Of a DNA stretch of 64,000 nt, positions 1-64,000 are shown piece after piece. The notes under the pieces are model-generated. The model searched no databases. It was not told where the DNA came from and saw nothing but the letters and a program-made list of their open reading frames with translations. This DNA is from Amycolatopsis balhimycina FH 1894 (GTDB taxonomy: Bacteria; Actinomycetota; Actinomycetes; Mycobacteriales; Pseudonocardiaceae), in assembly GCF_000384295.1 (NCBI RefSeq), contig NZ_KB913037.1, positions 7,131,533-7,195,532 on the forward strand, given 5' to 3'. The position numbers were made by a program, and so were the translations under genes. Numbering within the stretch: the stretch's first letter is position 1; every line of letters starts with the position of its first letter.

Positions 1-513
1 AACGCCGGAATCTCCCCGCCCGAAGACGACTCCATCCTCACCACCGGCATCGAGGCCTGGGAGAAGGTCCAGCGGGTCAACCTGACCTCGGTCTACCTGT
101 GCTGCAAGGCCGTCCTGCCGCACATGCAGCGCCAGGGCCGGGGCTCGATCATCAACACGGCGTCGTTCGTCGCGGTGATGGGCGCGGCGACGTCGCAGAT
201 CTCCTACACCGCGTCCAAAGGCGGCGTGCTCGCGATGAGCCGCGAGCTCGGCGTGCAGTTCGCGCGGGAGAACATCCGCGTCAACGCGCTGTGCCCGGGA
301 CCGGTGAACACCCCGCTGCTCAAGGAGCTGTTCGCCAAGGACCCGGAACGCGCCGCGCGGCGGCTGGTGCACGTGCCGGTCGGCCGGTTCGCCGAGCCGG
401 CGGAGATCGCGGCCGCGGTCGCCTTCCTGGCCAGCGACGACGCCAGCTTCATCACGGCGTCGCAGTTCCTCGTCGACGGCGGTATCTCCGGCGCGTACGT
501 CACCCCGCTCTAA
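1..513 (+). CDS. SDR-family oxidoreductase, 3' part (5' end outside window)
   Basis: The reading frame is open from the first base and ends at TAA 511-513, giving the last 170 residues of a classical short-chain dehydrogenase/reductase. It enters inside the NNAG strand (NAGIS...). It carries the catalytic Tyr/Lys pair in SYTASKGG, then the RVNALCPGPVNTP segment after the active site, and ends with the usual SDR tail FLVDGGISGAYV. The glycine-rich NAD(P)-binding motif lies upstream of the window. The substrate cannot be told from this part. It overlaps the convergent small membrane-protein gene by 4 nt. Confidence 0.9.
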   Translation, partial: NAGISPPEDDSILTTGIEAWEKVQRVNLTSVYLCCKAVLPHMQRQGRGSIINTASFVAVMGAATSQISYTASKGGVLAMSRELGVQFARENIRVNALCPGPVNTPLLKELFAKDPERAARRLVHVPVGRFAEPAEIAAAVAFLASDDASFITASQFLVDGGISGAYVTPL

Positions 514-707
514 CGGCGCGTCTTGACGCCGTAGACCTCCCTCAGGAACTTCCAGGCGGCGTTGAGCCGCTTGCGTTCTTCCGAGAGGAGCGCTTCACGG
601 CGGCGGAGCACCCGGGTGGCGACTTCGGAGGCCAGGAAGGCGCCGGCGGCGAAGGTCAGCACGCCGACGATCAGGGTCAGGGCGACGATGGTGGTGGTCA
701 TGGTCAC
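510..707 (-). CDS. small single-pass membrane protein
   Basis: This 65-residue protein has one strongly hydrophobic segment at about residues 5-28 (IVALTLIVGVLTFAAGAFLA), followed by a basic, helix-prone tail rich in Arg, Glu and Leu. It should be an inner-membrane protein with a short cytoplasmic tail. I do not recognise a named family. Support comes from the coherent membrane-protein composition and from filling the gap between the convergent SDR gene and the divergent regulator gene. An ATG at codon 3 is an alternative start. Function unknown. Confidence 0.6.
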   Translation of the reverse strand: MTMTTTIVALTLIVGVLTFAAGAFLASEVATRVLRRREALLSEERKRLNAAWKFLREVYGVKTRR

Positions 708-741
708 AGCGTCGGGCGCTCGTGGGCGATTCGTCCCTGCG

Positions 742-768
742 CAAAGCTAGCCGGTTTCGTTAGCTTTG
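742..768. promoter_or_regulatory. perfect inverted repeat upstream of XRE-type regulator
   Basis: CAAAGCTA (742-749) and TAGCTTTG (761-768) are perfect 8-bp inverted arms with an 11-nt spacer. They end 4 nt before the GTG start at 773. Position and symmetry suggest an operator, plausibly for autoregulation by the downstream helix-turn-helix protein. That link is inference. Confidence 0.5.
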
Positions 769-772
769 TGAG

Positions 773-2071
773 GTGACGCACTGGCGCGCCGACGAGTGGG
801 CGGAAGCGGTCCGGGCCGGCATCCGGGCGCGGGGGCTGTCCCTCGACGAGGCCGCGCGCCGCATCGGCGTGCCGACGTCGACGCTGCGCAGCTGGATCGA
901 GCACCGGCACGCGCCGAAGGTGACCGTCTTCGACCACTGGGCCCAGCTCGCCGAGGTGACCGGCCTCGGCGAGGCCGAGCTGCTGCGCGTCGCCGGGGTG
1001 CTGCCCGGCTCGCTGGCGTCACCGGTGCACGTCGCGCAGGCGGCGAAGGCGCTGCGGGAGGGCATCGACCAGGCCGGGCAGTTCCTCCGCCAGGCCACCG
1101 TGCTGGTCTACTCCTCGCCCGGCACGCAGGTGGCGAACGCCATCGCCGCGTCGCCGATCGACTGGGAGATCCGGATCCGGTCGGCCACCCGCGGCGACGA
1201 GATCCGCATCACCTACCACCACTACGTCGGGATCGTGGCGCCGCGGGACCTGCCCTACGACGACGCCGAGGTGCGCCGCATCATCGAGCACGATGTCCTC
1301 GGCGAGCTGTGGCGGCCGCTGGGGCTGTACTGGCGGGTCGCCGAGGTGCACGACTGGCACGAGCCGCCCCGGCTGGTGATCCAGGTGCCCGAGCAGGAGG
1401 CGACGCGGCCGCCGTCGCCTTCGCCGATCGTTGCCGCACCGCCGGTGGTGGTGCTGTCGCCGATCTGGGGATACGGCGAGCTGCTGGCGTCGCTGGTCGC
1501 CGACGGCCTCGGGTTCGGCAACGTCGACTTCCGCTACTTCGGCCTCCCCGACGCGATGGCCGACCGGGTCCGGATCACCGCGCGGGAGCTGGCCGAGCCC
1601 GCGCCGCGGCTGGTGCACTCGGTCCCGCCGATCATGCTGCTGCACGGCCTGGCCGTGCCCGACCTGACCGGGCGGCTCCCGGTCGTGGTCCGCTACGGGC
1701 CCCGCATGCGCGCCCGCGCGGCGCGGATCTACCGCGAGGCGCTGCTCGAAGCGGGGTTCGCCGACGCCTTGGCCGGCGCACGCGCGATCGAGGAGGCGGT
1801 CTCGGCCGGGCTCCCGCCAGGCTGCGCGTACTACGAAGTGACGCTCGCCGACGAGGACGTCTTCGACGGCGACCGTCCTTCGCTGGACCGGCTCAACGAC
1901 TCGGTGGCGTGGCACGCGGAGCAGATCGTCGAGCAGGTCCTGCTGGGCGCGGGGCACCCGCCGGTGCCTCTGGGCGGCCCGTTGAAACGCCTGGTCCTGC
2001 CCTCCGGCCGGGTCCGCCGCCCACCGCCGCTGGCCGGCCAGGTCGTCCGCCGGGTCGCCGGAACGTCATGA
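773..2071 (+). CDS. XRE-type helix-turn-helix protein with long uncharacterised C-terminal region
   Basis: A 432-residue protein. Residues 10-65 form a helix-turn-helix domain of the XRE/Cro type (GLSLDEAARRIGVPTSTLRSW), so DNA binding is likely. The remaining roughly 350 residues match no family I can name. They include a Pro-rich linker near residues 205-225 and a second globular part starting VVVLSPIWGYGELLASL, with no visible P-loop or metal-binding cluster. The GTG start at 773 has no good Shine-Dalgarno and sits just after a perfect inverted repeat, so a very short or absent leader is possible. The stop codon lies inside a 53-nt palindrome. Role beyond regulation unknown. Confidence 0.75.
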   Translation: MTHWRADEWAEAVRAGIRARGLSLDEAARRIGVPTSTLRSWIEHRHAPKVTVFDHWAQLAEVTGLGEAELLRVAGVLPGSLASPVHVAQAAKALREGIDQAGQFLRQATVLVYSSPGTQVANAIAASPIDWEIRIRSATRGDEIRITYHHYVGIVAPRDLPYDDAEVRRIIEHDVLGELWRPLGLYWRVAEVHDWHEPPRLVIQVPEQEATRPPSPSPIVAAPPVVVLSPIWGYGELLASLVADGLGFGNVDFRYFGLPDAMADRVRITARELAEPAPRLVHSVPPIMLLHGLAVPDLTGRLPVVVRYGPRMRARAARIYREALLEAGFADALAGARAIEEAVSAGLPPGCAYYEVTLADEDVFDGDRPSLDRLNDSVAWHAEQIVEQVLLGAGHPPVPLGGPLKRLVLPSGRVRRPPPLAGQVVRRVAGTS

Positions 2072-2117
2072 ACGACCCTTTCCTGTCGTCCGGCGTCATG
2101 AACGAGTCGTTCATGAC
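2065..2117. repeat. 53-nt palindromic element (family 2), copy A
   Basis: Arms 2065-2082 and 2100-2117 form an 18-bp stem with 16 matches (outer 12 bp perfect) around a 17-nt loop. A second copy of identical length lies at 35476-35528 in reverse orientation. Bases 5-7 of the element (TGA, 2069-2071) are the stop codon of the XRE-type gene. It is probably a terminator or a small dispersed repeat. Confidence 0.7.
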
Positions 2118-2235
2118 GTCCGGAGCAGGGTCGAGAGCCGGTCGAGGGGGGTGTGGTGTTGGCCGGGTGAGGTGGACGGACCTCGGAAGCGGCGGGTACC
2201 GTAGCCCGCACAACTGCAGATCGGGCCGTCGAGCC

Positions 2236-2436
2236 GAGGCGGGAGAGCCCTCACGAACGTGGTGGGGCACCGAAGGAGCAAACTCCCCGGAATCTCTCAG
2301 GTACCCGCTACCGCTTCGCGCGAGGCCACTCTGGAAAGCAGGCGCACCCGCGTCTCACCCAAGGTGAAAGCCGCACTGTGTCTTCTCCCAGCAGCGCGGT
2401 GAAACTCTCAGGTGCCATGACAGAGGGGGAGTTCCC
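2236..2436 (+). promoter_or_regulatory. tandem glycine riboswitch
   Basis: Two consecutive glycine aptamers are recognisable. Aptamer 1 has GGGAGAG at 2241-2247, CACCGAAGGAGCAAAC at 2269-2284, TCTCTCAGGTA at 2293-2303 and CTCTGGAAAGC near 2329-2339. Aptamer 2 has CACCCAAGGTGAAAGC at 2357-2372, ACTCTCAGGTGCC near 2403-2415 and GACAGAGGGGGAG at 2419-2431. The tandem ends just before gcvP. Glycine riboswitches of this class are usually ON switches feeding the glycine cleavage operon, as the genes here suggest. The rest of the 2072-2447 gap holds a palindrome and otherwise nothing I can identify. Confidence 0.93.
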
Positions 2437-2447
2437 AGCGCACCGTT

Positions 2448-5309
2448 GTGCCCGGTGCCCGGCCCGAGGAGCTCCCGATCACTTCTACGCAGTTCGACGC
2501 CCGCCACATCGGCCCGTCCGAGGCCGAACGCGCGAAGATGCTGGCCGAGTGCGGTTACGGCAGCCTGGACGCCCTCGTCGGCGCCGCCGTGCCGAGCGCC
2601 ATCCGCGCCACCCGTGACCTGCGGCTCCCGCCCGCCGCGTCCGAAGAGGAGGCCACCGCGGAGCTGCGTGCCCTCGCCGCGCGCAACCGCCCGATGACGC
2701 AGATGATCGGCCTCGGCTACTCCGACACCGTGACGCCCGGCGTCATCCGCCGCAACGTCCTCGAGAACCCGGCCTGGTACACGGCGTACACGCCCTACCA
2801 GCCGGAAATCTCCCAGGGACGGCTCGAAGCGCTCCTCAACTTCCAGACCATGGTCGCCGACCTGACCGGCCTGGCCACCGCGAACGCGTCCCTGCTCGAC
2901 GAGTCGACCGCCGTCGCCGAGGCCGTCACGCTGATGCGCCGCGCGTCCAAGTCGAAGTCGAACAAGGTCGTGCTCGACGCCGAGTGCCTGCCGCAGACCA
3001 TCGCCGTGGTGCGGACGCGCGTCGAAGCCCTGGGCATCGAGGTCGAGGTCCGCGACCTGCTGACCGGCCTGCCGGACGAGTTCTTCGGCGTCGTCGTCCA
3101 GTACCCCGGCGCGTCCGGTGTGCTGCGTGGCCGCGGTTTCTACCAGGCGATTTCGGAGTCGGCGAAGGCCGCGGGCGCGTTGTACACCGTCGCCGCCGAC
3201 CTCCTCGCGCTGACGCTGATCACCTCGCCCGGCGAGTTCGGCGCCGACGTCGCCGCGGGGTCCACCCAGCGCTTCGGCGTCCCGCTCGGCTACGGCGGTC
3301 CGCACGCCGGGTACATGGCCGTCCGGGCCGGGCTCGAGCGGTCGCTGCCCGGGCGCCTGGTCGGCGTTTCGGTCGACGCCGACGGCAACCCGGCCTATCG
3401 GCTGGCGCTGCAGACGCGTGAGCAGCACATCCGCCGCGAGAAGGCGACGTCCAACATCTGCACCGCGCAGGTCCTCCCGGCCGTGCTCGCCGCGATGTAC
3501 GCGGTCTACCACGGTCCCGACGGCCTGAAGAAGATCGCCCAGCGCGTCCACGGCCTCGCCGCGGGCTTCGCCGACGCGCTGCGCAAGACCGGCGTCGAGG
3601 TCGTCCACGAGTCCTTCTTCGACACCGTCGTCGCGCACGTGCCCGGCCAGGCCGCCGAGGTCCACGCGGCCGCCCGCGAAGCCGGGATCAACCTCGGTCA
3701 CGTCGACGCCGACCACGTGCGCGTCGCCTTCGACGAGGTCAGCACCCCGGCGATCACCGCGAAGGTCCTGCGCGCGTTCGGTGTCGAGGACGAGGTCACC
3801 GACGGCGTCGCGCTGCCGAACGGCCTGGCCCGCGAGAGCGGCTTCATGGGCCACGAGGTCTTCGGTACCCACCGCTCCGAGACGGCGATGCTGCGCTACC
3901 TGCGCCGTCTGTCCGACCAGGACTACGCGCTCGACCGCGGCATGATCCCGCTCGGCTCCTGCACGATGAAGCTCAACGCCACCACCGAGATGGAGCCGAT
4001 CAGCTGGCGCGAGTTCGCCGGCATCCACCCGTTCGCGCCGGCCGAAGACGCTTCGGGCTACCACACGCTCGTGGGGCAGCTCGCGGAGTGGCTGGCCGAG
4101 GTCACCGGTTACGACAAGGTGTCGCTGCAGCCCAACGCGGGCAGCCAGGGCGAACTCGCCGGGCTCCTGGCCATCCGCGCGTATCACCGCGCCAACGGCG
4201 ACGAGGGCCGGGACGTCTGCCTGATCCCGTCGTCCGCGCACGGCACGAACGCCGCGTCCGCGGTGCTCGCCGGGATGCGCGTCGTCGTGGTCAAGTGCAC
4301 CGGCGAAGGCAACGTCGACCTCGACGACCTGAAGTCCAAAGTGGACGACCACCGCGACACGCTGGCGGCGATCATGGTGACGTACCCGTCCACGCACGGC
4401 GTGTACGAGCACGACATCGACGAGCTGGCCAAGATCGTCCACGACGGCGGCGGCCAGGTGTACGTCGACGGCGCGAACCTCAACGCCCTGCTCGGCCTGG
4501 CCAAGCCGGGCGAGTTCGGCGGCGACGTCTCGCACCTGAACCTGCACAAGACGTTCTGCATCCCGCACGGCGGCGGCGGTCCCGGTGTCGGCCCGGTCGC
4601 GGTGCGCGCGCACCTCGCGCCCTACCTGCCGAACCACCCGCTGCTGGCCGCGGCCGGGCCCGAGACCGGCGTCGGCCCGATCAGCGGCGCGCCCTACGGC
4701 TCGGCGTCGATCCTGCCGATCTCCTGGGCCTACGTCCGGATGATGGGCGCGCCCGGCCTGACCGCGGCCACGAAGGTCGCCGTGCTGGCCGCGAACTACG
4801 TCGCCTCGCGGCTGGCCCCGCACTACCCGGTGCTCTACACGGGCCAGGACGGCCTGGTGGCGCACGAGTGCATCCTCGACCTGCGGCAGATCACCAAGGA
4901 GACCGGCGTGACGGTCGACGACGTCGCCAAGCGGCTCATCGACTACGGCTTCCACGCGCCGACGATGTCGTTCCCGGTCGCGGGCACGCTGATGGTCGAG
5001 CCGACCGAGTCGGAAGACCTGGGCGAGATCGACCGGTTCATCGCCGCGATGATCGCGATTCGCGCCGAGATCGACCATGTTGCAGCGAACCATTGGAGCG
5101 CGGAGGAGTCGCCGTTGCGGGGCGCCCCGCACACCGCGGAGACGCTGGTCGGGGAGTGGGACAAGCGCTACGACCGCGAGCTGGCCGTGTACCCGGCGGG
5201 TGTTTCGCGGAAGAACAAATACTGGCCCCCGGTGCGTCGCATCGACGGCGCCCGCGGCGACCGTAACCTCGTGTGCTCCTGCCCGCCCCTGAACGCGTAC
5301 GAAGGCTGA
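2448..5309 (+). CDS. gcvP: glycine dehydrogenase (decarboxylating), P-protein
   Basis: A 953-residue full-length fused P-protein, the PLP enzyme that decarboxylates glycine and passes the aminomethyl group to lipoylated GcvH. The N-terminal half starts [16 protein letters not shown]. The C-terminal half holds the PLP lysine in [16 protein letters not shown] (Lys701 from the GTG start) and the glycine-rich loop after it. It is first in a riboswitch-controlled operon, with gcvT 1 nt after its stop. The start is uncertain: GTG 2448 has no Shine-Dalgarno, whereas GAGGAG (2466-2471) lies 6 nt before an ATC codon (2478) that begins [13 protein letters not shown], which looks like the usual P-protein N-terminus. 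Identity is certain, the exact start is not. Confidence 0.97.
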
Positions 5310-5310
5310 G

Positions 5311-6402
5311 ATGTCCAAGGAAACCTCCCTGCACGGAGTCCACAAGGGACTCGGTGCGCTGTTCACCGACTTCGCCGGCTGGTCGATGCCGGTCCGCTAC
5401 GCCAGCGAGCTGGCCGAGCACAAGGCCGTCCGCGAGGCGGCCGGGCTGTTCGACCTCTCGCACATGGCCGAGATCCACGTCACCGGCAAGCAGGCGGCCG
5501 ACGTCCTGGACTTCGCGCTGGTCGGCAACCTCACCGGGGTCAAGCCGGGCCGGGCGCGCTACACGATGATCTGCGACGCCGACGGCGGTGTCCTGGACGA
5601 CCTGGTCGTCTACCGCCTGGCCGACGAGCACTACCTGGTGGTGGCGAACGCGGGCAACGCGAAGGTCGTCGCGGACGCCCTCGCCGAGCGCGTCGCGGGC
5701 TTCGACGCCGTCGTGGACGACCGGTCCGAGACCACCGCGCTGATCGCCGTCCAGGGCCCGAACGCCGCGGCGATCCTCGCTGCCGTCACCGACGCCGATC
5801 TGGCGGCCCTGAAGTACTACGCCAGCGTCCCGGCGTCCGTGAAGGGCCACGACGTCCTGCTCGCCCGCACCGGCTACACCGGCGAGGACGGCTTCGAGCT
5901 GTTCGTCGACGCCGACGCGGCGCCGGCGTTGTGGCGTCTGCTCATGGAAGCGGGCGAGCCGCACGGCTTTGTCGCGGCGGGTCTCGCCTGCCGCGACACG
6001 CTGCGGCTGGAAGCCGGGATGCCGTTGTACGGCAACGAACTCACGCTTGACCAGAGCCCGTTCGAGGCGGGGCTCGGGCGGGTCGTCAAGTTCGAGAAGC
6101 CGGGCGACTTCGTCGGCCGTGCGGCGCTGGAAGAGCGGTCCAAGGAAGACGTCCAGCGGGTGCGGGTCGGCTTGCGGGGCGCGGGCCGTCGCGCTCCCCG
6201 GCACGGCTACACCGTCCTGGCGGACGGCAAGGAGATCGGCGAGGTCACCAGCGGCGCGCTGTCGCCCACGCTGGGTTACCCGATCGCCATGGCGTACGTC
6301 GATCGGGCGTACGCCGAGCCCGGTACCGAGCTGTCCGTCGACATCCGCGGCCGGATCGAGCCCGTCGAGGTCGTCGCCCTGCCCTTCTACTCCCGCGCGT
6401 AA
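5311..6402 (+). CDS. gcvT: aminomethyltransferase, glycine cleavage T-protein
   Basis: A 363-residue T-protein that releases ammonia from aminomethylated GcvH and moves the methylene group to tetrahydrofolate. The N-terminus has LHGVHKGLGALFTDFAGWSM. The folate-binding fold continues through GRARYTMICDADGGVLDDL and the conserved GYTGEDGFELF. The C-terminal barrel carries EVTSGALSPTLGYPIAMAYV. Length is normal for the family. The ATG follows the gcvP stop after 1 nt, so the two are likely translationally coupled. It works with gcvP and gcvH in the same operon. Confidence 0.97.
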   Translation: MSKETSLHGVHKGLGALFTDFAGWSMPVRYASELAEHKAVREAAGLFDLSHMAEIHVTGKQAADVLDFALVGNLTGVKPGRARYTMICDADGGVLDDLVVYRLADEHYLVVANAGNAKVVADALAERVAGFDAVVDDRSETTALIAVQGPNAAAILAAVTDADLAALKYYASVPASVKGHDVLLARTGYTGEDGFELFVDADAAPALWRLLMEAGEPHGFVAAGLACRDTLRLEAGMPLYGNELTLDQSPFEAGLGRVVKFEKPGDFVGRAALEERSKEDVQRVRVGLRGAGRRAPRHGYTVLADGKEIGEVTSGALSPTLGYPIAMAYVDRAYAEPGTELSVDIRGRIEPVEVVALPFYSRA

Positions 6403-6414
6403 AGGACTTCCCCT

Positions 6415-6792
6415 GTGAGCATCCCCGAGAACCTGCAGTACACGAAGGAACACGAGTGGCTGAAGGTCGAGGACGGCATCGCCACCGTCGGCATCACGGC
6501 GTTCGCCGCGGAGTCGCTCGGTGACATCGTGTTCGTCCAGCTGCCCGAGGCCGGCTCGACCATCACCGCGGGCGAGGTGTTCGGCGAGGTCGAGTCGACC
6601 AAGTCGGTCAGCGAGCTGTACGCGCCGGTCTCCGGCGAGGTCGTCGAGGTGAACGGCACCACATCGGACACCCCCGAGGTCATCAACTCCGACCCGTACA
6701 CCGAAGGATGGCTCCTGAAGGTGCGTCTGACCGGCGACGTGCCCGAACTGCTCCACGCCGCCGCGTACGCCGCGCTCACCCAGGAGAACTGA
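6415..6792 (+). CDS. gcvH: glycine cleavage system H-protein
   Basis: A 125-residue lipoyl carrier protein. The lipoyl attachment lysine is Lys63 in [18 protein letters not shown], in the beta-turn typical of H-proteins. The N-terminus ([22 protein letters not shown]) is also diagnostic. It shuttles the aminomethyl group between GcvP and GcvT and is re-oxidised by dihydrolipoamide dehydrogenase, which is not in this window. GTG start, 12 nt after gcvT. Its lipoyl group may be made by the lipoyl synthase encoded three genes downstream. Confidence 0.97.
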
Positions 6793-8066
6793 TGACGACC
6801 TTCGACTCGCCTCTGTCCGAAGTCGACCCCGAGGTCGCCGCGGCCGTCGCCGACGAGCTGACCCGCCAGCAGTCCACCCTGGAGATGATCGCGTCCGAGA
6901 ACTTCGCCCCGGTGGGCGTGCTCGAGGCGCAGGGCTCGGTGCTGACCAACAAGTACGCCGAGGGCTACCCGGGCCGCCGCTACTACGGCGGCTGCGAGCA
7001 CGTCGACGTCGTCGAGCAGCTCGCCATCGACCGCGCGAAGGCCCTGTTCGGCGCCGAGCACGCCAACGTCCAGCCGCACTCGGGCGCGCAGGCCAACGCG
7101 GCCGCGATGTTCGCGGTGCTCAAGCCGGGCGACACGATCCTCGGCCTCGACCTGGCGCACGGCGGCCACCTGACGCACGGGATGAAGATCAATTTCTCGG
7201 GCAAGCTGTACAACGTCGTCGCCTACCACGTCGACAAAGAGACCGGGATCGTCGACCTGGCCGAGATCGAGCGGCTGGCGGTCGAGCACCGGCCGAAGCT
7301 GATCATCGCCGGCTGGTCGGCGTACCCGCGTCAGCTGGACTTCGCCGAGTTCCGCCGCATCGCGGACCTCGTCGACGCCCGCCTGATGGTGGACATGGCG
7401 CACTTCGCCGGGCTGGTCGCGGCCGGGCTGCACCCGTCGCCGGTGCCGCACGCCGACATCGTCACCACGACCACGCACAAGACCCTCGGCGGCCCGCGCG
7501 GCGGACTCATTCTCTGCCGCGAGGAACTCGCGAAGAAGATCAACTCGGCGGTGTTCCCCGGCCAGCAGGGCGGGCCGCTGGAGCACGTCATCGCGGCCAA
7601 GGCCGTCGCGCTGAAGATCGCCGCGAGCGACGAGTTCCGCGAGCGCCAGCAGCGCACCCTGGAGGGCTCGCGGATCATCGCCGCGCGGCTGTCGCAGGCG
7701 GACTGTGCCGCGGCGGGGGTGCGCGTGCTGACCGGCGGCACCGACGTCCACCTCGTCCTGGTCGACCTCGTTCAGTCCACTCTGGACGGTCAGCAGGCCG
7801 AGGACCGGCTGCACGAGGTCGGCATCACGGTCAACCGCAACGCCGTCCCGTTCGACCCGCGCCCGCCGATGGTCACCTCCGGCCTGCGGATCGGCACCCC
7901 GGCGCTGGCGACCCGCGGCTTCGGCGCGGACGACTTCGCCGAGGTCGCCGACATCATCGCGGAAGCCCTGAAGCCGGGCTTCGACGACGCGGTGCGTTCC
8001 AAGCTCCGCGACCGCGTCGAGACCCTCGCGGCGAAGCACCCGTTGTACGCGGGCCTGTCGCGATGA
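6792..8066 (+). CDS. glyA: serine hydroxymethyltransferase
   Basis: A 424-residue PLP enzyme that condenses glycine with methylene-tetrahydrofolate to serine, using the C1 unit released by the cleavage system. The PLP lysine is Lys230 in [33 protein letters not shown] and [18 protein letters not shown] are family hallmarks. The ATG at 6792 shares a base with the gcvH stop (TGATG). An in-frame start at 6708 lies inside gcvH and adds residues unlike any SHMT, so I rejected it. It links glycine breakdown to serine production. Confidence 0.97.
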
Positions 8067-9064
8067 GCGCGCAGCCCGAGGGCCGGAAGCTGTTGCGTCT
8101 CGAGGTTCGCAACAGTGAGACGCCGATCGAGAAGAAGCCGTCGTGGATCAAGACGCGGGTGCGGATGGGGCCGGAGTTCACCGAGCTCAAGGGTCTCGTG
8201 CGCCGCGAAGGACTCCACACGGTGTGCGAAGAAGCCGGTTGTCCCAACATTTACGAATGCTGGGAAGACCGTGAGGCCACGTTCCTGATCGGCGGTGACC
8301 AGTGCACCCGCCGGTGCGATTTCTGCCAGATCGATACGGGTAAGCCCGCTGCGTTGGACACTTCGGAGCCGCGGAAGGTCGCGGAGTCCGTTCAGGCCAT
8401 GGGGCTGCGGTATTCGACGGTCACGGGCGTGGCTCGGGATGACTTGGCTGATGGTGGCGCGTGGCTGTACGCCGAGACCGTCCGGCAGATCCACGACTTG
8501 AACCCCGGTACCGGCGTGGAACTGCTGATTCCGGACTTCAACGCGGACCCGGCGCAGCTGGCCGAGGTCTTCGGGTCGCGGCCGGAAGTCCTTGCCCACA
8601 ACGTGGAAACGGTGCCGCGGATCTTCAAGCGGATCCGTCCCGGCTTCCGCTACGCGCGGTCGCTCGAGGTCATCACCAAGGCGCGTGAGTTCGGCCTGGT
8701 CACGAAGTCGAACCTCATTCTGGGTATGGGTGAGACGCCCGACGAGGTGGCGCCGGCGATGCAGGATCTGGTGGATGCGGGGTGCGAGATCTTGACGATC
8801 ACGCAGTACCTGCGACCGTCACCGCGGCACCACCCGGTGGACCGCTGGGTGAAGCCGGAGGAGTTCGTCGTGCATTCTCAGGCTGCTGAGGCGATGGGCT
8901 TCGCGGGCGTGATGGCGGGGCCGCTGGTGCGGTCGTCGTACCGCGCGGGACGGCTCTACGCGCAGACCAAGGGCTACCGTGGGGAGGAGCTGCCGGAGAA
9001 CCTGCAGCACCTCGCCGACCAGGGCCCGGCCGCGCAAGAAGCCAGCTCCCTGCTGGCGCGATAG
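8063..9064 (+). CDS. lipA: lipoyl synthase (radical SAM)
   Basis: A 333-residue radical SAM enzyme that inserts two sulfurs into octanoyl groups on carrier proteins such as GcvH. Both clusters are intact: the auxiliary cluster C55-x4-C60-x5-C66 ([12 protein letters not shown]) and the SAM cluster C81-x3-C85-x2-C88 (CTRRCDFC). The conserved C-terminal RSSYRAG is present. The ATG overlaps the glyA stop by 4 nt (ATGA). Its place in a glycine-riboswitch operon fits a need for lipoylation when glycine cleavage is induced. No lipB is visible, so the octanoyl donor step must be encoded elsewhere. Confidence 0.96.
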
Positions 9065-9078
9065 GAAGGGGCGGATCA

Positions 9079-10446
9079 ATGGCGATCAGCGTCTTCGACC
9101 TGTTTTCCATCGGCATCGGCCCGTCGAGCTCCCACACCGTCGGGCCGATGCGGGCGGCACGGACCTTTGTGGACGGACTCGGCGACGATCTCGCCGCGAC
9201 CGCCCGGGTCCAGGCCGAACTGTTCGGTTCACTCGGCGCGACCGGCTTCGGCCACGGCAGCGACAAAGCCGTCCTGCTCGGACTTTCGGGTTCGCGTCCC
9301 GAAGAGATCGACACCGACACCGTGCCGGTGCGCATCGCCCAGATCCGTGAGTCCGGGCGACTGCTTCTGGCCGGCACAAACGAGATCGCGTTCACCGAGG
9401 ACACCGACCTCACGATGCACCGGCGCAAGTCGTTGCCGGCACACCCGAACGGCATGATCTTCCGCGCGTTCGACGCGGCCGGTGGACTGCTGCGGGAGCG
9501 GACGTACTACTCGGTCGGCGGCGGTTTCGTCCGCGACGAGTCGTACGAGACGGACGCGGTGTTCGTCGAGGACGCGACGCCGGTGCCGTACCCGTTCCGC
9601 ACGGGCGCCGACCTGCTCGGGCACTGCGCGTCGACGGGGCTGCCGATCAGCGAGATCATGATGGCGAACGAGCTGTCGTGGCGTTCGCGTGAGGAGGTCC
9701 GCGACGGGCTCCTGGCGATCTGGGCGGTCATGGCCGAGTGTGTCCGCAACGGCTGCTCGCACGAAGGAGTCCTGCCGGGCGGCCTGAAGGTGCCGCGACG
9801 CGCGAAGGCGCTGCACGAGAAGCTCCTGGCCGAGGACGGCGCGGACGACCCGCTGTACGCGATGGACTGGGTCAGCCTGTACGCGCTGGCGGTCAACGAG
9901 GAGAACGCCGCGGGCGGCCGAGTGGTGACGGCCCCGACCAACGGCGCCGCCGGCATCATCCCCGCCGTGCTGCACTACTACCAGCGGTTCATCCGGCACT
10001 CGTCGGACGACGGCATCGTGACGTTCCTGCTCACCGCGGGCGCGATCGGCTCGATCCTCAAGCAGACGGGCTCGATCTCCGGCGCCGAGGTCGGCTGCCA
10101 GGGCGAGGTCGGCTCGGCCTCGGCGATGGCGGCGGCGGCCCTGACCGAAGTCCTCGGCGGCACCCCGGCCCAGGTGGAGAACGCGGCGGAGATCGGCGTG
10201 GAACACCACCTCGGCCTGACGTGCGACCCGGTCGGCGGCCTGGTCCAGATCCCGTGCATCGAGCGCAACGCGGTCGGCGCGTCGAAGGCCATCCACGCGG
10301 CAAGGATGGCCATGCGCGGCGACGGGAGCCACGTGGTGACCCTGGACAAGGCGATCAAGACGATGCGCGAGACGGGCGCGGACATGAGCGTGAAGTACAA
10401 GGAGACCGCCCGCGGCGGCCTGGCGGTGAACGTCATCGAGTGCTGA
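9079..10446 (+). CDS. sdaA: L-serine ammonia-lyase (iron-sulfur type, single chain)
   Basis: A 455-residue one-chain serine dehydratase. The N-terminal part begins [20 protein letters not shown], where SSSHT is the substrate-binding signature. The C-terminal part has [17 protein letters not shown] and the cysteines expected to hold the 4Fe-4S cluster ([31 protein letters not shown]). It deaminates serine to pyruvate and ammonia. As last gene of the riboswitch operon it completes glycine to serine to pyruvate. The ATG is preceded by AGGAAGGGGCGG. Its 3' end overlaps a small antisense-strand gene by 14 nt. Confidence 0.96.
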
Positions 10447-10618
10447 CGCCGGGCTCCTCCGGTTCGGTCGCCAGCCTCAGGCCGACCTCCACCAGGGTCC
10501 AGCCCAGCTGTTGCCGTCTGCTGCCCGTGCGGCGGCGAGGATTCGCCCGGCCCGGCGGCCGGTTGCGCACGCCGTGGTGGAGTTCGGTCTCGCGCTCGTG
10601 GACCAGGTCCTCGGCCAT
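10433..10618 (-). CDS. small conserved-looking protein of unknown function
   Basis: A 61-residue, charged protein from ATG 10618 (a GTG at 10630 would add four residues). It begins [18 protein letters not shown], has an Arg-rich middle and ends with an amphipathic segment, [16 protein letters not shown]. Similar short actinobacterial proteins have a basic middle and a terminal GxxLVxLGxRL helix; that likeness is from memory. It has no membrane segment or known domain and converges with sdaA. Function unknown. Confidence 0.5.
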
Positions 10619-10763
10619 CAAGAAGTGCACCGGATCGCCCCCTGCGTCGATGTTCGGTGTCGTGGTCCCATCGTCGCCGAGTGTGGTCGTTGTCTGCCAC
10701 TGGTTTTCCGTGCGGCGAACACAGGGTGACCGGCACCCCCGGAACTCGGCCTAGACTCGCGGG

Positions 10764-11486
10764 ATGGAGTCGACCTCGGTGGTGAATGCCGGTGAAGCGC
10801 TGTTCCGGCCGGTCCGGACGGGCAACGCCTTCGAGGAAACCGTCGAGCGGCTGCTGCAGGCGATCCGGCTCGGCGTGGTCGGCGCGGGGGAGCGGCTGCC
10901 CTCGGAGCGCGAGCTCGCCGAGCGGCTCGGCGTCAGCCGGGTCACGTTGCGCGAAGCCATTCGCGCGCTCTCCGATGCCGGTTACGTGGAGTCACGGCGG
11001 GGTCGGTACGGCGGCACGTTCGTGAACGAAAGCCTGCCCGGGCCCGAGCGGTCACCCGGCGGCAAGGTCGACTCCGTCGCGCTGGAGGACGCGCTGAGCC
11101 TGCGCTACGTCCTCGAGACGGGCGCCGCGGAGATGGCCGCCGCGCGATCGCTCAGCCCGGCCGACCGGCAGCACCTCACCGGCACGCTCGCCGAGGCCGC
11201 GAGCGCCGACCTCGACGACTACCGCCGCAAGGACTCCCGGCTGCACCTGGCCATCGCCGAGGTGACCGCGTCCGGCTCGCTGACCACGGCGATGGCCGAC
11301 GCCCGCTCGCGCGTCAACCAGCTGCTCGACCGGATCCCGCTGCTCCCGCCCAACCTCGGCCATTCGAACACCCAGCACGAGGCGATCGTCGACGCGATCC
11401 TCGCCGGCGACGCGCCCGCCGCCCGGCAGGCGATGGCGGAGCACATCGAAGGCACGGCCTCGCTGCTGCGCGCGTTCCTGGCCTGA
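10764..11486 (+). CDS. FadR/GntR-family transcriptional regulator (FCD domain)
   Basis: A 240-residue regulator. Residues 20-90 form the winged helix of the GntR family (GERLPSERELAERLGVSRVTLREAIRALSDAGYVESRRGRYGGTFV, recognition helix at SRVTLREA). Residues 100-240 form an all-helical FCD effector domain (LRYVLETGAAEMAA, and HEAIVDAILAGDAPAARQAM near the end). FCD regulators usually bind small organic acids. The neighbours (serine catabolism, a PBP) do not show its target, and no operator is obvious just upstream. Confidence 0.88.
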   Translation: MESTSVVNAGEALFRPVRTGNAFEETVERLLQAIRLGVVGAGERLPSERELAERLGVSRVTLREAIRALSDAGYVESRRGRYGGTFVNESLPGPERSPGGKVDSVALEDALSLRYVLETGAAEMAAARSLSPADRQHLTGTLAEAASADLDDYRRKDSRLHLAIAEVTASGSLTTAMADARSRVNQLLDRIPLLPPNLGHSNTQHEAIVDAILAGDAPAARQAMAEHIEGTASLLRAFLA

Positions 11487-11573
11487 CGACGGCGCGCCGG
11501 CCTCTTCACAGGATTCGAACAACCTCGTCAATTCTCCACAGAACCTTTTCACCCGTCCGGCCGTCACTCATTC

Positions 11574-13481
11574 GTGACCATTGCGCCGGAGGAAGAAGAC
11601 CGAAAGCCGGACACCTCGCGCCGCCGCCGTCGGCGGCGCTTTCGCCGCGTCGCGGGCTGGACGGCCGGCACGCTCGTCGGCGTTCCGCTGATCGCTTTCT
11701 GGGTCGCCTACCTCGTGCTCGACGTCCGCAGCCCGCAGGACGTCCTGGCCGGGCTCGACAAGACCGTCATCCTGCAGTACTCGGACGGATCCGAGCTGCT
11801 CAAGGTGCTTCCCGCGGACGGCGACCGGCTGTTCGTGCCCTACTCGAAGGTGCCCGCGAAGCTGCGGGACGCGATCATCGCCACCGAGGACCCCACGTTC
11901 TGGGACAACCAGGGCTTCGACCCCACCGGCATCGGCCGCGCGTTCCTCACCGGGGTCGGCGGCGGCTCGGGGATCACCCAGCAGTACATCAAGAAGTCCA
12001 CCGGAGACGCCGACGCGACGCTCGGGCGCAAATTCGCCGAGCTGGTGCTGGCCACGAAGATCACCCAGGAACAAAGCAAGGAACAGATCTTCGAAAGCTA
12101 CGTCAACATCATCTCCTTCGGCCGCGGCACGTTCGGGCCCGCGGCGATGAACGCGTATTTCGGCAAGAAGCTCGACGATTCGATCACCTGGAGCGAAGCC
12201 GCCTTCCTCGCCGGGATGATCCAGTCGCCGTCGGTGCACGACCCGGCCGCCTCCGGCGACATCCACGCTTCGCGGCGCTGGCAGTACGTCCGCGACAAGC
12301 TCGCCGTCCGCGGATACGTGAAGGGCGGCGAACCGATGGCCTACCCCGGCACCGAGATCCAGCCGCCGTCGGAGACCCGCGCGGGCCGCGTCACCTACGA
12401 CGAATTCCACGTCAAGCAGCAGGTCCTGGCCGAGCTCGACCAGGACGGCTTCCCGCTCGCCCGGCTCCAGCAGGGCACCATGACGGTCGAGACGACCCTG
12501 GACCGCGGGATGCAGGACGTCGCGAGGAAGGCGTTGCTGGACAGGCTGAAGCGCGAGCCGAAGGAGTTCCGCGGCGCTCTCGTCGCGGCCGACCCGAAGA
12601 CCGGCGCCGTCCGCGCCTACTACGGCGGTGACCAGGGCGTCCGCGACTACGCGGGCACGCCGCACGCGCTCGGCTCGGCGTTCTCCCCGTTCACCCTCGC
12701 CGCGGCCCTGCGCCAGGGCTACGGCCCGGACCAGCCGATCCCGTCCCCGGCGAAGGTGGAGTTCCTCGGCGAGAACTTCCAGTACCCGGACGTCTGCGGC
12801 CCGAAGTGCACCCCGCGCAAGGCGATGGTGTCGCACGCGATCACCCCGTTCATCGCGATGGCGAAAAAGGTCGGCCCGGACGCGCTGAGCGAAACCGCGC
12901 GGCAGGCCGGCATCCCGGAAACCGTGGACGGCGTGCCGACCCTGCGGGAGAAGGACGGCTTCCTGATCGGTGCGGGCATCGCGGCCGGCCGGTACGCGCT
13001 GCGGCCGCTGGACGTGATGGGCGCGTACGGGACCTTCGCCGCGGACGGCCGCCGCGCCACCCCGCATCTGGTGGCGAAGGTGCGGAACCAGAGCGGCGAG
13101 GTCGTCTGGGAACACCCGGACACCGCGCAGCCGGCGTTCGGCGAAGACGGCGACCTGAGCCGCCGCGTCGCCGCCGACGTCACCGGCACGCTGGACAGCG
13201 TCCTCCCGGACGGCCGCCCGGCGGCGCTGCGCACCGGCGAGGCCGAGCACGGCATCGGCCCGGACAACCAGGACGCCTGGGCCGTCGGCTACACCCCGCA
13301 GCTGGTCACGGCGGTCTGGGCCGGCTCCGACGACGACCGGCTGCTGAAGGACGCAGGCGGCGCGAAGCTGACCGGCGACGTCGTCCCGGCCGACATCTGG
13401 CGCGGGTTCATGGTCGCCGCCCACCGGGGGCTGCCGGTCCGGCCACTGGCCGCCGGCCGCCCACCGGTGGGGCGGCGGTGA
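11574..13481 (+). CDS. class A penicillin-binding protein with degenerate transpeptidase motifs
   Basis: A 635-residue bifunctional-type PBP. It has a poly-Arg cytoplasmic N-terminus (16-25), one membrane anchor (about 28-50), a GT51 glycosyltransferase domain (about 70-245) and a penicillin-binding domain (about 310-610). The glycosyltransferase looks intact: Glu105 in ATEDPTFW, GSGITQQYIKK, and SKEQ (Glu170) in SKEQIFESYVN. The transpeptidase does not. The S-x-x-K box reads S368-A-F-S371, the S-x-N box reads S420-H-A, and the K-T-G-T box reads R553-T-G-E556. It therefore probably polymerises glycan strands without crosslinking, or has a structural role. GTG start. Confidence 0.9.
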   Translation: MTIAPEEEDRKPDTSRRRRRRRFRRVAGWTAGTLVGVPLIAFWVAYLVLDVRSPQDVLAGLDKTVILQYSDGSELLKVLPADGDRLFVPYSKVPAKLRDAIIATEDPTFWDNQGFDPTGIGRAFLTGVGGGSGITQQYIKKSTGDADATLGRKFAELVLATKITQEQSKEQIFESYVNIISFGRGTFGPAAMNAYFGKKLDDSITWSEAAFLAGMIQSPSVHDPAASGDIHASRRWQYVRDKLAVRGYVKGGEPMAYPGTEIQPPSETRAGRVTYDEFHVKQQVLAELDQDGFPLARLQQGTMTVETTLDRGMQDVARKALLDRLKREPKEFRGALVAADPKTGAVRAYYGGDQGVRDYAGTPHALGSAFSPFTLAAALRQGYGPDQPIPSPAKVEFLGENFQYPDVCGPKCTPRKAMVSHAITPFIAMAKKVGPDALSETARQAGIPETVDGVPTLREKDGFLIGAGIAAGRYALRPLDVMGAYGTFAADGRRATPHLVAKVRNQSGEVVWEHPDTAQPAFGEDGDLSRRVAADVTGTLDSVLPDGRPAALRTGEAEHGIGPDNQDAWAVGYTPQLVTAVWAGSDDDRLLKDAGGAKLTGDVVPADIWRGFMVAAHRGLPVRPLAAGRPPVGRR

Positions 13482-13485
13482 GCGG

Positions 13486-14142
13486 TCAGCGCACCAGGGC
13501 CAGCACGAACCCGTCGTGCCCCTTGGCGCCCACGGTCTGCACGGCCGTCGCGTCCAGCCGCGGCTCGGCGGCGAGCAGGTCGAACATCTCCCGCGCGCCC
13601 CGGACGTTCGGGTCGGTGCTGCCGGCGTCCGTCACGTGGCCTTGGCGGACGACGTTGTCGACCACGATCGTCGTGCCCGGCCGCGCCAGCTCCAGCGCGG
13701 CGCGCACGTAGTTCGCGAGGTTGACCTTGTCGGCGTCGATGAACACGAAGTCGAACGGCCCGGACAGCGCCGGGAGCGTGTCCAGTGCGGCGCCGACGCG
13801 GATGTCGGCGACGTCATCGCCGAACCCCGCCCGCGCCAGGTTCGCCTTCGCGACTTCGGCGTGCTTCGGATCGTATTCGCAGGTCACCAGCTTGCCGCCG
13901 GGCGGGAGCGCGCGAGCAAGCCAGATCGTGCTGTACCCGCCGAGCGTGCCGATCTCGAGGATCGTCCGCGCGCCCGCCATGCGGGCCAGCAGGTGCAGCA
14001 GCTTGCCCTGGTTGGGCGCGACGGCGATCGACGGCAGCCCGGCGGCGGCCGAGTCGGCGAGCGCGTCGTCGAGCACCGGATCGGGGGCGAGCAACGCGCT
14101 GTTGAGGTAGTCGTCGATTTCGGCCCAGGTCTTGTCGGTCAT
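13486..14142 (-). CDS. class I SAM-dependent O-methyltransferase
   Basis: A 218-residue methyltransferase of the cation-dependent caffeoyl-CoA/catechol type. Motif I is ILEIGTLGGYST (61-72), the acidic residue after beta-2 is in CEYDPKHAEVA, and metal ligands are expected at FIDADK (134-139) and D162-N163 (VVDNVV). Length fits the family. The acceptor is probably a vicinal diol or catechol but cannot be named. It converges with the PBP gene, with only 4 nt between the two stops. Confidence 0.9.
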   Translation of the reverse strand: MTDKTWAEIDDYLNSALLAPDPVLDDALADSAAAGLPSIAVAPNQGKLLHLLARMAGARTILEIGTLGGYSTIWLARALPPGGKLVTCEYDPKHAEVAKANLARAGFGDDVADIRVGAALDTLPALSGPFDFVFIDADKVNLANYVRAALELARPGTTIVVDNVVRQGHVTDAGSTDPNVRGAREMFDLLAAEPRLDATAVQTVGAKGHDGFVLALVR

Positions 14143-14179
14143 GGCACCTCCGAACCCAATCTAGCCGGGCCCGGCGACC

Positions 14180-14269
14180 GGGCGCCTGGTGACGGACTTC
14201 GTGACAGGCGCGCCGGACCCGGAGCTGGCGGCGGCCCTGGACCCGGCCCGGCTTTCCCGCCCGGCTTGA
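14180..14269 (+). pseudogene. possible 3' remnant of an FAD-dependent oxidoreductase gene
   Basis: A short frame opening just before 14180 and ending at TGA 14267-14269 translates to LVTDFVTGAPDPELAAALDPARLS, cut here to its core. This resembles the C-terminal end of amino-acid-oxidase-type flavoproteins. There is no start codon or upstream domain. It may be the decayed tail of a lost gene. The likeness rests on a few residues only. Confidence 0.2.
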
Positions 14270-14367
14270 GGCTCGGCCCAAACGCACCCAATGCCACATC
14301 GGGGCGCATGAGGCCGACCCCGCTGAGGTGCGATCATGCTCACCGGAACCGAAGGCGGAAGGTGGAC

Positions 14368-15690
14368 ATGGACGACTACCGCGTCGTCGCGGACGCCCTT
14401 GCCGCCGACATCGAGGCCGGCCGTCTCCGGCCCGGCGACCGGCTGCCGCCGCAGCGCCGGTTCGCGCGGGAGCGCGGCGTCGCGAACTCCACCGCCGCCC
14501 GCGTCTACGGCGAACTCGTCCGGCGCGGTCTGGCCGTCGGGGAAGTCGGCCGCGGCACGTTCGTCCGCGCCGCGAAGCGGCCGCCCGAACCGGCTCTCGC
14601 CGAGCCCGGCGACGCGCGCGTCGACCTCGAACTCAACTTCGCCGTCCTGCCGGGGGAATCCGCGCGGCTGGCCCGCGCGCTGGAACCGTTGCTGCGCGAG
14701 GACGTCCTCACCGCGGCCCTGCACCCGATCGGCGCCGCGGGCACCCCGGTGGCCCGGACGGCGGTGGCCGCGCTGCTCGCCCGCGGCGGCTGGCGGCCGG
14801 ACCCGGCGGCGATCCTGTTCACCGGCAACGGCAGGCAGGCCATCGCGGCCGCGATCGCCGCGTTCGTGCCGGTGGGGGAGCGGCTCGCGGTGGAGTCGCT
14901 GACGTACCCGGTGGTGAAGGCCCTGGCCGCGCGGCTCGCCGTGGAACTCGTGCCGATCGAGACGGACGAGTCCGGCCTGGTGCCCGAGGCGCTGGCCGCG
15001 GCCGGGCCGGTGCGCGCGCTGTACGTCCAGCCGACCCTGCACAACCCGCTCGGCACGACGATGCCCCCGGCACGCCGCGCCGCGCTCGCCGAGGTCGTCG
15101 CCCGCCTGGACCTGCCGGTGATCGAGGACGGCATCTACACGTTCCTGCGGGACGACGTCCGCCCCTTCGCCGCGTACGCGCCGGAGCGGACAGTCTTCGT
15201 CGACAGCCTGTCCAAGCGGGTCGCCCCCGGGCTGACGGCGGGGTTCCTCGTGCCGCCACCGGCTTGGACCGCGCGGCTCGCGTCGTCGGTGCGTTCGGGC
15301 GGCTGGGCCGCGTCGCGTTTCGCCGTCGAAGCGGCGACGCAGTGGATCGTGACCGGCACCCTCGCGGAGGTCGAAGCCGCCAAACGCCGTGACGCGGCCG
15401 CGCGGGCGTCGGTGGTCGCGGAGAAGCTGCCGGGACTGCGCGGCGACGCGGCGTCGTACCACCGCTGGTGGGAGCTGCCGGAGCGGTGGCGGGCGGAGAC
15501 GTTCGTCGCGGCCGCGGCGCGCCGCGGGATCGCCCTGTCCCCGGCGGCGGCGTTCGCGGTGCTGCCGGGGCACGCGCCGAACGCCGTGCGGATCGCGGTG
15601 TCGGCCCCGCCGGTGGAAACGCTCTCCGCGGCGCTCGACGTCCTGGCCGGGCTGGCGAGCGGAAGCCCGGACGACCTGGTGGCCGACTGA
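14368..15690 (+). CDS. MocR/PdxR-type regulator (GntR HTH fused to aminotransferase fold)
   Basis: A 440-residue protein with an N-terminal GntR winged helix (residues 5-70, LRPGDRLPPQRRFARERGV and STAARVYGELVRRGL) joined to a fold-type I aminotransferase domain (90-430). The PLP lysine is Lys283 in DSLSKRVAPGLTAGF. YVQPTLHNPLGTTM and VIEDGIYTFLRDD are also typical. MocR proteins use PLP as effector ligand rather than catalysing transamination. I chose ATG 14368 because GGCGGAAGG precedes it; the much longer open frame upstream runs over the methyltransferase gene. It may control the flavoenzyme gene 92 nt downstream. Confidence 0.9.
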   Translation: MDDYRVVADALAADIEAGRLRPGDRLPPQRRFARERGVANSTAARVYGELVRRGLAVGEVGRGTFVRAAKRPPEPALAEPGDARVDLELNFAVLPGESARLARALEPLLREDVLTAALHPIGAAGTPVARTAVAALLARGGWRPDPAAILFTGNGRQAIAAAIAAFVPVGERLAVESLTYPVVKALAARLAVELVPIETDESGLVPEALAAAGPVRALYVQPTLHNPLGTTMPPARRAALAEVVARLDLPVIEDGIYTFLRDDVRPFAAYAPERTVFVDSLSKRVAPGLTAGFLVPPPAWTARLASSVRSGGWAASRFAVEAATQWIVTGTLAEVEAAKRRDAAARASVVAEKLPGLRGDAASYHRWWELPERWRAETFVAAAARRGIALSPAAAFAVLPGHAPNAVRIAVSAPPVETLSAALDVLAGLASGSPDDLVAD

Positions 15691-15782
15691 CAGCCGCCGC
15701 CGGCGCTCTACCAGCGCCGTGTGCGGCTCGCGGCAGGAGCCGCCGCCACCCTTCGGTTGTCACGCGATCGAAGGAGCAACGG

Positions 15783-16934
15783 ATGCACACCCCAGTCACG
15801 ATCATCGGCGCCGGTCTCGGCGGCCTCACCCTCGCCCGCGTCCTGCACGTCCACGGGATTCCGGCCACGGTCTACGAAGCCGAGCCGTCCCCGAAGGCGC
15901 GGACGCAGGGCGGGATGCTCGACATCCACGACTACAACGGCCAGCTCGCCGTCGAGGCGGCCGGCCTGTTGGACGAGTTCCGCGGCCTGGTCCTGGAGGG
16001 CAGGCAGGCGATGCGGGTCCTCGGCCGGGACGGGACCGTGCTGGCCGAGAAAGCCGACGACGGCACGGGCGGGCGCCCGGAGGTGCAGCGCGGCGACCTG
16101 CGGCGGATGCTGCTCGACGCGCTCCCGGACGGCACTGTCCACTGGGGACACAAGGTGACCGGTGCCCGGACCCTCGGCGACGGCCGGCACGAGGTGACCT
16201 TCGCCGACGGCGGCACCGTCGTCACCGGCCTGCTGGTCGGTGCGGACGGCGCGTGGTCGCGGGTCCGGCCCCTGCTGACGGCGGCGAAACCCGAATACGT
16301 CGGCGAAGCCTTCGTCGAGATCTACCTGTTCGACGCCGGCACCCGCCACCCCGTGGCCGGCAAGACGGTCGGGGGCGGCTCGCTCATGGCGCCGGCCTCG
16401 GGCAAGGAAATCCACGCCCACCGGGAGAGCGGGGACATGCTGCACGTCTACGTGTCGCTCACCCGGTCGCTCGACTGGTTCGCCGCCATCGACTTCACCG
16501 ATCCCGCCGCGGCCACCGCCCGGGTCGCGGCGGAGTTCGACGGCTGGGCCCCGGAACTCACCGCGCTCATCACCGAGGGCGACACCGCGCCCGTCCTGCG
16601 ACCGCTCTACACCTTGCCGATCGGGCACCGGTGGGAGCGGGTGCCGGGGGTGACGCTGATCGGCGACGCGGCCCATGTCATGCCGGCCAACGGCGAAGGC
16701 GCCAACCTGGCCATGCTCGACGGCGCCGAACTCGGCCTGGCCCTCGCCGCGCACCGCGGCGACGTCGAAGCCGCGCTCGCAGGGTACGAGGAGGCCATGT
16801 TCCCCCGCAGCGCCGAGGTGGGGGCCGAGGGCGCCGAGTTCGGCGAGCTCCTCGCCGGCGTGGCCGACGAGGACGTCCCGCGGGTCCTGATCGAGGCGTT
16901 CGCCGCGCTCACCGAGGCAGGACGCGCTTCCTGA
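15783..16934 (+). CDS. FAD-dependent monooxygenase, TetX-like
   Basis: A 383-residue single-component flavoprotein monooxygenase. The dinucleotide-binding motif is IIGAGLGGLTLARVLHVHG (residues 7-25). The TQGGMLDIHDYNGQLA segment is typical of the TetX-like subgroup. The second FAD motif is LIGDAAHVMPANGEGANLA, with the GD of the DG/GD motifs. It should hydroxylate an aromatic or polyketide-like substrate using NADPH and O2. Resistance to a tetracycline-type compound is possible but not shown. GAAGGAG precedes the ATG. It follows the MocR gene on the same strand and converges with the next gene 1 nt after its stop. Confidence 0.88.
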   Translation: MHTPVTIIGAGLGGLTLARVLHVHGIPATVYEAEPSPKARTQGGMLDIHDYNGQLAVEAAGLLDEFRGLVLEGRQAMRVLGRDGTVLAEKADDGTGGRPEVQRGDLRRMLLDALPDGTVHWGHKVTGARTLGDGRHEVTFADGGTVVTGLLVGADGAWSRVRPLLTAAKPEYVGEAFVEIYLFDAGTRHPVAGKTVGGGSLMAPASGKEIHAHRESGDMLHVYVSLTRSLDWFAAIDFTDPAAATARVAAEFDGWAPELTALITEGDTAPVLRPLYTLPIGHRWERVPGVTLIGDAAHVMPANGEGANLAMLDGAELGLALAAHRGDVEAALAGYEEAMFPRSAEVGAEGAEFGELLAGVADEDVPRVLIEAFAALTEAGRAS

Positions 16935-16935
16935 G

Positions 16936-18729
16936 TCAGGGGGCGTACTTGCCGACGAAGCTGCCGCAGGTGACGACGCGGCCCGTCAGCCGGGCCTGGA
17001 TCGCCTTCTCCAGGCCCAAGAAGTCGAACACCGGTGTGTCGGCCGGGATCGACTCCGGGACCGGGCCGCCCGTCGCGAGCATCCGGTACGAGTCCGTCTG
17101 GAACAGGACCAGGTAGCCGCCTTCGCGGTTCAGCTCGTCCGCCGTCGCGAGCATGCGCTCGGGCGCGTCGCCGACGATCTCCAGCGGCAGCGGCCATTCG
17201 AGGGGGAACGGGTTGCGCAGGCCGAACGCGGGGTAGGCGAACGGGCTGTCCGGCAGGATCGCCGTCCGTGCGGCCGGGAAGCGGTCCAGGCAGTCGCGGA
17301 TCTGCCGGACGAAGGTGAACGTCGACGGGTTCGTGCGGATGCCGGACATCGCCGGGGTGACCGCGCCGAGATCCTCGGTCAGCCGGTCGTGGCCGACGTC
17401 GAGGTAGGCCGCCTGGTCGTGGCGGGCCACGACGGCCCAGCCGCAGACTGCCACCAAGGTCAGTCCGGCCGTCGCGGTCACCCAGCGCCGCGGCGGCCGG
17501 GGCCGCGGCGGCACCACCTGGCCGAGCAGCAGCAACGACGTCAGCGCGAGCGTGCCGGTGAGCAGCGTCGGCGTGTCGTTGCCCCACGACAGGCTGATCA
17601 TGAAGCCGGTGGCGAGCACCAGCAGCCCGGCCCACGGCACTTTCCGCCGCACGGCCGCGTTCACCGGCACGCTCACCACGACGATCCACCACAGCACGTC
17701 CGCCCAGCGCGTGGAGCCGGTGAACCCACCGTCGACGACGGTCCAGACGATCGCGGCCGCGCCGGCGAGCACCAGCACCCACGACGCCGCCCGCCCGGCC
17801 GCGCCGAGCCGGTCACCGGGCAGCCGGACGGCCAGCAGCACCACGGCGATCGCGGCGAAGAAGCCCAGTCCGCGCACCGGCGGCCTGGTCAGCGCCTCCG
17901 GATCGTCGAGCCACAGCCCGAGCAGCCGTTCGCCGTAGGCGGGCAACCCGCCGGTGAGCTGCTCGACCATCTCGGCGAAGCCGCCGCCCAGGCTCACCCA
18001 CGTCACGTACGCCAGCCCGGGCGCGGCCAGCGCGAGGAGGTCGAGGACCAGCCGCAGCGCGCGTCGCGTGCCCGCCCGTGTCGCCGGGTGGAGCAGCAGC
18101 CAGACGACGCCGATCACCGCGGCCGGCGCGAAGCTCTGCTTGACGAGCACCGCGCAGCCGAGCAGCACCAGCCCGCCGCGGCGGGCGAGCGCGTGGCCGC
18201 TGCACCTGCCGCTCAAACCGGCGTCCAGCGCCCAGGCACCGCACGCGGTCAGCGCGATGCCGTCGATGGTGTGCCAGGCCATCAGCGGGAAGGCGTTGAG
18301 GTTGATGAGCGACGCCGCCGCGACCATCGCCGTCATGCCCGGGCCCCAGTCCAGCACCCGGCGGCGCGTGACGAGCGTGGCGAACGCGATCGTCGCCACG
18401 ATGATCTCGATCATGGCCAGGAAGCTCGACCCGAAGAACAGCGGCATCGGCAGCGCGTAGTCGGCGATGTGCAGGACGGCGGACCCGAGCGGGCGGGCGG
18501 AGATGATGTCGGCGTGCGGGACTTCGCCGTGCAGCACGCGCCACGCCTGAGCGAGGATGAACCCCTGGTCGGAGGGGTGGAAGCCGAAGCGGCCGACGCG
18601 CAGTTCGGTGGCCAGCGCGAGCAGCAGCACCCAGCAGGCGTGCATGCTCCAGCGCAGCAGCGGCCTCACCGGTTTCGCGGGAGCCGGGTCCGGCGCGGTG
18701 GCGGTCTGCGCAGGACTCGCCACGTCCAC
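16936..18729 (-). CDS. multi-pass membrane protein, GT-C glycosyltransferase-like
   Basis: A 597-residue protein with about ten hydrophobic helices between residues 28 and 430 and a soluble C-terminal part of about 160 residues. An acidic motif (FHPSDQGFILAQAWRVLHG) falls in the first extracytoplasmic loop, where GT-C glycosyltransferases have their catalytic Asp/Glu. That layout suggests transfer of a sugar from a polyprenyl-phosphate donor in the cell envelope. I cannot assign a family or substrate. The start shown is GTG 18729. A 55-nt palindrome lies about 100 nt upstream. Confidence 0.75.
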   Translation of the reverse strand: MDVASPAQTATAPDPAPAKPVRPLLRWSMHACWVLLLALATELRVGRFGFHPSDQGFILAQAWRVLHGEVPHADIISARPLGSAVLHIADYALPMPLFFGSSFLAMIEIIVATIAFATLVTRRRVLDWGPGMTAMVAAASLINLNAFPLMAWHTIDGIALTACGAWALDAGLSGRCSGHALARRGGLVLLGCAVLVKQSFAPAAVIGVVWLLLHPATRAGTRRALRLVLDLLALAAPGLAYVTWVSLGGGFAEMVEQLTGGLPAYGERLLGLWLDDPEALTRPPVRGLGFFAAIAVVLLAVRLPGDRLGAAGRAASWVLVLAGAAAIVWTVVDGGFTGSTRWADVLWWIVVVSVPVNAAVRRKVPWAGLLVLATGFMISLSWGNDTPTLLTGTLALTSLLLLGQVVPPRPRPPRRWVTATAGLTLVAVCGWAVVARHDQAAYLDVGHDRLTEDLGAVTPAMSGIRTNPSTFTFVRQIRDCLDRFPAARTAILPDSPFAYPAFGLRNPFPLEWPLPLEIVGDAPERMLATADELNREGGYLVLFQTDSYRMLATGGPVPESIPADTPVFDFLGLEKAIQARLTGRVVTCGSFVGKYAP

Positions 18730-18825
18730 GCCCCGTCCGCCTTTCCGCTCTCGATCACACCCGGGAAGCGATGGTAGCGGCCGGACCGGTCACCGGCGCG
18801 AACCGCACCACCGGCCCCGCCCGAA

Positions 18826-18880
18826 GTTCGTGAAGGCCACCTTGAGGAACATAGAGTTCCGGAAGGTGGCCTTCACGGAC
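18826..18880. repeat. 55-nt palindromic element (family 1), copy B
   Basis: Arms 18826-18850 and 18856-18880 pair over 25 positions around ATAGA, with one G-T wobble and one 2-nt mismatch. A copy of exactly the same length is at 29105-29159, and four of the differences between them are compensatory. It lies 7 nt past the end of a 27-codon ORF on the minus strand, where it could act as a terminator. Confidence 0.75.
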
Positions 18881-18886
18881 TTGTCG

Positions 18887-18970
18887 TCACCCGGAGGTGT
18901 GCCGGGCGGTGCCGATCTCGGCCGTTTCCTCGGCCACGGCGCGTTGTTCCCCAGTGGTGGTTTCCGGCAT
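18887..18970 (-). CDS. possible 27-residue small protein
   Basis: ATG 18970 to TGA 18887 encodes 27 residues, starting MPETTTGEQRAVAEE and ending ARHTSG. Support: GGGGAG 6 nt upstream of the ATG, about 80% G/C at third codon positions, a perfect 7-bp inverted repeat just upstream (18991-19009) and a strong hairpin just downstream (18826-18880). The product is acidic and hydrophilic, with no signal peptide or membrane segment. It could also be the leftover end of a lost gene. No family recognised. Confidence 0.35.
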   Translation of the reverse strand: MPETTTGEQRAVAEETAEIGTARHTSG

Positions 18971-18990
18971 TCCGAACTCCCCAGTTCACG

Positions 18991-19009
18991 CCCGTACGCG
19001 GTGTACGGG
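18991..19009. promoter_or_regulatory. perfect inverted repeat upstream of the 27-codon ORF
   Basis: CCCGTAC (18991-18997) and GTACGGG (19003-19009) are perfect 7-bp arms with a 5-nt centre. It lies 20 nt upstream of the small ORF's ATG on the minus strand, the position of an operator or leader hairpin. No binding protein can be named. Confidence 0.35.
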
Positions 19010-19071
19010 ACTCGCGCGAGGGTAGAAGTACCGTTGGCCCAGTGCCAGTGTTTCGGCGGAATTCGCGGCGA

Positions 19072-19442
19072 TCAAGCACGACGGCGCCAGAACAGGCGGG
19101 TCACCGCCGCCGCGACCGGCGCCGGCGCGGGCGGGCGGGGCAGGCCGCGGGTCTCCGGGGCGGACTCCTGCACCGCCCGGTAGGCGAGGTGCGCGGCGAA
19201 GCGGGCGAGCCGCGGCATCCGCACCGAGGTGAACGTGACGCCGTCCGAGAGCGTCTCGCGTCCGGCCGTCAGCCCGAACTCCTCCAGCGCCGCCTTCGAA
19301 GCCAGATACGCGGAGAAGCGCGGGGTGTCGGTCTGCAGGCCCTGGGTGGTGACACCGCGGACGTCTCCGGCCGCCGCAACAGGCGGGCGACCAGGCGTTT
19401 CCCGACGAATCCCGTCGCGCCCGTCACGAAGTAGGTCGTCAT
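19072..19442 (-). pseudogene. broken SDR-family gene (internal deletions and frameshift)
   Basis: ATG 19442, after GGAAGGGACCGGCC, starts a typical extended-SDR N-terminus (MTTYFVTGATGFVGKRLVARL). After about 25 codons the homology continues in another frame with QTDTPRFSAYLASKAALEEF and LSDGVTFTSVRMP, which in intact relatives lies several hundred residues further on with the Tyr/Lys active site. The tail ends RLARFAAHLAYRAV and then a basic segment. Most of the protein is missing and the pieces are out of frame, so it is a remnant. Tyr and Lys of the active site can still be seen (AYLASK). Confidence 0.7.
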
Positions 19443-19473
19443 GGCCGGTCCCTTCCGTCGGGCCCGACTCCAA

Positions 19474-19489
19474 CCTACTGAAAAGTAGG
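19474..19489. promoter_or_regulatory. inverted repeat in the promoter of the broken SDR gene
   Basis: CCTACTGAAAAGTAGG has perfect 6-bp arms around GAAA. It lies 32 nt upstream of the remnant's ATG and looks like a TetR- or MarR-type operator. No cognate regulator gene is adjacent. Confidence 0.35.
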
Positions 19490-19500
19490 AACGGTAGTTG

Positions 19501-19701
19501 TCAGCTTTCTTCTTCATCGGCCGTCGCGACGACGGCGTCCCGCAGGGCGGCCCGCAGCCGTCCGACGTCGAGCGGGCCCAGCACGGCCGCTTCGCCCGGC
19601 GGCGCGACCAGCACCACCTTGTCGTTGCTGACGAACACCGTCACGTCCCTGCGCCTGCCGGCCAGATCCCGGCAGCCGATCGACCACTCGCCCCGACTCA
19701 T
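19501..19701 (-). CDS. small hypothetical protein
   Basis: A 66-residue protein starting at ATG 19701 with GGAGGG 10 nt upstream. The sequence MSRGEWSIGCRDLAGRRRDV followed by a beta-rich VTVFVSNDKVVLVAPPGEAA and an acidic, helical C-terminus looks like a small compact alpha/beta domain. No signal peptide or membrane segment. No family recognised. It stands alone between the broken SDR gene and the flavoprotein gene, so context gives no clue to function. Confidence 0.6.
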   Translation of the reverse strand: MSRGEWSIGCRDLAGRRRDVTVFVSNDKVVLVAPPGEAAVLGPLDVGRLRAALRDAVVATADEEES

Positions 19702-19908
19702 GGTCGCCGCCCTCCGATTCCCTTGTCGTGGTCGTGCTTCGTGCGAGGGTGGGAGCGGCGCCCGGCGGCGCTATGACGCGCGTTCACCCGATCTGCCTAC
19801 TCGCGGGTTTTCTCTTGCGCTTCGCGGATTTCCGGCGTATCTCCCGGTCGTGGCGCGGCCGGTTCGGGAGTACCGTCCGCACCGACTCGTCGTCGTGGGA
19901 GGTTTGGG

Positions 19909-21144
19909 ATGTCGTCTGGGATGGCGGAGCCGCGGAAGATCGTCGTCGTCGGTGCGGGCCTGGGCGGGGCGTCCGCCGCCGCCGCTCTGCGCGAACGCGG
20001 CTACCCCGGCGAAGTCCTGCTGATGGGCTCCGATCCGCGCCGCCCGTACGAGCTGCCACCGCTGTCGAAGGGCGTGCTGCTGGGCAACACCGACGAGCCC
20101 GACTGGGTCCACGAGGAGAAGTACTACGGCGAGCACAACATCCGGTTCACCCCGGGCGTCACGGCCACCCGGATCGAACTGGGCGCGCGGCTGGTGCTCG
20201 ACGACGCGGGCGGCGAGCACCGGTTCGACCGGCTGGTGCTGGCGACCGGTTCCCGGCCGCGGACGTTGCCGGTCCCCGGCGGCGACCTCCCCGGGCTCTA
20301 CACGCTGCGCACTCTCGACGACGCGCTCAAGCTGCGGTCGGCGTTCACCGCGGCGGAGCGGGTGGTGATCGTCGGCGCGGGCTGGATCGGCTCCGAAGCG
20401 GCCGCGGCGGCACGGACGCACGACGCGGACGTGACGGTCGTCGACCCGGTGCGGGTGCCGCTGGCCAACGTCGTCGGCGAGACGGTCGGCGGGGTGTTCC
20501 GGGACCTGCACGCGGAAAAGGGCGTCCACTGGCGCCTGGGCGAGCAGGTCGCGGAGATCACGGGCGGCCCGGACGGCGTCCGCGGAGTCCGTCTCGCCGG
20601 GGGAGAGGAGCTGACGGCGGACGTGGTCCTGGTCGCGGTCGGCGCGGCACCCCGGGTGGAGCTGGCCCACGCGGCGGGCCTGGAGCTGTCGGACGACGGC
20701 GGGGTGGCGGTGGACGCGAGCCTGCGCACGGCGGCCCCGGACGTATACGCGGTCGGCGACATCGCGGCCCACTTCCACCCGCGCTACGGACGGCGTATCC
20801 GCGTGGAGCACTGGGCGAACGCGAAGGACCAGGGCGCGCACGTGGCGCGGAACCTGCTGGGGGAGAACGAACCGTTCCTCGCCTCGCCGTACTTCTTCAC
20901 CGACCAGTACGAGCTGGGCTGCGAATACCGCGGCCTGGCGGACCCGGCATCGGACGAGCTGGTCGTCCGCGGCGACCTGGCGTCCCGGGAGTTCACGGCG
21001 TTCTGGCTGCGCGAAGGCCGGGTGGCGGCGGCGATGAACGTGAACATGTGGGACGACGGGGATGCCCTCGGGGCCTTGGTGGACGGTCGCGCGACGGTGA
21101 CCGCGGAACAGCTCAAGACGGCGGATCTGGCGTCGCTGGCGTGA
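19909..21144 (+). CDS. NAD(P)H-dependent flavoprotein, ferredoxin-reductase-like
   Basis: A 411-residue two-dinucleotide-fold flavoprotein. FAD binding is at IVVVGAGLGGASAAAALRERG (near residue 10). NAD(P)H binding is at VVIVGAGWIGSEAAAAART (near residue 147). The second FAD motif is PDVYAVGDIAAHFHP, and HWANAKDQGAHVARNLLG follows it as in ferredoxin and putidaredoxin reductases of P450 or dioxygenase systems. It would pass electrons from NAD(P)H to a ferredoxin. No ferredoxin or oxygenase gene is adjacent, so the partner is unknown. Its 3' end overlaps the convergent MFS gene by 32 nt. Confidence 0.9.
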   Translation: MSSGMAEPRKIVVVGAGLGGASAAAALRERGYPGEVLLMGSDPRRPYELPPLSKGVLLGNTDEPDWVHEEKYYGEHNIRFTPGVTATRIELGARLVLDDAGGEHRFDRLVLATGSRPRTLPVPGGDLPGLYTLRTLDDALKLRSAFTAAERVVIVGAGWIGSEAAAAARTHDADVTVVDPVRVPLANVVGETVGGVFRDLHAEKGVHWRLGEQVAEITGGPDGVRGVRLAGGEELTADVVLVAVGAAPRVELAHAAGLELSDDGGVAVDASLRTAAPDVYAVGDIAAHFHPRYGRRIRVEHWANAKDQGAHVARNLLGENEPFLASPYFFTDQYELGCEYRGLADPASDELVVRGDLASREFTAFWLREGRVAAAMNVNMWDDGDALGALVDGRATVTAEQLKTADLASLA

Positions 21145-22339
21145 CTTCCCGCGCCAGGACCAGGAAAGCCGCCAACGCCAACACCGCGAACCCCGCCATG
21201 GTCGCCGCCATCGGCAGCGCCGTTCCCGGGCCGCCGAGGCCGACCAACGGCGTTGCCACCGCGCCCACCACGAACTGCAGCACTCCCAGCAACGCCGATG
21301 CCGCCCCGGCGGACCGCGCGTGCGACGCCAGCGCCAGGGAGCTCGCGTTCGGCATCACCAGGCCGATGCTCGACACCAGCAGGAACAACGACACCAGCAG
21401 CACGACCAACGGAGCCCGGAACAACACCGAAACCAAGACCGAAGCCCCGCCGAACACACCCAGCAGCAGGCCGGAAAGCAGCAGAACGCGCTCGGGCACC
21501 CGGCCGGCCAGACGGCCGTTGAGCTGGCCCGCCAGCACGATGCCGACGCCGTTGACCCCGAACACCACGCTGTACGCCTGCGGGCTGAGCCCGTACACGC
21601 CCTGCAGCGCGAACGACGACCCCGAGATGTAGGCGAACATCGACGCGAACAGCAGTCCCGACGCCAGCGCGTAGCCCGCGAACGACCGGTCCAGCGCCAG
21701 GCGCGCGTACGTGCGCATCACCTGGCCGAGCCGCAGGGGTGAGCGAACCGGAGAAGGCTCCGGCAGGAAGAAGGCCACCACGGCCAGCAGCAACGCCCCG
21801 AACGCCGTCAGCACGACGAACACCCCGCGCCAGGACGTCCAGTTCAGCAGCTGGCCGCCGAGCAGCGGGGCCAGGATCGGGGCCAGGCCGCTGACCAGCA
21901 TCAACGTCGAGAAGAACTTCGTCATCGCCGTGCCGGAGAACAGGTCGCGCACCGTCGCCCGGGCGATCACGATGCCCGCGGCCGCGCCCAGGGACTGCAC
22001 GAGCCGTGCGGCGACCAGCAACCAGGCGTCGGGGCTGACCGCGCACAGCACCGAACCCACGACGTACAACGCGAGCCCCGCCAGCAACGGCCGGCGGCGT
22101 CCCAGCGAGTCCGACAGCGGACCCAGCACGAGCTGGCCCAGCGCCAGTCCCACGATGAACGCGCTGAGTGTCAGCTGGACCGTGGCGTCCGCGGCGTGCA
22201 GGTCCTGCGCCATCCGCGGCAGCGCGGGCAGGTACATGTCGATCGACAGCGGCCCGAAGGCCGTGAGCCCACCCAGGACCAGGACGAACTTCAGCCGCGC
22301 CCGCCTGCCCGGCGCGGTACGTTCCGCCGTGGTGGTCAC
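21113..22339 (-). CDS. MFS drug efflux transporter, Bcr/CflA type
   Basis: A 408-residue protein with about twelve membrane helices. The opening GGLTAFGPLSIDMYLPALPRM is the hallmark of Bcr/CflA drug:H+ antiporters, and GPLSDSLGRRRPLLAGLALY is the MFS loop 2-3 motif. I chose GTG 22339 because GGAGGA lies 6 nt upstream and the product then begins TTTAERTAPGRRARL. The longer frame from 22453 adds unrelated residues. The exported compound is unknown. It is divergent from the fucose-pathway operon. Confidence 0.9.
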   Translation of the reverse strand: MTTTAERTAPGRRARLKFVLVLGGLTAFGPLSIDMYLPALPRMAQDLHAADATVQLTLSAFIVGLALGQLVLGPLSDSLGRRRPLLAGLALYVVGSVLCAVSPDAWLLVAARLVQSLGAAAGIVIARATVRDLFSGTAMTKFFSTLMLVSGLAPILAPLLGGQLLNWTSWRGVFVVLTAFGALLLAVVAFFLPEPSPVRSPLRLGQVMRTYARLALDRSFAGYALASGLLFASMFAYISGSSFALQGVYGLSPQAYSVVFGVNGVGIVLAGQLNGRLAGRVPERVLLLSGLLLGVFGGASVLVSVLFRAPLVVLLVSLFLLVSSIGLVMPNASSLALASHARSAGAASALLGVLQFVVGAVATPLVGLGGPGTALPMAATMAGFAVLALAAFLVLAREVTPATPDPPS

Positions 22340-22504
22340 CCGCGTCCTCCTGTCCCTGATCCGGACCAGCGACGGAGTAGCCGGGGCTATTCCGGCTGTG
22401 ATCGGTGACACCCCGTGGTCACCCGCGCGGTGAACCGGTACTGATCCGATCAATTTACGCCCGATTCGGCGAAGACTCTGGATTGGCGGTCACGACTGCG
22501 ATAT

Positions 22505-22515
22505 ACATCGGATGT
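22505..22515. promoter_or_regulatory. candidate operator upstream of the fucose catabolic operon
   Basis: ACATCGGATGT is a perfect 5-1-5 palindrome 28 nt before the FAH-hydrolase start. A near copy, ACCTCGGATGT, lies at 29926-29936 between the GntR regulator and the mutarotase gene. Matching sites at both ends of the cluster suggest the GntR protein binds them. Confidence 0.4.
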
Positions 22516-22543
22516 CTGGTCGGTGTGGGCGAAGGGAATATCA

Positions 22544-23395
22544 GTGCAGCTAGTGCGCCTCGGGGAGCCGGGAAGTGAGCGTCCGTTCGCGCGTGCCGAC
22601 GACGGCACGACCTACGAGCTGGGCGGGCTGACCGCCGACATCGACGGTGGCTTCCTCGCCGCGGACGGGGTCGCGCGCGCGGCCGCCGCGCTCGCTGCCG
22701 GGGAGCTGCCGAAGTCGTCGGAAACCGGCCTGCGCGTCGGCGCGCCCATCACCCAGCCCGGCAAGGTCGTCTGCATCGGCATGAACTACCGCCGCCACGC
22801 CGAGGAGACCGGCGCGACGCCGCCCACCGAACCCGTCGTCTTCATGAAGGCGCCGGACGTCGTGGTCGGCCCCGGCGACGACGTCCTCATCCCGCGCGGG
22901 TCGGTCAGCACCGACTGGGAGGTCGAGCTCGGCGTCGTCATCGGCAAGACCGCCCGCTACCTCGACAGCGTCGACGAAGCTCTCGGGTACGTCGCCGGGT
23001 ACGTCGTCTCGAACGACGTCTCCGAGCGTGAGCTGCAGTTCCGCACCGCCCAGTGGGACAAGGGCAAGTCCTGCGAGAACTTCAACCCGCTCGGCCCGGC
23101 CCTGGTCCCGGCGAGCGAGGTGCCCGACCCGCAGGACCTCGGCCTGCGGCTGTGGATCAACGGCGAGAAGAAGCAGGACTCGACCACCAAGGACATGATC
23201 TTCACCGTCGCCGAGATCATCCACCACCTGAGCCAGGTGATGGTGCTGCGGCCCGGCGACCTCATCAACACCGGCACTCCCGAAGGCGTCGCCCTCGGGC
23301 AGCCCGACCCCAAGCCCTACCTGCGCGACGGCGACGTCATCGAGCTGGAGATCGACGGCCTCGGACGGCAGCGCCAGACCGCGAGGCAGGCCTGA
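22544..23395 (+). CDS. FAH-family hydrolase, probable 2,4-diketo-3-deoxy-L-fuconate hydrolase
   Basis: A 283-residue fumarylacetoacetate-hydrolase-fold enzyme. [17 protein letters not shown] opens the catalytic domain. Metal ligands are expected at Glu126 and Glu128 (DWEVELG) and Asp158 (SNDVSERE). [12 protein letters not shown] is the usual C-terminal loop. Family members cleave C-C bonds of 2,4-diketo acids. Next to fuconate dehydratase and an SDR dehydrogenase it most likely splits 2,4-diketo-3-deoxy-L-fuconate to pyruvate and L-lactate. GTG 22544 is preferred because GAAGGGA lies upstream. The next gene begins 2 nt after its stop. Confidence 0.88.
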
Positions 23396-23397
23396 CC

Positions 23398-24702
23398 ATG
23401 GCGAAGATCATCGGCATGGAGGTGCTGGACGTCCGGTTCCCCACCTCCCGGGAGCTGGACGGCTCGGACGCCATGAACCCGGACCCGGACTACTCCGCCG
23501 CCTACGTCGTGCTGCACGCCGACGGCGGCCCGGACGGCTACGGGCTCGCGTTCACCATCGGCCGCGGCAACGACGTCCAGGCCGCCGCCATCCGCGCGCT
23601 CGCGCCGCACGTCGTCGGCCGGGAGATCCCGGAGGACGCGGCCGCGCTTGGCGACCTTTCGCGCACCCTCGTCGGCGACTCGCAGTTCCGCTGGCTGGGC
23701 CCGGAAAAGGGCGTGGCGCACATGGCGGTCGGCGCGGTCGTCAACGCCGCCTGGGACCTCGCCGCGCGCTGCGCCGGCCTTCCGGTCTGGCAGTTCGCGG
23801 CCCGCATGACCCCCGAAGAACTCGTCAGCCTGGTCGACTTCCGCTACCTCTCGGACGCCCTCACCGAGACTGAAGCCCTGGAGATCCTCCGCCGGGCGGA
23901 ACCCGGCCGCGCCGAACGCACAAAGCAGCTCGAAGCGAACGGCTACCGCGCCTACAGCACGTCACCCGGCTGGCTCGGGTACGCGGACGCGAAGCTCGTC
24001 CGGCTGGCCGAACAAGCCGTCGCCGACGGCTTCGAGATGATCAAGCTCAAGGTCGGCGGCAACCTCGAGGACGACGTCCGGCGGATGAAGCTCGCCCGCG
24101 AGACCGTCGGCCCGGACGTCCGGATCGCCGTCGACGCCAACCAGCGCTGGGACGTCTCGGCCGCGGTCACCTGGATGACCGCGCTGGCGCCGTTCGACCC
24201 GTACTGGATCGAAGAGCCGACCTCGCCGGACGACATCCTCGGGCACGCGGCGATCGCGAAGGCCCTCGCGCCGATCAAGATCGCCACCGGCGAGCACGTC
24301 CAGAACCGCGTGGTCTTCAAGCAGCTGCTGCAGGCGAACGCGATTTCGGTGCTGCAGCTGGACGCGGCCCGCGTCGGCGGGTTCAACGAGAACCTGGCGA
24401 TCCTGCTGCTGGCGGCGAAGTTCGGCGTGCCGGTGTGCCCGCACGCCGGCGGCGTCGGCCTCTGCGAGCTCGTGCGTCACCTGTCGATGTTCGACTTCGT
24501 GGCGGTGTCCGGCACCGACGCGGACCGGTCCATCGAGTGGGTCGACCACCTGCACGAGCACTTCACCGACCCGGCCGTCGTCGAGCACGGCCGGTACCTC
24601 GCCCCGACCGCCCCCGGGTTCTCCGCGCGCATGCACGACGCGACGCTGCGCCGCTTCCGGTTCCCGGACGGTCCCGAGTGGACGGAGACCGCAAGTGAGT
24701 GA
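23398..24702 (+). CDS. fucD: L-fuconate dehydratase (enolase superfamily)
   Basis: A 434-residue mandelate-racemase-subgroup enzyme. The catalytic KxK is Lys216-x-Lys218 (MIKLKVGG), Mg ligands Asp246 (DANQRWDV), Glu272 (IEEPTSPDD) and Glu299 (ATGEH), and the general acid/base His349 ([12 protein letters not shown]). [28 protein letters not shown] and HLHEHF match my memory of Xanthomonas L-fuconate dehydratase and human ENOSF1 closely. It dehydrates L-fuconate to 2-keto-3-deoxy-L-fuconate. It sits between the FAH hydrolase and an SDR dehydrogenase in one operon. Substrate assignment is strong from both residues and context. Confidence 0.94.
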
Positions 24703-25441
24703 ATTCGAGGGCCTGGTGGCCGCCGTCACCGGAGGCGCCTCGGGGATCGGCAAGGCGGCTGCGACATTGCTGGCCGAACGCGGCGCACAGGTGGCAGTCC
24801 TCGACCTGAAGCCGGGCGATGACGGCTTCCGCTGCGACGTCTCTTCCGATGACGAAGTCCGAGAAGCAATCGACGCCGTCGTGGAACGCTTCGGGCGCCT
24901 CGACATCCTGGTCAACAACGCCGGGATCGGCGCGCAGGGCGATGTCACGGCCAACGGCGACGACGAATGGCACCGCGTGTTCGACGTCAACGTCGTCGGC
25001 ATGGTCCGGCTCGCCCGCGCCGCGGTGCCGCACCTCAGGAACTCGCCGTCCGCGGCGATCGTCAACACGTGCTCCATCGCGGCCTGGGCCGGCCTGCCCA
25101 ACCGCGCGCTCTACTCGGCCACCAAGGGTGCGGTGCTCTCGCTGACCCTGGCCATGGCGACCGACCACCTGCCCGACCGGATCCGCGTCAACTGCGTGTG
25201 CCCCGGAACGGCGGACACCCCCTGGGTGGGCCGGCTGCTCGACGCCGCCGATGACCCGGCGGCCGAACGCGCGGCCCTCGCGGCGCGCCAGCCGATGGGC
25301 CGGCTGGTCACCGCCGACGAGGTCGCGAACGCCATCGTCTACCTCGCCAGTCCCCTCTCCGCCTCGACCACCGGCACCGCGCTCGCGGTCGACGGCGGCA
25401 TGTACGGCCTGCGTCCTCGCGGCCCGGTTCACCACGACTAG
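24695..25441 (+). CDS. SDR, probable 2-keto-3-deoxy-L-fuconate dehydrogenase
   Basis: A 248-residue classical SDR with TGGASGIG (12-19), NNAG (74-77) and catalytic Ser127, Tyr140 and Lys144 (LYSATKG). The Asp at the end of beta-2 (VLDLK) suggests NAD+ over NADP+. The GTG start overlaps the fucD stop by 8 nt, so translational coupling is likely. In the non-phosphorylative fucose route an SDR oxidises 2-keto-3-deoxy-L-fuconate to the 2,4-diketo acid, and this is the only SDR in the cluster. Substrate is inferred from context. Confidence 0.88.
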
Positions 25442-25477
25442 AAGACTTGATTCCCCGCCGTCATCAAGGAGGATGCT

Positions 25478-26539
25478 GTGCGCGCTGCGTTATTCGAAAA
25501 CAGGGTGATCCAGGTGGCCGTCACGGCCACCGTCTGCGGCCTGGTACTGGCCGCCTGTGGGTCCACAAAGGACAACGCGTCGGCGCCCGCCGCGGGCGGT
25601 GGCAACGCGGGCGGCAAGGTCGGCGCGACGCTGCCGCTGCTGACCTCGCCGTTCTGGCAGGCCTACAACAACTACGTGCCGAAGATGGCCACGGAAGAGG
25701 GCGTCGACGTCCTCCCGACGGTCAACGCCGACAGCGACCCCGCGAAGCTGATCACCGACATCGGGACGTTCCTCAACCAGGGCGTCAAGGGCCTGGTCGT
25801 GACGCCGCTGGACTCGGCCGCCATCGTCGCCGGGCTCAAGCAGGCGGAGAACAAGGGCGTGCCGGTGGTCGCGGTCGACGTCGCCCCCGAGAGCGGCAAG
25901 GTCGCCATGGTCGTGCGGGCCGACAACAAGGCCTACGGCACCAAGGCGTGCGAAGCGATCGGCGAGAAGGTCAAGTCCGGCAAGGTCGTGCAGATCATGG
26001 GTGACCTCGCGTCGGTCAACGGCCGCGATCGCTCGGAAGCCTTCCGCGACTGCATGAAGTCCAAGTACCCCGGCATCCAGGTGCTGGAGATCCCGGCCGA
26101 GTGGAAGGCCGACAAGGCGTCCTCCGGCCTGGACAGCATGCTGACCGCGAACCCGGACATCAAGGGCGTCTACATGCAGGCCGGCGGCGTCTACCTGGCC
26201 CCGACCGAGCAGGCGCTCAAGCGCAAGAACCTGTTCTTCCCGGTCGGGGACCCGAAGCACATCGTGCTCGTGTCCAACGACGGCATCCCGCAGGAGCTGG
26301 CCGCGATCCGCGCCGGCGAACTGGACGCCACGGTGTCCCAGCCGGCCGACGCGTACGCGAAGTACGGCCTGTACTGGCTGAAGAAGGCCATGGCGGGCGA
26401 GACGTTCAAGCCGGGCCCGACCGACCACGACAGCACCATCGTCGAGATCAGCCCCGGCATCCTCGAGGACCAGCTGCCCGCGCCCGTCATCACCAAGGCC
26501 AACGTGGACGACAAGGCCCTGTGGGGGAACAACCTGTGA
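25478..26539 (+). CDS. sugar ABC transporter substrate-binding lipoprotein (RbsB-like)
   Basis: A 353-residue binding protein of the periplasmic-binding family 4 type. A lipoprotein signal ends at the lipobox LAAC (Cys27), so it should be anchored outside the membrane. The mature part has ATLPLLTSPFWQAYNNYVPK, GVKGLVVTPLDSAAI and VLVSNDGIPQELAAIRAGEL, as in ribose-type pentose/hexose binders. AAGGAGG precedes the GTG. It is followed by the ATPase (overlapping by 4 nt) and permease. In this cluster the ligand is probably L-fucose or a fucose-containing sugar. Confidence 0.92.
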   Translation: MRAALFENRVIQVAVTATVCGLVLAACGSTKDNASAPAAGGGNAGGKVGATLPLLTSPFWQAYNNYVPKMATEEGVDVLPTVNADSDPAKLITDIGTFLNQGVKGLVVTPLDSAAIVAGLKQAENKGVPVVAVDVAPESGKVAMVVRADNKAYGTKACEAIGEKVKSGKVVQIMGDLASVNGRDRSEAFRDCMKSKYPGIQVLEIPAEWKADKASSGLDSMLTANPDIKGVYMQAGGVYLAPTEQALKRKNLFFPVGDPKHIVLVSNDGIPQELAAIRAGELDATVSQPADAYAKYGLYWLKKAMAGETFKPGPTDHDSTIVEISPGILEDQLPAPVITKANVDDKALWGNNL

Positions 26540-28059
26540 CCGCGCTGCCCGCCGGCGAATCCGCCGTCCCGGTGGTCAGCGCCGTAGGTGTCGGAAAGCG
26601 CTACGGCCCGACCGTGGCGCTGCACGACGTCAGCCTCACCGTGCACCCCGGCGAGTCACACGCGCTCGTCGGGCGCAACGGGGCCGGCAAGTCGACGCTC
26701 GTCTCCATCCTCACCGGCCTGTCCACCACGGACACCGGGCACGTCGAGTTCGGCGGCGAGCCGGCCCCGCCCTTGTCCAAGCAGGACGACTGGAAGGCGC
26801 GCGTCGCCTGCGTGTACCAGCACGCGATGGTCGTCCCGCAGCTCACCGTCGCCGAGAACCTGTTCCTCAACCGGCAGGCGGGCGGCGGGTTCGCGATCGG
26901 CTGGAAGACGCTGCGGCGCAAGGCCCGCGAGCTGCTCGACTCGTGGGACGTCCACGTCGACGTCGACACCGCGGCCGGGGACCTCTCGGTCGAGGACCGG
27001 CAGTTCGTCGAGATCGCCCGCGCGCTGTCCTACGGCGCCCGGTTCATCGTCCTCGACGAGCCGACCGCGCAGCTGGACAGCCAGGCCATCGAGCGGCTCT
27101 TCGAGCGGATGCGCCAGATGCAGGCGGGCGGGGTGACGTTCCTGTTCATCTCGCACCACCTGCACGAGGTGTACGAGGTGTGCCAGGCCGTCACGGTCCT
27201 TCGCGACGCGAAGCACATCCTCACCGCGCCGGTGTCCGAGGTCGGCCGAGCCCAGCTGGTCGACGCGATGACCGGCGAGCCGGGTGGTCTGTCGGTCCGT
27301 GACGCCGCTTCCCGCGAGGCCCTCGACGACGATGCCGCGGAGATCCTCGCGGTCGACGGGCTGTCCGGCGACAGCTTCCGTGACGTCTCCTTCCGCCTGC
27401 GCCGCGGGGAGGTCGTCGGGCTCGCGGGCAGCAACGCCAGCGGGAAGCACCAGGTCGCCGAGACGGTCTACGGCCTGCGGACGCCGTCCGCGGGCACGAT
27501 CCGCGTCGACGGCTCGCCGCTGCCGCCGGGCGACATCCCGGCGGCGTTGCGGGCCGGGATCGGCTGCGTGCCGCGCGACCGGCACCACGAAGGCCTGATA
27601 CTGGCGCACTCGATCGCGGACAACACCACGATGTCCATTTTGGACAAGCTGGGCCGCGGCGGGATCGCTTCGCCGGGGAAGCGGCACGCGCGTGCGTCGC
27701 AGGCGCTGAAGGACTACGACATCGTGGCCGCCGGCGCCGAGCAGCCGGTGTCGGACCTGTCCGGCGGCAACCAGCAGAAGGTCGTGCTGGCCCGGGCGCT
27801 GATCGGCGACCCGCGGGTGGTCGTGCTGATCAACCCGACCGCCGGCGTGGACGTGAAGTCGAAGGAGGCGCTGCTCGCGGTCGTGGACCGGGTGCGCGCG
27901 GAAGGCAAGGCGGTGCTGATCGTCAGCGACGAGCTGGACGACCTGCGCCTGAGCGACCGGGTCCTGGTGCTGCGCGCCGGGGCCGTGGTCGCCGAGCACC
28001 AGGCCGGGTGGTCCGACGGCGACCTCGTGGCCGACATCGAAGGAGTCGAGCTTTCGTGA
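26536..28059 (+). CDS. sugar ABC transporter ATPase, two fused NBDs (RbsA-like), asymmetric
   Basis: A 507-residue protein with two nucleotide-binding domains. NBD1 has a good Walker A (GRNGAGKST, 46-54) and Walker B (FIVLDEPTAQLDS) but a degraded signature (LSVED). NBD2 has a good signature (LSGGNQQ, 408-414) but a weak Walker A (G298-SNASGK304-H) and a Walker B reading VLINPT, with Ile432-Asn433 replacing Asp-Glu. The intact halves combine into one composite ATP site. GTG start overlaps the binding-protein stop by 4 nt. It powers the RbsC-like permease encoded next. Confidence 0.93.
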   Translation: MTALPAGESAVPVVSAVGVGKRYGPTVALHDVSLTVHPGESHALVGRNGAGKSTLVSILTGLSTTDTGHVEFGGEPAPPLSKQDDWKARVACVYQHAMVVPQLTVAENLFLNRQAGGGFAIGWKTLRRKARELLDSWDVHVDVDTAAGDLSVEDRQFVEIARALSYGARFIVLDEPTAQLDSQAIERLFERMRQMQAGGVTFLFISHHLHEVYEVCQAVTVLRDAKHILTAPVSEVGRAQLVDAMTGEPGGLSVRDAASREALDDDAAEILAVDGLSGDSFRDVSFRLRRGEVVGLAGSNASGKHQVAETVYGLRTPSAGTIRVDGSPLPPGDIPAALRAGIGCVPRDRHHEGLILAHSIADNTTMSILDKLGRGGIASPGKRHARASQALKDYDIVAAGAEQPVSDLSGGNQQKVVLARALIGDPRVVVLINPTAGVDVKSKEALLAVVDRVRAEGKAVLIVSDELDDLRLSDRVLVLRAGAVVAEHQAGWSDGDLVADIEGVELS

Positions 28060-29069
28060 CCGACGTGATGACCTCTCCGCAGACGGAGCTGCCCGCCCCA
28101 CCCCGGCGCCGCAAAGCCGTCTGGCTGCGTGAACTGGCGCTGCTGCCCGCGCTGGTCGTGGTGTTCCTCATCGGCGGTCTGGTCGACGACACCTTCGTCG
28201 GCTGGAGCAACATCGTCAGCATCCTGACCGCGTCGGCCGCGCTCTCGCTGGTCGTGCTGGGCGAATCGCTGGTGCTGATCACCGGGAAGTTCGACCTGTC
28301 GCTGGAATCGACGATGGGCCTGGCGCCGGCACTCGGCGCGATGGTCGTCATCCCGGTGGCGTCGGCGGGCTTCGGCGTCGAACTGCCGGCGGCGATCGGC
28401 CTGCTGGTCATCCCGCTGTGCGGCGCGCTCGTCGGGTTCGTCAACGGCTTCCTGATCGTGAAGCTGAAGCTGAACGCCTTCATCGTCACCCTCGCCATGC
28501 TCACCGTGCTCCGCGGTGTCCAGGTGGGTTCGACCAAGGGCAAGACGCTGTTCAACCTGCCGGACTCCTTCACCGACCTGGCGACGACGACGTTCCTCGG
28601 GCTGCCGATGTCGGTGTGGCTGGCCGCGGCGCTGTTCGCGGTCGCCGGCTGGGTGCTGCGCTACCACCGCGTCGGCCGCGCGCTGTACGCGATCGGCGGC
28701 AACCGCGAAGCCGCCCGGGCGGCGGGTGTGCGTGTCGACCGGATCGCGTGGGCGGTGTTCGTCGTCGCGGGGATCCTCGCCGCTATCGGCGGGCTCGCGT
28801 ACACCGGTTACGTCGGGGCCTTGGGCGCGAACCAGGGATCCGGCATGATCCTTCAGGTGTTCGCGGCAGCGGTGATCGGTGGCGTCTCGCTCGACGGCGG
28901 CAAGGGCACGCTGGTCGGCGCCCTCACCGGCGTCCTGCTGCTGTCGTCGGTGTCGAGCCTGCTCAACTACGCGCACGTCACGGCGGAGTGGCAGGGGGCG
29001 ATCTACGGCGCCATCATCCTGGTCGCGCTGATCATCGCCCGCTACGCGGGCGGCAAACCCCAAACCTGA
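28056..29069 (+). CDS. sugar ABC transporter permease (RbsC-like)
   Basis: A 337-residue membrane protein with eight to ten hydrophobic helices, of the branched-chain/ribose permease family. The glycine-rich GGNREAARAAGVRVDRI loop is the contact site for the ATPase, and GGVSLDGGKGTLVGALTGV is the conserved C-terminal stretch. GTG 28056 overlaps the ATPase stop by 4 nt, and the longer frame upstream lies inside the ATPase gene. It completes the importer for the fucose pathway. A 26-bp perfect hairpin follows its stop. Confidence 0.92.
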   Translation: MTDVMTSPQTELPAPPRRRKAVWLRELALLPALVVVFLIGGLVDDTFVGWSNIVSILTASAALSLVVLGESLVLITGKFDLSLESTMGLAPALGAMVVIPVASAGFGVELPAAIGLLVIPLCGALVGFVNGFLIVKLKLNAFIVTLAMLTVLRGVQVGSTKGKTLFNLPDSFTDLATTTFLGLPMSVWLAAALFAVAGWVLRYHRVGRALYAIGGNREAARAAGVRVDRIAWAVFVVAGILAAIGGLAYTGYVGALGANQGSGMILQVFAAAVIGGVSLDGGKGTLVGALTGVLLLSSVSSLLNYAHVTAEWQGAIYGAIILVALIIARYAGGKPQT

Positions 29070-29104
29070 TCCCCGCCCACCCCGTGATCATCCGACGTTC
29101 GAAG

Positions 29105-29159
29105 GTCCGTGAATGGCACATTGAGGGACTTAGAGTCCCTCAATGTGCCATTCACGGAC
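29105..29159. repeat. 55-nt palindromic element (family 1), copy C; likely bidirectional terminator
   Basis: Arms 29105-29130 and 29134-29159 are a perfect 26-bp inverted repeat with a 3-nt loop. It lies between the convergent permease and GntR genes. It has the same length and end sequences as 18826-18880, with compensatory changes. No U-tract is evident, which is common for actinobacterial terminators. Confidence 0.8.
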
Positions 29160-29179
29160 TACGCGAGGGAGGTGTGGTG

Positions 29180-29902
29180 TCAGGAGGCTTCGGCAGCGGG
29201 TTCGTCGGGGGCCGTGGGGTCGTCCGCGGTGCCGAGGGCGTTGCGCAGCCACTGCTCCACGCCCGCGACGTGCACGGTCGCCCACGAGCGCGCCAGCTCC
29301 GGCTCGCGCGCGGCGATGGCCTCGTAGATCGCCGTGTGCTGTTCGCGGGTCTTCGCGACCGCGCCCTCCTGTGTGAGGCCGCGCCAGATCCGGGCGCGGG
29401 CGGTCGGCCCGGACAGGCTGTCCAGCAGCGAGCAGAGCACGGGGTTGCCGGAGCCGTCGGCGATCTTGCGGTGGAACTGCAGGTCGTTGGCCACCAGCGC
29501 CTCGACGGTCGGCGAATCCTCCAGCTCACCGAGCAGCGTGCCCAGCTCGGCGATGTCGTCGTCGCTCATGTGCAACGCGGCCAGCGCGGTCGCCGCGGGC
29601 TCGAGGATCCGCCGCACGGCCAGGAAGTCCAGCACGGTGTCGTCGCGGTGGAAGTCGACCACGAACGTCATCGCGTCGAGCAGCAGGTTCGGCTCGAGGC
29701 TGGTGACGTACGTGCCGTCGCCCTGGCGGACGTCCAGCACGCGGATCAGGCACAACGCCTTCACGGCCTCCCGCAGGGAACTGCGCGAGAGCCCGAGCCG
29801 CTGGGCCAGCTCGGCCTCCTTCGGCAGCCGGTCGCCCGGTGCCAGCTCGCCGGAGATGATCATGTCCTTGATCTTGTCGATCGCGACATCGGTGACGGGC
29901 AT
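29180..29902 (-). CDS. GntR/FadR-family regulator of the fucose cluster
   Basis: A 240-residue regulator with an N-terminal GntR winged helix (AIDKIKDMIISGELAPGDRL, then AELAQRLGLSRSSLREAVKA) and a C-terminal FCD domain (FLAVRRILEPAATALAAL, LQFHRKIADGSGNPVL, EHTAIYEAI-type helices). I chose ATG 29902 (MPVTDVAIDK); the frame from 30004 enters the divergent promoter. It is divergent from the mutarotase operon and faces the importer operon. It probably represses both in the absence of a pathway intermediate. Candidate sites are 29926-29936 and 22505-22515. Confidence 0.9.
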   Translation of the reverse strand: MPVTDVAIDKIKDMIISGELAPGDRLPKEAELAQRLGLSRSSLREAVKALCLIRVLDVRQGDGTYVTSLEPNLLLDAMTFVVDFHRDDTVLDFLAVRRILEPAATALAALHMSDDDIAELGTLLGELEDSPTVEALVANDLQFHRKIADGSGNPVLCSLLDSLSGPTARARIWRGLTQEGAVAKTREQHTAIYEAIAAREPELARSWATVHVAGVEQWLRNALGTADDPTAPDEPAAEAS

Positions 29903-29925
29903 CGAGTGCGCCCTCCCTGCAGCAG

Positions 29926-29936
29926 ACCTCGGATGT
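29926..29936. promoter_or_regulatory. second candidate operator of the fucose regulator
   Basis: ACCTCGGATGT matches ACATCGGATGT at 22505-22515 at 10 of 11 positions. It lies in the 80-nt divergent promoter between the GntR gene and the mutarotase gene, suited to autoregulation plus control of the operon. Confidence 0.35.
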
Positions 29937-29982
29937 TTCGGTGTTAGTCCCCAGCGTGCCATGTCCCGGCAAAGGAGGGGCC

Positions 29983-30336
29983 ATGACCCACCCGCGCACA
30001 CCACACAGTGTCTCCAAAAGAGTGGTGGCTCTGCACACCAAACTGAAGCCCGGCAAGGAGGCCGAGTACGAGGCCGTCCACGCGGTCATCCCGCCCGAGC
30101 TGGACGCCGCGCTGCGCGAAGCCGGCGTCCACACCTGGCGGATCTGGCGTAACGGTCTCGACCTCTTCCACGTCCTCGAAGTCGACGACTACGCGGCGAT
30201 GCGCGCGGCACTGCGGGACCATTCCGCCAACGTGCCGTGGCAGGCCAGAATGGCTGAGCTGCTGGCTGTCGAGGACGACTACTCCGGCGACGACACCGGC
30301 ATCGGACTGGTCTGGGAACTTCCGGTGAAGGAGTGA
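29983..30336 (+). CDS. L-rhamnose mutarotase-family protein, probable L-fucose mutarotase
   Basis: A 117-residue single-domain protein of the RhaM (DUF718) family. KRVVALHTKLKPGKEAEYEA, VHTWRIWRNGLDLFHVLEVD and VPWQARMAELL are typical, including the conserved His and Trp-Arg-Ile segment. It interconverts sugar anomers so the dehydrogenase can use them. Its place ahead of a sugar dehydrogenase and a lactonase suggests L-fucose as substrate. ATG 29983 is fixed by AAAGGAGGGG just upstream. The next gene overlaps its stop by 4 nt. Confidence 0.9.
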   Translation: MTHPRTPHSVSKRVVALHTKLKPGKEAEYEAVHAVIPPELDAALREAGVHTWRIWRNGLDLFHVLEVDDYAAMRAALRDHSANVPWQARMAELLAVEDDYSGDDTGIGLVWELPVKE

Positions 30337-31310
30337 CGGCGTTGGAACTCTCCCTGTCCCCCCTGGGGCTCGGCTGTGCGCAGCTGGGCAACCTCTACCA
30401 CGCGATCAGCGACGAGACCGCCGCGGCGACCGTGCGGCGCGCGTGGGACGAGGGCGTCCGCTACTTCGACACCGCGCCGCACTACGGCCTCGGCCTGTCG
30501 GAGACCCGGCTCGGCGCTGCGCTGCGCTCGTACCCGCGGGACGAGTTCGTGCTCTCGACGAAGGTCGGGCGCGTGCTGGAGCCGAACCCGGGCGGCGCCG
30601 GCGAGCGGGACGACCAGGGGTTCGCGGTCCCCGCCGCGTACAAGCGCCGCTGGGACTTCACCCGCGACGGCGTCCTGCGGTCCCTGGACGACAGCCTGAC
30701 GAGGCTGGGACTCGACCGCGTCGACGTCGTGTACGTCCACGATCCCGACGAACACTTCGAAGAGGCGCTGAGCGGCGCCTTCCCGGCTCTGCACCGGCTG
30801 CGGGAGGAGGGCGTGATCGGCGCCTTCGGGGCCGGGATGAACCAGACGCCGATGCTCGCCGAGTTCGTCCGTCGTACCGACCTGGACGTCCTGCTGGTGG
30901 CCGGCCGGTACACGCTGCTCGACCAGCCGGCGCTGGACGAGCTGTTCCCCCTGTGTGCCGAGCGCGGCGTGACGGTGGTGGCCGGCGGCGCGTTCAACGG
31001 CGGCATCCTCGCCACGGCCGAGCCGGGCCGCGTCTACGACTACGCCGAAGCGCCGTCGGAGCTGGTCGAGCGGGCCGGGCGGATCGCGGCGATCTGCGCG
31101 CGGCACGGCGTCGAGCTGCCGGAAGCGGCGCTGGCCCTGCCGATCGCGCACCCCGCGGTGGCGTCGGTGGTCGTCGGCGCGCACGATCCGGACCAGGTGA
31201 GCGTCAACGCGCGGCGGGCGCGGGCCGTGGTGCCGCTCCAGCTCTGGAAGGAACTGATCGACGCGGGGTTGCTGCGTGCCGACGTCGTCATCGCCGGAGG
31301 AACGTCGTGA
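30333..31310 (+). CDS. aldo/keto reductase, probable L-fucose 1-dehydrogenase
   Basis: A 325-residue AKR barrel. The tetrad is Asp46 and Tyr51 (YFDTAPHYG), Lys77 (STKVGR) and His136 (VYVHDPDE). The GCAQLGNLYHAISDETAAAT start and GAGMNQTPMLAEFVRRTDLD segment match bacterial L-fucose (D-threo-aldose) dehydrogenases that oxidise C1 with NAD(P)+. The product would be L-fucono-lactone, the substrate of the next enzyme. GTG start overlaps the mutarotase stop by 4 nt. Function is inferred from family and operon. Confidence 0.9.
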   Translation: MTALELSLSPLGLGCAQLGNLYHAISDETAAATVRRAWDEGVRYFDTAPHYGLGLSETRLGAALRSYPRDEFVLSTKVGRVLEPNPGGAGERDDQGFAVPAAYKRRWDFTRDGVLRSLDDSLTRLGLDRVDVVYVHDPDEHFEEALSGAFPALHRLREEGVIGAFGAGMNQTPMLAEFVRRTDLDVLLVAGRYTLLDQPALDELFPLCAERGVTVVAGGAFNGGILATAEPGRVYDYAEAPSELVERAGRIAAICARHGVELPEAALALPIAHPAVASVVVGAHDPDQVSVNARRARAVVPLQLWKELIDAGLLRADVVIAGGTS

Positions 31311-32164
31311 TCGACGCGCACCACCACCTGTGGGACCCGTCGCGGCGGGAGTACCCGTGGATGGCGGGGAAGGCCCTCGACCCGGTGCGCCGCCCGTACA
31401 CGGTGGACGACCTGCGCGCGGTGACGACGGCGGCCGGCGTGCACGCGACCGTCCTGGTGCAGACGGTGTCGTCGGAGGAGGAGACGGCGGAGTTCCTCGC
31501 GACGGCGGTGGCGGAGCCGGTGATCGCGGGCGTGGTCGGCTGGGTGGACCTGGCGGCCCCCGACGTCGCCGGCCGCCTGGCCGAGCTGGCTTCGCGGGGC
31601 CCGCTGGCCGGGATCCGGCACCAGGTGGAGAACGAGCCGGACGACGACTGGCTGCTGCGTCCGGAGATCATGGCCGGGCTGAGCACGGTGGCGTCGGCGG
31701 GGCTGGCGTACGACCTGCTGGTTCGCCCGGCACAGCTGCCCGCGGCGACCGAAGTGGCGCTGCGGCTGCCGGAGCTGCGGCTGGTCCTGGACCACGCGGC
31801 GAAGCCCCCGATCGCGGCGGGCGGCTGGGAGCCGTGGGCGTCCGGGGTGGCCGCGCTGGCCGCGCGCGAGAACGTCGTGTGCAAGCTGTCCGGGCTGGTC
31901 ACGGAGGCGGACTGGACGGCGTGGGAGGTCGGGCACCTGCGCCGGTACACCGACCACGTGCTGGAGGTGTTCGGCCCGGATCGCCTGCTGTTCGGCTCGG
32001 ACTGGCCGGTGTGCGAGCTGGCCGCGTCCTACGAGGTGGTGCTCGACGCGGCGGTGGCGCTGACCGGCTCGCTGTCGGACGCCGAACGGCTGGCCGTCTT
32101 CGAGCACAACGCCGCCCGGACCTACGGCTTGGATGCGGGCGGGAACCCCTCTCCCAGGGGGTAA
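31307..32164 (+). CDS. amidohydrolase-family lactonase, probable L-fuconolactonase
   Basis: A 285-residue COG3618-type amidohydrolase. The metal-binding HxH is His5-x-His7 in MIDAHHHLWDPSRREYPWM. GIRHQVENEPDDDWLLRPE, LVLDHAAKPPI and the late LLFGSDWPVCEL are typical of sugar lactonases of this family. It would open L-fuconolactone to L-fuconate for FucD. GTG 31307 overlaps the dehydrogenase stop by 4 nt; the longer upstream frame is a shadow of that gene. The 3' end overlaps a terminator hairpin whose loop contains the stop codon. Confidence 0.92.
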   Translation: MIDAHHHLWDPSRREYPWMAGKALDPVRRPYTVDDLRAVTTAAGVHATVLVQTVSSEEETAEFLATAVAEPVIAGVVGWVDLAAPDVAGRLAELASRGPLAGIRHQVENEPDDDWLLRPEIMAGLSTVASAGLAYDLLVRPAQLPAATEVALRLPELRLVLDHAAKPPIAAGGWEPWASGVAALAARENVVCKLSGLVTEADWTAWEVGHLRRYTDHVLEVFGPDRLLFGSDWPVCELAASYEVVLDAAVALTGSLSDAERLAVFEHNAARTYGLDAGGNPSPRG

Positions 32165-32183
32165 AAGAGGGGTCCCCGCCCGC
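32135..32183. terminator. hairpin terminator ending the fucose operon
   Basis: Arms 32135-32152 and 32166-32183 pair at 17 of 18 positions. The loop contains the lactonase stop codon (TAA, 32162-32164). It lies between the convergent lactonase and sigma-factor genes and could serve both. Confidence 0.75.
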
Positions 32184-32198
32184 CGCTGGGGTGGCCTC

Positions 32199-32855
32199 TC
32201 AGAACTCGTCGTCGTGGATCATGCCGCGCAGCCGGGTCAGCGCCCGGTGCTGCGTCACGCGCACGTTGCCCGGGGAGATCCCGAGCGCCTCGGCGGTCTC
32301 GGTGGCCGAAAAGCCGACCGCGATGCGCAGGGTGAGGATCTCCTGCTGCACGCGCGGCAGCGACGCGAGCAGCTTGCCGAGGCGGGCGCCGAGGTCGAGG
32401 TGCAGCGCGTGGGTCTCCGGCTCGTTGCCGGCGACCAGCGGGCGCTCCGGGAGCTCGGGGACGGGCTCGGAGCGGTCGCGGGCGACGGCGCGGTAGGCGT
32501 CGGCGACCTTGTTCGCGGCGATCGCGTGGACGAGGTAGAGGAAGGAGCCGCCGCGGTCCTGGTAGTCGGGGAGGGCCTTGAGCACGGCGAGGCAGACTTC
32601 CTGGGCGACGTCGTCGGCCGACAGGTACGACAGGTCACGGCCGCCCATCCGGGCCCGGCAGTAGCGGACCACCACCGGCTCGATCATCTGGAGCAGGGAG
32701 TGGATGGCGGCCGGGTTGCCCTCGCCCGCATCCTTGACGAGGGGGTCCAGGTCCTCCTTGGTGAGCCGCCCGCTGGGCCGGGGCAATGACTCCGGAGTGC
32801 GATAATCGCGATCGACGGAAGTGGATTCTTCGGTGGTCCTCGGCGGTGCTGTCAT
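32199..32855 (-). CDS. shbA: ECF-type RNA polymerase sigma factor, ShbA/SigD-like
   Basis: A 218-residue group 4 sigma factor. Region 2 is DLSYLSADDVAQEVCLAVLKALPDYQDRGGSFLYLV (about 75-120), cut here only for description, and region 4 is LPRVQQEILTLRIAVGFSATETAEALGISPGNVRVTQHRAL. The sequence resembles the ShbA/SigD group, which in Streptomyces transcribes the principal sigma gene hrdB and in mycobacteria acts in starvation. No anti-sigma factor gene is adjacent, in keeping with that group. I chose ATG 32855 because GGGGAGA lies upstream; a start at 32921 is possible. Confidence 0.88.
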   Translation of the reverse strand: MTAPPRTTEESTSVDRDYRTPESLPRPSGRLTKEDLDPLVKDAGEGNPAAIHSLLQMIEPVVVRYCRARMGGRDLSYLSADDVAQEVCLAVLKALPDYQDRGGSFLYLVHAIAANKVADAYRAVARDRSEPVPELPERPLVAGNEPETHALHLDLGARLGKLLASLPRVQQEILTLRIAVGFSATETAEALGISPGNVRVTQHRALTRLRGMIHDDEF

Positions 32856-33072
32856 GAGTCGTCTCCCCGGCCGACCCTCGACCGTCGCTGCCGGGGGTTC
32901 AACACTCCGTAACTGTTCCATCGCAGATACTCCGGGAGTCCCGGGCTGATCTGCGGTCCGTGCGACGCTGGGTAATCGTAAGCACCTCTGGGTGGGTCAG
33001 TCCAGATTTCAACGACCAATACCCCGTTAGCAGGAGCGACCGTGATGCTACCGCGACCCTGCCGTGCACATT

Positions 33073-33084
33073 GCGATTAATCGC
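33073..33084. promoter_or_regulatory. 12-bp perfect palindrome upstream of the sigma-factor gene
   Basis: GCGATTAATCGC is perfectly palindromic and AT-richer than its surroundings. It lies about 220 nt upstream of the sigma-factor start, so it may instead belong to the end of the DUF202 gene. A role as operator is only a suggestion. Confidence 0.25.
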
Positions 33085-33109
33085 TTTCAGGATGTGCCGA
33101 CTTCACTCG

Positions 33110-33406
33110 TCAGTGGAAGATGGCCACGGAAGCGGCGGTCACGGTCACTGCCAGCGACGTGATTGCGGGCAGTGTCGGGCTCATGGCCACCGGGCGGCCG
33201 GTCCGCAAGGCTCGTTCGCGGCGCACCGCAACCGCCGCGAGCAGGGCCGATGTGCTCGCGGACAGCAGGACGGGGACGAAAGCAGCACCCCAATGGCGCT
33301 GGGCGGCGGAGTGCAGAAGAAGTACGGTGCAGGCGGCGGAGGCGAGGGCGGTCCGCCGCCAGGCGAGCCCGGTGCGCTCGGCCTGGGCCCCCGCGGGCGC
33401 GGTCAC
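33110..33406 (-). CDS. DUF202-type small membrane protein
   Basis: A 98-residue protein with the DUF202 N-terminal signature AQAERTGLAWRRTALA followed by three hydrophobic segments. GTG 33406 is preferred because residues of the longer frame (to 33571) are Arg/Pro-rich and unlike the family. Its partner DUF202 protein is encoded 193 nt upstream on the same strand, resembling the yidG-yidH pair of enterobacteria. Inner-membrane location is clear; function is unknown. Confidence 0.75.
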   Translation of the reverse strand: MTAPAGAQAERTGLAWRRTALASAACTVLLLHSAAQRHWGAAFVPVLLSASTSALLAAVAVRRERALRTGRPVAMSPTLPAITSLAVTVTAASVAIFH

Positions 33407-33599
33407 AGCCGGATCCGAGAGTCGATGACGGTACTTCTGACGTCGCGATAATCGCGAACGCGCGGTATTCGTCGACGACGAGCGGGCCGGGCGCGATGGC
33501 CTGGGCCGGGCTGTGGGCGGCCCGGGGAGGCGTGCCCGGCCGGTGCCACGGTGTGTGCGGTCCGTAGCCATCCGGGCGAGGATCGCCCGCCCGGCTCGC

Positions 33600-33983
33600 T
33601 CACGAGACCACCAGCAGCACGGCCGCGGCGACGATCAGGACCAGCAGCCCGCCGGTCAGCACCAGGATCATCAGGCTGCGCGGCAGGGGCTCGCCGGCCC
33701 GCATCGCGATCTGCACCCGCCGCCACCGGGGGTACGCGGTCGCGGCCAGGACCGCGGCCAGCACGACGCACAACGCGGCGAGCACGGCGCTCGCCACGGC
33801 CGGCGACGGCACCAGCTGGTGCACCGCCACGCCGCCCGCGAGCAGACCCAGCGCGGTCCGCAGCCAGGCGAGGAAGGTGCGTTCGTTCGCCAGCGTGAAG
33901 CGGTAGTCCGGTTCGCTGCCGCCCGCGTGGGGCTTGATGTCGTGCGGTGGGGAGTCGTCCGGTTCGGAGTCGTGCGAGGCCAC
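33600..33983 (-). CDS. DUF202/YidH-like membrane protein
   Basis: A 127-residue protein with a hydrophilic, His/Asp/Pro-rich N-terminus (about 25 residues), then YRFTLANERTFLAWLRTALG, the YidH signature, and three membrane helices. GTG 33983 begins the predicted product (ASHDSEPDD). It is encoded 11 nt downstream of the GtrA-family gene and upstream of the second DUF202 gene, so the three probably form one transcription unit of small membrane proteins. Function is unknown. Confidence 0.82.
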   Translation of the reverse strand: MASHDSEPDDSPPHDIKPHAGGSEPDYRFTLANERTFLAWLRTALGLLAGGVAVHQLVPSPAVASAVLAALCVVLAAVLAATAYPRWRRVQIAMRAGEPLPRSLMILVLTGGLLVLIVAAAVLLVVS

Positions 33984-33994
33984 GCCCGCAGACG

Positions 33995-34474
33995 CTAGCC
34001 GGTGTGGGCGGCCGTGGCCGGTTCGGCGCGGTGCGCGAACACCCACCACCGCAGCACGGCGAACCGCACGAACCCGCCGACCAGGCTGGCCAGCAGCAGC
34101 GTGCCGGTCTCCTCCCACGACGTCGGCCGGTCGACGACGGCGTCGAGGAGGGCCAGCACGGCCGAGCCGTACCCGGCGTAGAAGGCAAAGGTGAGCACGT
34201 CCTGGAGGTGGCGCTTCCCGGCGTTGCTGGGCCGTCCGGCGAAGGTGACGCGGCGGTGGAACTCGGTGTTGCCGGCCGTGGTGACCGCGATCGCGACCAG
34301 GTTCGCCACCTGGGAGCCGAGGTCGTCGCGCAGGAGGAGGAACAGGACGGCCTGGACGCCGGTCGTCACCACGCCGGCGACGACGTACCACGCGGCGTGC
34401 GTGCCGAGCTCGTGGTGCCGGTCCGGGTCGGTGGCGAGCAGCGGGTGGTCCGGTGCGCACCTGGTGGTGGCCAT
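33995..34474 (-). CDS. GtrA-family membrane protein
   Basis: A 159-residue protein with four membrane helices in the GtrA pattern: YVVAGVVTTGVQAVLFLLLR, NLVAIAVTTAGNTEFHRRVTF (the conserved N-x-x-x-R-x-x-F region), then two helices ending FVRFAVLRWWVF. GtrA-like proteins move or flip polyprenyl-linked sugars, or help glycosyltransferases at the membrane. A perfect inverted repeat lies 20 nt upstream of the ATG. It is divergent from the DUF5709 gene. The substrate is unknown. Confidence 0.88.
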   Translation of the reverse strand: MATTRCAPDHPLLATDPDRHHELGTHAAWYVVAGVVTTGVQAVLFLLLRDDLGSQVANLVAIAVTTAGNTEFHRRVTFAGRPSNAGKRHLQDVLTFAFYAGYGSAVLALLDAVVDRPTSWEETGTLLLASLVGGFVRFAVLRWWVFAHRAEPATAAHTG

Positions 34475-34493
34475 GATCCCAACCTACCTTGCG

Positions 34494-34509
34494 TTCACAA
34501 ACTTGTGAA
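34494..34509. promoter_or_regulatory. perfect palindrome in the gtrA-like/DUF5709 divergent promoter
   Basis: TTCACAA (34494-34500) and TTGTGAA (34503-34509) are perfect 7-bp arms separated by AC. It begins 20 nt upstream of the GtrA-family start and 114 nt before the DUF5709 start. Its size and symmetry suit a dimeric repressor operator. Confidence 0.45.
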
Positions 34510-34622
34510 TGTGTTAAATCGGTTGAAGAAATGTGATTCCCGCGACACCGTGGGGTTTCGGTGCCCCGACCCCGCGGGTAGCTCACCGGGGATGACACTT
34601 CCGACGCGCCAGGAGACAGCCC

Positions 34623-35033
34623 GTGAGTGACCGAGACTCGGCCGAATCGCAAAGCCTGAGCCCCAGCGAGGCGCTGGACGAGGACGACCTGCGCGTGGAT
34701 CCGCTGGAAGAGGGCATCGAGCCGCCCGAGCACTGGAGTGCCGCGAACCGGTTCGGCACCACACCCAGCGAGGTCCGCGAAGGCGAGCCGCTCCGGCAGC
34801 GCCTGGCCGAAGAGGAGCCCGACACCGAGCCGGAGCCGGTGCCGGAACGCCCGCTCGCGGCGACGCCGGCGGCCGAGCTCGACGAGACGATCGAGGACGC
34901 GCCGCCGGATTTCGAGCAGGTAGTCCCGGACGACGACGTGCCGCACCGGCACGCGGACCCGGATCCGGGCGAGCGGGCGGACTACGCCGGCGGATCGGTG
35001 GCCGACGCCATTCGCGCGGCCCGGCGCGGCTGA
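34623..35033 (+). CDS. DUF5709-type acidic protein
   Basis: A 136-residue, strongly acidic, low-complexity protein. The block LDEDDLRVDPLEEGIEPPEHWSAANRFGTT, described here by its ends LDEDDL and NRFGTT, is the DUF5709 signature, and ADYAGGSVADAIRAARR is its usual C-terminus. It is soluble, without Cys or membrane segments, and probably partly disordered. GTG start after AGGAGACAGCCC. The family is actinobacterial and uncharacterised. Confidence 0.85.
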   Translation: MSDRDSAESQSLSPSEALDEDDLRVDPLEEGIEPPEHWSAANRFGTTPSEVREGEPLRQRLAEEEPDTEPEPVPERPLAATPAAELDETIEDAPPDFEQVVPDDDVPHRHADPDPGERADYAGGSVADAIRAARRG

Positions 35034-35110
35034 TCCGCTCACACTGCGCGTCCGTTCGGGCGCCCCTAGCGTGGGGCGTGCATCGGACCGCGACGAAGGG
35101 AAGGCCGTAG

Positions 35111-35404
35111 ATGCTGACCGTGACCGAAGCCGCCGCCGAGGCGATCACCGCACTGACCAGCCAGGGGGAAGGGGACGCCGGGCTCCGCCTGGCCGTCCAG
35201 AACGCCGACGGCGAAAGCGCCCAGCTGGCGCTGTCGGTCGCCCCCGAACCGGCGGAGGGTGACAGCGTGCTGGGTGCCGAGGAAGGGCCGAAGGTGTTCC
35301 TCGAACCCCAGGCGGCGGCGCTGCTCGACGACAAGGTGCTCGACGTCCAAGAGGACGAAGCCGGCGGAGTCGCCTTCGCCGTGCTGCCGCAGCACACGAG
35401 CTGA
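35111..35404 (+). CDS. HesB/IscA-fold protein lacking cluster cysteines
   Basis: A 97-residue protein beginning MLTVTEAAAEAITALTSQGE, with the beta-rich GLRLAVQNADGESAQLALSV, FLEPQAAALLDDKVLDVQED and GVAFAVLP segments in the order of the A-type iron-sulfur carrier fold. It contains no cysteine at all, so it cannot bind a cluster in the way IscA does. It stands alone after the DUF5709 gene. Any role in iron-sulfur assembly is doubtful. Confidence 0.75.
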   Translation: MLTVTEAAAEAITALTSQGEGDAGLRLAVQNADGESAQLALSVAPEPAEGDSVLGAEEGPKVFLEPQAAALLDDKVLDVQEDEAGGVAFAVLPQHTS

Positions 35405-35475
35405 CCGCGGCGGACGGGCCTTTCGCTCCTCGGGGGGTGGAAGGTCCGTTCGCTCGCGGGACCGGGCGGCCGCGC

Positions 35476-35528
35476 GTCGTGAAAGACTCGTTCACCTCGT
35501 CCGACGACAGGAACGAGTCGTTCACGAC
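35476..35528. repeat. 53-nt palindromic element (family 2), copy D; likely terminator
   Basis: Arms 35476-35493 and 35511-35528 pair at 17 of 18 positions with a 17-nt loop. In reverse orientation it aligns with the element at 2065-2117 over its whole length. On the minus strand its bases 5-7 (35524-35522) are the TGA stop of the glycerate kinase gene. It lies between convergent genes. Confidence 0.75.
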
Positions 35529-36661
35529 CTTCGAGGCCGCTGGCGGGACCGCCATTCCCGGACGAGTTCCGCGGCCCGCGCCCGCAGCAGTTCCGCCGCG
35601 TGGGCCCGCGCGTGGTCGAGTGAGGGCGCGTGGTCGATCAACGCGCTGCTCCCCACCACGCCGAGCCGGGCCAACCCGGCTTCGCCGAGCTGGATCCGGC
35701 CCGCCAAAGCCAGCAGCGGGATCCCGCGGAGCCGCGCCCGGTCCGCGATCCCGGCCGGGGCCTTGCCGTTCAGGCTCTGCTCGTCCAGCGATCCCTCGCC
35801 GGTGATGACGAGGTCGGCGCCCGCCAAGGCCGCGTCGACCCCGGTCAGCCCGGCGATGAGGTCGAACCCGGATTCGACCGTCGCGCCGAGGGCGATCGCG
35901 GCGGCCGCGACCCCGCCGCCGGCTCCGGCGCCCGGCACCCGGCTGACGTCCGGTGCTCCGCCCACCTGCAACGCGTGCGCCCACCGGCCCAGTGCTTCGT
36001 CGAGCAACGCCACCTCGGAAGGCCCCGCGCCCTTCTGCGGCCCGAACACCGCCGCCGCCCCCGAAGGGCCCAGCAGCGGGTTCGTGACGTCGGTCGCGAC
36101 GGCGACGGGCACGCCGTCCAGCCGGTCCCGCACCGGCGTCAGCTCGGCCGAAGCGACCCGCGTGAGCGTGCCGCCGCCGAGCCCTACCGGCGCGCCGAAC
36201 GCGTCCAGGACACCCCCGCCGAGCGCGCCCAGCATCCCGGCGCCGCCATCGGTGCTGGCGGTGCCGCCGACCGTCAGGACAAGACGGTTCGCGCCGTGGA
36301 TCAGCGCGTCCGAGAGCAGTTCGCCGACACCCCAGGTGTGCGCGGCCAGTGCCGTCGCGGGGCTCGGCTCGACGAATTCGATGCCGCACGCGCGCGCTGA
36401 TTCGATGTACGCGGTGCCGTCCAGCACGGCGTACCGCGCGGTGACCGCTTCCTCGAGCGGGCCGCGGACCGTCAGCCGGACGATCCGGGCGCCCGCGGCT
36501 TCCAGCACGTCCAACGTGCCTTCGCCGCCGTCGGCGACCGGGCAGGTGACGATTTCCGCGTCCGGCAAGGCATCCCGCACGCCGAGCGCGATCGCCTCCG
36601 CGGCCTCGACCGCGGTGAGACTGCCCTTGAACTTGTCGGGCGCGATGACGACACGGGTCAC
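35522..36661 (-). CDS. glycerate kinase (GarK/GlxK family)
   Basis: A 379-residue kinase of the GarK/GlxK type. The start VIAPDKFKGSLTAVEAAEAI, then CPVADGGEGTLDVLEAAG, GGTASTDGGAGMLGALGG and VITGEGSLDEQSLNGKAP are all family hallmarks. It phosphorylates D-glycerate, usually to 2-phosphoglycerate. GTG 36661 overlaps the stop of the upstream hydroxyacid dehydrogenase gene by 4 nt, so the two enzymes work together: glyoxylate or hydroxypyruvate reduced to glycerate and then fed to glycolysis. Confidence 0.93.
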   Translation of the reverse strand: MTRVVIAPDKFKGSLTAVEAAEAIALGVRDALPDAEIVTCPVADGGEGTLDVLEAAGARIVRLTVRGPLEEAVTARYAVLDGTAYIESARACGIEFVEPSPATALAAHTWGVGELLSDALIHGANRLVLTVGGTASTDGGAGMLGALGGGVLDAFGAPVGLGGGTLTRVASAELTPVRDRLDGVPVAVATDVTNPLLGPSGAAAVFGPQKGAGPSEVALLDEALGRWAHALQVGGAPDVSRVPGAGAGGGVAAAAIALGATVESGFDLIAGLTGVDAALAGADLVITGEGSLDEQSLNGKAPAGIADRARLRGIPLLALAGRIQLGEAGLARLGVVGSSALIDHAPSLDHARAHAAELLRARAAELVREWRSRQRPRRS

Positions 36662-37602
36662 GGCTTCACCTCCGTCAGCGGGGGACGCCCGGCGAGCACC
36701 GCCACGACGTTGCGGGCGGCCAGCACGGCCATCGCGGTGCGGGTCTCGACCGTCGCGGACCCGAGGTGCGGGCTGAGCACGACGTCGTCGCGGGCGAGCA
36801 GGCGCGGTTCGACCTCGGGTTCCTTTTCGAACACGTCGAGTGCGGCACCGGCGATCTCCCCGGCTTCGAGCGCGTCGGCCAGCGCGGCTTCGTCGACGAC
36901 CGGGCCGCGTGTCGTGTTCACCAGGTAGGCGCCGGGTTTCATGGCCCGCAACGCGGCGGCGTCGACGAGGTGCCGCGTCTCGGGCGTCAGCGGGCAGTGC
37001 AGCGAAACGACGTCCGCCCGGGCCAGCAGCTCCTCGAACGACACGAACTCCGCGCCGGTGTCCTGTTTCGACCGTCCTGTGTAGACGATCGACATGCCGA
37101 ACGCTTCGGCCCGTTTCGCCATCGCCCGCCCGATCTGCCCGAACCCGACGATGCCGAGCGTCTTGCCCTGCAGCCCGGCACCGAGCAGGAAGCCCAGGTG
37201 GAACGACCACGGCGTGCGCGAGCGCAGCAGCCGTTCCCCTTCGCCGAGGCGCCGCGTGACGGCGAGCAGCAGGCCGAAGGCCAGGTCGGCGGTGGCGTCG
37301 GTGAGGACGCCCGGCGTGTTCGTGACGACGATCCCGCGTCCGGCGAGGGCCGGGACGTCGACGTTGTCGTACCCGACCGCGACGTTCGCGACGACCTTGA
37401 GCCCCGGGCCGGCGGCGTCGGCCAGCGCGCCGTCGAGCCGGTCGTGCAGCATGCCGACCACGGCGTCCGCACCGGCCACGAACTCGTGCAGTTCCGCGCG
37501 CGTCAACGGGCGGTCGGCGGGCGACACTTCGACATCGCCCACCTCCGCGAGCAGCTTCACCGCGTCGTCGGGAATCCAGCGGGTCACCACGATCTTGGCC
37601 AC
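36658..37602 (-). CDS. D-2-hydroxyacid dehydrogenase, probable glyoxylate/hydroxypyruvate reductase
   Basis: A 314-residue NAD(P)-dependent dehydrogenase. The dinucleotide fold has GFGQIGRAMAKRA (GxGxxG at 153-158), and the Arg after beta-B (YTGRSK) suggests NADPH. Catalytic residues are Arg232 (NTTRGPVVDE), Glu261 (EKEPEVEP) and His279 (LSPHLGSAT). NVAVGYDNVDV is the usual substrate-loop sequence of glyoxylate reductases. It is first of a two-gene operon with glycerate kinase. Hydroxypyruvate is the likely second substrate. Confidence 0.92.
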   Translation of the reverse strand: MAKIVVTRWIPDDAVKLLAEVGDVEVSPADRPLTRAELHEFVAGADAVVGMLHDRLDGALADAAGPGLKVVANVAVGYDNVDVPALAGRGIVVTNTPGVLTDATADLAFGLLLAVTRRLGEGERLLRSRTPWSFHLGFLLGAGLQGKTLGIVGFGQIGRAMAKRAEAFGMSIVYTGRSKQDTGAEFVSFEELLARADVVSLHCPLTPETRHLVDAAALRAMKPGAYLVNTTRGPVVDEAALADALEAGEIAGAALDVFEKEPEVEPRLLARDDVVLSPHLGSATVETRTAMAVLAARNVVAVLAGRPPLTEVKP

Positions 37603-37632
37603 TCCGACAGCCTAGGTCACGGCACCGACAAT

Positions 37633-39726
37633 TCAGCCCACTCGCGTCAGCCGCACCACCGCGCTCGCGTACCCGCTGCCCGGGAAGTCCACGGTGAGGC
37701 CGTGGCTCATCAGCACCGCGCCGTCGTGCACGACGCCGTCCTGGTCGCGGTACCGGCCCGCCGGCTCGAGGCCCTGCAGGCGCGGCGGCGTGAACGGGCG
37801 CGCGAACTCCGTGGGCCGCCGCCAGAAGAAGACGACGGCTTCGCCGTCCAGCACGTACTGCACCGCGGTCAGCGCCGAAACCGCCGGATCCGCCAGCCGG
37901 TACAACGCGCCGTGCTGCACCACGGGCCGGATCTCCTTGTACAGCGCCACCAGCGCCGCCGCCTCGGCGAGTTCCCCGGCGCTCCAGCGCGGCAGGTCGC
38001 CGCCCAGGCCGAGCACCCCGGCCATCGCCACGTGGAAGCGGAAGCCCAGCGGCGTCTCCCGGCGCGTGGCGGGGTTCGGGCTGTCGGTCACCCAGGCCGA
38101 CATCGTGCCCGCCGGGTAGAACTGGCCGTAGCCGTGCTGGATGGAGATCCGGTCGGCGGCGTCGGTGTTGTCGGACGCCCAGATCTCGTCGGTGCGCGCG
38201 AGGATGCCGAGGTCGGTGCGCCCGCCGCCGCCCGCACAGCCCTGGATCCGCAGGTTCGGATGGTCCGCCCGCAGCCGGTCGAGGATCCGGTACACCGCGT
38301 GCACGTGGTCGACCCACAACCGCGACGCCTCGGAACCCGCCGCGGGCCAGCCCGCCTCGGTGAACGCGCGGTTCATGTCCCACTTGAGGTAGTCGACGCC
38401 GTGGTCGCCGATCAGCCGGTCGAGCCACTTGTGCGCCCAGTCCGCGACGTCGGGCCGCGCGAAGTTCAGCACGAGCTGGTTCCGCAGCGTCGTCCGCTCG
38501 CGGTTCGCCATGTGCAGCACCCAGTCGGGGTGCGCGCGGTAGAGGTCGCTGTCGGGGTTGACCATTTCGGGTTCGACCCACAGCCCGAACCGCATGCCGT
38601 GCGCGTGGACGGCGTCGGCCAGCGGCCGCAGCCCGGCCGGGAAGCGCTGTTCGTTGGGGGTCCAGTCGCCGAGCCCGGCGGCGTCGCCGGTGCGGGCGCC
38701 GAACCAGCCGTCGTCCATGACGAACAGCTCGGCGCCCAGTTCCGCGGCCGCCGCCGCGAGTTCGGTCTCGGTCCGCTCGTCGACGTCCCAGCCGGTCGCT
38801 TCCCAGGAGTTGTAGACGATCGGCCGCAGCTCGCCGGGATGCGGCTGGACGAACTCCCGGACGTAGGCGTGCCAGCGCCGGCTGGTGCCGCCGAAGCCGT
38901 CGGCCGCGTAGAGCCCGGCGAACACCGGCGTCTCCCACGTCTCACCGGGCCGCAGCCGCCAGCCGACGTGCTCGTGCCCGAACCCGCCGGTCCACGTGAC
39001 GCGGCCGGTGTGGGTGTGCTCGACGGTGATCCGCCAGCTGCCGCTCCAGGCCAGCGCGGTGGACCACACCTCGCCCGCGGTTTCCGTCGCGTCGCCCGCG
39101 TCGAGCATCACCCAGGGGTTGACTTGGTGACTGGAGGTGCCGCGGCGGCTGGTGAGCGTGGTCTCGCCGACCGGGAGCGGTTCGCGCAGCACGCCGTACT
39201 CGGCACTCCACGCGCCGGACGTCCGGCTCAGCCGCGCGCTGTCGCGCCGGGGGAGCGTCCACGCCGCCGAATCCGTGCGGAGCAGGGAAACCGGGACTTC
39301 GCCGGTGTTGCGCAGGGTCGTCCGGCGTTCGACGACGTCGCCGCGGACGCGGTAGTGCAGCGAGAGTTCGAGGGGGTAGTGCCGGTCCGTGAGCCGGACG
39401 ACGAGCGCGTCGTCTTCGACCGTGAAGTCCTCGTAATGCCACTCCAGCGCCGACGTCCCGTCCTCGTACCGCACGGCCAATGCCGCGGCGCCGAAGAACG
39501 CGCCGCCCTCGGCCGGCAGTTCCTGCCGCTCGTCGCCGGGTTCGTCGAAGCTGCTGTCGGCCGGGTTGCGGCGCGCGGCGACCTGCGTGGCCTGGGCCAG
39601 GGTCAGCGGCGGGCCCCAGTGCACGTGCCGCGGGCGGTCGTCGGCGTCCAGCCGGAAGGCGTACGAGCTCTCGGGGGTGCGCAGCAGCCAGAGCCGGTGT
39701 TCGGGGTCGTGATCCACGAGCGACAT
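37633..39726 (-). CDS. alpha-galactosidase, GH36
   Basis: A 697-residue GH36 enzyme with an N-terminal beta-sandwich (1-290), a catalytic barrel (300-620) and a C-terminal beta domain. The nucleophile is Asp450 in DYLKWDMNR. The acid/base lies in WASDNTDAADR (519-522). VYNSWEATGWDV, LFVMDDGWFGAR and GLWVEPEMVNPDSDL are other family blocks. There is no signal peptide, so it acts in the cytoplasm on imported melibiose- or raffinose-type sugars. It is divergent from a ROK repressor gene, the probable regulator. No sugar transporter gene is adjacent. Confidence 0.94.
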   Translation of the reverse strand: MSLVDHDPEHRLWLLRTPESSYAFRLDADDRPRHVHWGPPLTLAQATQVAARRNPADSSFDEPGDERQELPAEGGAFFGAAALAVRYEDGTSALEWHYEDFTVEDDALVVRLTDRHYPLELSLHYRVRGDVVERRTTLRNTGEVPVSLLRTDSAAWTLPRRDSARLSRTSGAWSAEYGVLREPLPVGETTLTSRRGTSSHQVNPWVMLDAGDATETAGEVWSTALAWSGSWRITVEHTHTGRVTWTGGFGHEHVGWRLRPGETWETPVFAGLYAADGFGGTSRRWHAYVREFVQPHPGELRPIVYNSWEATGWDVDERTETELAAAAAELGAELFVMDDGWFGARTGDAAGLGDWTPNEQRFPAGLRPLADAVHAHGMRFGLWVEPEMVNPDSDLYRAHPDWVLHMANRERTTLRNQLVLNFARPDVADWAHKWLDRLIGDHGVDYLKWDMNRAFTEAGWPAAGSEASRLWVDHVHAVYRILDRLRADHPNLRIQGCAGGGGRTDLGILARTDEIWASDNTDAADRISIQHGYGQFYPAGTMSAWVTDSPNPATRRETPLGFRFHVAMAGVLGLGGDLPRWSAGELAEAAALVALYKEIRPVVQHGALYRLADPAVSALTAVQYVLDGEAVVFFWRRPTEFARPFTPPRLQGLEPAGRYRDQDGVVHDGAVLMSHGLTVDFPGSGYASAVVRLTRVG

Positions 39727-39765
39727 GCCCGTGAGCGTAGAGACCGGCGCGCGAAAAATAAATTC

Positions 39766-39795
39766 TTGACGAAGTTAATTAATGACCCCTACCCT
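39766..39795 (+). promoter_or_regulatory. promoter with TTAATTAA palindrome, ROK gene / alpha-galactosidase divergent region
   Basis: TTGACG (39766-39771) and TACCCT (39790-39795) make a -35/-10 pair with 18-bp spacing. The 8-bp palindrome TTAATTAA (39775-39782) lies within the spacer, in an AT-rich patch unusual for this genome. The predicted transcription start falls at about 39802-39803, on the ATG itself. NagC/ROK regulators favour AT-rich operators of this kind, so autoregulation is likely. Confidence 0.5.
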
Positions 39796-39802
39796 TCGGG
39801 CC

Positions 39803-40975
39803 ATGCGTCGCAGTGCACCGGCAAGGGCACCGATCACCAGCCCGGCGGCAGCGACCGTGTTCACCACGGTCCTGACCGAAGGCCCGGTCTCCCGCGTCGA
39901 CGTCGCCCGCCGCACCGGGCTTTCCTCGGCCGCGGTCACCAAGGCCGCCCGGCCGTTCATCGAAGCCGGCTACCTCGAAGAACTCGCTTCCGGCGGCCGG
40001 ACCGCCCCCGGCGCCGGCCGTCCCGCGAATCCCCTGGCCATCCGCCCGGACCGCGAGTACTTCGCCGGCGTCAAGATCACCGGCGACGACCTGATCGGCG
40101 TGGTCACCGACCTGCGCGCCGACGTCCGCGCCAGTGCCCGCCACGCGCTGACCGGCCATGACGTCGATCACGTCGTGCGGGCGCTGGCCGATCTGGTCGG
40201 TGAGCTCCTGGACGCCGGCAACCTCCGCGAGCGTGCTCACTGCCTCGGCGTCGCGGTGTCCGGCGACGTCGACCGCGCTTCGGGGGTGGTCCGGTACTCG
40301 CCGTTCCTCGGCTGGCGAGACGTTCCGCTGGCCGAACTGCTCGACGACGCCACCGGCCTGACGACGACGTTGGAGAACGACGTCAAGGCCCTCGCCGTCG
40401 CCGAGCAGTGGTTCGGCGAAGGCGTCGGCGCGTCGTCGTTCGCGCTGGTCACGGTGGGGACGGGCATCGGCAGCGCGCTCGTGGTGAACGGCGCGCTGGT
40501 CCGCGGCGCCCACGGCGTCGCGGGCGAGATCGGGCACGTCCCGGTTCTTGACGGCGGGCCGTCGTGCCACTGCGGCGGGCGAGGCTGCGTCGAGGCGATC
40601 GCGTCCACCGAAGCGATCCTGACGCGTGCCCGGCTCGTCACCGGCGAAGCCTCACTGTCCATGGACGATGCCGTCACCCGCGCTCGTGGTGGTGACGAGC
40701 CGCTGCGGGAGGTCTTCGCCGCCGCGGGCCACGCGATCGGCCTGGGGCTGGCCGCGCTGGTCAACCTGTTCGGCCCGGAGCGCGTGGTGGTCTCCGGCGA
40801 AGGTGTCGCCACCTACGACCTGTTCGAGGAGCGGATCCGCCGGACCTTCGCGGCCCAGGCGTTCGGGAGCGCCGCCCGGTGCGGCCTGGTCATCCGGCCG
40901 CTGCCGTTCGAGGAGTGGGCGCGGGGTGCCGCCGCGGTCGCCGTCCAGAGCCTGTTCGTGTCCGGCAGCGGCTGA
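39803..40975 (+). CDS. ROK-family transcriptional regulator
   Basis: A 390-residue protein with an N-terminal winged helix (GPVSRVDVARRTGLSSAAVTKA, about residues 27-49) and a ROK sugar-kinase-like domain. GTGIGSALVVNGALVRGAHG is the phosphate/sugar loop. The zinc motif CHCGGRGCVE follows GEIGHVPV. It should repress genes in response to a sugar, most likely the divergent alpha-galactosidase. I chose ATG 39803 over 39782, because 39782 overlaps the operator and the promoter predicts a leaderless transcript starting at 39803. Confidence 0.9.
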   Translation: MRRSAPARAPITSPAAATVFTTVLTEGPVSRVDVARRTGLSSAAVTKAARPFIEAGYLEELASGGRTAPGAGRPANPLAIRPDREYFAGVKITGDDLIGVVTDLRADVRASARHALTGHDVDHVVRALADLVGELLDAGNLRERAHCLGVAVSGDVDRASGVVRYSPFLGWRDVPLAELLDDATGLTTTLENDVKALAVAEQWFGEGVGASSFALVTVGTGIGSALVVNGALVRGAHGVAGEIGHVPVLDGGPSCHCGGRGCVEAIASTEAILTRARLVTGEASLSMDDAVTRARGGDEPLREVFAAAGHAIGLGLAALVNLFGPERVVVSGEGVATYDLFEERIRRTFAAQAFGSAARCGLVIRPLPFEEWARGAAAVAVQSLFVSGSG

Positions 40976-41014
40976 TCGTCCTGTCTCGGTCCGGTCGCGC
41001 CGTAAGGTCGCCGC

Positions 41015-41473
41015 ATGACGCGCTTCGAGGTCATCACCGGCATGGCGGCGCTTCCGCGGCGAGTCTTCGACCTCTCCCTGGAGGTCGAAGTGCACACCGC
41101 TTCGATGGCCGGATCCGGTGAGCGCGTCATCGGCGGTGTCACCTCCGGGCGGATGCGGCTCGGCGACACCGTCACCTGGGAGGCCACGCACTTCGGGGTG
41201 CGCTGGCGGATGACCTCCCGCATCAGCGCCTGCGAGCCGCCTGGTTACTTCGTCGACGAGCAGGTCACGGGGCCGTTCGCACGCTGGCACCACGCCCACC
41301 ACTTCGAGCCGGACGGCAACGGCGGCACGGTCATGCGTGACGTCATCGACTTCGCCGCTCCGTTCGGTCCGCTCGGGACGATCGCCGAGCGGACCGTGCT
41401 CGGCTGGTACCTGCCCCGGCTCATCCGGCTCCGCAACGATCACCTCCGAAGAGCCGCCGAGACAGCCTGCTGA
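41015..41473 (+). CDS. SRPBCC-superfamily ligand-binding protein
   Basis: A 152-residue START-like/SRPBCC domain. FEVITGMAALPRRVFDLSLE opens the fold. RMTSRISACEPPGYFVDEQV, WHHAHHFEPDGNGGTVMRDV and FGPLGTIAERTVLGWYLP follow the order seen in coenzyme Q-binding/SulA-like members of this superfamily. It is soluble and single-domain. The ligand is unknown. ATG 41015 begins a stand-alone gene 39 nt after the ROK stop; a strong hairpin follows it. Confidence 0.85.
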   Translation: MTRFEVITGMAALPRRVFDLSLEVEVHTASMAGSGERVIGGVTSGRMRLGDTVTWEATHFGVRWRMTSRISACEPPGYFVDEQVTGPFARWHHAHHFEPDGNGGTVMRDVIDFAAPFGPLGTIAERTVLGWYLPRLIRLRNDHLRRAAETAC

Positions 41474-41482
41474 GCCTTCCTC

Positions 41483-41524
41483 GAAGGGGACTTTTCCGTG
41501 CGAACGGCGGGAAAAGTCCCCTTC
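41483..41524. terminator. rho-independent-type hairpin
   Basis: GAAGGGGACTTTTCC (41483-41497) and GGAAAAGTCCCCTTC (41510-41524) are perfect 15-bp arms with a 12-nt loop. It lies 9 nt after the stop of the SRPBCC gene and ahead of the pca operon promoter region. Confidence 0.8.
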
Positions 41525-41586
41525 TTCCTGCGCTCGTCATCCATTGGGTGGAAGACGTCTGGTCGGCGCCCCGGCGACCATGCTAT

Positions 41587-41601
41587 GTTCGGTTTCAGAA
41601 C
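41587..41601. promoter_or_regulatory. inverted repeat overlapping candidate -10 of the pca operon
   Basis: GTTC (41587-41590) and GAAC (41598-41601) flank 7 nt. They overlap TATGTT (41584-41589), a plausible -10. The pca operon ends with an IclR-type regulator gene, and IclR proteins often bind such repeats, so this is a candidate PcaR site. Confidence 0.35.
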
Positions 41602-41634
41602 GAGTGTGCGTGATGCGAACAATCGGAGGGCGTG

Positions 41635-42444
41635 ATGGCGGAGCTGCTGTCGCTGGAGGAGGCCGTGGCCCGGCTGGTGCGCGATGGGGACACCGTCGCG
41701 CTCGAGGGCTTCACGCACCTCATCCCGGTCGCGGCCGGGCAGGAGATCATCCGGCAACGCCGCCGGGATCTCACGCTCGTGCGGATGACCCCGGACATCG
41801 TCTACGACCAGCTGATCGGCGCGGGCTGCGCCCGCAAGCTGATCTTCTCGTGGGGCGGCAACCCCGGTGTCGGGTCGTTGCACCGGTTCCGCGACGCGGT
41901 CCAGCACGACTGGCCGGTGCCGCTGGAGATCGAGGAACACAGCCACGCGGGCATGGCCAACCGGTACGTCGCCGGCGCGTCCGGCCTGCCCTTCGCGGTG
42001 CTGCGCGGCTACACGGGCACCGATCTCCCGGCGCAGACCGACACGATCAAACCGATCACCTGCCCGTTCACCGGCGAACGGCTCACCGCGGTGCCGGCGC
42101 TGAACCCGGACGTCACGATCGTCCACGCGCAGCGCGCGGACCGCGGCGGCAACGTCCAGATGTGGGGCATCACCGGCGTCCAGAAGGAAGCGGTGCTGGC
42201 CGCGAAGCGGTCTTTGGTGACGGTCGAAGAAGTCGTCGACGAGCTGGAACCCCGCCCGGGCGCGGTCGTGCTCCCGGCCTGGGTGGTCACGGCGGTGGCC
42301 GAGGTCCCGGGCGGCGCGAAGCCGTCGTACGCGGCCGGTTACTACGAGCGTGACAACGCGGCCTACCAGGCGTGGGACGAGGTGGGCCGCGACCGCGACG
42401 AGTTCACGAAGTGGCTGAACGACCTGACCGGGGTGAAGGCATGA
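41635..42444 (+). CDS. pcaI: 3-oxoadipate CoA-transferase subunit A
   Basis: A 269-residue class I CoA-transferase alpha subunit. GDTVALEGFTHLIPVAAGQE, RMTPDIVYDQLIGAGCARKL and FSWGGNPGVGSLHRFRDA are typical of actinobacterial PcaI/glutaconate-type A subunits. With subunit B it moves CoA from succinyl-CoA to 3-oxoadipate. GGAGGGC upstream suits ATG 41635; a GTG one codon earlier is possible. It is first in the pca operon, and pcaJ overlaps its stop by 4 nt. Confidence 0.92.
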   Translation: MAELLSLEEAVARLVRDGDTVALEGFTHLIPVAAGQEIIRQRRRDLTLVRMTPDIVYDQLIGAGCARKLIFSWGGNPGVGSLHRFRDAVQHDWPVPLEIEEHSHAGMANRYVAGASGLPFAVLRGYTGTDLPAQTDTIKPITCPFTGERLTAVPALNPDVTIVHAQRADRGGNVQMWGITGVQKEAVLAAKRSLVTVEEVVDELEPRPGAVVLPAWVVTAVAEVPGGAKPSYAAGYYERDNAAYQAWDEVGRDRDEFTKWLNDLTGVKA

Positions 42445-43199
42445 GCGCGGAGTACACCGCGGACGAGATGATGAGCGTCGCGGCGGCCCGCGCGCTCGGT
42501 GACGGCATGTCCTGCTTCGTCGGCATCGGGCTGCCGAGCAAGGCGGCCAACCTCGCGCGCCGCGCGCACGCCCCGAACCTCACGCTGATCTACGAATCCG
42601 GCTGCCTGGGCGCGAAACCGTCGCGGCTGCCGCTGTCGATCGGGGACGGCGAACTGGCCGACACCGCGGACACCGTGATCAGCGTGCCGGAGGTGTTCAA
42701 CTACTGGCTCCAGCCCGGCCGCATCGACGTCGGCTTCCTCGGCGCCGCCCAGCTGGACAAGTTCGGCAACATCAACACCACGGTGATCGGTTCGGACTAC
42801 CGTGACCCGAAGGTCCGGCTGCCCGGCGCGGGCGGTGCCCCGGAGATCGCGGCTTCCTGTGGTGAGGTGTTCGTCGTGCTGCGCCAGAGTTCCCGGGCGT
42901 TCGTCGAGAAGGTGGACTTCGTGACGTCGTTCGGTCACGGCACCGGCAAGGGCGACCGCGAGCGCCTCGGCCTCCCGGGCCGGGGCCCGACGCTGGTGGT
43001 GACCGACCTGGGCCTGCTGCGCCCCGACCCGGAGACGGCCGAGCTGACGCTCACCGAGCTGCACCCGGGCGTCGAGCTGGAGCGGGCGATCAAGGCGACG
43101 GGGTGGAAACTGAAGGTGTCGGACGACCTGAAGGCCACCCCGGCCCCCACGGAGCAGGAACTGACGCTCCTGCGAGACCTCGAGAAGGCGAGCGCATGA
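42441..43199 (+). CDS. pcaJ: 3-oxoadipate CoA-transferase subunit B
   Basis: A 252-residue class I CoA-transferase beta subunit. The catalytic glutamate that forms the CoA thioester is in LIYESGCLGAKP. GIGLPSKAANLARR is the N-terminal glycine-rich loop. GAAQLDKFGNINTTVIG is the conserved (S/A)QxDxxGNxN segment. ATG 42441 overlaps the pcaI stop (ATGA); the longer frame from 42372 lies inside pcaI. It forms the active enzyme with PcaI. Confidence 0.93.
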   Translation: MSAEYTADEMMSVAAARALGDGMSCFVGIGLPSKAANLARRAHAPNLTLIYESGCLGAKPSRLPLSIGDGELADTADTVISVPEVFNYWLQPGRIDVGFLGAAQLDKFGNINTTVIGSDYRDPKVRLPGAGGAPEIAASCGEVFVVLRQSSRAFVEKVDFVTSFGHGTGKGDRERLGLPGRGPTLVVTDLGLLRPDPETAELTLTELHPGVELERAIKATGWKLKVSDDLKATPAPTEQELTLLRDLEKASA

Positions 43200-44377
43200 C
43201 CGACGTCTACGTCCTCGACGCGATCCGCACCCCGTTCGGCCGCTACGGTGGCGCGCTGGCCGGCGTCCGTCCGGACGACCTCGCGGCCGGGGTCCTCAAG
43301 GCCCTGCAGTCCCGCAACGACCTCGATCCGTCCACAGTGGACGAGGTCACCCTCGGGGACGCGAACGGCGCGGGCGAGGACAACCGCAACGTGGCCCGCA
43401 TGGCCGCCCTGCTGGCCGGCTGGCCCACGAGCGTCCCCGGCAGCACCGTGAACCGCCTCTGCGGCTCCGGTCTCGACGCGGTGATGCAGGCCAGCCGGGC
43501 GATCCAGGTCGGCGACGCGTCGCTGGTCGTCGCCGGGGGCGTCGAGTCGATGACCCGCTCGCCGCTGGTCATGCCGAAGCCGGAGAAGGCGTTTCCCACC
43601 GGCAACCAGACCCTGTACAACACCGCGCTCGGCTGGCGCATGGTGAACCCGGCGATGCCGTCGCAGTGGACGATCTCGCTGGGCGAGTCCACCGAGCAGC
43701 TCGCGGAGCGTTACGGCATCGGCCGCGACGAGCAGGACGCCTTCGCGGCGCGCAGCCACGTGAACGCGGCGAAGGCGTGGGACGAGGGCTTCTACGACGA
43801 CCTGGTGGTGCCGGTCGACGGCGTGGACCTGGCCCGCGACGAAGGCATCCGGCCCGATTCCAGCCCCGGGAAGCTGGCCAAGCTGAAGCCCGTCTTCCGC
43901 AAGGAAAACGGCACCGTCACCGCCGGCAACGCGTCCCCGCTGAACGACGGCGCCTCGGCGCTCCTGCTCGGTGACGAAGCCGCCGCGAGCCGGCTGGGCA
44001 AGGCCCCGCTCGCCCGGATCGCCGGCCGCGGCGCGGCCGGCGTCGACCCGGACGTCTTCGGCATCGGCCCGGTGCGCGCCGCGGAGATCGCGCTGGAGCG
44101 GGCCGGCATCGGCTGGGACGACCTGGCCGCGGTGGAGCTCAACGAAGCCTTCGCCGCGCAGTCGCTGGCCTGCCTGCGCGACTGGAAGAAGCTCGACCCG
44201 GAGATCGTGAACACCCACGGCGGCGCGATCGCCATCGGGCACCCGCTCGGCGCGTCCGGCGGCCGGATCCTCGGCACTCTGGCGCACGACCTGCACCGCC
44301 GCGGCGGGGGCTGGGGACTCGCCGCCATCTGCATCGGCGTCGGCCAGGGGCTGGCCGTCGTCCTCGAAGGCCGATAA
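43196..44377 (+). CDS. pcaF: 3-oxoadipyl-CoA thiolase
   Basis: A 393-residue thiolase that splits 3-oxoadipyl-CoA to succinyl-CoA and acetyl-CoA. Cys89 (NRLCGSGLDAV) is the acyl-accepting nucleophile. HGGAIAIGHPLGASGG carries the catalytic His. AICIGVGQGLAVVLE carries the second Cys in the CIGVGQG form typical of PcaF. NEAFAAQSLACL is also conserved. ATG 43196 overlaps the pcaJ stop by 4 nt. It completes the lower beta-ketoadipate pathway with PcaIJ. Confidence 0.94.
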   Translation: MTDVYVLDAIRTPFGRYGGALAGVRPDDLAAGVLKALQSRNDLDPSTVDEVTLGDANGAGEDNRNVARMAALLAGWPTSVPGSTVNRLCGSGLDAVMQASRAIQVGDASLVVAGGVESMTRSPLVMPKPEKAFPTGNQTLYNTALGWRMVNPAMPSQWTISLGESTEQLAERYGIGRDEQDAFAARSHVNAAKAWDEGFYDDLVVPVDGVDLARDEGIRPDSSPGKLAKLKPVFRKENGTVTAGNASPLNDGASALLLGDEAAASRLGKAPLARIAGRGAAGVDPDVFGIGPVRAAEIALERAGIGWDDLAAVELNEAFAAQSLACLRDWKKLDPEIVNTHGGAIAIGHPLGASGGRILGTLAHDLHRRGGGWGLAAICIGVGQGLAVVLEGR

Positions 44378-44388
44378 GGGAGAGAACC

Positions 44389-45123
44389 GTGGCCACTCCG
44401 ACCGAATTCAAGCTGCCGCGCTACGGGGAAGACCCCGAAGGCACGCACCCGCCCCTCGACTTCAGCGGCTACGGCTCCACGGCGCTTCGGCACCCGAAGC
44501 AGGAACTGGTGCTGCTCCCGCAGATGCTCACCGAGGTCACCGGCCCGCTGCTCGGGCCCGGCCGGCTCGGCGAACACGACAACGACCTCACCCGGCAGCA
44601 CGCGGGTGAACCGCAGGGACAGCGGATCATCGTCACCGGACGGCTGCTCGACGGCGACGGCCGGCCGGTGCGCGACTCGCTCGTCGAGATCTGGCAGGCC
44701 AACGCGGGCGGCCGCTACCGGCACACCGGCGACCGCTGGCCGTCGCCGCTCGACCTGAACTTCGACGGCGTCGGGCGCACCCTGACCGACAGCGACGGCC
44801 GCTACACCTTCACCACCATCAAGCCCGGGGCGTACCCGTGGAAGAACCACGACAACGCCTGGCGCCCCGCGCACATCCACTTCTCGGTGTTCGGCTCGGC
44901 GTTCACCCAGCGGCTGGTCACCCAGATGTACTTCCCGGACGACCCGCTGTTCTCCCAGGACCCGATCTTCAACTCCATCCCGGACGAGCAGGCCCGGCAG
45001 CGGATGGTCTCGCGCTACGACCACGAGACCACCCAGGCCGAGTGGGCGCTCGGGTACCAGTTCGACATCGTGCTGCGCGGGCGCGACGCGTCGGTGTTCG
45101 AAGAGGAAGAGGACGAAGACTGA
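44389..45123 (+). CDS. pcaH: protocatechuate 3,4-dioxygenase beta subunit
   Basis: A 244-residue intradiol dioxygenase beta chain. The four Fe(III) ligands are present: Tyr110 (GGRYRHTGD), Tyr149 (GAYPWKNHDNAWRP), His162 and His164 (AHIHFSVFG). It opens the protocatechuate ring between the hydroxyls to give 3-carboxy-cis,cis-muconate. GTG start with GGGAGAG upstream. The alpha-subunit gene overlaps its stop by one base (TGATG), so the subunits are made together. Length is normal for PcaH. Confidence 0.96.
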   Translation: MATPTEFKLPRYGEDPEGTHPPLDFSGYGSTALRHPKQELVLLPQMLTEVTGPLLGPGRLGEHDNDLTRQHAGEPQGQRIIVTGRLLDGDGRPVRDSLVEIWQANAGGRYRHTGDRWPSPLDLNFDGVGRTLTDSDGRYTFTTIKPGAYPWKNHDNAWRPAHIHFSVFGSAFTQRLVTQMYFPDDPLFSQDPIFNSIPDEQARQRMVSRYDHETTQAEWALGYQFDIVLRGRDASVFEEEEDED

Positions 45124-45677
45124 TGCCCAGGCTGCTGCCCACCCCTTCGCAGACCGTCGGCCCGTACCTGTCGATCGGGCTGCCCTGGCCCGACGGCCCG
45201 CACGTCGTGCCCGAAGGCACCCCCGGCGCGTTCTGGATCCGCGGCACGGTCCGCGACGGCAACGGCGACCCGGTCCCGGACGCCATGATCGAGACCTGGC
45301 AGGCCGACCCCCAGGGCGGGTTCCGCCACCCCGACGACCCGCGCGGCGAGGCGGCCGGCGAGTTCCGCGGCTTCGGCCGCTGCCCGACGAATCCCGACGG
45401 GACCTACGGGATCCTCACCCTGCTGCCGGGTGTGGTGCCCGGCGAGGGTGGTGCCCCGCAGGCGCGGCACATCGACGTGTCGGTGTTCGCGCGCGGCCTG
45501 CTGAACCGGGTCGTCACGCGGATCTACTTCGACGACCAGGACAACTCCGGGGACCCGGTGCTGGCGACGGTTCCCGGGGAGCGGCGCGGCACGCTGATCG
45601 CCACGAAGACCGACGACGGCTACCGCTTCGACGTGCGCCTCCAGGGCGACGGCGAGACGGTGTTCTTCGCGCTGTGA
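45123..45677 (+). CDS. pcaG: protocatechuate 3,4-dioxygenase alpha subunit
   Basis: A 184-residue intradiol dioxygenase alpha chain. It starts LPTPSQTVGPYLSIGLPWPDG, the usual alpha-subunit N-terminus that covers the active site. ARHIDVSVFARGLLNRVVTRIYF aligns with the iron-binding region of the beta chain but lacks the full ligand set, as expected. It partners PcaH in an alpha-beta complex. The next downstream start lies 15 nt after its stop. Confidence 0.94.
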   Translation: MPRLLPTPSQTVGPYLSIGLPWPDGPHVVPEGTPGAFWIRGTVRDGNGDPVPDAMIETWQADPQGGFRHPDDPRGEAAGEFRGFGRCPTNPDGTYGILTLLPGVVPGEGGAPQARHIDVSVFARGLLNRVVTRIYFDDQDNSGDPVLATVPGERRGTLIATKTDDGYRFDVRLQGDGETVFFAL

Positions 45678-45691
45678 ACGGAGGTGGACGC

Positions 45692-46468
45692 GTGGGCGCC
45701 GTGCGCGTGCACCGCGTGGTCGAGGGCCCGGAGGACGGCCCGGTCGTGGTCTTGGCCGGCTCGCTGGGCAGCGACCTGCGCATGTGGGAGCCGCAGGTCG
45801 CGCCGCTGGTCGAACGCGGCTACCGGGTGGTGCGCTATGACACCCGTGGCCACGGCGGATCACCGGTGCCGCCCCCGCCGTACCGGCTGGAGGACCTCGG
45901 CGCCGACGTCGTGGCCCTGCTCGACGACCTGGAGGTCGAGCGCGCCCACCTGGCCGGGCTGTCGCTCGGCGGGATGACCGTCATGTGGCTCGGCGTGCAC
46001 GTTCCGGACCGGATCGCGAGCCTGGTGCTGTGCTGCACGTCGGCGAAGCTGGGCCCGCAGTCGATGTGGGTGGAGCGCGCCCGCAAGGTTCGCGCGGAAG
46101 GCACGGCGTCGGTCGCGGAAGCCGGGGTCGGCCGGTGGCTGACGGAGCCGTACGCGAAGAGCCACCCGGACGTCGCGGAGTTCCTGCGGGCGATGATCGC
46201 CGCGGTCCCGGCCGAGGGGTACGCGGCGTGCTGCGAGCTCATCGGGCGGATGGACCAGCTGGACGCGTTGCCGAAGATCACCGCGCCGACGCTGGTCATC
46301 GCCGGCGCCGACGACCTGGCCACGTCGCCGGAGGAGCACTCCCGCCCGATCGCCGAGGCCATCCCCGGCGCGCGGCTGGAAGTGGTGGCGAACGCCTCGC
46401 ACCTGGGCAGCTACGAGCAGCCCGCGGAGTTCACCCGGCTGATCCTCGAACACTTGGAGCGAACTTGA
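45692..46468 (+). CDS. pcaD: 3-oxoadipate enol-lactonase (alpha/beta hydrolase)
   Basis: A 258-residue alpha/beta hydrolase. The nucleophile is Ser91 in AGLSLGGMT, the oxyanion region is LAGSLGSDLRMWEPQV, the acid is in VIAGADDLATSPEE and the His in NASHLGSYEQP. It hydrolyses 3-oxoadipate enol-lactone to 3-oxoadipate. The frame can also start at GTG 45674, overlapping pcaG, but GGAGGTGG at 45679-45686 gives ideal spacing to GTG 45692. It is separate from pcaC, not fused as PcaL, but overlaps it by 4 nt. Confidence 0.92.
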   Translation: MGAVRVHRVVEGPEDGPVVVLAGSLGSDLRMWEPQVAPLVERGYRVVRYDTRGHGGSPVPPPPYRLEDLGADVVALLDDLEVERAHLAGLSLGGMTVMWLGVHVPDRIASLVLCCTSAKLGPQSMWVERARKVRAEGTASVAEAGVGRWLTEPYAKSHPDVAEFLRAMIAAVPAEGYAACCELIGRMDQLDALPKITAPTLVIAGADDLATSPEEHSRPIAEAIPGARLEVVANASHLGSYEQPAEFTRLILEHLERT

Positions 46469-46866
46469 CGAACCGGCACGAGGACGGCATGAAGGTGCGG
46501 CGCGAGGTGCTCGGCGACGAGCACGTCGACGGCGCGGTGGCGGGCACCACGGAGTTCAGCCGCCCGTTCCAGGACTACATCACCGAGGGCGCCTGGGGTT
46601 CGGTGTGGGCCCGTGACGGCCTCGACCGCCGGACGCGCAGCTGCGTGACGCTGGCGGCGCTCACCGCGCTGCACGCGCACAACGAGCTGGCGATGCACGT
46701 GCGGGCCGCGGTCCGCAACGGCCTGACGGCGGCGGAGATCGGCGAGGTCCTCCTGCACACGGCGGTCTACGCCGGGGCACCGGCGGCGAACGCGGCGTTC
46801 GCCATCGCGCAGCGCACCCTCGCCGAGCTCGGCGAGCCGAGCGCCCTGCCCGCCGACGCCGGATAA
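46465..46866 (+). CDS. pcaC: 4-carboxymuconolactone decarboxylase
   Basis: A 133-residue CMD-family protein. GMKVRREVLGDEHVD opens it, FQDYITEGAWGSVWARDGLD is typical of true PcaC, and HNELAMHVRAAVRNGLT plus EIGEVLLHTAVYAGAPAAN hold the conserved Glu/His. It decarboxylates carboxymuconolactone to the enol-lactone used by PcaD. I chose TTG 46465, which overlaps the pcaD stop by 4 nt and keeps the normal N-terminus; ATG 46489 would cut it short. Confidence 0.92.
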   Translation: MTNRHEDGMKVRREVLGDEHVDGAVAGTTEFSRPFQDYITEGAWGSVWARDGLDRRTRSCVTLAALTALHAHNELAMHVRAAVRNGLTAAEIGEVLLHTAVYAGAPAANAAFAIAQRTLAELGEPSALPADAG

Positions 46867-46876
46867 GGTGCCGGGC

Positions 46877-47707
46877 ATGGACTCGGGGAGGCCCATCGAA
46901 GCCGAGCTGGACAGCGAGCCGGCGCACCGCGGTGCCCACCACGTGCAGTCGCTGGAGCGCGGGCTGGCCGTGATCAAGGCGTTCCACGCGGGCGCGGCGG
47001 AGCTGACCCTGAGCGACGTCGCCCGCGCGACGGGCCTCACCCGCGCGGCGGCGCGGCGGTTCCTGCTGACCCTGACCGACCTCGGCTACGTCCGCACCGA
47101 CGGCAAGTACTTCTCGCTCACGGCCCGGGTGCTGGAGCTGGGGTATTCGTACCTGTCGAGCATGACGCTGCCGGAGGTGGCGCAGCCGCACCTGGAGCGC
47201 CTGTCCGCGGACGTGCACGAGTCGAGCTCGGTCTCGGTGCTGGAGGGCACCGACATCGTCTACGTGGCGCGGGTGGCGGTGTCCCGCATCATGACGGTCA
47301 GCATCAACGTGGGCACCCGCTTCCCGGCGTACGCGACATCGATGGGGCACGTGCTGCTGGCGGGGCTCAGCGACGCGGAGCTGGAGGCGTACTTCGTGGT
47401 GGCGAGCCTCGACCGCCTGACCGAACGCACGGTCACCGCACCGGGCCGTCTGCGCGCGGAGCTGGCCAAGGTCACCACCCAGGGCTGGGCGATGGTCGAC
47501 CAGGAGCTGGAGGAAGGCCTCCGCTCGGTGGCGGCCCCGATCCACAACCGCAAGGGCCGCGTGGTGGCGGCGGTCAACCTCTCGACGCACGCAAGCCGCA
47601 CGACAGCGGAGTCGGTGGAGAAGAACCTGGTCCCCCCGCTGCTGGAGACGGCCCGCGCGATCGAAGCGGACCTGGCGGTCGGCGCTCCGAGCCGCGCCCA
47701 TGGCTGA
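46877..47707 (+). CDS. pcaR: IclR-family regulator of the pca operon
   Basis: A 276-residue IclR protein. The winged helix is at about 25-85 (SLERGLAVIKAFH, LSDVARATGLTRAAARRFLL). The C-terminal effector domain includes SVSVLEGTDIVYVARVAVSR, FPAYATSMGHVLLAGL and VAAPIHNRKGRVVAAVNLS, the usual PcaR/PobR pattern. It lies 10 nt after pcaC, probably in the same operon, and should respond to protocatechuate or beta-ketoadipate. ATG 46877 has AAGGTG upstream; GTG 46868 is an alternative. Confidence 0.9.
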   Translation: MDSGRPIEAELDSEPAHRGAHHVQSLERGLAVIKAFHAGAAELTLSDVARATGLTRAAARRFLLTLTDLGYVRTDGKYFSLTARVLELGYSYLSSMTLPEVAQPHLERLSADVHESSSVSVLEGTDIVYVARVAVSRIMTVSINVGTRFPAYATSMGHVLLAGLSDAELEAYFVVASLDRLTERTVTAPGRLRAELAKVTTQGWAMVDQELEEGLRSVAAPIHNRKGRVVAAVNLSTHASRTTAESVEKNLVPPLLETARAIEADLAVGAPSRAHG

Positions 47708-47764
47708 CCGGCCGGAACCACCCGCGGCCGGTGACCTCAGCCCCACACCCGTCGGCCCGTGCCC

Positions 47765-48364
47765 ATGACCGCCCCGCCAACCCCCGGCGCCCCGGCGGTC
47801 GCCGGGCTCCTGCTCGCCGCCGGAGCGGGCCGCCGGTTCGGGGGCCCGAAGGCCCTCGCCGAACTCGACGGGGAACCTCTCGTTCTCCGCGCCCTGCGCA
47901 CCCTCGCCGAGGCGGGCTGCGCCCCGATCCGCGTCGTCGTCGGTGCTGCCGCCGGCGAGGTGGCCGCGCTCCTGCCCGACCCCGCCCAAGCTGTCCGAGC
48001 CGAGGACTGGGAGACCGGCATGGGCGCTTCCCTGAAAGCCGGCCTGGCCGCGCTCGAGACCACCGAAGGCCCTGTCGCCGCGCTCGTTCACCTCGTCGAC
48101 TTGCCCTGGGTCGGCCCCGGCATCCTCGCCCGCGTTGCCGCCGGCGCGTCCACCGAGACCGTCGCTCGCGCGGCCTACGACGGCGTCCCCGGCCACCCCG
48201 TCCTGCTCGGCCGGCGCTGGTGGGCCGAAATCGCCGACACCGCCCACGGCGACCGGGGCGCCCGCGACTGGCTCGCCACCCGCACCGACCTCCGGCTCGT
48301 CGAGTGCGGTGACCTCGGCAGCGGCCGGGACGTCGATCGGCGGGCCGACCTGCCCGGCCGGTGA
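47765..48364 (+). CDS. MocA-like nucleotidyltransferase for molybdenum cofactor
   Basis: A 199-residue NTP-transferase-fold protein. LLLAAGAGRRFGGPKALAELDG is the NTP-binding loop of the MobA/MocA group. EDWETGMGASLKAGLAAL and VHLVDLPWVGPGI follow in order, and RGARDWLATRTDLRLVE ends it. MocA makes the cytosine-dinucleotide form of Mo cofactor used by xanthine- and CO-dehydrogenase-type enzymes. That fits the adjacent cox-like genes. The next gene overlaps its stop by 4 nt. Confidence 0.86.
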   Translation: MTAPPTPGAPAVAGLLLAAGAGRRFGGPKALAELDGEPLVLRALRTLAEAGCAPIRVVVGAAAGEVAALLPDPAQAVRAEDWETGMGASLKAGLAALETTEGPVAALVHLVDLPWVGPGILARVAAGASTETVARAAYDGVPGHPVLLGRRWWAEIADTAHGDRGARDWLATRTDLRLVECGDLGSGRDVDRRADLPGR

Positions 48365-49272
48365 CCCGCACCCCGGCTTCCGCGCCGCCTACGATCGACA
48401 CCGTGATGGACTCGCCCGAAGAACTCGCCGCCGCGCTCGACGTGACCGGCTACCTCGCCGACGACGGGCTCGCGACCGCCGGGTTCCTCGCCCTGCGGAT
48501 GGGCCGGCCGCTGTTCTGCGAGGGCGAACCGGGCACCGGCAAGACGTCACTCGCCCTCGCGCTGGCCACCGCGCTGGGCTGGCCGCTCATCCGCCTCCAG
48601 TGCCACGAGGGCATCGACGCCGCCCAGGCCCTCTACGAGTGGGACTTCCCGCGGCAGCTCCTGCACCTGCGCGCGCTGGAGGCCGCCGGTGACGGGCACG
48701 TCGACGTCGAGACCGCCGAGCGCTCGCTCTACACCGAGCGCTTCCTGCTGGCCCGGCCGCTGCTGCAGGCCCTGATCACCGCGCCGTGCGTGCTGCTGGT
48801 CGACGAGATCGACCGCGCCGACGACGAGTTCGAAGCCTTCCTCCTGCAACTGCTCGACGAACACGCCGTGACCATCCCCGAATACGGCGAGGTCCGCGCC
48901 GAGCACCCCCCGTTGGTGGTACTGACCTCGAACCGGACCCGGGAGGTGCATGACGCCCTCAAACGGCGGTGCCTCTACCATTGGCTCGAACACCCGGACC
49001 TGGTGCGGGAGATCACGATCCTGCGCCGTAGGATTCCGCAAATAGGTGAAGTTCTGGCTCGGCAGATCGCTGAAGCGGTGCATCGGCTCCGCGAAATGGA
49101 CCTGCTGAAACCACCGGGAGTAGCGGAGTCACTCGATTGGGCGAGGGCTCTCTTGACTCTGCGGCGTGACGAGCTGGACGCGGCAACGGCGGCGCGGACG
49201 CTCGGGGCCGTCCTTAAATACAGCGAAGACCTCGACCGGGTCAGGGCCAAACTCGATGCCCTGTTCGCCTGA
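48361..49272 (+). CDS. coxD: MoxR-type AAA+ ATPase, CoxD-like
   Basis: A 303-residue AAA+ ATPase with Walker A GEPGTGKT (55-62), Walker B VLLVDEIDRADDE, sensor 1 VLTSNRTREV and Arg-finger region KRRCLYHW. CoxD-type ATPases work with a VWA protein (CoxE) to mature the CuSMo/Mo site of CO dehydrogenase. Here its partner gene is 2.3 kb away, on the far side of a glycosyltransferase gene and a tRNA. GTG 48361 overlaps the mocA-like stop; ATG 48406 is possible too. Confidence 0.9.
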   Translation: MTRTPASAPPTIDTVMDSPEELAAALDVTGYLADDGLATAGFLALRMGRPLFCEGEPGTGKTSLALALATALGWPLIRLQCHEGIDAAQALYEWDFPRQLLHLRALEAAGDGHVDVETAERSLYTERFLLARPLLQALITAPCVLLVDEIDRADDEFEAFLLQLLDEHAVTIPEYGEVRAEHPPLVVLTSNRTREVHDALKRRCLYHWLEHPDLVREITILRRRIPQIGEVLARQIAEAVHRLREMDLLKPPGVAESLDWARALLTLRRDELDAATAARTLGAVLKYSEDLDRVRAKLDALFA

Positions 49273-49321
49273 CCACCCGGTCGGGGTGCCGGGTGTTGCG
49301 AAGCGGGGGAGGAACCTGCGG

Positions 49322-51091
49322 ATGAGCGTGGCGGAGACGACGGAGACGAGACCGCCGTCCGAGGCGGAGCCGGATCGGCCGGGACCGGCCGGGACGACGA
49401 CCGCCCGGCGCGGGTGGCGGGGCAAGCTAGCCGCCGTGGCCGCGGTGCTCGGCGGCACCGCGCTGATCGCCGCGCACGCGTCGCTCTACGGCCGCTGGCT
49501 GATCGACGACGCGGCCATCACGTTCGCCTACTCGCGCAACGTCGCCGACGGCTTCGGGCCGGTGCTCCAGCCCGGCGCCGCGCCGGTCGAGGGGTACTCC
49601 AACCCGACCTGGATGATCCTGCTCGCCCTCGGGAAGCTCGTCGGCCTGTTCGACCACGGCACGCTCTTCGGCGTCAACGACCAGATCCTCTTCCCGAAGG
49701 CGCTCGCGCTGGCCTGCTGCGCCGGCATCCTCGTCCTCTTCTACTTCGGCGCGAAGACCCTCAGCCGTCGCCCGGCCCTGATCACCTTCGTCGCCGGTGC
49801 CTCGCTCGCCGCGATCCCGTCGTTCGTCATCTGGTGCTTTTCCGGCCTCGAGAACTCCTTCTACGCGCTCACGGTCGCCGCGCTCGCGGTGCTGATCCTG
49901 CGGGCGGTCCAGAGCGGCAGGCTCCTCGACAACCAGGTCGCCGTCGGCGCCGGGCTGATCGCCATGCTGGCCGCGCTGACCAGGCCCGACGGGATCATCT
50001 ACGCCGGCGCCTACCCGATCGTCGTCACGTTGTTCCTCAAGCGGGAGCTGCTCGGCCGCAGCATCCGCGCCGTCGTCGTCTCCGTCGCCGGGTTCGCCGT
50101 GCCATACGGCGCGTACGTGATCTTCCGGTGGTTCGAGTTCGGCCGGCTGGTGCCCAACACCGCCGTCGCGAAGGGGCAGGAGCCGCCGACCCTCGACGAC
50201 CTCGCCCGGCCCGGCGAGATCGTGTCCTACGTGGGCTGGCTGGTCGTCGCGGTCGCCGTCGCGTGCCTGGTGATGCTGCTGGTCCGGCCGTCGCGGCTGC
50301 GCACCGGCCTGATCGCGTTGCTGGCGCCGTTCGGGCTCACCGTGGTCGCCTACATCGTGCTCGAGTTCGACTGGATGGGGCAGCTGCGGTTCGCCACCCC
50401 GGTCTGGACGCTCGGCGCGTTCGGCGGCGCGATCGTGGTCGTCGAGGCGCTGGCCGCGGCCCGGTTGCGTGGCCGGATCGTGCTCGCCTGCCTGCTCGTG
50501 GTGGCGCTGGTCAGCTCGGTCAGCGGGCTCTACGACCAGGGCAAGAGCTACCGCGCCAACGTCAAGACGGCGTTTTGTATCGTCGCCGAGCGCGACGCCC
50601 AGGCCATCAACGGCTTCGCGGACCTCCTGAAGCTGCCCGATACCGCCCAGGTCGGCCTCATCGACCTCGGCGGGACGTCGCTGGGCAGCCGGATCCGGGT
50701 GCTCGACCTGGCCGGCCTCGGTGACAAGCCGATCGCCGACTACCTGCACCGCGCCGACATGCAGGGCCTGCGCGACTACGTCTTCACCCAGGCCAAGCCC
50801 GAGCTGATCACGTTCATCGGCTCGTGGATCACCACGCTGCAGTTCAACCAGGACCCGCGGTTCGAGCGCGACTACGCGACGATCTTCCTGAACCCGCGGA
50901 TCGGCGACATGACCGTGGACTCCCGCAACTGGGTCAGCTACCACGTCCGCCGCGACCTGGTCGACGACGCGAAGCTCGCGGAACTCCAGGCGTACGCGCA
51001 GAAGACGCTGCCGCCGATCCTGGAGCTGAACAAGACGGCCGGGCTGCGTGGCTGCGCGAACATCCAGCCGGGCATGAAGGTCGCTGCCTGA
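49322..51091 (+). CDS. GT-C membrane glycosyltransferase, AftB-like
   Basis: A 589-residue protein with a disordered N-terminus (1-33), about ten membrane helices (35-420) and a soluble C-terminal domain (about 430-589). The first extracytoplasmic loop has IDDAAITFAYSRNVADG (Asp62-Asp63) and then GAAPVEGYSNPTWM, the DD and VEGYSN motifs of arabinofuranosyltransferase AftB and its relatives. It probably adds arabinose or another sugar to cell-wall arabinogalactan from a decaprenyl-phosphate donor. ATG 49322 has GGGGGAGGA upstream. A strong terminator follows. Confidence 0.85.
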   Translation: MSVAETTETRPPSEAEPDRPGPAGTTTARRGWRGKLAAVAAVLGGTALIAAHASLYGRWLIDDAAITFAYSRNVADGFGPVLQPGAAPVEGYSNPTWMILLALGKLVGLFDHGTLFGVNDQILFPKALALACCAGILVLFYFGAKTLSRRPALITFVAGASLAAIPSFVIWCFSGLENSFYALTVAALAVLILRAVQSGRLLDNQVAVGAGLIAMLAALTRPDGIIYAGAYPIVVTLFLKRELLGRSIRAVVVSVAGFAVPYGAYVIFRWFEFGRLVPNTAVAKGQEPPTLDDLARPGEIVSYVGWLVVAVAVACLVMLLVRPSRLRTGLIALLAPFGLTVVAYIVLEFDWMGQLRFATPVWTLGAFGGAIVVVEALAAARLRGRIVLACLLVVALVSSVSGLYDQGKSYRANVKTAFCIVAERDAQAINGFADLLKLPDTAQVGLIDLGGTSLGSRIRVLDLAGLGDKPIADYLHRADMQGLRDYVFTQAKPELITFIGSWITTLQFNQDPRFERDYATIFLNPRIGDMTVDSRNWVSYHVRRDLVDDAKLAELQAYAQKTLPPILELNKTAGLRGCANIQPGMKVAA

Positions 51092-51103
51092 GGCCGAGCC
51101 GCG

Positions 51104-51152
51104 AAAGCGCCCGCCACGGAGGTCCACAAAGGACTTCCGAGGCGGGCGCTTT
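51104..51152 (+). terminator. rho-independent terminator after the GT-C gene
   Basis: AAAGCGCCCGCC (51104-51115) and GGCGGGCGCTTT (51141-51152) are perfect 12-bp arms, with a further inner stem AGGTCC/GGACTT. The 3' arm ends in a T-run (51150-51153). It lies 13 nt past the stop and should end the mocA-coxD-GT-C transcript, so coxE needs its own promoter. Confidence 0.9.
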
Positions 51153-51230
51153 TAATTGCGTTGCCCCGCCTCACGGGCTGGGGCATTCTTTTCCCAGCAC
51201 AGCCGACGAGACCACCGAGAGGAGGAGATC

Positions 51231-51281
51231 GTGACCCGATACCGGAACCGCCGCGGCACGATCTCCTGCGCCGTTCGCTGA
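51231..51281 (+). CDS. possible 16-residue leader peptide
   Basis: GAGGAGG just upstream of GTG 51231 is the best Shine-Dalgarno in this gap, and the frame MTRYRNRRGTISCAVR ends at TGA 51279-51281. It is followed by a possible long hairpin (GCTCTTCGC 51303-51311 with GCGAAGAGC 51343-51351). Short Arg/Cys-containing ORFs before a hairpin can be attenuators, but no regulated gene is close except the interrupted tRNA. Low certainty. Confidence 0.3.
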   Translation: MTRYRNRRGTISCAVR

Positions 51282-51398
51282 AACTCCGTTTCTTTTCCGA
51301 AGGCTCTTCGCGCCCACCCGCCGCTACCTTGGGTCGGCTGCGGCGAAGAGCGCGGTCTGCGCGCCCGCCCGGGGAGGGGTGTGTGCGCGGACCGCCCC

Positions 51399-51538
51399 GT
51401 CCCGGTAGCTCAGCAGGACAGAGCGCGGCGTTACCCCCGCTTTCGGGGGTCCAGGGGGCTTGCCCCCGGCTGGGGTCTGGGGTTTGACCCCAGATGACAC
51501 GAACGCCGAGGTCCGAGGTTCGACTCCTCGCCGGGACA
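51399..51538 (+). tRNA. tRNA-Arg(ACG) interrupted in the anticodon loop
   Basis: All four stems pair perfectly once a 66-nt block is removed: acceptor GTCCCGG (51399-51405) with CCGGGAC (51531-51537), D stem GCTC with GAGC, anticodon stem CGGCG (51426-51430) with CGCCG (51504-51508), T stem CGAGG with CCTCG around TTCGACT. The rejoined loop is TTACGAA, giving anticodon ACG. A20 in the D loop, C35 and discriminator A73 agree with arginine identity. The sequence resembles E. coli tRNA-Arg(ACG). CCA is not encoded. Whether it matures is unknown; without splicing it is a pseudogene. Confidence 0.8.
51434..51499 (+). other. 66-nt three-hairpin insertion in the tRNA anticodon loop
   Basis: The block lies between anticodon bases A34 and C35; AC at each junction makes the exact point ambiguous by 1 nt either way. 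It folds into three consecutive hairpins: CCCCCG/CGGGGG (loop CTTT), GGGGG/CCCCC (loop CTTG), and TCTGGGG/CCCCAGA (loop TTTGA). It is far too short for a group I intron and has no ORF. It looks like a small GC-rich dispersed repeat or an intron-like element. Confidence 0.75.
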
Positions 51539-51592
51539 CCGACAGTGACAGTGACACCGACAGCGCGGCACGAATGCGCGCACAATGGAGGC

Positions 51593-52705
51593 ATGACCAC
51601 CGCCGCCGACCCCGTCGCCGGCTACGCCGGGTTCGCCGCCGCGCTGCGCGAAGCCGGTGTCGCCTGCGACGCACGCCGCGTGCAGGCGTACCTGGCGGCC
51701 GTCGCCGAGATCGACGTCGCCGAGCCCACGCAGCTGTACTGGGCCGGCCGGCTGACGTTGTGTTCGAGCCCGGACGACCTGCCGTACTACGAAGAGGCCT
51801 TCAGCCAGTGGTTTTCCCTCGAGCCGCCGGCCCCGCGGCGCGCGAAGGCCGCAGTTCCGAAGCAGGCCCGGATCGCGCCCCTGGTCGCCGCGGAAGGCGG
51901 CGACGCCGAGGGCGGTGACGGTCACGAGCAGCTGAAGGTCGCCGCGAGTGCCCAAGAGGTGCTGCGCCACCGCGACCTCGCCGCGCTGACCACCGCCGAA
52001 CGCGAACACCTCCGCGAGCTGCTCGCCACCCTCCGGCCGGCGCCTCCCAGCCGTCCCGCGGTCCGGCGGACGCCGGCGCGGCGCGGCAAGCTCGACCCGT
52101 CGCGGACGCTGCGCGCGATGCTGGCCGGCGGCGGCGAACCGGTCCGGCTCGCCCACGTCCGGCGCGGCTCGCGGCCCCGGCGGGTCGTGCTGCTCATCGA
52201 CGTCTCGGGGTCGATGAGCCCGTACGCCGACGCTTTGCTGCGGTTCGCGCACGTCCTCACGCGGTCCGCGCCGCAGGCCGTCGAGGTGTTCACGCTCGGC
52301 ACGCGGCTGACCCGGGTGTCGCGCCAGCTGCGCCAGCGCGACCCGGAACGCGCGATGCTCGCCGCGGGCTCGGCGGTGCCGGACTTCGCCGGCGGCACCC
52401 GGCTCGGCGAGACGCTGCGGGCCTTCCTCGACCGCTGGGGACAGCGCGGCGTGGCGCGCCGCGCTGTGGTCACCGTGTTCTCCGACGGCTGGGAACGCGG
52501 CGACACCGCTCTGCTCGGCGAACAGCTGGCCCGGCTGCGCCGGCTCGCACACGCCGTATTCTGGGTGAATCCGCACGCCGGCCGCGCGGGGTACGCGCCG
52601 GTCCAATCGGGCATCGTGGCCGCGCTGCCCCACATCGACCGGCTGCTGGCCGGGCACACCCTGGCCACTTTGGAACGACTGCTCGGGGAGATTTCCGATG
52701 CGTGA
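51593..52705 (+). CDS. coxE: VWA-domain protein, CoxE-like
   Basis: A 370-residue protein with an N-terminal helical region, an Ala/Glu-rich linker (about 90-150) and a C-terminal von Willebrand A-type domain. The MIDAS motif DVSGS is at 203-207 (LLIDVSGSMSPYAD). FAGGTRLGETLRAFLD and VTVFSDGWERGD carry the later MIDAS residues. CoxE pairs with the CoxD ATPase in maturing the Mo enzyme. ATG 51593 is preceded by ATGGAGGC. The gene starts 55 nt after the interrupted tRNA, and the next gene overlaps its stop by 8 nt. Confidence 0.9.
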   Translation: MTTAADPVAGYAGFAAALREAGVACDARRVQAYLAAVAEIDVAEPTQLYWAGRLTLCSSPDDLPYYEEAFSQWFSLEPPAPRRAKAAVPKQARIAPLVAAEGGDAEGGDGHEQLKVAASAQEVLRHRDLAALTTAEREHLRELLATLRPAPPSRPAVRRTPARRGKLDPSRTLRAMLAGGGEPVRLAHVRRGSRPRRVVLLIDVSGSMSPYADALLRFAHVLTRSAPQAVEVFTLGTRLTRVSRQLRQRDPERAMLAAGSAVPDFAGGTRLGETLRAFLDRWGQRGVARRAVVTVFSDGWERGDTALLGEQLARLRRLAHAVFWVNPHAGRAGYAPVQSGIVAALPHIDRLLAGHTLATLERLLGEISDA

Positions 52706-53810
52706 CGTACTGGACGACGTGTTCCGGCGCTGGTCGGCGGGGGAGACCGTCGGGCTCGGCACCGTGGTCGCCACCTTTTCCTCGGCGCCGCGCGCGCCCG
52801 GCGCCGCGATGGTCGTCGCCGGGGACGGCACCGTCGCGGGCAGCGTGTCCGGCGGCTGTGTCGAAGGCGCGGTCTACGAGCTGGCGCAGGAGGTCGTCGC
52901 CGAACGGAGACCGGTGCTGCAGCGCTACGGCGTCACCGACGACGACGCCTTCGCGGTGGGTTTGACCTGCGGCGGGATCATCGACATCTACGTCGAGGCG
53001 GTCGACCGCCAGTCGATGCCGGAGCTCGGCGACGTTGTCGCGTCGGTGCGCGGCGGCGAGCCGGTCGCGGTCGTCACGGTCATCGAGCACGAGCGCGAAG
53101 GCCTGGTCGGCGAGCACATGATCGTGTGGCCGGACCGGACGGCGGGCTCGCTGGGGTCGTCGCGGATGGACGACGCCGTGGCCGACGACGCGCGCGGCCT
53201 GCTGGCCAGCGGCCGCACCGGCACGCTGCACTACGGCCCGGACGGGCAGCGCCGCGGCGAGGGGATGGCGGTGTTCGTCAACTCCTTCGAGCCGCCGCCC
53301 CGGCTCCTGGTCTTCGGCGCGATCGACTTCGCCGCCGCGATGGCGCGCATGGGCGCCTACCTCGGTTACCAGGTCACGGTCTGCGACGCGCGGCCGGTGT
53401 TCGCCACCACCAGCCGGTTCCCGGACGCGCACGACGTCGTCGTCGACTGGCCGCACCGCTACTTGCGGGCGGAGGCCGACGCCGGCCGCATCGACCGGCG
53501 CACGGCGATCGCGGTGCTCACCCACGACCCCAAGTTCGACGTGCCGCTGCTGGAGGTCGCGCTGCGCCTGGACGTCGGCTACGTCGGCGCGATGGGCTCC
53601 CGCAAGACCCACGACGACCGCTTCGCGCGCCTGCGCGAGGCGGGGATCACCGAGGCGGAGCTGGAAAAGCTGGCTTCGCCCATCGGCCTCGACCTGGGCG
53701 CGCGCACGCCGGAGGAGACGGCGGTGTCGATCGCCGCGGAGATCATCGCGCTCCGCTGGGGAGGCGGCGGCCAACGGCTCGCGGAGCTGTCGGGGAGGAT
53801 TCACGGCTGA
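52698..53810 (+). CDS. coxF: XdhC/CoxF-type Mo-enzyme maturation factor
   Basis: A 370-residue protein with the N-terminal XdhC/CoxI domain (ATFSSAPRAPGAAMVV, GSVSGGCVEGAVYEL, LTCGGIIDIYVE) and a C-terminal Rossmann fold (LLVFGAIDFAAAMARMGAYL, AIAVLTHDPKFDVPLL, YVGAMGSRKTHDDR). XdhC-family proteins bind and protect sulfurated Mo cofactor and insert it into apo-hydroxylases. It fits between coxE and the structural genes. ATG start overlaps the coxE stop by 8 nt. Confidence 0.91.
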   Translation: MRDVLDDVFRRWSAGETVGLGTVVATFSSAPRAPGAAMVVAGDGTVAGSVSGGCVEGAVYELAQEVVAERRPVLQRYGVTDDDAFAVGLTCGGIIDIYVEAVDRQSMPELGDVVASVRGGEPVAVVTVIEHEREGLVGEHMIVWPDRTAGSLGSSRMDDAVADDARGLLASGRTGTLHYGPDGQRRGEGMAVFVNSFEPPPRLLVFGAIDFAAAMARMGAYLGYQVTVCDARPVFATTSRFPDAHDVVVDWPHRYLRAEADAGRIDRRTAIAVLTHDPKFDVPLLEVALRLDVGYVGAMGSRKTHDDRFARLREAGITEAELEKLASPIGLDLGARTPEETAVSIAAEIIALRWGGGGQRLAELSGRIHG

Positions 53811-54013
53811 GCATCCCGACGGGCCACAAAAGTTCACCCATCTGGATCTCCGCACATTCGGCGTCGATGCGGTGATTGCCGCGTATCTGCGGAATCGATA
53901 GTTGAACGTGTGACATCAGGGCTTGTCGGCGTGAAGGTCGCGTAGCACGCTCGGGGATTGTGAGCCCGATCACTGTCGGGCAGGCCGTTCCCGAACCGGC
54001 TTTTGGAGGCCTG

Positions 54014-54538
54014 ATGCGCATCACCGTCACCGTCGACGGGACGAAGTACACCGACGAAGTCGAACCCCGCACCCTGCTCGTGCACTACCTGCGGGAGCGG
54101 CTCGGCAAGGTCGGCACCGTCGTCGGCTGCGACACCAGCAACTGTGGCGCGTGCACCGTCCACCTGGACGGGCACAGCGTGAAGTCCTGCTCCGTGCTGG
54201 CCGTGCAGGCCGACGGCTGCGAGGTCACCACCATCGAAGGTCTCGCCCGCGACGGCAAGCTGCACCCGGTGCAGCAGGCCTTCCACGACAACCACGCGCT
54301 GCAGTGCGGGTTCTGCACGCCGGGGATGATCATGCAGTCGATCGACCTGCTGGCCGACAACCCCGACCCGGACGAGCACGCCGTCCGCGAGGGCCTCGAA
54401 GGCAACCTCTGCCGCTGCACCGGCTACCAGAACATCGTCCGCGCGGTCCGGGACGCCGCGAAGCAGATGAGCCCCGGCGCCGGCCCCGAAGCCGAGCGGA
54501 TCGCCGAGAACAAGCACGTCGGCGTGGGTGGTGACTGA
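54014..54538 (+). CDS. coxS: Mo hydroxylase 2Fe-2S small subunit (CoxS-like)
   Basis: A 174-residue two-domain iron-sulfur subunit. The plant-ferredoxin-type cluster is Cys39, Cys44, Cys47 and Cys59 ([17 protein letters not shown]). The C-terminal helical cluster is Cys98, Cys101, Cys133 and Cys135 ([20 protein letters not shown]). It carries electrons from the Mo site to the FAD subunit. ATG 54014 has TTTTGGAGG upstream; a start at 53960 is unlikely. It is first of the S-L-M structural operon, with coxL overlapping its stop. Confidence 0.95.
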
Positions 54539-56979
54539 TGACCGCCACGATCGAACCGGAGGTCGGGAAGTCCCGCCGCCGCAAGGAGGACGAGCGGCTG
54601 ATCACCGGCCGCACCCGCTGGACCGACAACATCACGCTGCCTGGCCTGCTGCACCTGGCGGTGCTGCGCAGCCCGTTCGCGCACGCCAAGATCGTCTCGA
54701 TCGACACGTCGGCGGCGAAGGGCGCGCCCGGCGTCATCGCCGTCTACACCGCCGAGGACCTCGACCCGGACGGCTCGGTCGGCATGCCCTGCGCGTGGCC
54801 GATCACGCCGGACATGAAGGCGCCGCGCCGCCCGGTGCTCGCCGCCGGCACGGTCAACTTCGCCGGTGAGGGCGTCGCGGTCGTCGTCGCGCGGTCGTCG
54901 GCCGAGGCGCACGACGCGCTCGAGGAAATCGACGTCGAATACGACGAGCTGCCGGTCATCCTCGACATGGAAGCCGCCATCGCCGACGGCGCCGCGCTGG
55001 TCCACGAGGACCTCGGCACCAACACGAACGCGGTCTGGAAGTTCGACTCCGCCGAAGCGGGCACCGGCGGGAACGTCGAGGACGCGATCAGCTCGTCGGA
55101 GGTCGTGCTCAAGCGGCGCTTCCGCCAGCAGCGGCTGGTCCCGGCCTTCATGGAGCCGCGGGCCTGCGTCGTCGACCCGACCAGCGCCCAGATCACCGTG
55201 TGGTCGGCCACGCAGATCCCGCACATCCTGCGCGTGATGTCGGCGCTGACGCTCGGCATCCCCGAGCACAAGCTGCGCGTGATCGCCCCGGATGTCGGCG
55301 GCGGCTTCGGCGGCAAGATCGGCGTCCTGCCCGAAGAGATGATGGCACTGCTCATCGCGCGGAAGCTCGGCAAGCCGGTCAAGTGGAACGAGACGCGGTC
55401 GGAGACGATGCTCGCCGCGCACCACGGCCGCGACCAGATCCAGGACATCACCATTTCGGCGACCCGCGACGGCCAGGTCACCGGCCTCAAGGTCGAGCTG
55501 CTCGCCAACCTCGGCGCGTACAACGGCCTCGTCGGCCCGGGCGTGCCGATCCTCGGCGCGTTCATGTTCAACGCGATCTACAAGATCCCGGCGTACCACT
55601 TCGCGTGCACCAACGTGTACACGACGACGACGCTGACCGACGCCTACCGCGGCGCCGGGCGCCCGGAAGCGACGTTCGCGATCGAGCGGATCATGGACGA
55701 GCTGGCCGCCGAGCTCGGCGTCGACCCGATGGAACTGCGCGAGAAGAACTGGATCAAGCACGAGGAGTTCCCGTTCACCACGGTGTGCGGGCTGACCTAC
55801 GACTCCGGCAACTACGAGGCCGCCACCGAGAAGGCCAAGCAGCTCTTCGACTACGACGGCCTGCGCGCCGAGCAGCGGGAGCGTCGCGCGTCGAAGGACA
55901 AGGTCCAGCTCGGCATCGGCATTTCGACGTTCACCGAGATGTGCGGCCTCGCGCCGTCTCGGGTGCTCGGCTCGCTCGCCTACGGCGCCGGCGGCTGGGA
56001 ATACGCGTCGATCCGGATGCTGCCCACCGGCAAGGTCGAGGTCACGACCGGCGCGTCGGCGCACGGCCAGGGCCACGAGACGGCGTGGAGCCAGATCGTC
56101 GCCGACCAGCTGGGTGTCGCTTTCGAGGACGTCGAGATCCTGCACGGCGACACCCAGTCGTCGCACAAAGGCCTGGACACCTACGGTTCGCGGTCGCTGG
56201 TGGTCGGCGGGATCGCCGTCATCAAGGCCGCGGAGAAAGTCGTCGCGAAGGCCAAGCCGATCGCGGCGCACCTGCTCGAGTGCGCCGAGGACGACCTCGA
56301 GTTCGCCGGCGGCAAGTTCACCGTGAAGGGCACCGACACGTCGACGACCATGGGCGACGTCGCACTCGCGACGTTCTTCGCGCACAACCTGCCCGACGGG
56401 GTCGAGCCGTCGCTCGACTCGGACGCGACGTTCGACCCGGAGAACTTCTCGTTCCCGCACGGCACGCACCTGTGCGCGGCCGAGGTGGACACCGAGACCG
56501 GCCGGATCAAGCTGCGTTCGTACGTCTGCGTCGACGACGTCGGCGTCGCGGTGAACCCGCTGATCGTCGAGGGCCAGGTGCACGGCGGACTCGCGCAGGG
56601 CATCGCGCAAGCGCTGTTCGAGGGCACCGAGCACGACGAGAGCGGCACGCTCACTACCGGCACGTTCGCCGACTACCTGCTGCCCTCGGCGGCCGACCTG
56701 CCGTCGTTCACCACCGACCGCACGGAAACGCCGTCGACGACGAACCCGCTCGGCGCCAAGGGCGTCGGCGAAGCGGGCACGATCGCGTCCACCCCGGCGG
56801 TGGTCAACGCGGTGGTCGACGCGGTGCGGCAGTTCGGCGTCAACGACATCGAGATGCCGTTGACGCCGATGCGGGTGTGGCACGCCATCCAGCACGGCAC
56901 CACCGACGCGGGCGGCCCCGGCCGCGGCGAAGCCGGTGGCGGCCTCGGTTCGATCGACGCGACCGGAGGTGCGCAGTGA
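54538..56979 (+). CDS. coxL: Mo hydroxylase large subunit, form II CoxL-like
   Basis: An 813-residue molybdopterin-binding subunit. GGGFGGKIG and GQGHETAWSQI are Mo-cofactor contacts, and the active-site Glu is in AKGVGEAGTIAS. The active-site loop reads AYRGAGR (369-375). This is the form II signature; true CO-oxidising form I enzymes have AYxCSFR, with the Cys that binds copper. Gene order S-L-M is also form II. Substrate is therefore probably an aldehyde, heterocycle or other organic molecule, not clearly CO. TGATG overlap with coxS. Confidence 0.95.
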   Translation: MTATIEPEVGKSRRRKEDERLITGRTRWTDNITLPGLLHLAVLRSPFAHAKIVSIDTSAAKGAPGVIAVYTAEDLDPDGSVGMPCAWPITPDMKAPRRPVLAAGTVNFAGEGVAVVVARSSAEAHDALEEIDVEYDELPVILDMEAAIADGAALVHEDLGTNTNAVWKFDSAEAGTGGNVEDAISSSEVVLKRRFRQQRLVPAFMEPRACVVDPTSAQITVWSATQIPHILRVMSALTLGIPEHKLRVIAPDVGGGFGGKIGVLPEEMMALLIARKLGKPVKWNETRSETMLAAHHGRDQIQDITISATRDGQVTGLKVELLANLGAYNGLVGPGVPILGAFMFNAIYKIPAYHFACTNVYTTTTLTDAYRGAGRPEATFAIERIMDELAAELGVDPMELREKNWIKHEEFPFTTVCGLTYDSGNYEAATEKAKQLFDYDGLRAEQRERRASKDKVQLGIGISTFTEMCGLAPSRVLGSLAYGAGGWEYASIRMLPTGKVEVTTGASAHGQGHETAWSQIVADQLGVAFEDVEILHGDTQSSHKGLDTYGSRSLVVGGIAVIKAAEKVVAKAKPIAAHLLECAEDDLEFAGGKFTVKGTDTSTTMGDVALATFFAHNLPDGVEPSLDSDATFDPENFSFPHGTHLCAAEVDTETGRIKLRSYVCVDDVGVAVNPLIVEGQVHGGLAQGIAQALFEGTEHDESGTLTTGTFADYLLPSAADLPSFTTDRTETPSTTNPLGAKGVGEAGTIASTPAVVNAVVDAVRQFGVNDIEMPLTPMRVWHAIQHGTTDAGGPGRGEAGGGLGSIDATGGAQ

Positions 56980-57830
56980 TCCCGGCTTCCTTCGACTACG
57001 TCCGTCCGTCCACAGTGGACGAGGCGGTACAGGCGCTGGCGTCGGCGGGCGAGGACGCCAAGGTCCTGGCCGGCGGGCAGAGCCTGCTGCCGGTGCTCCG
57101 GATGCGGCTCGCCGCACCGACCACGCTGGTCGACCTCGGGCGCGTCGCCGAACTGCGCGGCGTCCGCGAGGAGGGCGACACGCTGGTGATCGGCGCGATG
57201 ACGACGCACTACGACGTCCAGCGGGACGCCTTGGTGGCTTCGCACGCGGCGTTGCTCAAAGAAGCGACGGACACGGTGGCCGACCCGCAGATCCGCCACC
57301 GCGGCACCCTCGGCGGCGCGATCGCGCACGCCGACCCGGCAGGCGACCTGCTGGCGCCGGTGCTCGCGCTGGACGCTTCGCTGGTGGTGGCCGGGCCGTC
57401 GGGGCGCCGCACGGTGCCGGCCGCGGACTTCTTCCGCGACCTGTTCACCACCGCGCTGGCCCCGGACGAGCTGCTGGTCGAGGTCCGCGTACCCAAGCAC
57501 ACCGGGTGGCGGGCGCACTACGAGAAGTTCAACCGGGTCGCCCAGGCGTGGTCGATGGTCGCGGTAGCGGTCACCGTCCGCACCGAGGCGGGTGTCATCG
57601 AGGAGGCCCGGGTCGCGCTGACGAACATGGGCTCGACACCGGTCCGCGCCTCGGGCGTCGAAGCGGCGCTGGTCGGCGTCCAGGCCTCGGCGGACTCGAT
57701 CGCGGCGGCGGCTTCGCACGCGGCGGAGGGCACGAATCCGCCGGTCGACAGCAACGCCGACGTCGAATACCGCCGTCACCTGGCCCGTGTGCTGACCGGC
57801 CGCGCGATCGCCGCGGCAGCCGGGGCCTGA
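56976..57830 (+). CDS. coxM: Mo hydroxylase FAD subunit (CoxM-like)
   Basis: A 284-residue FAD-binding subunit. The N-terminal FAD loop is KVLAGGQSLLPVLRMRLAAP, the second FAD contact is IRHRGTLGGAIAHADPAGD, and a CO-dehydrogenase FAD-subunit C-terminal domain follows. GTG 56976 overlaps the coxL stop by 4 nt, and the longer frame upstream is a shadow of coxL. It passes electrons from the iron-sulfur subunit to a quinone or other acceptor. Confidence 0.94.
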   Translation: MIPASFDYVRPSTVDEAVQALASAGEDAKVLAGGQSLLPVLRMRLAAPTTLVDLGRVAELRGVREEGDTLVIGAMTTHYDVQRDALVASHAALLKEATDTVADPQIRHRGTLGGAIAHADPAGDLLAPVLALDASLVVAGPSGRRTVPAADFFRDLFTTALAPDELLVEVRVPKHTGWRAHYEKFNRVAQAWSMVAVAVTVRTEAGVIEEARVALTNMGSTPVRASGVEAALVGVQASADSIAAAASHAAEGTNPPVDSNADVEYRRHLARVLTGRAIAAAAGA

Positions 57831-57918
57831 GGAGCCGGTTCGTCCCCCTGGCCGCCGTCCCGGCGGCGGCTAGGGTGGGCACCGGACACCTCAGGACTGG
57901 CAGAGAGGAGGTCGGCCC

Positions 57919-58719
57919 GTGCGGCTCGACCACGAATTCACCGTCCCGGCTCCGATCGGCGAGGTCTGGCAGGCGGTCGTCGACCCCGAGCGTGTCGCGC
58001 CGTGCATGCCGGGCGCCACGCTGACCAAGGTCGAAGGGGACAAGTTCAGCGGGACGGTGAAGGTCAAGCTCGGGCCGATTTCCTTGCTGTACAAGGGAAA
58101 CGGCGAATTCCTGGAGAAGGACGAAGCCGCGCACAAGGTCACGATCAAGGCCTCGGGCAAGGACTCCCGCGGATCGGGCACGGCGGCTGCGACGGTGACG
58201 TTGACGTTGACGGAGGCCGACGGCGGAACCCACGGATCGGTGGCGACGGACCTGGCGATCACGGGCAAGCCGGCCCAGTTCGGCCGCGGCCTGATCAGCG
58301 AGGTGGGCGGCAAGATCCTGGACACGTTCGCGGGGTGCCTGTCGGGCAAGCTGGCCCCGGAGCAGCAGGTTTCGGAGCAGCAGGTCTCGGAGAAGCCGGT
58401 CTCGGAGAAGCGAGTGGCCGCGAAGCCGGTGCCGGATCCGGCCGCGCCGACGACCGAACCGACGGCCACGGCCGAGCCGGTCGCCAAGCCCGAGCCGGCG
58501 GTGAAGGCCCCGACCACGGCGGAGATCAACACGGAGCCGAAGGCCAAGCCCGCCGCGGACCGGCCGGCGCTGCACAGTGTCCCGGCACCCCCGGAGACCG
58601 AAGCGATCGACTTGCTCGACTACGCGGGCCAGTCGGTGCTCAAGCGGGTGGCTCCGGTGCTGATCGGGATCGCCGCGTTGGTCGGGTTGGTGGCGATCGT
58701 TCGCGCGTTGCGCAAGTGA
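57919..58719 (+). CDS. coxG: CoxG-like SRPBCC protein with C-terminal membrane anchor
   Basis: A 266-residue protein. The first 150 residues are a CoxG-type SRPBCC domain (RLDHEFTVPAPIGEVWQAVV, CMPGATLTKVEGDKFSG, AQFGRGLISEVGGKILDTFA). A Pro/Ala/Lys/Glu-rich linker follows with VSE repeats (about 152-165), and then a single membrane helix (VLIGIAALVGLVAIVRAL) at the very end. CoxG is thought to recruit the Mo enzyme to the membrane. AGAGGAGG precedes GTG 57919. A TAGGGT box in the 88-nt gap may be its own -10. Confidence 0.92.
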   Translation: MRLDHEFTVPAPIGEVWQAVVDPERVAPCMPGATLTKVEGDKFSGTVKVKLGPISLLYKGNGEFLEKDEAAHKVTIKASGKDSRGSGTAAATVTLTLTEADGGTHGSVATDLAITGKPAQFGRGLISEVGGKILDTFAGCLSGKLAPEQQVSEQQVSEKPVSEKRVAAKPVPDPAAPTTEPTATAEPVAKPEPAVKAPTTAEINTEPKAKPAADRPALHSVPAPPETEAIDLLDYAGQSVLKRVAPVLIGIAALVGLVAIVRALRK

Positions 58720-58755
58720 ATTGATCCGCGCGCGTTGCGCAAGTGAGCTGATCCG
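58702..58755 (+). repeat. 27-bp tandem duplication across the coxG stop codon
   Basis: Units 58702-58728 and 58729-58755 differ at two positions. The unit includes the last codons of coxG and its TGA, so a second in-phase copy of the tail lies in the 3' flank. It is probably a recent slippage or duplication event. Confidence 0.8.
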
Positions 58756-58995
58756 CGCCGGTGGTCGATCTGGCGTGCCTCCTTCGGTGAGCTATCAGTG
58801 GGCCGCTGAGCTGGGCTGATCTACTCTGTGCGGGTCTTCGAGCAGGTGTGCTGCCGGCAATTCCCCCGGACCGGCGACGCAGCTCGCCGGAACGGCTACG
58901 CTGGGCCACTTGGTCGGCCGAACTTCGCGCAAGGGGTACGTCACGATGCCGGTTCGTCACGTCTGTGGCCTCGGCTCTTGAGAGCGCAGGCCGCC

Positions 58996-60270
58996 GTGCG
59001 CCGGGAAGCGATTTCCGCCTGGCCGGGCTGGCCTGTGCGGTGGGCGATGTGGGCCGGTGCCAAGACCCGCTGGATCCCTTACGCCCTCGGCTGCGAACTG
59101 CTCGCCGTCGTCGCGACCGGGACTGCCTTGGCCACCGGGTTCGGCGGATCGGTGCGTCCGGTGTGGTTCGCCGTGCTGGTCGCCCTCGGGGTGGCCCAGG
59201 CCGAGATGTCGCGCCGCATCGAACGGTTGCGCCGGTGGATGAGCGGGCAGACGCACATCAACGTCACCTCCGTCTGGTACCTCGCCGGGGTCGTCCTGCT
59301 GCCGCCGGCTTGGGTGGCGCTGCTGGCCGTCGTGCTCTACACGCACCTGTGGGTGCGAGTGTGGCGACAGGTCCGTACGCGGCCCGCTCACCGTTTCGTC
59401 GCGAGTACCGCTTGGGCGATGCTCTCCTGCTTCGCTGCTTCCTCCGTTCTCGCGGTCTTGGGTCTGCACGGGACGCCGTTGCAGACGCCGCGCGGGTTGT
59501 TCGCGCTCTGCCTGGCGGCCGCGGTGTTCGAGCTGGTGAACGTCGGCCTCGTGGCAGCCGGCATCTACCTGTACACCAGCCAGCGTTCGGTGGCCGACCT
59601 CGTCGGGACGTGGGAAGACAACGCGTTCGAGCTGGCGACCCTCTGTCTCGGCGGGCTCGCCGCCCTCGCGCTGGTCGAGCAGCCGGTGCTCGTGCTGTTC
59701 GTCGTGGCGCCCTTGCTGCTTCTGCACCGCTACCTGCTGCTGAAGCAGCAGCTGCAGGTGGCGGCCGTCACCGACGAGAAGACCGGGTTGCTCAACACCG
59801 CGGGCTGGCACGAATCCGCGGTGCGCGAGCACGCCCGCGCGCAGCGCCGCGGCACCGACGGGGGCTTCGCGGTGCTGATGATCGACCTGGACCACTTCAA
59901 GCGGATCAACGACACCTACGGTCACCTGACCGGCGACGACGTGCTGGCGGCCGTCGCGGTGGCGATCTCCGGTTCGGTGCGCCAGGGCGACACGGTGGGC
60001 CGGTTCGGCGGTGAGGAGTTCGTGGTGCTGCTGCCGGGCATCGGCCGCGCCGACGTGCTCGCCATCGCCGAGCGGGTGCGGGTGGCGGTGGGCGAGCTGA
60101 ACGTGGTGATCTCGACGGGTACCGGGACGGTCCGGGTGAGTGGCCTTTCGGTGTCGATCGGGGTCGCGCGGCATCCGGACGCGGGCCTGGCCCTCGACGA
60201 CGTCCTCCGTGCGGCCGACGCGGCGCTGTATCGCGCCAAGGAAGCCGGTCGCAACCGGGTTGCGGTGTGA
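58996..60270 (+). CDS. membrane-bound diguanylate cyclase (GGDEF)
   Basis: A 424-residue protein (from GTG 58996) with six or seven hydrophobic helices over about 25-240 and a C-terminal GGDEF domain. The active-site motif is GGEEF (338-342), and an inhibitory RxxD site (Arg329-Asp332, RQGD) lies 5 residues before it, so it should make cyclic di-GMP and be product-inhibited. LMIDLDHFKRINDTYGHLTGD is the metal/substrate region. The frame is open from 58828, but those extra residues look non-coding. The N-terminal membrane part probably senses an unknown signal. Confidence 0.85.
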   Translation: MRREAISAWPGWPVRWAMWAGAKTRWIPYALGCELLAVVATGTALATGFGGSVRPVWFAVLVALGVAQAEMSRRIERLRRWMSGQTHINVTSVWYLAGVVLLPPAWVALLAVVLYTHLWVRVWRQVRTRPAHRFVASTAWAMLSCFAASSVLAVLGLHGTPLQTPRGLFALCLAAAVFELVNVGLVAAGIYLYTSQRSVADLVGTWEDNAFELATLCLGGLAALALVEQPVLVLFVVAPLLLLHRYLLLKQQLQVAAVTDEKTGLLNTAGWHESAVREHARAQRRGTDGGFAVLMIDLDHFKRINDTYGHLTGDDVLAAVAVAISGSVRQGDTVGRFGGEEFVVLLPGIGRADVLAIAERVRVAVGELNVVISTGTGTVRVSGLSVSIGVARHPDAGLALDDVLRAADAALYRAKEAGRNRVAV

Positions 60271-60448
60271 GAGGCGGTTCGGGGCGGTGCTGTATCGGGC
60301 CGCGGTAGCTGTGCGGGTGAGGCGTTGGAGCGCGGGTCTGATCGATCGAAGGTCGATCTGGTGTGTGGGGTGAGGGGCAACCGTCCGCAGCTGTGCCGCT
60401 GTGATGCAGGGCGCGAAATACGCCGCCGCGCCGGTCGTTGCACTTCGT

Positions 60449-61516
60449 ATGAGCGGCGCGGATCACGAGACGGATGTGGTGGTGATCGGGGCCGGGCAGG
60501 CCGGGCTGTCCGCCGCCTATCACCTTCGGCGGGCCGGGTTCGCCAACCGGAGCGGGTTCGTCGTGCTCGATCACGGGAAGCGGGCCGGGGGTGCCTGGCA
60601 GTACCGGTGGCCGTCGCTGGTTCTCGGGAAGGTTCATGGCATCCATGACCTGCCCGGCATGGCTTTCGGCACTCCGGATGCGACGCGTCCCGCCTCCGAA
60701 GTCGTTTCCGAATACTTCGCGCGCTTCGAAAGCGTTTACGACCTCCCGGTGCTCCGGCCCGTCGACGTCCAGTCGGTGACGCGGGCGGGGGAGCGGCTGG
60801 TCGTCTCCAGCCCGGCCGAGTCCTGGGCCGCGCGTGCCGTCATCAGCGCCACCGGGACCTGGGACCGTCCTTTCTGGCCGCGCTACCCCGGCCAGGAGAC
60901 CTTCGCCGGGCGTCAGCTGCACACCGCCGACTACACCGGACCCGAAGACTTCCGCGGCAGGCGCGTGGTCGTGGTCGGAGGTGGGGCCTCCGCCGTTCAG
61001 CTGCTCATGGAGTTCGCGCAGCTCGCCCGCGCGACGGCCTGGGTCACGCGCCGGCCGCCCGTGTGGCGTGACGAGCCCTTCAGCGAGAACTGGGGACGCA
61101 ATGTCGTCGCCAAGGTCGACGAGCGGGTGCGGGCCGGGCTGCCGCCCGAAAGCGTTGTCAGCGTGACCGATCTGGCCGTGACGCCGGAAGTGCGGGCCGC
61201 CCGCGCCGCCGGGATCCTCGACCGGCGGCCGATGTTCGAACGCATCACGCCCGAAGGTGTCGTCTGGCCTGACGGTGAGCGGTTCGACGCCGACGTGATC
61301 CTCTGGGCCACCGGCTTCCGCGCGGCGATCGACCACCTCGCGCCGCTGCACGTCCGCGGACCCGGTGGCGGGATCCGCATGGACGGCACGCTCGTGGTGC
61401 TCGAGCCGCGCCTGCACCTGGTCGGGTACGGGCCGTCGGCGAGCACGGTCGGAGCCAACCGGGCCGGCCGCGCCGCGGTGACGGAGATCCGGAAGCTGCT
61501 GCGTTCGGAGCGCTGA
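60449..61516 (+). CDS. flavin-dependent monooxygenase, CzcO-like
   Basis: A 355-residue FAD/NADPH enzyme. FAD binding is VVVIGAGQAGLSAAYHLRRAG near residue 8. GAWQYRWPSLVL is typical of flavin monooxygenases, followed by the NADPH loop VVVVGGGASAVQLLMEFA. ATGFRAAIDHLAPL is the late ATG motif. Likely reactions are N- or S-oxidation, or Baeyer-Villiger oxidation; the substrate is unknown. I chose ATG 60449 (MSGADHETDVVVIG) over 60401. A perfect hairpin follows its stop. Confidence 0.87.
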   Translation: MSGADHETDVVVIGAGQAGLSAAYHLRRAGFANRSGFVVLDHGKRAGGAWQYRWPSLVLGKVHGIHDLPGMAFGTPDATRPASEVVSEYFARFESVYDLPVLRPVDVQSVTRAGERLVVSSPAESWAARAVISATGTWDRPFWPRYPGQETFAGRQLHTADYTGPEDFRGRRVVVVGGGASAVQLLMEFAQLARATAWVTRRPPVWRDEPFSENWGRNVVAKVDERVRAGLPPESVVSVTDLAVTPEVRAARAAGILDRRPMFERITPEGVVWPDGERFDADVILWATGFRAAIDHLAPLHVRGPGGGIRMDGTLVVLEPRLHLVGYGPSASTVGANRAGRAAVTEIRKLLRSER

Positions 61517-61518
61517 GG

Positions 61519-61540
61519 GTCTTCGCCGGAAGGCGAAGAC
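61519..61540. terminator. perfect 9-bp hairpin with GGAA loop
   Basis: GTCTTCGCC (61519-61527) and GGCGAAGAC (61532-61540) flank GGAA. It begins 3 nt after the monooxygenase stop and faces the convergent aldo/keto reductase gene. No T-run follows. Confidence 0.65.
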
Positions 61541-61654
61541 GAGAGTGGCAAGAGGCATACGACCAAAGCTACCGAACATCTGTGCGAACACCATCGCTGA
61601 ATCGGGTGATCTTCCGGGGGAGACCGTTTCCCTTGTGTCGCACCGGAAAAACCG

Positions 61655-62704
61655 TCACGTCAGGGCCATTCCCGGTACGCGGGCACGGATCGCCGTCATG
61701 GTCGCTTCGTCCGAGACGCCCTGCCAGTCGTACCGTGGCGTGTAGGGGGCGCTAAGCGCGTGCACGTCCGAGTCGGTGAGTTCGACGTCCAGCGACGCGA
61801 CCGCGTCGTCGATCTGCCGGGTCGAACCGGCGCCGACCAGCGGGGCGGTGACGACCGGCTGGCGGTGCAGCCACGCCAGGGCGATGGACGCGCGGCTCAC
61901 GCCGTGCGCGGCCGCGACCTTGCCGACCGCGTCGACGATCGCGCGGTTCGACGCCTCTTCCGCGGGCGAGTACAGCATGTCCGCGTAAGCCCCGTCGGTG
62001 CCGGAGCGGGCGGTCGACTTCGCGTCGTCCCAGGCGCGAGCGAGGCGGCCGCGGGCCAGCGGACTCCAGATGATCGTGCCGACGCCTTCGTCCAGGCACA
62101 GCGGGATCATCTCGCGTTCTTCCTCGCGGGCGAGCAGGTTGTAGTGGTCCTGCATGGACGCGAACCGGGCCCAGCCGTGCTGCTTCTGCAGGTGCAGGGC
62201 CTTGGCGAACTCCCAAGCGAACATCGACGACGCGCCCAGGTAGCGCACCTTGCCGGCCTTGACCAGGTCGCTGAGTGCCTCGAGGGTCTCTTCCAGCGGC
62301 GTCGCGTGGTCGTTGCGGTGGATCTGGTAGAGGTCGATGTAGTCCGTGCCGAGCCGCCGCAGCGAATGGTCGACTTCGGTCATGATCGCCTTGCGGGACA
62401 AGCCTTTCCCGTTGGGGCCGGGGCGCATCGGATGGCGCAGCTTCGTGGCGATCACGACGTCGTCGCGGTCGGCGAAGTCCCTGAGCGCGCGGCCCAGGAT
62501 CTCCTCGCTGGACCCATTCGAGTACATGTTCGCGGTGTCGAAGAAATTGATGCCCACGTCCAGGGCGTGCTTGATCAGGGGGCGGGCCTGCTCTTCGCCG
62601 AGGGACCAGACGGGGTGGCCGCGGTCGGGTTCGCCGTAGGTCATCGCGCCGATCGCGATGGGCGAGACGTCCAGGCCGGTGGTGCCGAGCTTCACGTAAC
62701 GCAT
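61655..62704 (-). CDS. aldo/keto reductase
   Basis: A 349-residue AKR barrel. The tetrad is visible: Asp and Tyr in FFDTANMYSNGSSEEILG, Lys in VIATKLRHPM and His in LYQIHRNDHATP. WSPLARGRLARAWDD and LVGAGSTRQIDDAV are cofactor-binding segments for NADPH. It resembles the YajO group of general aldehyde/ketone reductases. The ATG is preceded by AGGAGACCC. Two palindromes and a TetR gene lie directly upstream in the divergent direction, so it is probably repressed by that TetR protein. Confidence 0.92.
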   Translation of the reverse strand: MRYVKLGTTGLDVSPIAIGAMTYGEPDRGHPVWSLGEEQARPLIKHALDVGINFFDTANMYSNGSSEEILGRALRDFADRDDVVIATKLRHPMRPGPNGKGLSRKAIMTEVDHSLRRLGTDYIDLYQIHRNDHATPLEETLEALSDLVKAGKVRYLGASSMFAWEFAKALHLQKQHGWARFASMQDHYNLLAREEEREMIPLCLDEGVGTIIWSPLARGRLARAWDDAKSTARSGTDGAYADMLYSPAEEASNRAIVDAVGKVAAAHGVSRASIALAWLHRQPVVTAPLVGAGSTRQIDDAVASLDVELTDSDVHALSAPYTPRYDWQGVSDEATMTAIRARVPGMALT

Positions 62705-62728
62705 GACAGGGTCTCCTGACCGTAACTC

Positions 62729-62777
62729 GCGGAGGATGCTCCGGATGTAACACCGAAACTAGCGGAGGATTCTCCGC
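62729..62777. promoter_or_regulatory. two TetR-type operator sites
   Basis: Site 1 GCGGAGGATGCTCCGG (62729-62744) and site 2 GCGGAGGATTCTCCGC (62762-62777) are imperfect and perfect palindromes. Their start points are 33 bp apart, about three DNA turns. The flanks match too (ACT before, ATGT after). They sit between the divergent aldo/keto reductase and tetR starts. Confidence 0.75.
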
Positions 62778-62804
62778 ATGTCAAAGATGAGGCATGATCG
62801 GGGC

Positions 62805-63380
62805 ATGACAGACGGGACGTACGGCACCCAGCGCAAGGCCGCCGCGCGCAACCGGGTCGCGATCATCGAGGCCGCTCACGAGCTGTTCGCGCGGAACCCC
62901 CTGGTACCGCTGAGCGAGGTCGCCAAACGCGCCGGTGTCGGAGCCGGCACCCTCTACCGCCACTTCCCGACGCGCGAAGACCTGATCCTCGCGGCCTACC
63001 AGCACGACATCGAACGCCTGACGACCACCGCCGACGACGTGCTGGCCCGCCATTCGTCCGCGAAGGCCGCCTTCGTCGAGTGGTTCGAGATCCTGTCGGC
63101 CTACATCCGCATCAAGCACGGGCTCGGCGACGCGCTGCACGGCGCCGCGGCCCAGGAGCTCATCAGTGCCTCGTGGGCGCCCACCACCGCGGCCGTCAAG
63201 AAGCTCGTCGACGCGTGCGTGGCCGAAGGCAGCATCGCGGCCGGGCACGACCCCGCCGACATCATCATGCTCATGAGCTTCCTCTGGCGCGTCGCGAACA
63301 ACGACGACGGCGCCGCGCAAGGGCGACGCCTGATCGCCACGATCTTCTCCGGTCTGCAGGCGCCGCCCCGCTCGAGCTGA
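62805..63380 (+). CDS. TetR-family repressor
   Basis: A 191-residue regulator. The N-terminal HTH is NRVAIIEAAHELFARNPLVP then LSEVAKRAGVGAGTLYRHFPTREDL, with recognition helix at VGAGTLYRHF. The C-terminal helical ligand domain shows LWRVANNDDG near the end. It is divergent from the aldo/keto reductase gene, with two matching operators between, so it should repress that gene and itself. I chose ATG 62805; ATG 62778 abuts operator 2. Confidence 0.91.
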   Translation: MTDGTYGTQRKAAARNRVAIIEAAHELFARNPLVPLSEVAKRAGVGAGTLYRHFPTREDLILAAYQHDIERLTTTADDVLARHSSAKAAFVEWFEILSAYIRIKHGLGDALHGAAAQELISASWAPTTAAVKKLVDACVAEGSIAAGHDPADIIMLMSFLWRVANNDDGAAQGRRLIATIFSGLQAPPRSS

Positions 63381-63474
63381 GTCCCGCGCCGCGGGGCAGT
63401 AGCCCGCTCAACGGCACACGCGCTGAGCAGCGGAAATCGTGAAAAACTCACCCTCTTGACCGATTCAAGGGCAA

Positions 63475-63538
63475 GACAAGTCTTGTCATCCGGAACGGCA
63501 CGTCGTTACAGTCCGAATAGTTAGGAAACTTTCTTAAC
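63475..63538 (+). promoter_or_regulatory. two palindromes upstream of the secreted F5/8C-domain gene
   Basis: GACAAGTCTTGTC (63475-63487) is a perfect 6-1-6 palindrome 13 nt after a TTGACC box (63456-63461). GTTAGGAAACTTTCTTAAC (63520-63538) has 9-nt arms with one mismatch. AT-rich motifs of the second kind occur before secreted carbohydrate-active genes in actinomycetes, from memory, so sugar-responsive control is plausible. Confidence 0.45.
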
Positions 63539-63604
63539 TGTTTGTCGAACGTTGACCCGACGCCGCAGCCCACCAGCCACCGCCAGGCCCGTAAGGAGCG
63601 CGAC

Positions 63605-64000
63605 GTGCCTTCGACACGACTACGACCTCTTGCCCGACTCACCCCGGTGATCGCCGCCGTGGTGCTGCTGCCCTCGGCGATCGCCGCGGCCGCCACCCCG
63701 CAGGCCGCCGATGTCCTGCTGTCGCAGGGAAAACCCGTTGCCACGTCGACCGTCGAGAGCTCCTCGTACGCCGGCGCCAAGGCCGTCGACGGCAGCACCA
63801 CCACCCGCTGGGCCAGTGCCGAAGGCGCCGACCCGCAGTGGCTGCGGATCGACCTCGGCCAGGCCGCCACGATCCACCGCGTGCTCCTCAACTGGGAAGC
63901 CGCTTACGCCAAGAAGTACCGGATCGAGGTCTCCGACGACGGCACGTCGTTCACCACGGCCGCCACCGTCGACACCGGCGACGGCAAGCTCGACGACCTC
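63605..64000 (+). CDS. secreted F5/8 type C (CBM32-like) domain protein, 5' part
   Basis: GTG 63605, after GTAAGGAGCG, opens a frame that runs off the window (132 codons). The first 30 residues are a Sec signal peptide: basic start (RLRPLARLTP), hydrophobic core (VIAAVVLLPSAIAA) and a cleavage site near ATPQA. From residue 35 a discoidin-like domain follows: LLSQGKPVATSTVESSSYAG, KAVDGSTTTRWASAEGADPQ and WLRIDLGQATIHRVLLNWEA. Such domains bind carbohydrate, and proteins starting this way are often glycoside hydrolases, but the catalytic part lies outside the window. Confidence 0.88.
   Translation, partial: MPSTRLRPLARLTPVIAAVVLLPSAIAAAATPQAADVLLSQGKPVATSTVESSSYAGAKAVDGSTTTRWASAEGADPQWLRIDLGQAATIHRVLLNWEAAYAKKYRIEVSDDGTSFTTAATVDTGDGKLDDL

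What the first reader, a model, noticed from the sequence alone, without database searches (positions are those of the whole stretch)
51399..51538. tRNA-Arg(ACG) gene split by a 66-nt three-hairpin insertion in the anticodon loop
Seen: acceptor, D, anticodon and T stems are all perfectly paired, and removing 66 nt leaves a canonical TTACGAA loop. A20, C35 and A73 match arginine identity. The insertion falls between bases 34 and 35, the site of the cyanobacterial tRNA-Leu group I intron, but it is far too short for a group I intron and consists of three hairpins. Known: bacteria lack the archaeal/eukaryal tRNA splicing endonuclease. Inference: either this is a tRNA killed by a small repeat while the stems stay perfect (a recent event), or a new kind of tRNA intron or processing exists. 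Perfect stems argue for recent insertion or continued function.
Basis: partly seen in the sequence, partly recalled or inferred. Interest (0 to 1): 0.9.

Follow-up and report, generated by a model that had tools for sequence, protein, structure and literature searches.

The report
tRNA-Arg gene broken by palindromic repeat
A spare arginine tRNA gene in a soil Amycolatopsis bacterium is interrupted by a small hairpin-rich mobile repeat that seems to have landed at the same spot at least twice in different species, so it is most likely a broken gene and not a new kind of intron, but the repeat's habit of returning to the same sites is unusual.

Summary
At 51399-51538 a tRNA-Arg(ACG) body with intact stems carries a 66-nt, three-hairpin insert in its anticodon loop. 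The genome (Amycolatopsis, 10.86 Mb, one contig) also has an ordinary intact tRNA-Arg(ACG), so the split gene is a spare. The insert is one of at least 20 dispersed copies of a palindromic repeat. Twenty-four of 80 genus genomes hold the same gene uninterrupted, including the sister species A. vastitatis. Two others are split at the same place by a different copy, with a decayed anticodon arm. The tree needs two separate events. The same repeat sits in frame in two protein genes, each at one site in 3 scattered genomes of 30 loci read. So this looks like recurrent same-site insertion by a small palindromic element, resembling the Rickettsia palindromic elements, that most likely inactivates a dispensable tRNA gene. 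No Y1 (RAYT) transposase was found in 4 of 4 genomes. A new tRNA intron is not supported, though only RNA data can exclude it. The recurrence and the unknown mobiliser are the interesting part.

The parts
51399..51433 (+). 5' half of the second tRNA-Arg(ACG) gene: acceptor 5' strand, D arm, anticodon-stem 5' strand, bases 32-34
   Evidence: sequence; apart from base 32 identical in 21 of 24 uninterrupted orthologs (L092, L093 and L094 differ at further bases)
51434..51499 (+). 66-nt three-hairpin palindromic repeat inserted in the anticodon loop
   Evidence: 20 matching places in the own genome at E<=0.001, itself included; fold
51500..51538 (+). 3' half of the tRNA: bases 35-38, anticodon-stem 3' strand, variable loop, T arm, acceptor 3' strand, A73
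   Evidence: sequence; orthologs
51352..51395 (+). conserved 11-bp hairpin (arms 51352-51362 and 51385-51395) ending 3 nt before the tRNA, present in split and intact orthologs alike
   Evidence: 100% paired in 25 distinct rows, but only 1 double-sided change and 82 of 500 shuffles as high, so covariation support is weak
51593..52705 (+). coxE-like VWA protein gene, starting 54 nt after the tRNA
   Evidence: Pfam VWA_CoxE, E 6.9e-52, on the reading frame 51494-52705; start codon read

Best explanation
A small mobile palindromic repeat (about 60-70 nt, three GC-rich hairpins, 5' end often near CCGCTTT, 3' end often near CCCCAGAAGACA) inserted into the anticodon loop of a second, non-essential tRNA-Arg(ACG) gene upstream of coxE. 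Shown: it is a dispersed repeat, the sister species has the empty site, and a different copy sits at the same place in a second lineage. Inferred: the insert blocks decoding and charging (the anticodon bases are moved apart), so the gene is a pseudogene and the cell relies on the intact tRNA-Arg(ACG) elsewhere. Perfect stems reflect a recent event in this species. The repeat inserts repeatedly at particular sites, including in-frame sites in protein genes, by an unidentified enzyme or repair process.
For: Intact tRNA-Arg(ACG) at G000:5551716 and Arg anticodons CCG, CCT, TCT. Twenty places match, itself included; the closest other copy is 96% identical over about 56 nt. Uninterrupted ortholog with loop CTACGAA, a perfect anticodon stem and the same leader in 24 of 24 loci L071-L094. 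In the tree from three loci the window's genome groups with A. vastitatis (intact) at 100/100, and G028+G051 (split) are sisters elsewhere at 100/98; two changes are needed and a single clade is rejected, AU p 1e-7. The two inserts match other copies better than each other: 91.5 and 76.1 bits against 62.6. The same pattern occurs in a secreted-protein gene (3 of 30 loci read) and a PucR regulator gene (3 of 30 loci read), each needing three changes, AU p 2e-61 and 1e-9. Close flanks of carriers resemble near relatives more than other carriers at the tRNA site and at the secreted-protein site for G000 and G028.
Against: No RNA data, so loss of function is inferred. The two sister split genes differ at 1 of about 71 tRNA bases where 4.4 neutral changes are expected (P for at most 1 = 0.066), a hint of constraint that is not significant; the insert also differs at 1 base only. 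Rfam's tRNA model accepts these two split genes above threshold. In the tree of the upstream flank alone the uninterrupted L089 falls with L101, inside the split pair, unlike the joint tree. At the secreted gene the right flank of G067 is as close to a carrier (G000) as to its relatives, and the PucR left flank is too uniform to tell. The mobiliser is unknown and the exact borders were not fixed.
Confidence: 0.85

Rival explanations
1. The insert is a new type of bacterial tRNA intron: hairpins are cut out by a nuclease and the halves are joined by RtcB, giving a working tRNA-Arg(ACG).
For: Stems complementary in the window; the insert stacks on the anticodon stem in the predicted fold; an RtcB homolog is present in 3 of 3 genomes tested; Rfam's tRNA model accepts the G028 and G051 genes with their inserts.
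Against: Gene is redundant. In G028 and G051 the arm has an A31xC39 mismatch and loop ATTGCCA...GACGAGCA, from which I see no single excision giving a 7-nt ACG loop. No tRNA_int_endo in 3 of 3 genomes. The same repeat sits in protein genes, where it is read through in frame.
Confidence: 0.04
2. One old insertion in a common ancestor, later lost precisely many times or moved between lineages by recombination, instead of repeated insertion.
For: Both split forms have T at base 32; the PucR inserts of G000 and G056 share the same left junction; the upstream-flank tree mixes an uninterrupted genome into the split pair.
Against: Would need many scar-free losses among 24 uninterrupted genomes, each also restoring C32. 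Close flanks of most carriers resemble their relatives and not other carriers. The two tRNA inserts are more like other copies than like each other.
Confidence: 0.1
3. The split gene has become a different RNA, for example a structured leader or processing signal for the coxE operon, and is kept for that.
For: Conserved hairpin directly upstream and coxE directly downstream; the whole 135-nt gene differs at 2 positions between G028 and G051, fewer than the about 8 expected from fourfold sites (rate, scaled by hand).
Against: The leader is also present in uninterrupted orthologs, 24 of 24; 5 of 24 of these do not show the coxE start within 77 nt; the two lineages' inserts differ in length and sequence.
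Confidence: 0.06
4. Assembly or sequencing artefact.
For: GC-rich hairpins are hard to sequence (recalled).
Confidence: 0.01

Closest known systems
Rickettsia palindromic elements (RPE; protein-coding palindromes)
   Same: Small hairpin-forming repeats, dispersed, inserted in frame in protein genes and also in RNA genes (tmRNA and M1 RNA), as stated in the review PMC2229807 (passages seen).
   Different: RPEs are 105-146 bp, rickettsial, with 12-bp terminal repeats (same passages); this one is about 60-70 nt with three hairpins, in an actinobacterium, in a tRNA anticodon loop, and appears to return to the same sites in different species. The primary RPE paper was not held.
REP sequences and RAYT transposases
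   Same: Short GC-rich palindromes, dispersed; some lie 69-78 nt after tRNA genes, as terminators would.
   Different: No Y1_Tnp (PF01797) match in 4 of 4 genomes, while 5 of 14 control genomes match; several copies lie inside genes.
Group I introns in bacterial tRNA genes
   Same: Position in the anticodon loop, next to base 34 (position in tRNA-Leu recalled).
   Different: 66 nt, no Rfam intron match, insert repeated at non-tRNA sites.
Archaeal and eukaryal tRNA introns
   Same: Short insert in the anticodon loop.
   Different: No splicing endonuclease family found in 3 of 3 genomes; redundant gene; same block dispersed through the genome.

Membership tests
Protein-coding palindromic repeats (RPE-like) | dispersed, hairpin-forming repeat family | tested here: met
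   20 places in own genome, itself included; fold
Protein-coding palindromic repeats (RPE-like) | in-frame insertion in conserved protein genes with empty orthologs | tested here: met
   PucR: 540 against 517 aa, clean 23-residue insert; net 69, 69 and 54 nt in 3 carriers, 25 empty. Secreted-protein gene: net 69 nt in 3 of 3 carriers
Protein-coding palindromic repeats (RPE-like) | terminal inverted repeats as in Rickettsia RPE | tested here: inconclusive
   copies tend to end near GCTTT and GACA (17 and 21 of 44) but exact ends were not fixed; sequence kinship with RPE was not tested
REP/RAYT | RAYT (Y1) transposase in the genome | tested here: not met
   0 of 4 genomes
Functional tRNA gene | contiguous anticodon loop recognised by tRNA finders | tested here: not met
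   window gene. The G028 and G051 split genes do pass Rfam's tRNA threshold, the insert being treated as an insertion
Functional tRNA gene | mature charged tRNA | not testable with these tools
   needs RNA data
Group I intron | group I catalytic core | tested here: not met
   no Rfam intron match at gathering score or at E up to 10; 66 nt
Archaeal-type tRNA intron | tRNA splicing endonuclease encoded | tested here: not met
   PF01974 in 0 of 3 genomes; 4 of 14 controls match, all archaeal
Archaeal-type tRNA intron | bulge-helix-bulge at exon-intron borders | not tested
   -

The most novel reading that the evidence does not exclude
A homing-like palindromic element without any known transposase inserts at fixed sites, including the anticodon loop of a tRNA gene and in-frame sites in protein genes, and in the window's species the hairpin block is removed at RNA level so that the tRNA still works. 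The first half (recurrent insertion at fixed sites by an unknown process) is well supported; the second half (RNA removal) is not excluded. The probability given is for the full statement.
Probability: 0.04. Interest if true: 0.95.

Novelty: new variant of a known kind. Interest (0 to 1): 0.5.

Why it matters
It removes a tempting false lead, a bacterial tRNA intron, and replaces it with a testable pattern: a tiny repeat that appears at the same nucleotide in different Amycolatopsis species, in a tRNA loop and, in whole codons (23 or 18), in two protein genes. How such elements move and choose sites is an open question for palindromic repeats in general, and these matched filled and empty sites in near relatives make it directly testable.

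Tried and rejected
A target motif: the right flanks at the three sites share CGAA (tRNA ACGAACGCC, secreted gene GCGAAAGCG, PucR GCGAAAACG). Over 44 copies CGAA occurs within 22 nt in 9 of 44 against 186 of 1593 control windows, too weak to claim. In the same test the element's own ends stand out: GCTTT/GCTTC on the left in 17 of 44 against 28 of 1593, GACA on the right in 21 of 44 against 76 of 1593. The 44 include orthologous copies in different genomes.

RAYT mobilisation: PF01797 absent in 4 of 4 genomes.

Other tRNA genes split by the element: a pattern of the third hairpin followed by a T arm over 80 genus genomes gave 31 places in 24 genomes; judged by matched text alone, only the three known loci are tRNA genes. 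A first version with a wrong loop length missed the own locus and is not used for this. A search of 297 family genomes for this tRNA split by a 56-86 nt stretch found 3 genomes; it is specific to this tRNA, so splits of other tRNAs were not surveyed outside the genus.

Selection on the split gene: the window's gene and its sister show few changes, but for an unknown part of that time the gene was intact, so nothing follows; for G028/G051 P is 0.066. Covariation of the upstream hairpin is weak. Folds of the G028 and G051 genes are not better than many shuffles: 40 and 13 of 200 as good.

Dropped before counts: L095 matches the tRNA at 90% over 69 nt but lies at another locus without the leader, so it is not among the 24. 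Weaker matches (about 79-87%) were not read one by one beyond L096-L100 and L103-L108. At the protein loci 5 of 30 (secreted gene) and 2 of 30 (PucR) could not be measured by script; read by eye they show no element.

Literature: searches show no report of such an insert in a tRNA anticodon loop in their listings (titles and starts of abstracts seen); most subscription papers are not held.

The secreted-protein locus was chosen because two copies already looked orthologous, so it is not an unbiased sample; the PucR locus was chosen before its relatives were known.

Full report
What is there. The window lies at 7131533-7195532 of a 10,858,503-base single-contig genome. Named GTDB records with the exact tRNA 5' half are all Amycolatopsis, 12 of 12. 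At 51399-51538 a tRNA-Arg(ACG) body is interrupted after base 34 by 66 nt that form three hairpins. ARAGORN and Rfam's tRNA model do not report it. The minimum-energy fold keeps acceptor, anticodon and T helices but not the D arm.

Is the gene needed? Rfam's tRNA model finds 51 tRNA genes in the genome. ARAGORN on stretches covering these 51 places names Arg anticodons ACG, CCG, CCT and TCT, the ACG one being an ordinary intact gene at 5551716. The split gene is therefore a second copy.

What is the insert? The 66 nt match 20 places in the own genome at E up to 0.001, one being itself (40 of 52 candidates were scored, so this is a lower bound). The next best copy is 96% identical over about 56 nt. 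Copies often begin near CCGCTTT and end near CCCCAGAAGACA. It is a dispersed palindromic repeat.

Relatives. With the empty-site sequence as query, 53 of 80 genus genomes have some match. Twenty-five loci match at 90% or more over at least 69 nt; one (L095) is at another place, and the other 24 (L071-L094) share the leader. All 24 have the loop CTACGAA and a perfect anticodon stem, and 19 of 24 also show the coxE start within 77 nt. Two more genomes, G028 (L101) and G051 (L102; the latter corresponds to CA-126428), are split at the same place, the gene being 135 nt long. In these two the anticodon arm is damaged (A31 against C39), while the other stems are intact; Rfam's tRNA model still accepts them at 38.5 and 40.4 bits. 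Of 297 family genomes 3 have the split form of this tRNA.

Two insertions. In a tree of 27 genomes from flanks of three loci, inserts excluded (4241 columns; 12 of 24 inner branches well supported, 10 left open; G043 lacks one locus and has an odd letter make-up), the window's genome is sister to G078 (A. vastitatis, uninterrupted) with support 100/100. G028 and G051 are sisters (100/98) next to the uninterrupted G064 (99/99) in another group. Two changes are needed; holding the three split genomes together is rejected (AU p 1e-7). The upstream flank alone places G064 with G028 inside that pair, so the order within that trio is less certain; the separation from the window's genome is not affected. 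The window insert scores 62.6 bits against the G028 insert, while their best other matches score 91.5 and 76.1 bits.

The same at protein genes. At a secreted-protein gene the element lies just after the likely signal peptide (read by eye, not tested with a predictor) in G000, G028 and G067, 3 of 30 loci read. Each adds 69 nt at the same point, while G078 and G051, the sisters of two carriers, are empty. At a PucR regulator gene it is in G000, G056 and G043, 3 of 30 loci read, adding 69, 69 and 54 nt; the protein alignment shows 540 aa in the window's genome and 535 in A. rifamycinica against 517 in A. mediterranei. Both patterns need three changes on the tree and one clade is rejected. Close flanks of carriers are nearest to their relatives at the tRNA site and, for G000 and G028, at the secreted-protein site; the right flank of G067 is no closer to its relatives than to the carrier G000, and the PucR left flank is nearly uniform.

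How it works. Best reading: a mobile palindromic repeat that repeatedly inserts at preferred sites and is tolerated where it does no harm: a spare tRNA, a signal-peptide junction, a spot within a regulator. The tRNA copy is most likely inactivated. The enzyme is unknown; no Y1 transposase was found. Splicing is unlikely: no splicing endonuclease, arm decayed in two species, gene redundant. RtcB is present, so joining of cut RNA is not excluded in principle. Between G028 and G051 the tRNA halves and the insert each differ at one base, so the halves are not better kept than the insert.

Comparison. The nearest known kind is the Rickettsia palindromic element, which the review PMC2229807 (passages) describes as inserted in frame in protein genes and in tmRNA and M1 RNA genes. 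The present family differs in size, architecture, host and in recurrence at identical sites. I judge it a new variant of that kind, not a new kind of intron.

Noticed in passing
L070 101-175 (G000:C1:7421741-7421814): An initiator-tRNA-like body whose anticodon loop reads ACGACTT instead of CTCATAA; ARAGORN calls it Val(gac). Possibly another decayed or altered tRNA.
   Followed up: no
L068 19-93, minus strand (within G000:C1:4469101-4469374): A tRNA-like sequence called Ala(tgc), with an unusual D arm, beside a tRNA-Leu(cag).
   Followed up: no
G000:C1 8952390, 955092, 6477594, 2973540: Copies of the repeat or its core lie 69-78 nt downstream of tRNA genes, as terminators would. Text like that of the one at 2973540 occurs in 20 of 80 genus genomes, own genome included; whether always after the same tRNA was not checked.
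   Followed up: partly
51352-51395: A GC-rich hairpin with a conserved CCGGGGAGG loop ends 3 nt before the tRNA in split and intact genomes.
   Followed up: partly
window 2230-2323: Glycine riboswitch aptamer, 54.3 bits.
   Followed up: no
48361-49272, 51593-56979: The tRNA sits in a cox-type gene cluster: AAA ATPase, CoxE, XdhC/CoxI, 2Fe-2S and molybdopterin subunits.
   Followed up: no
L040, L044, L037: Further copies read in frame at or near the N-termini of proteins; empty orthologs not examined.
   Followed up: partly
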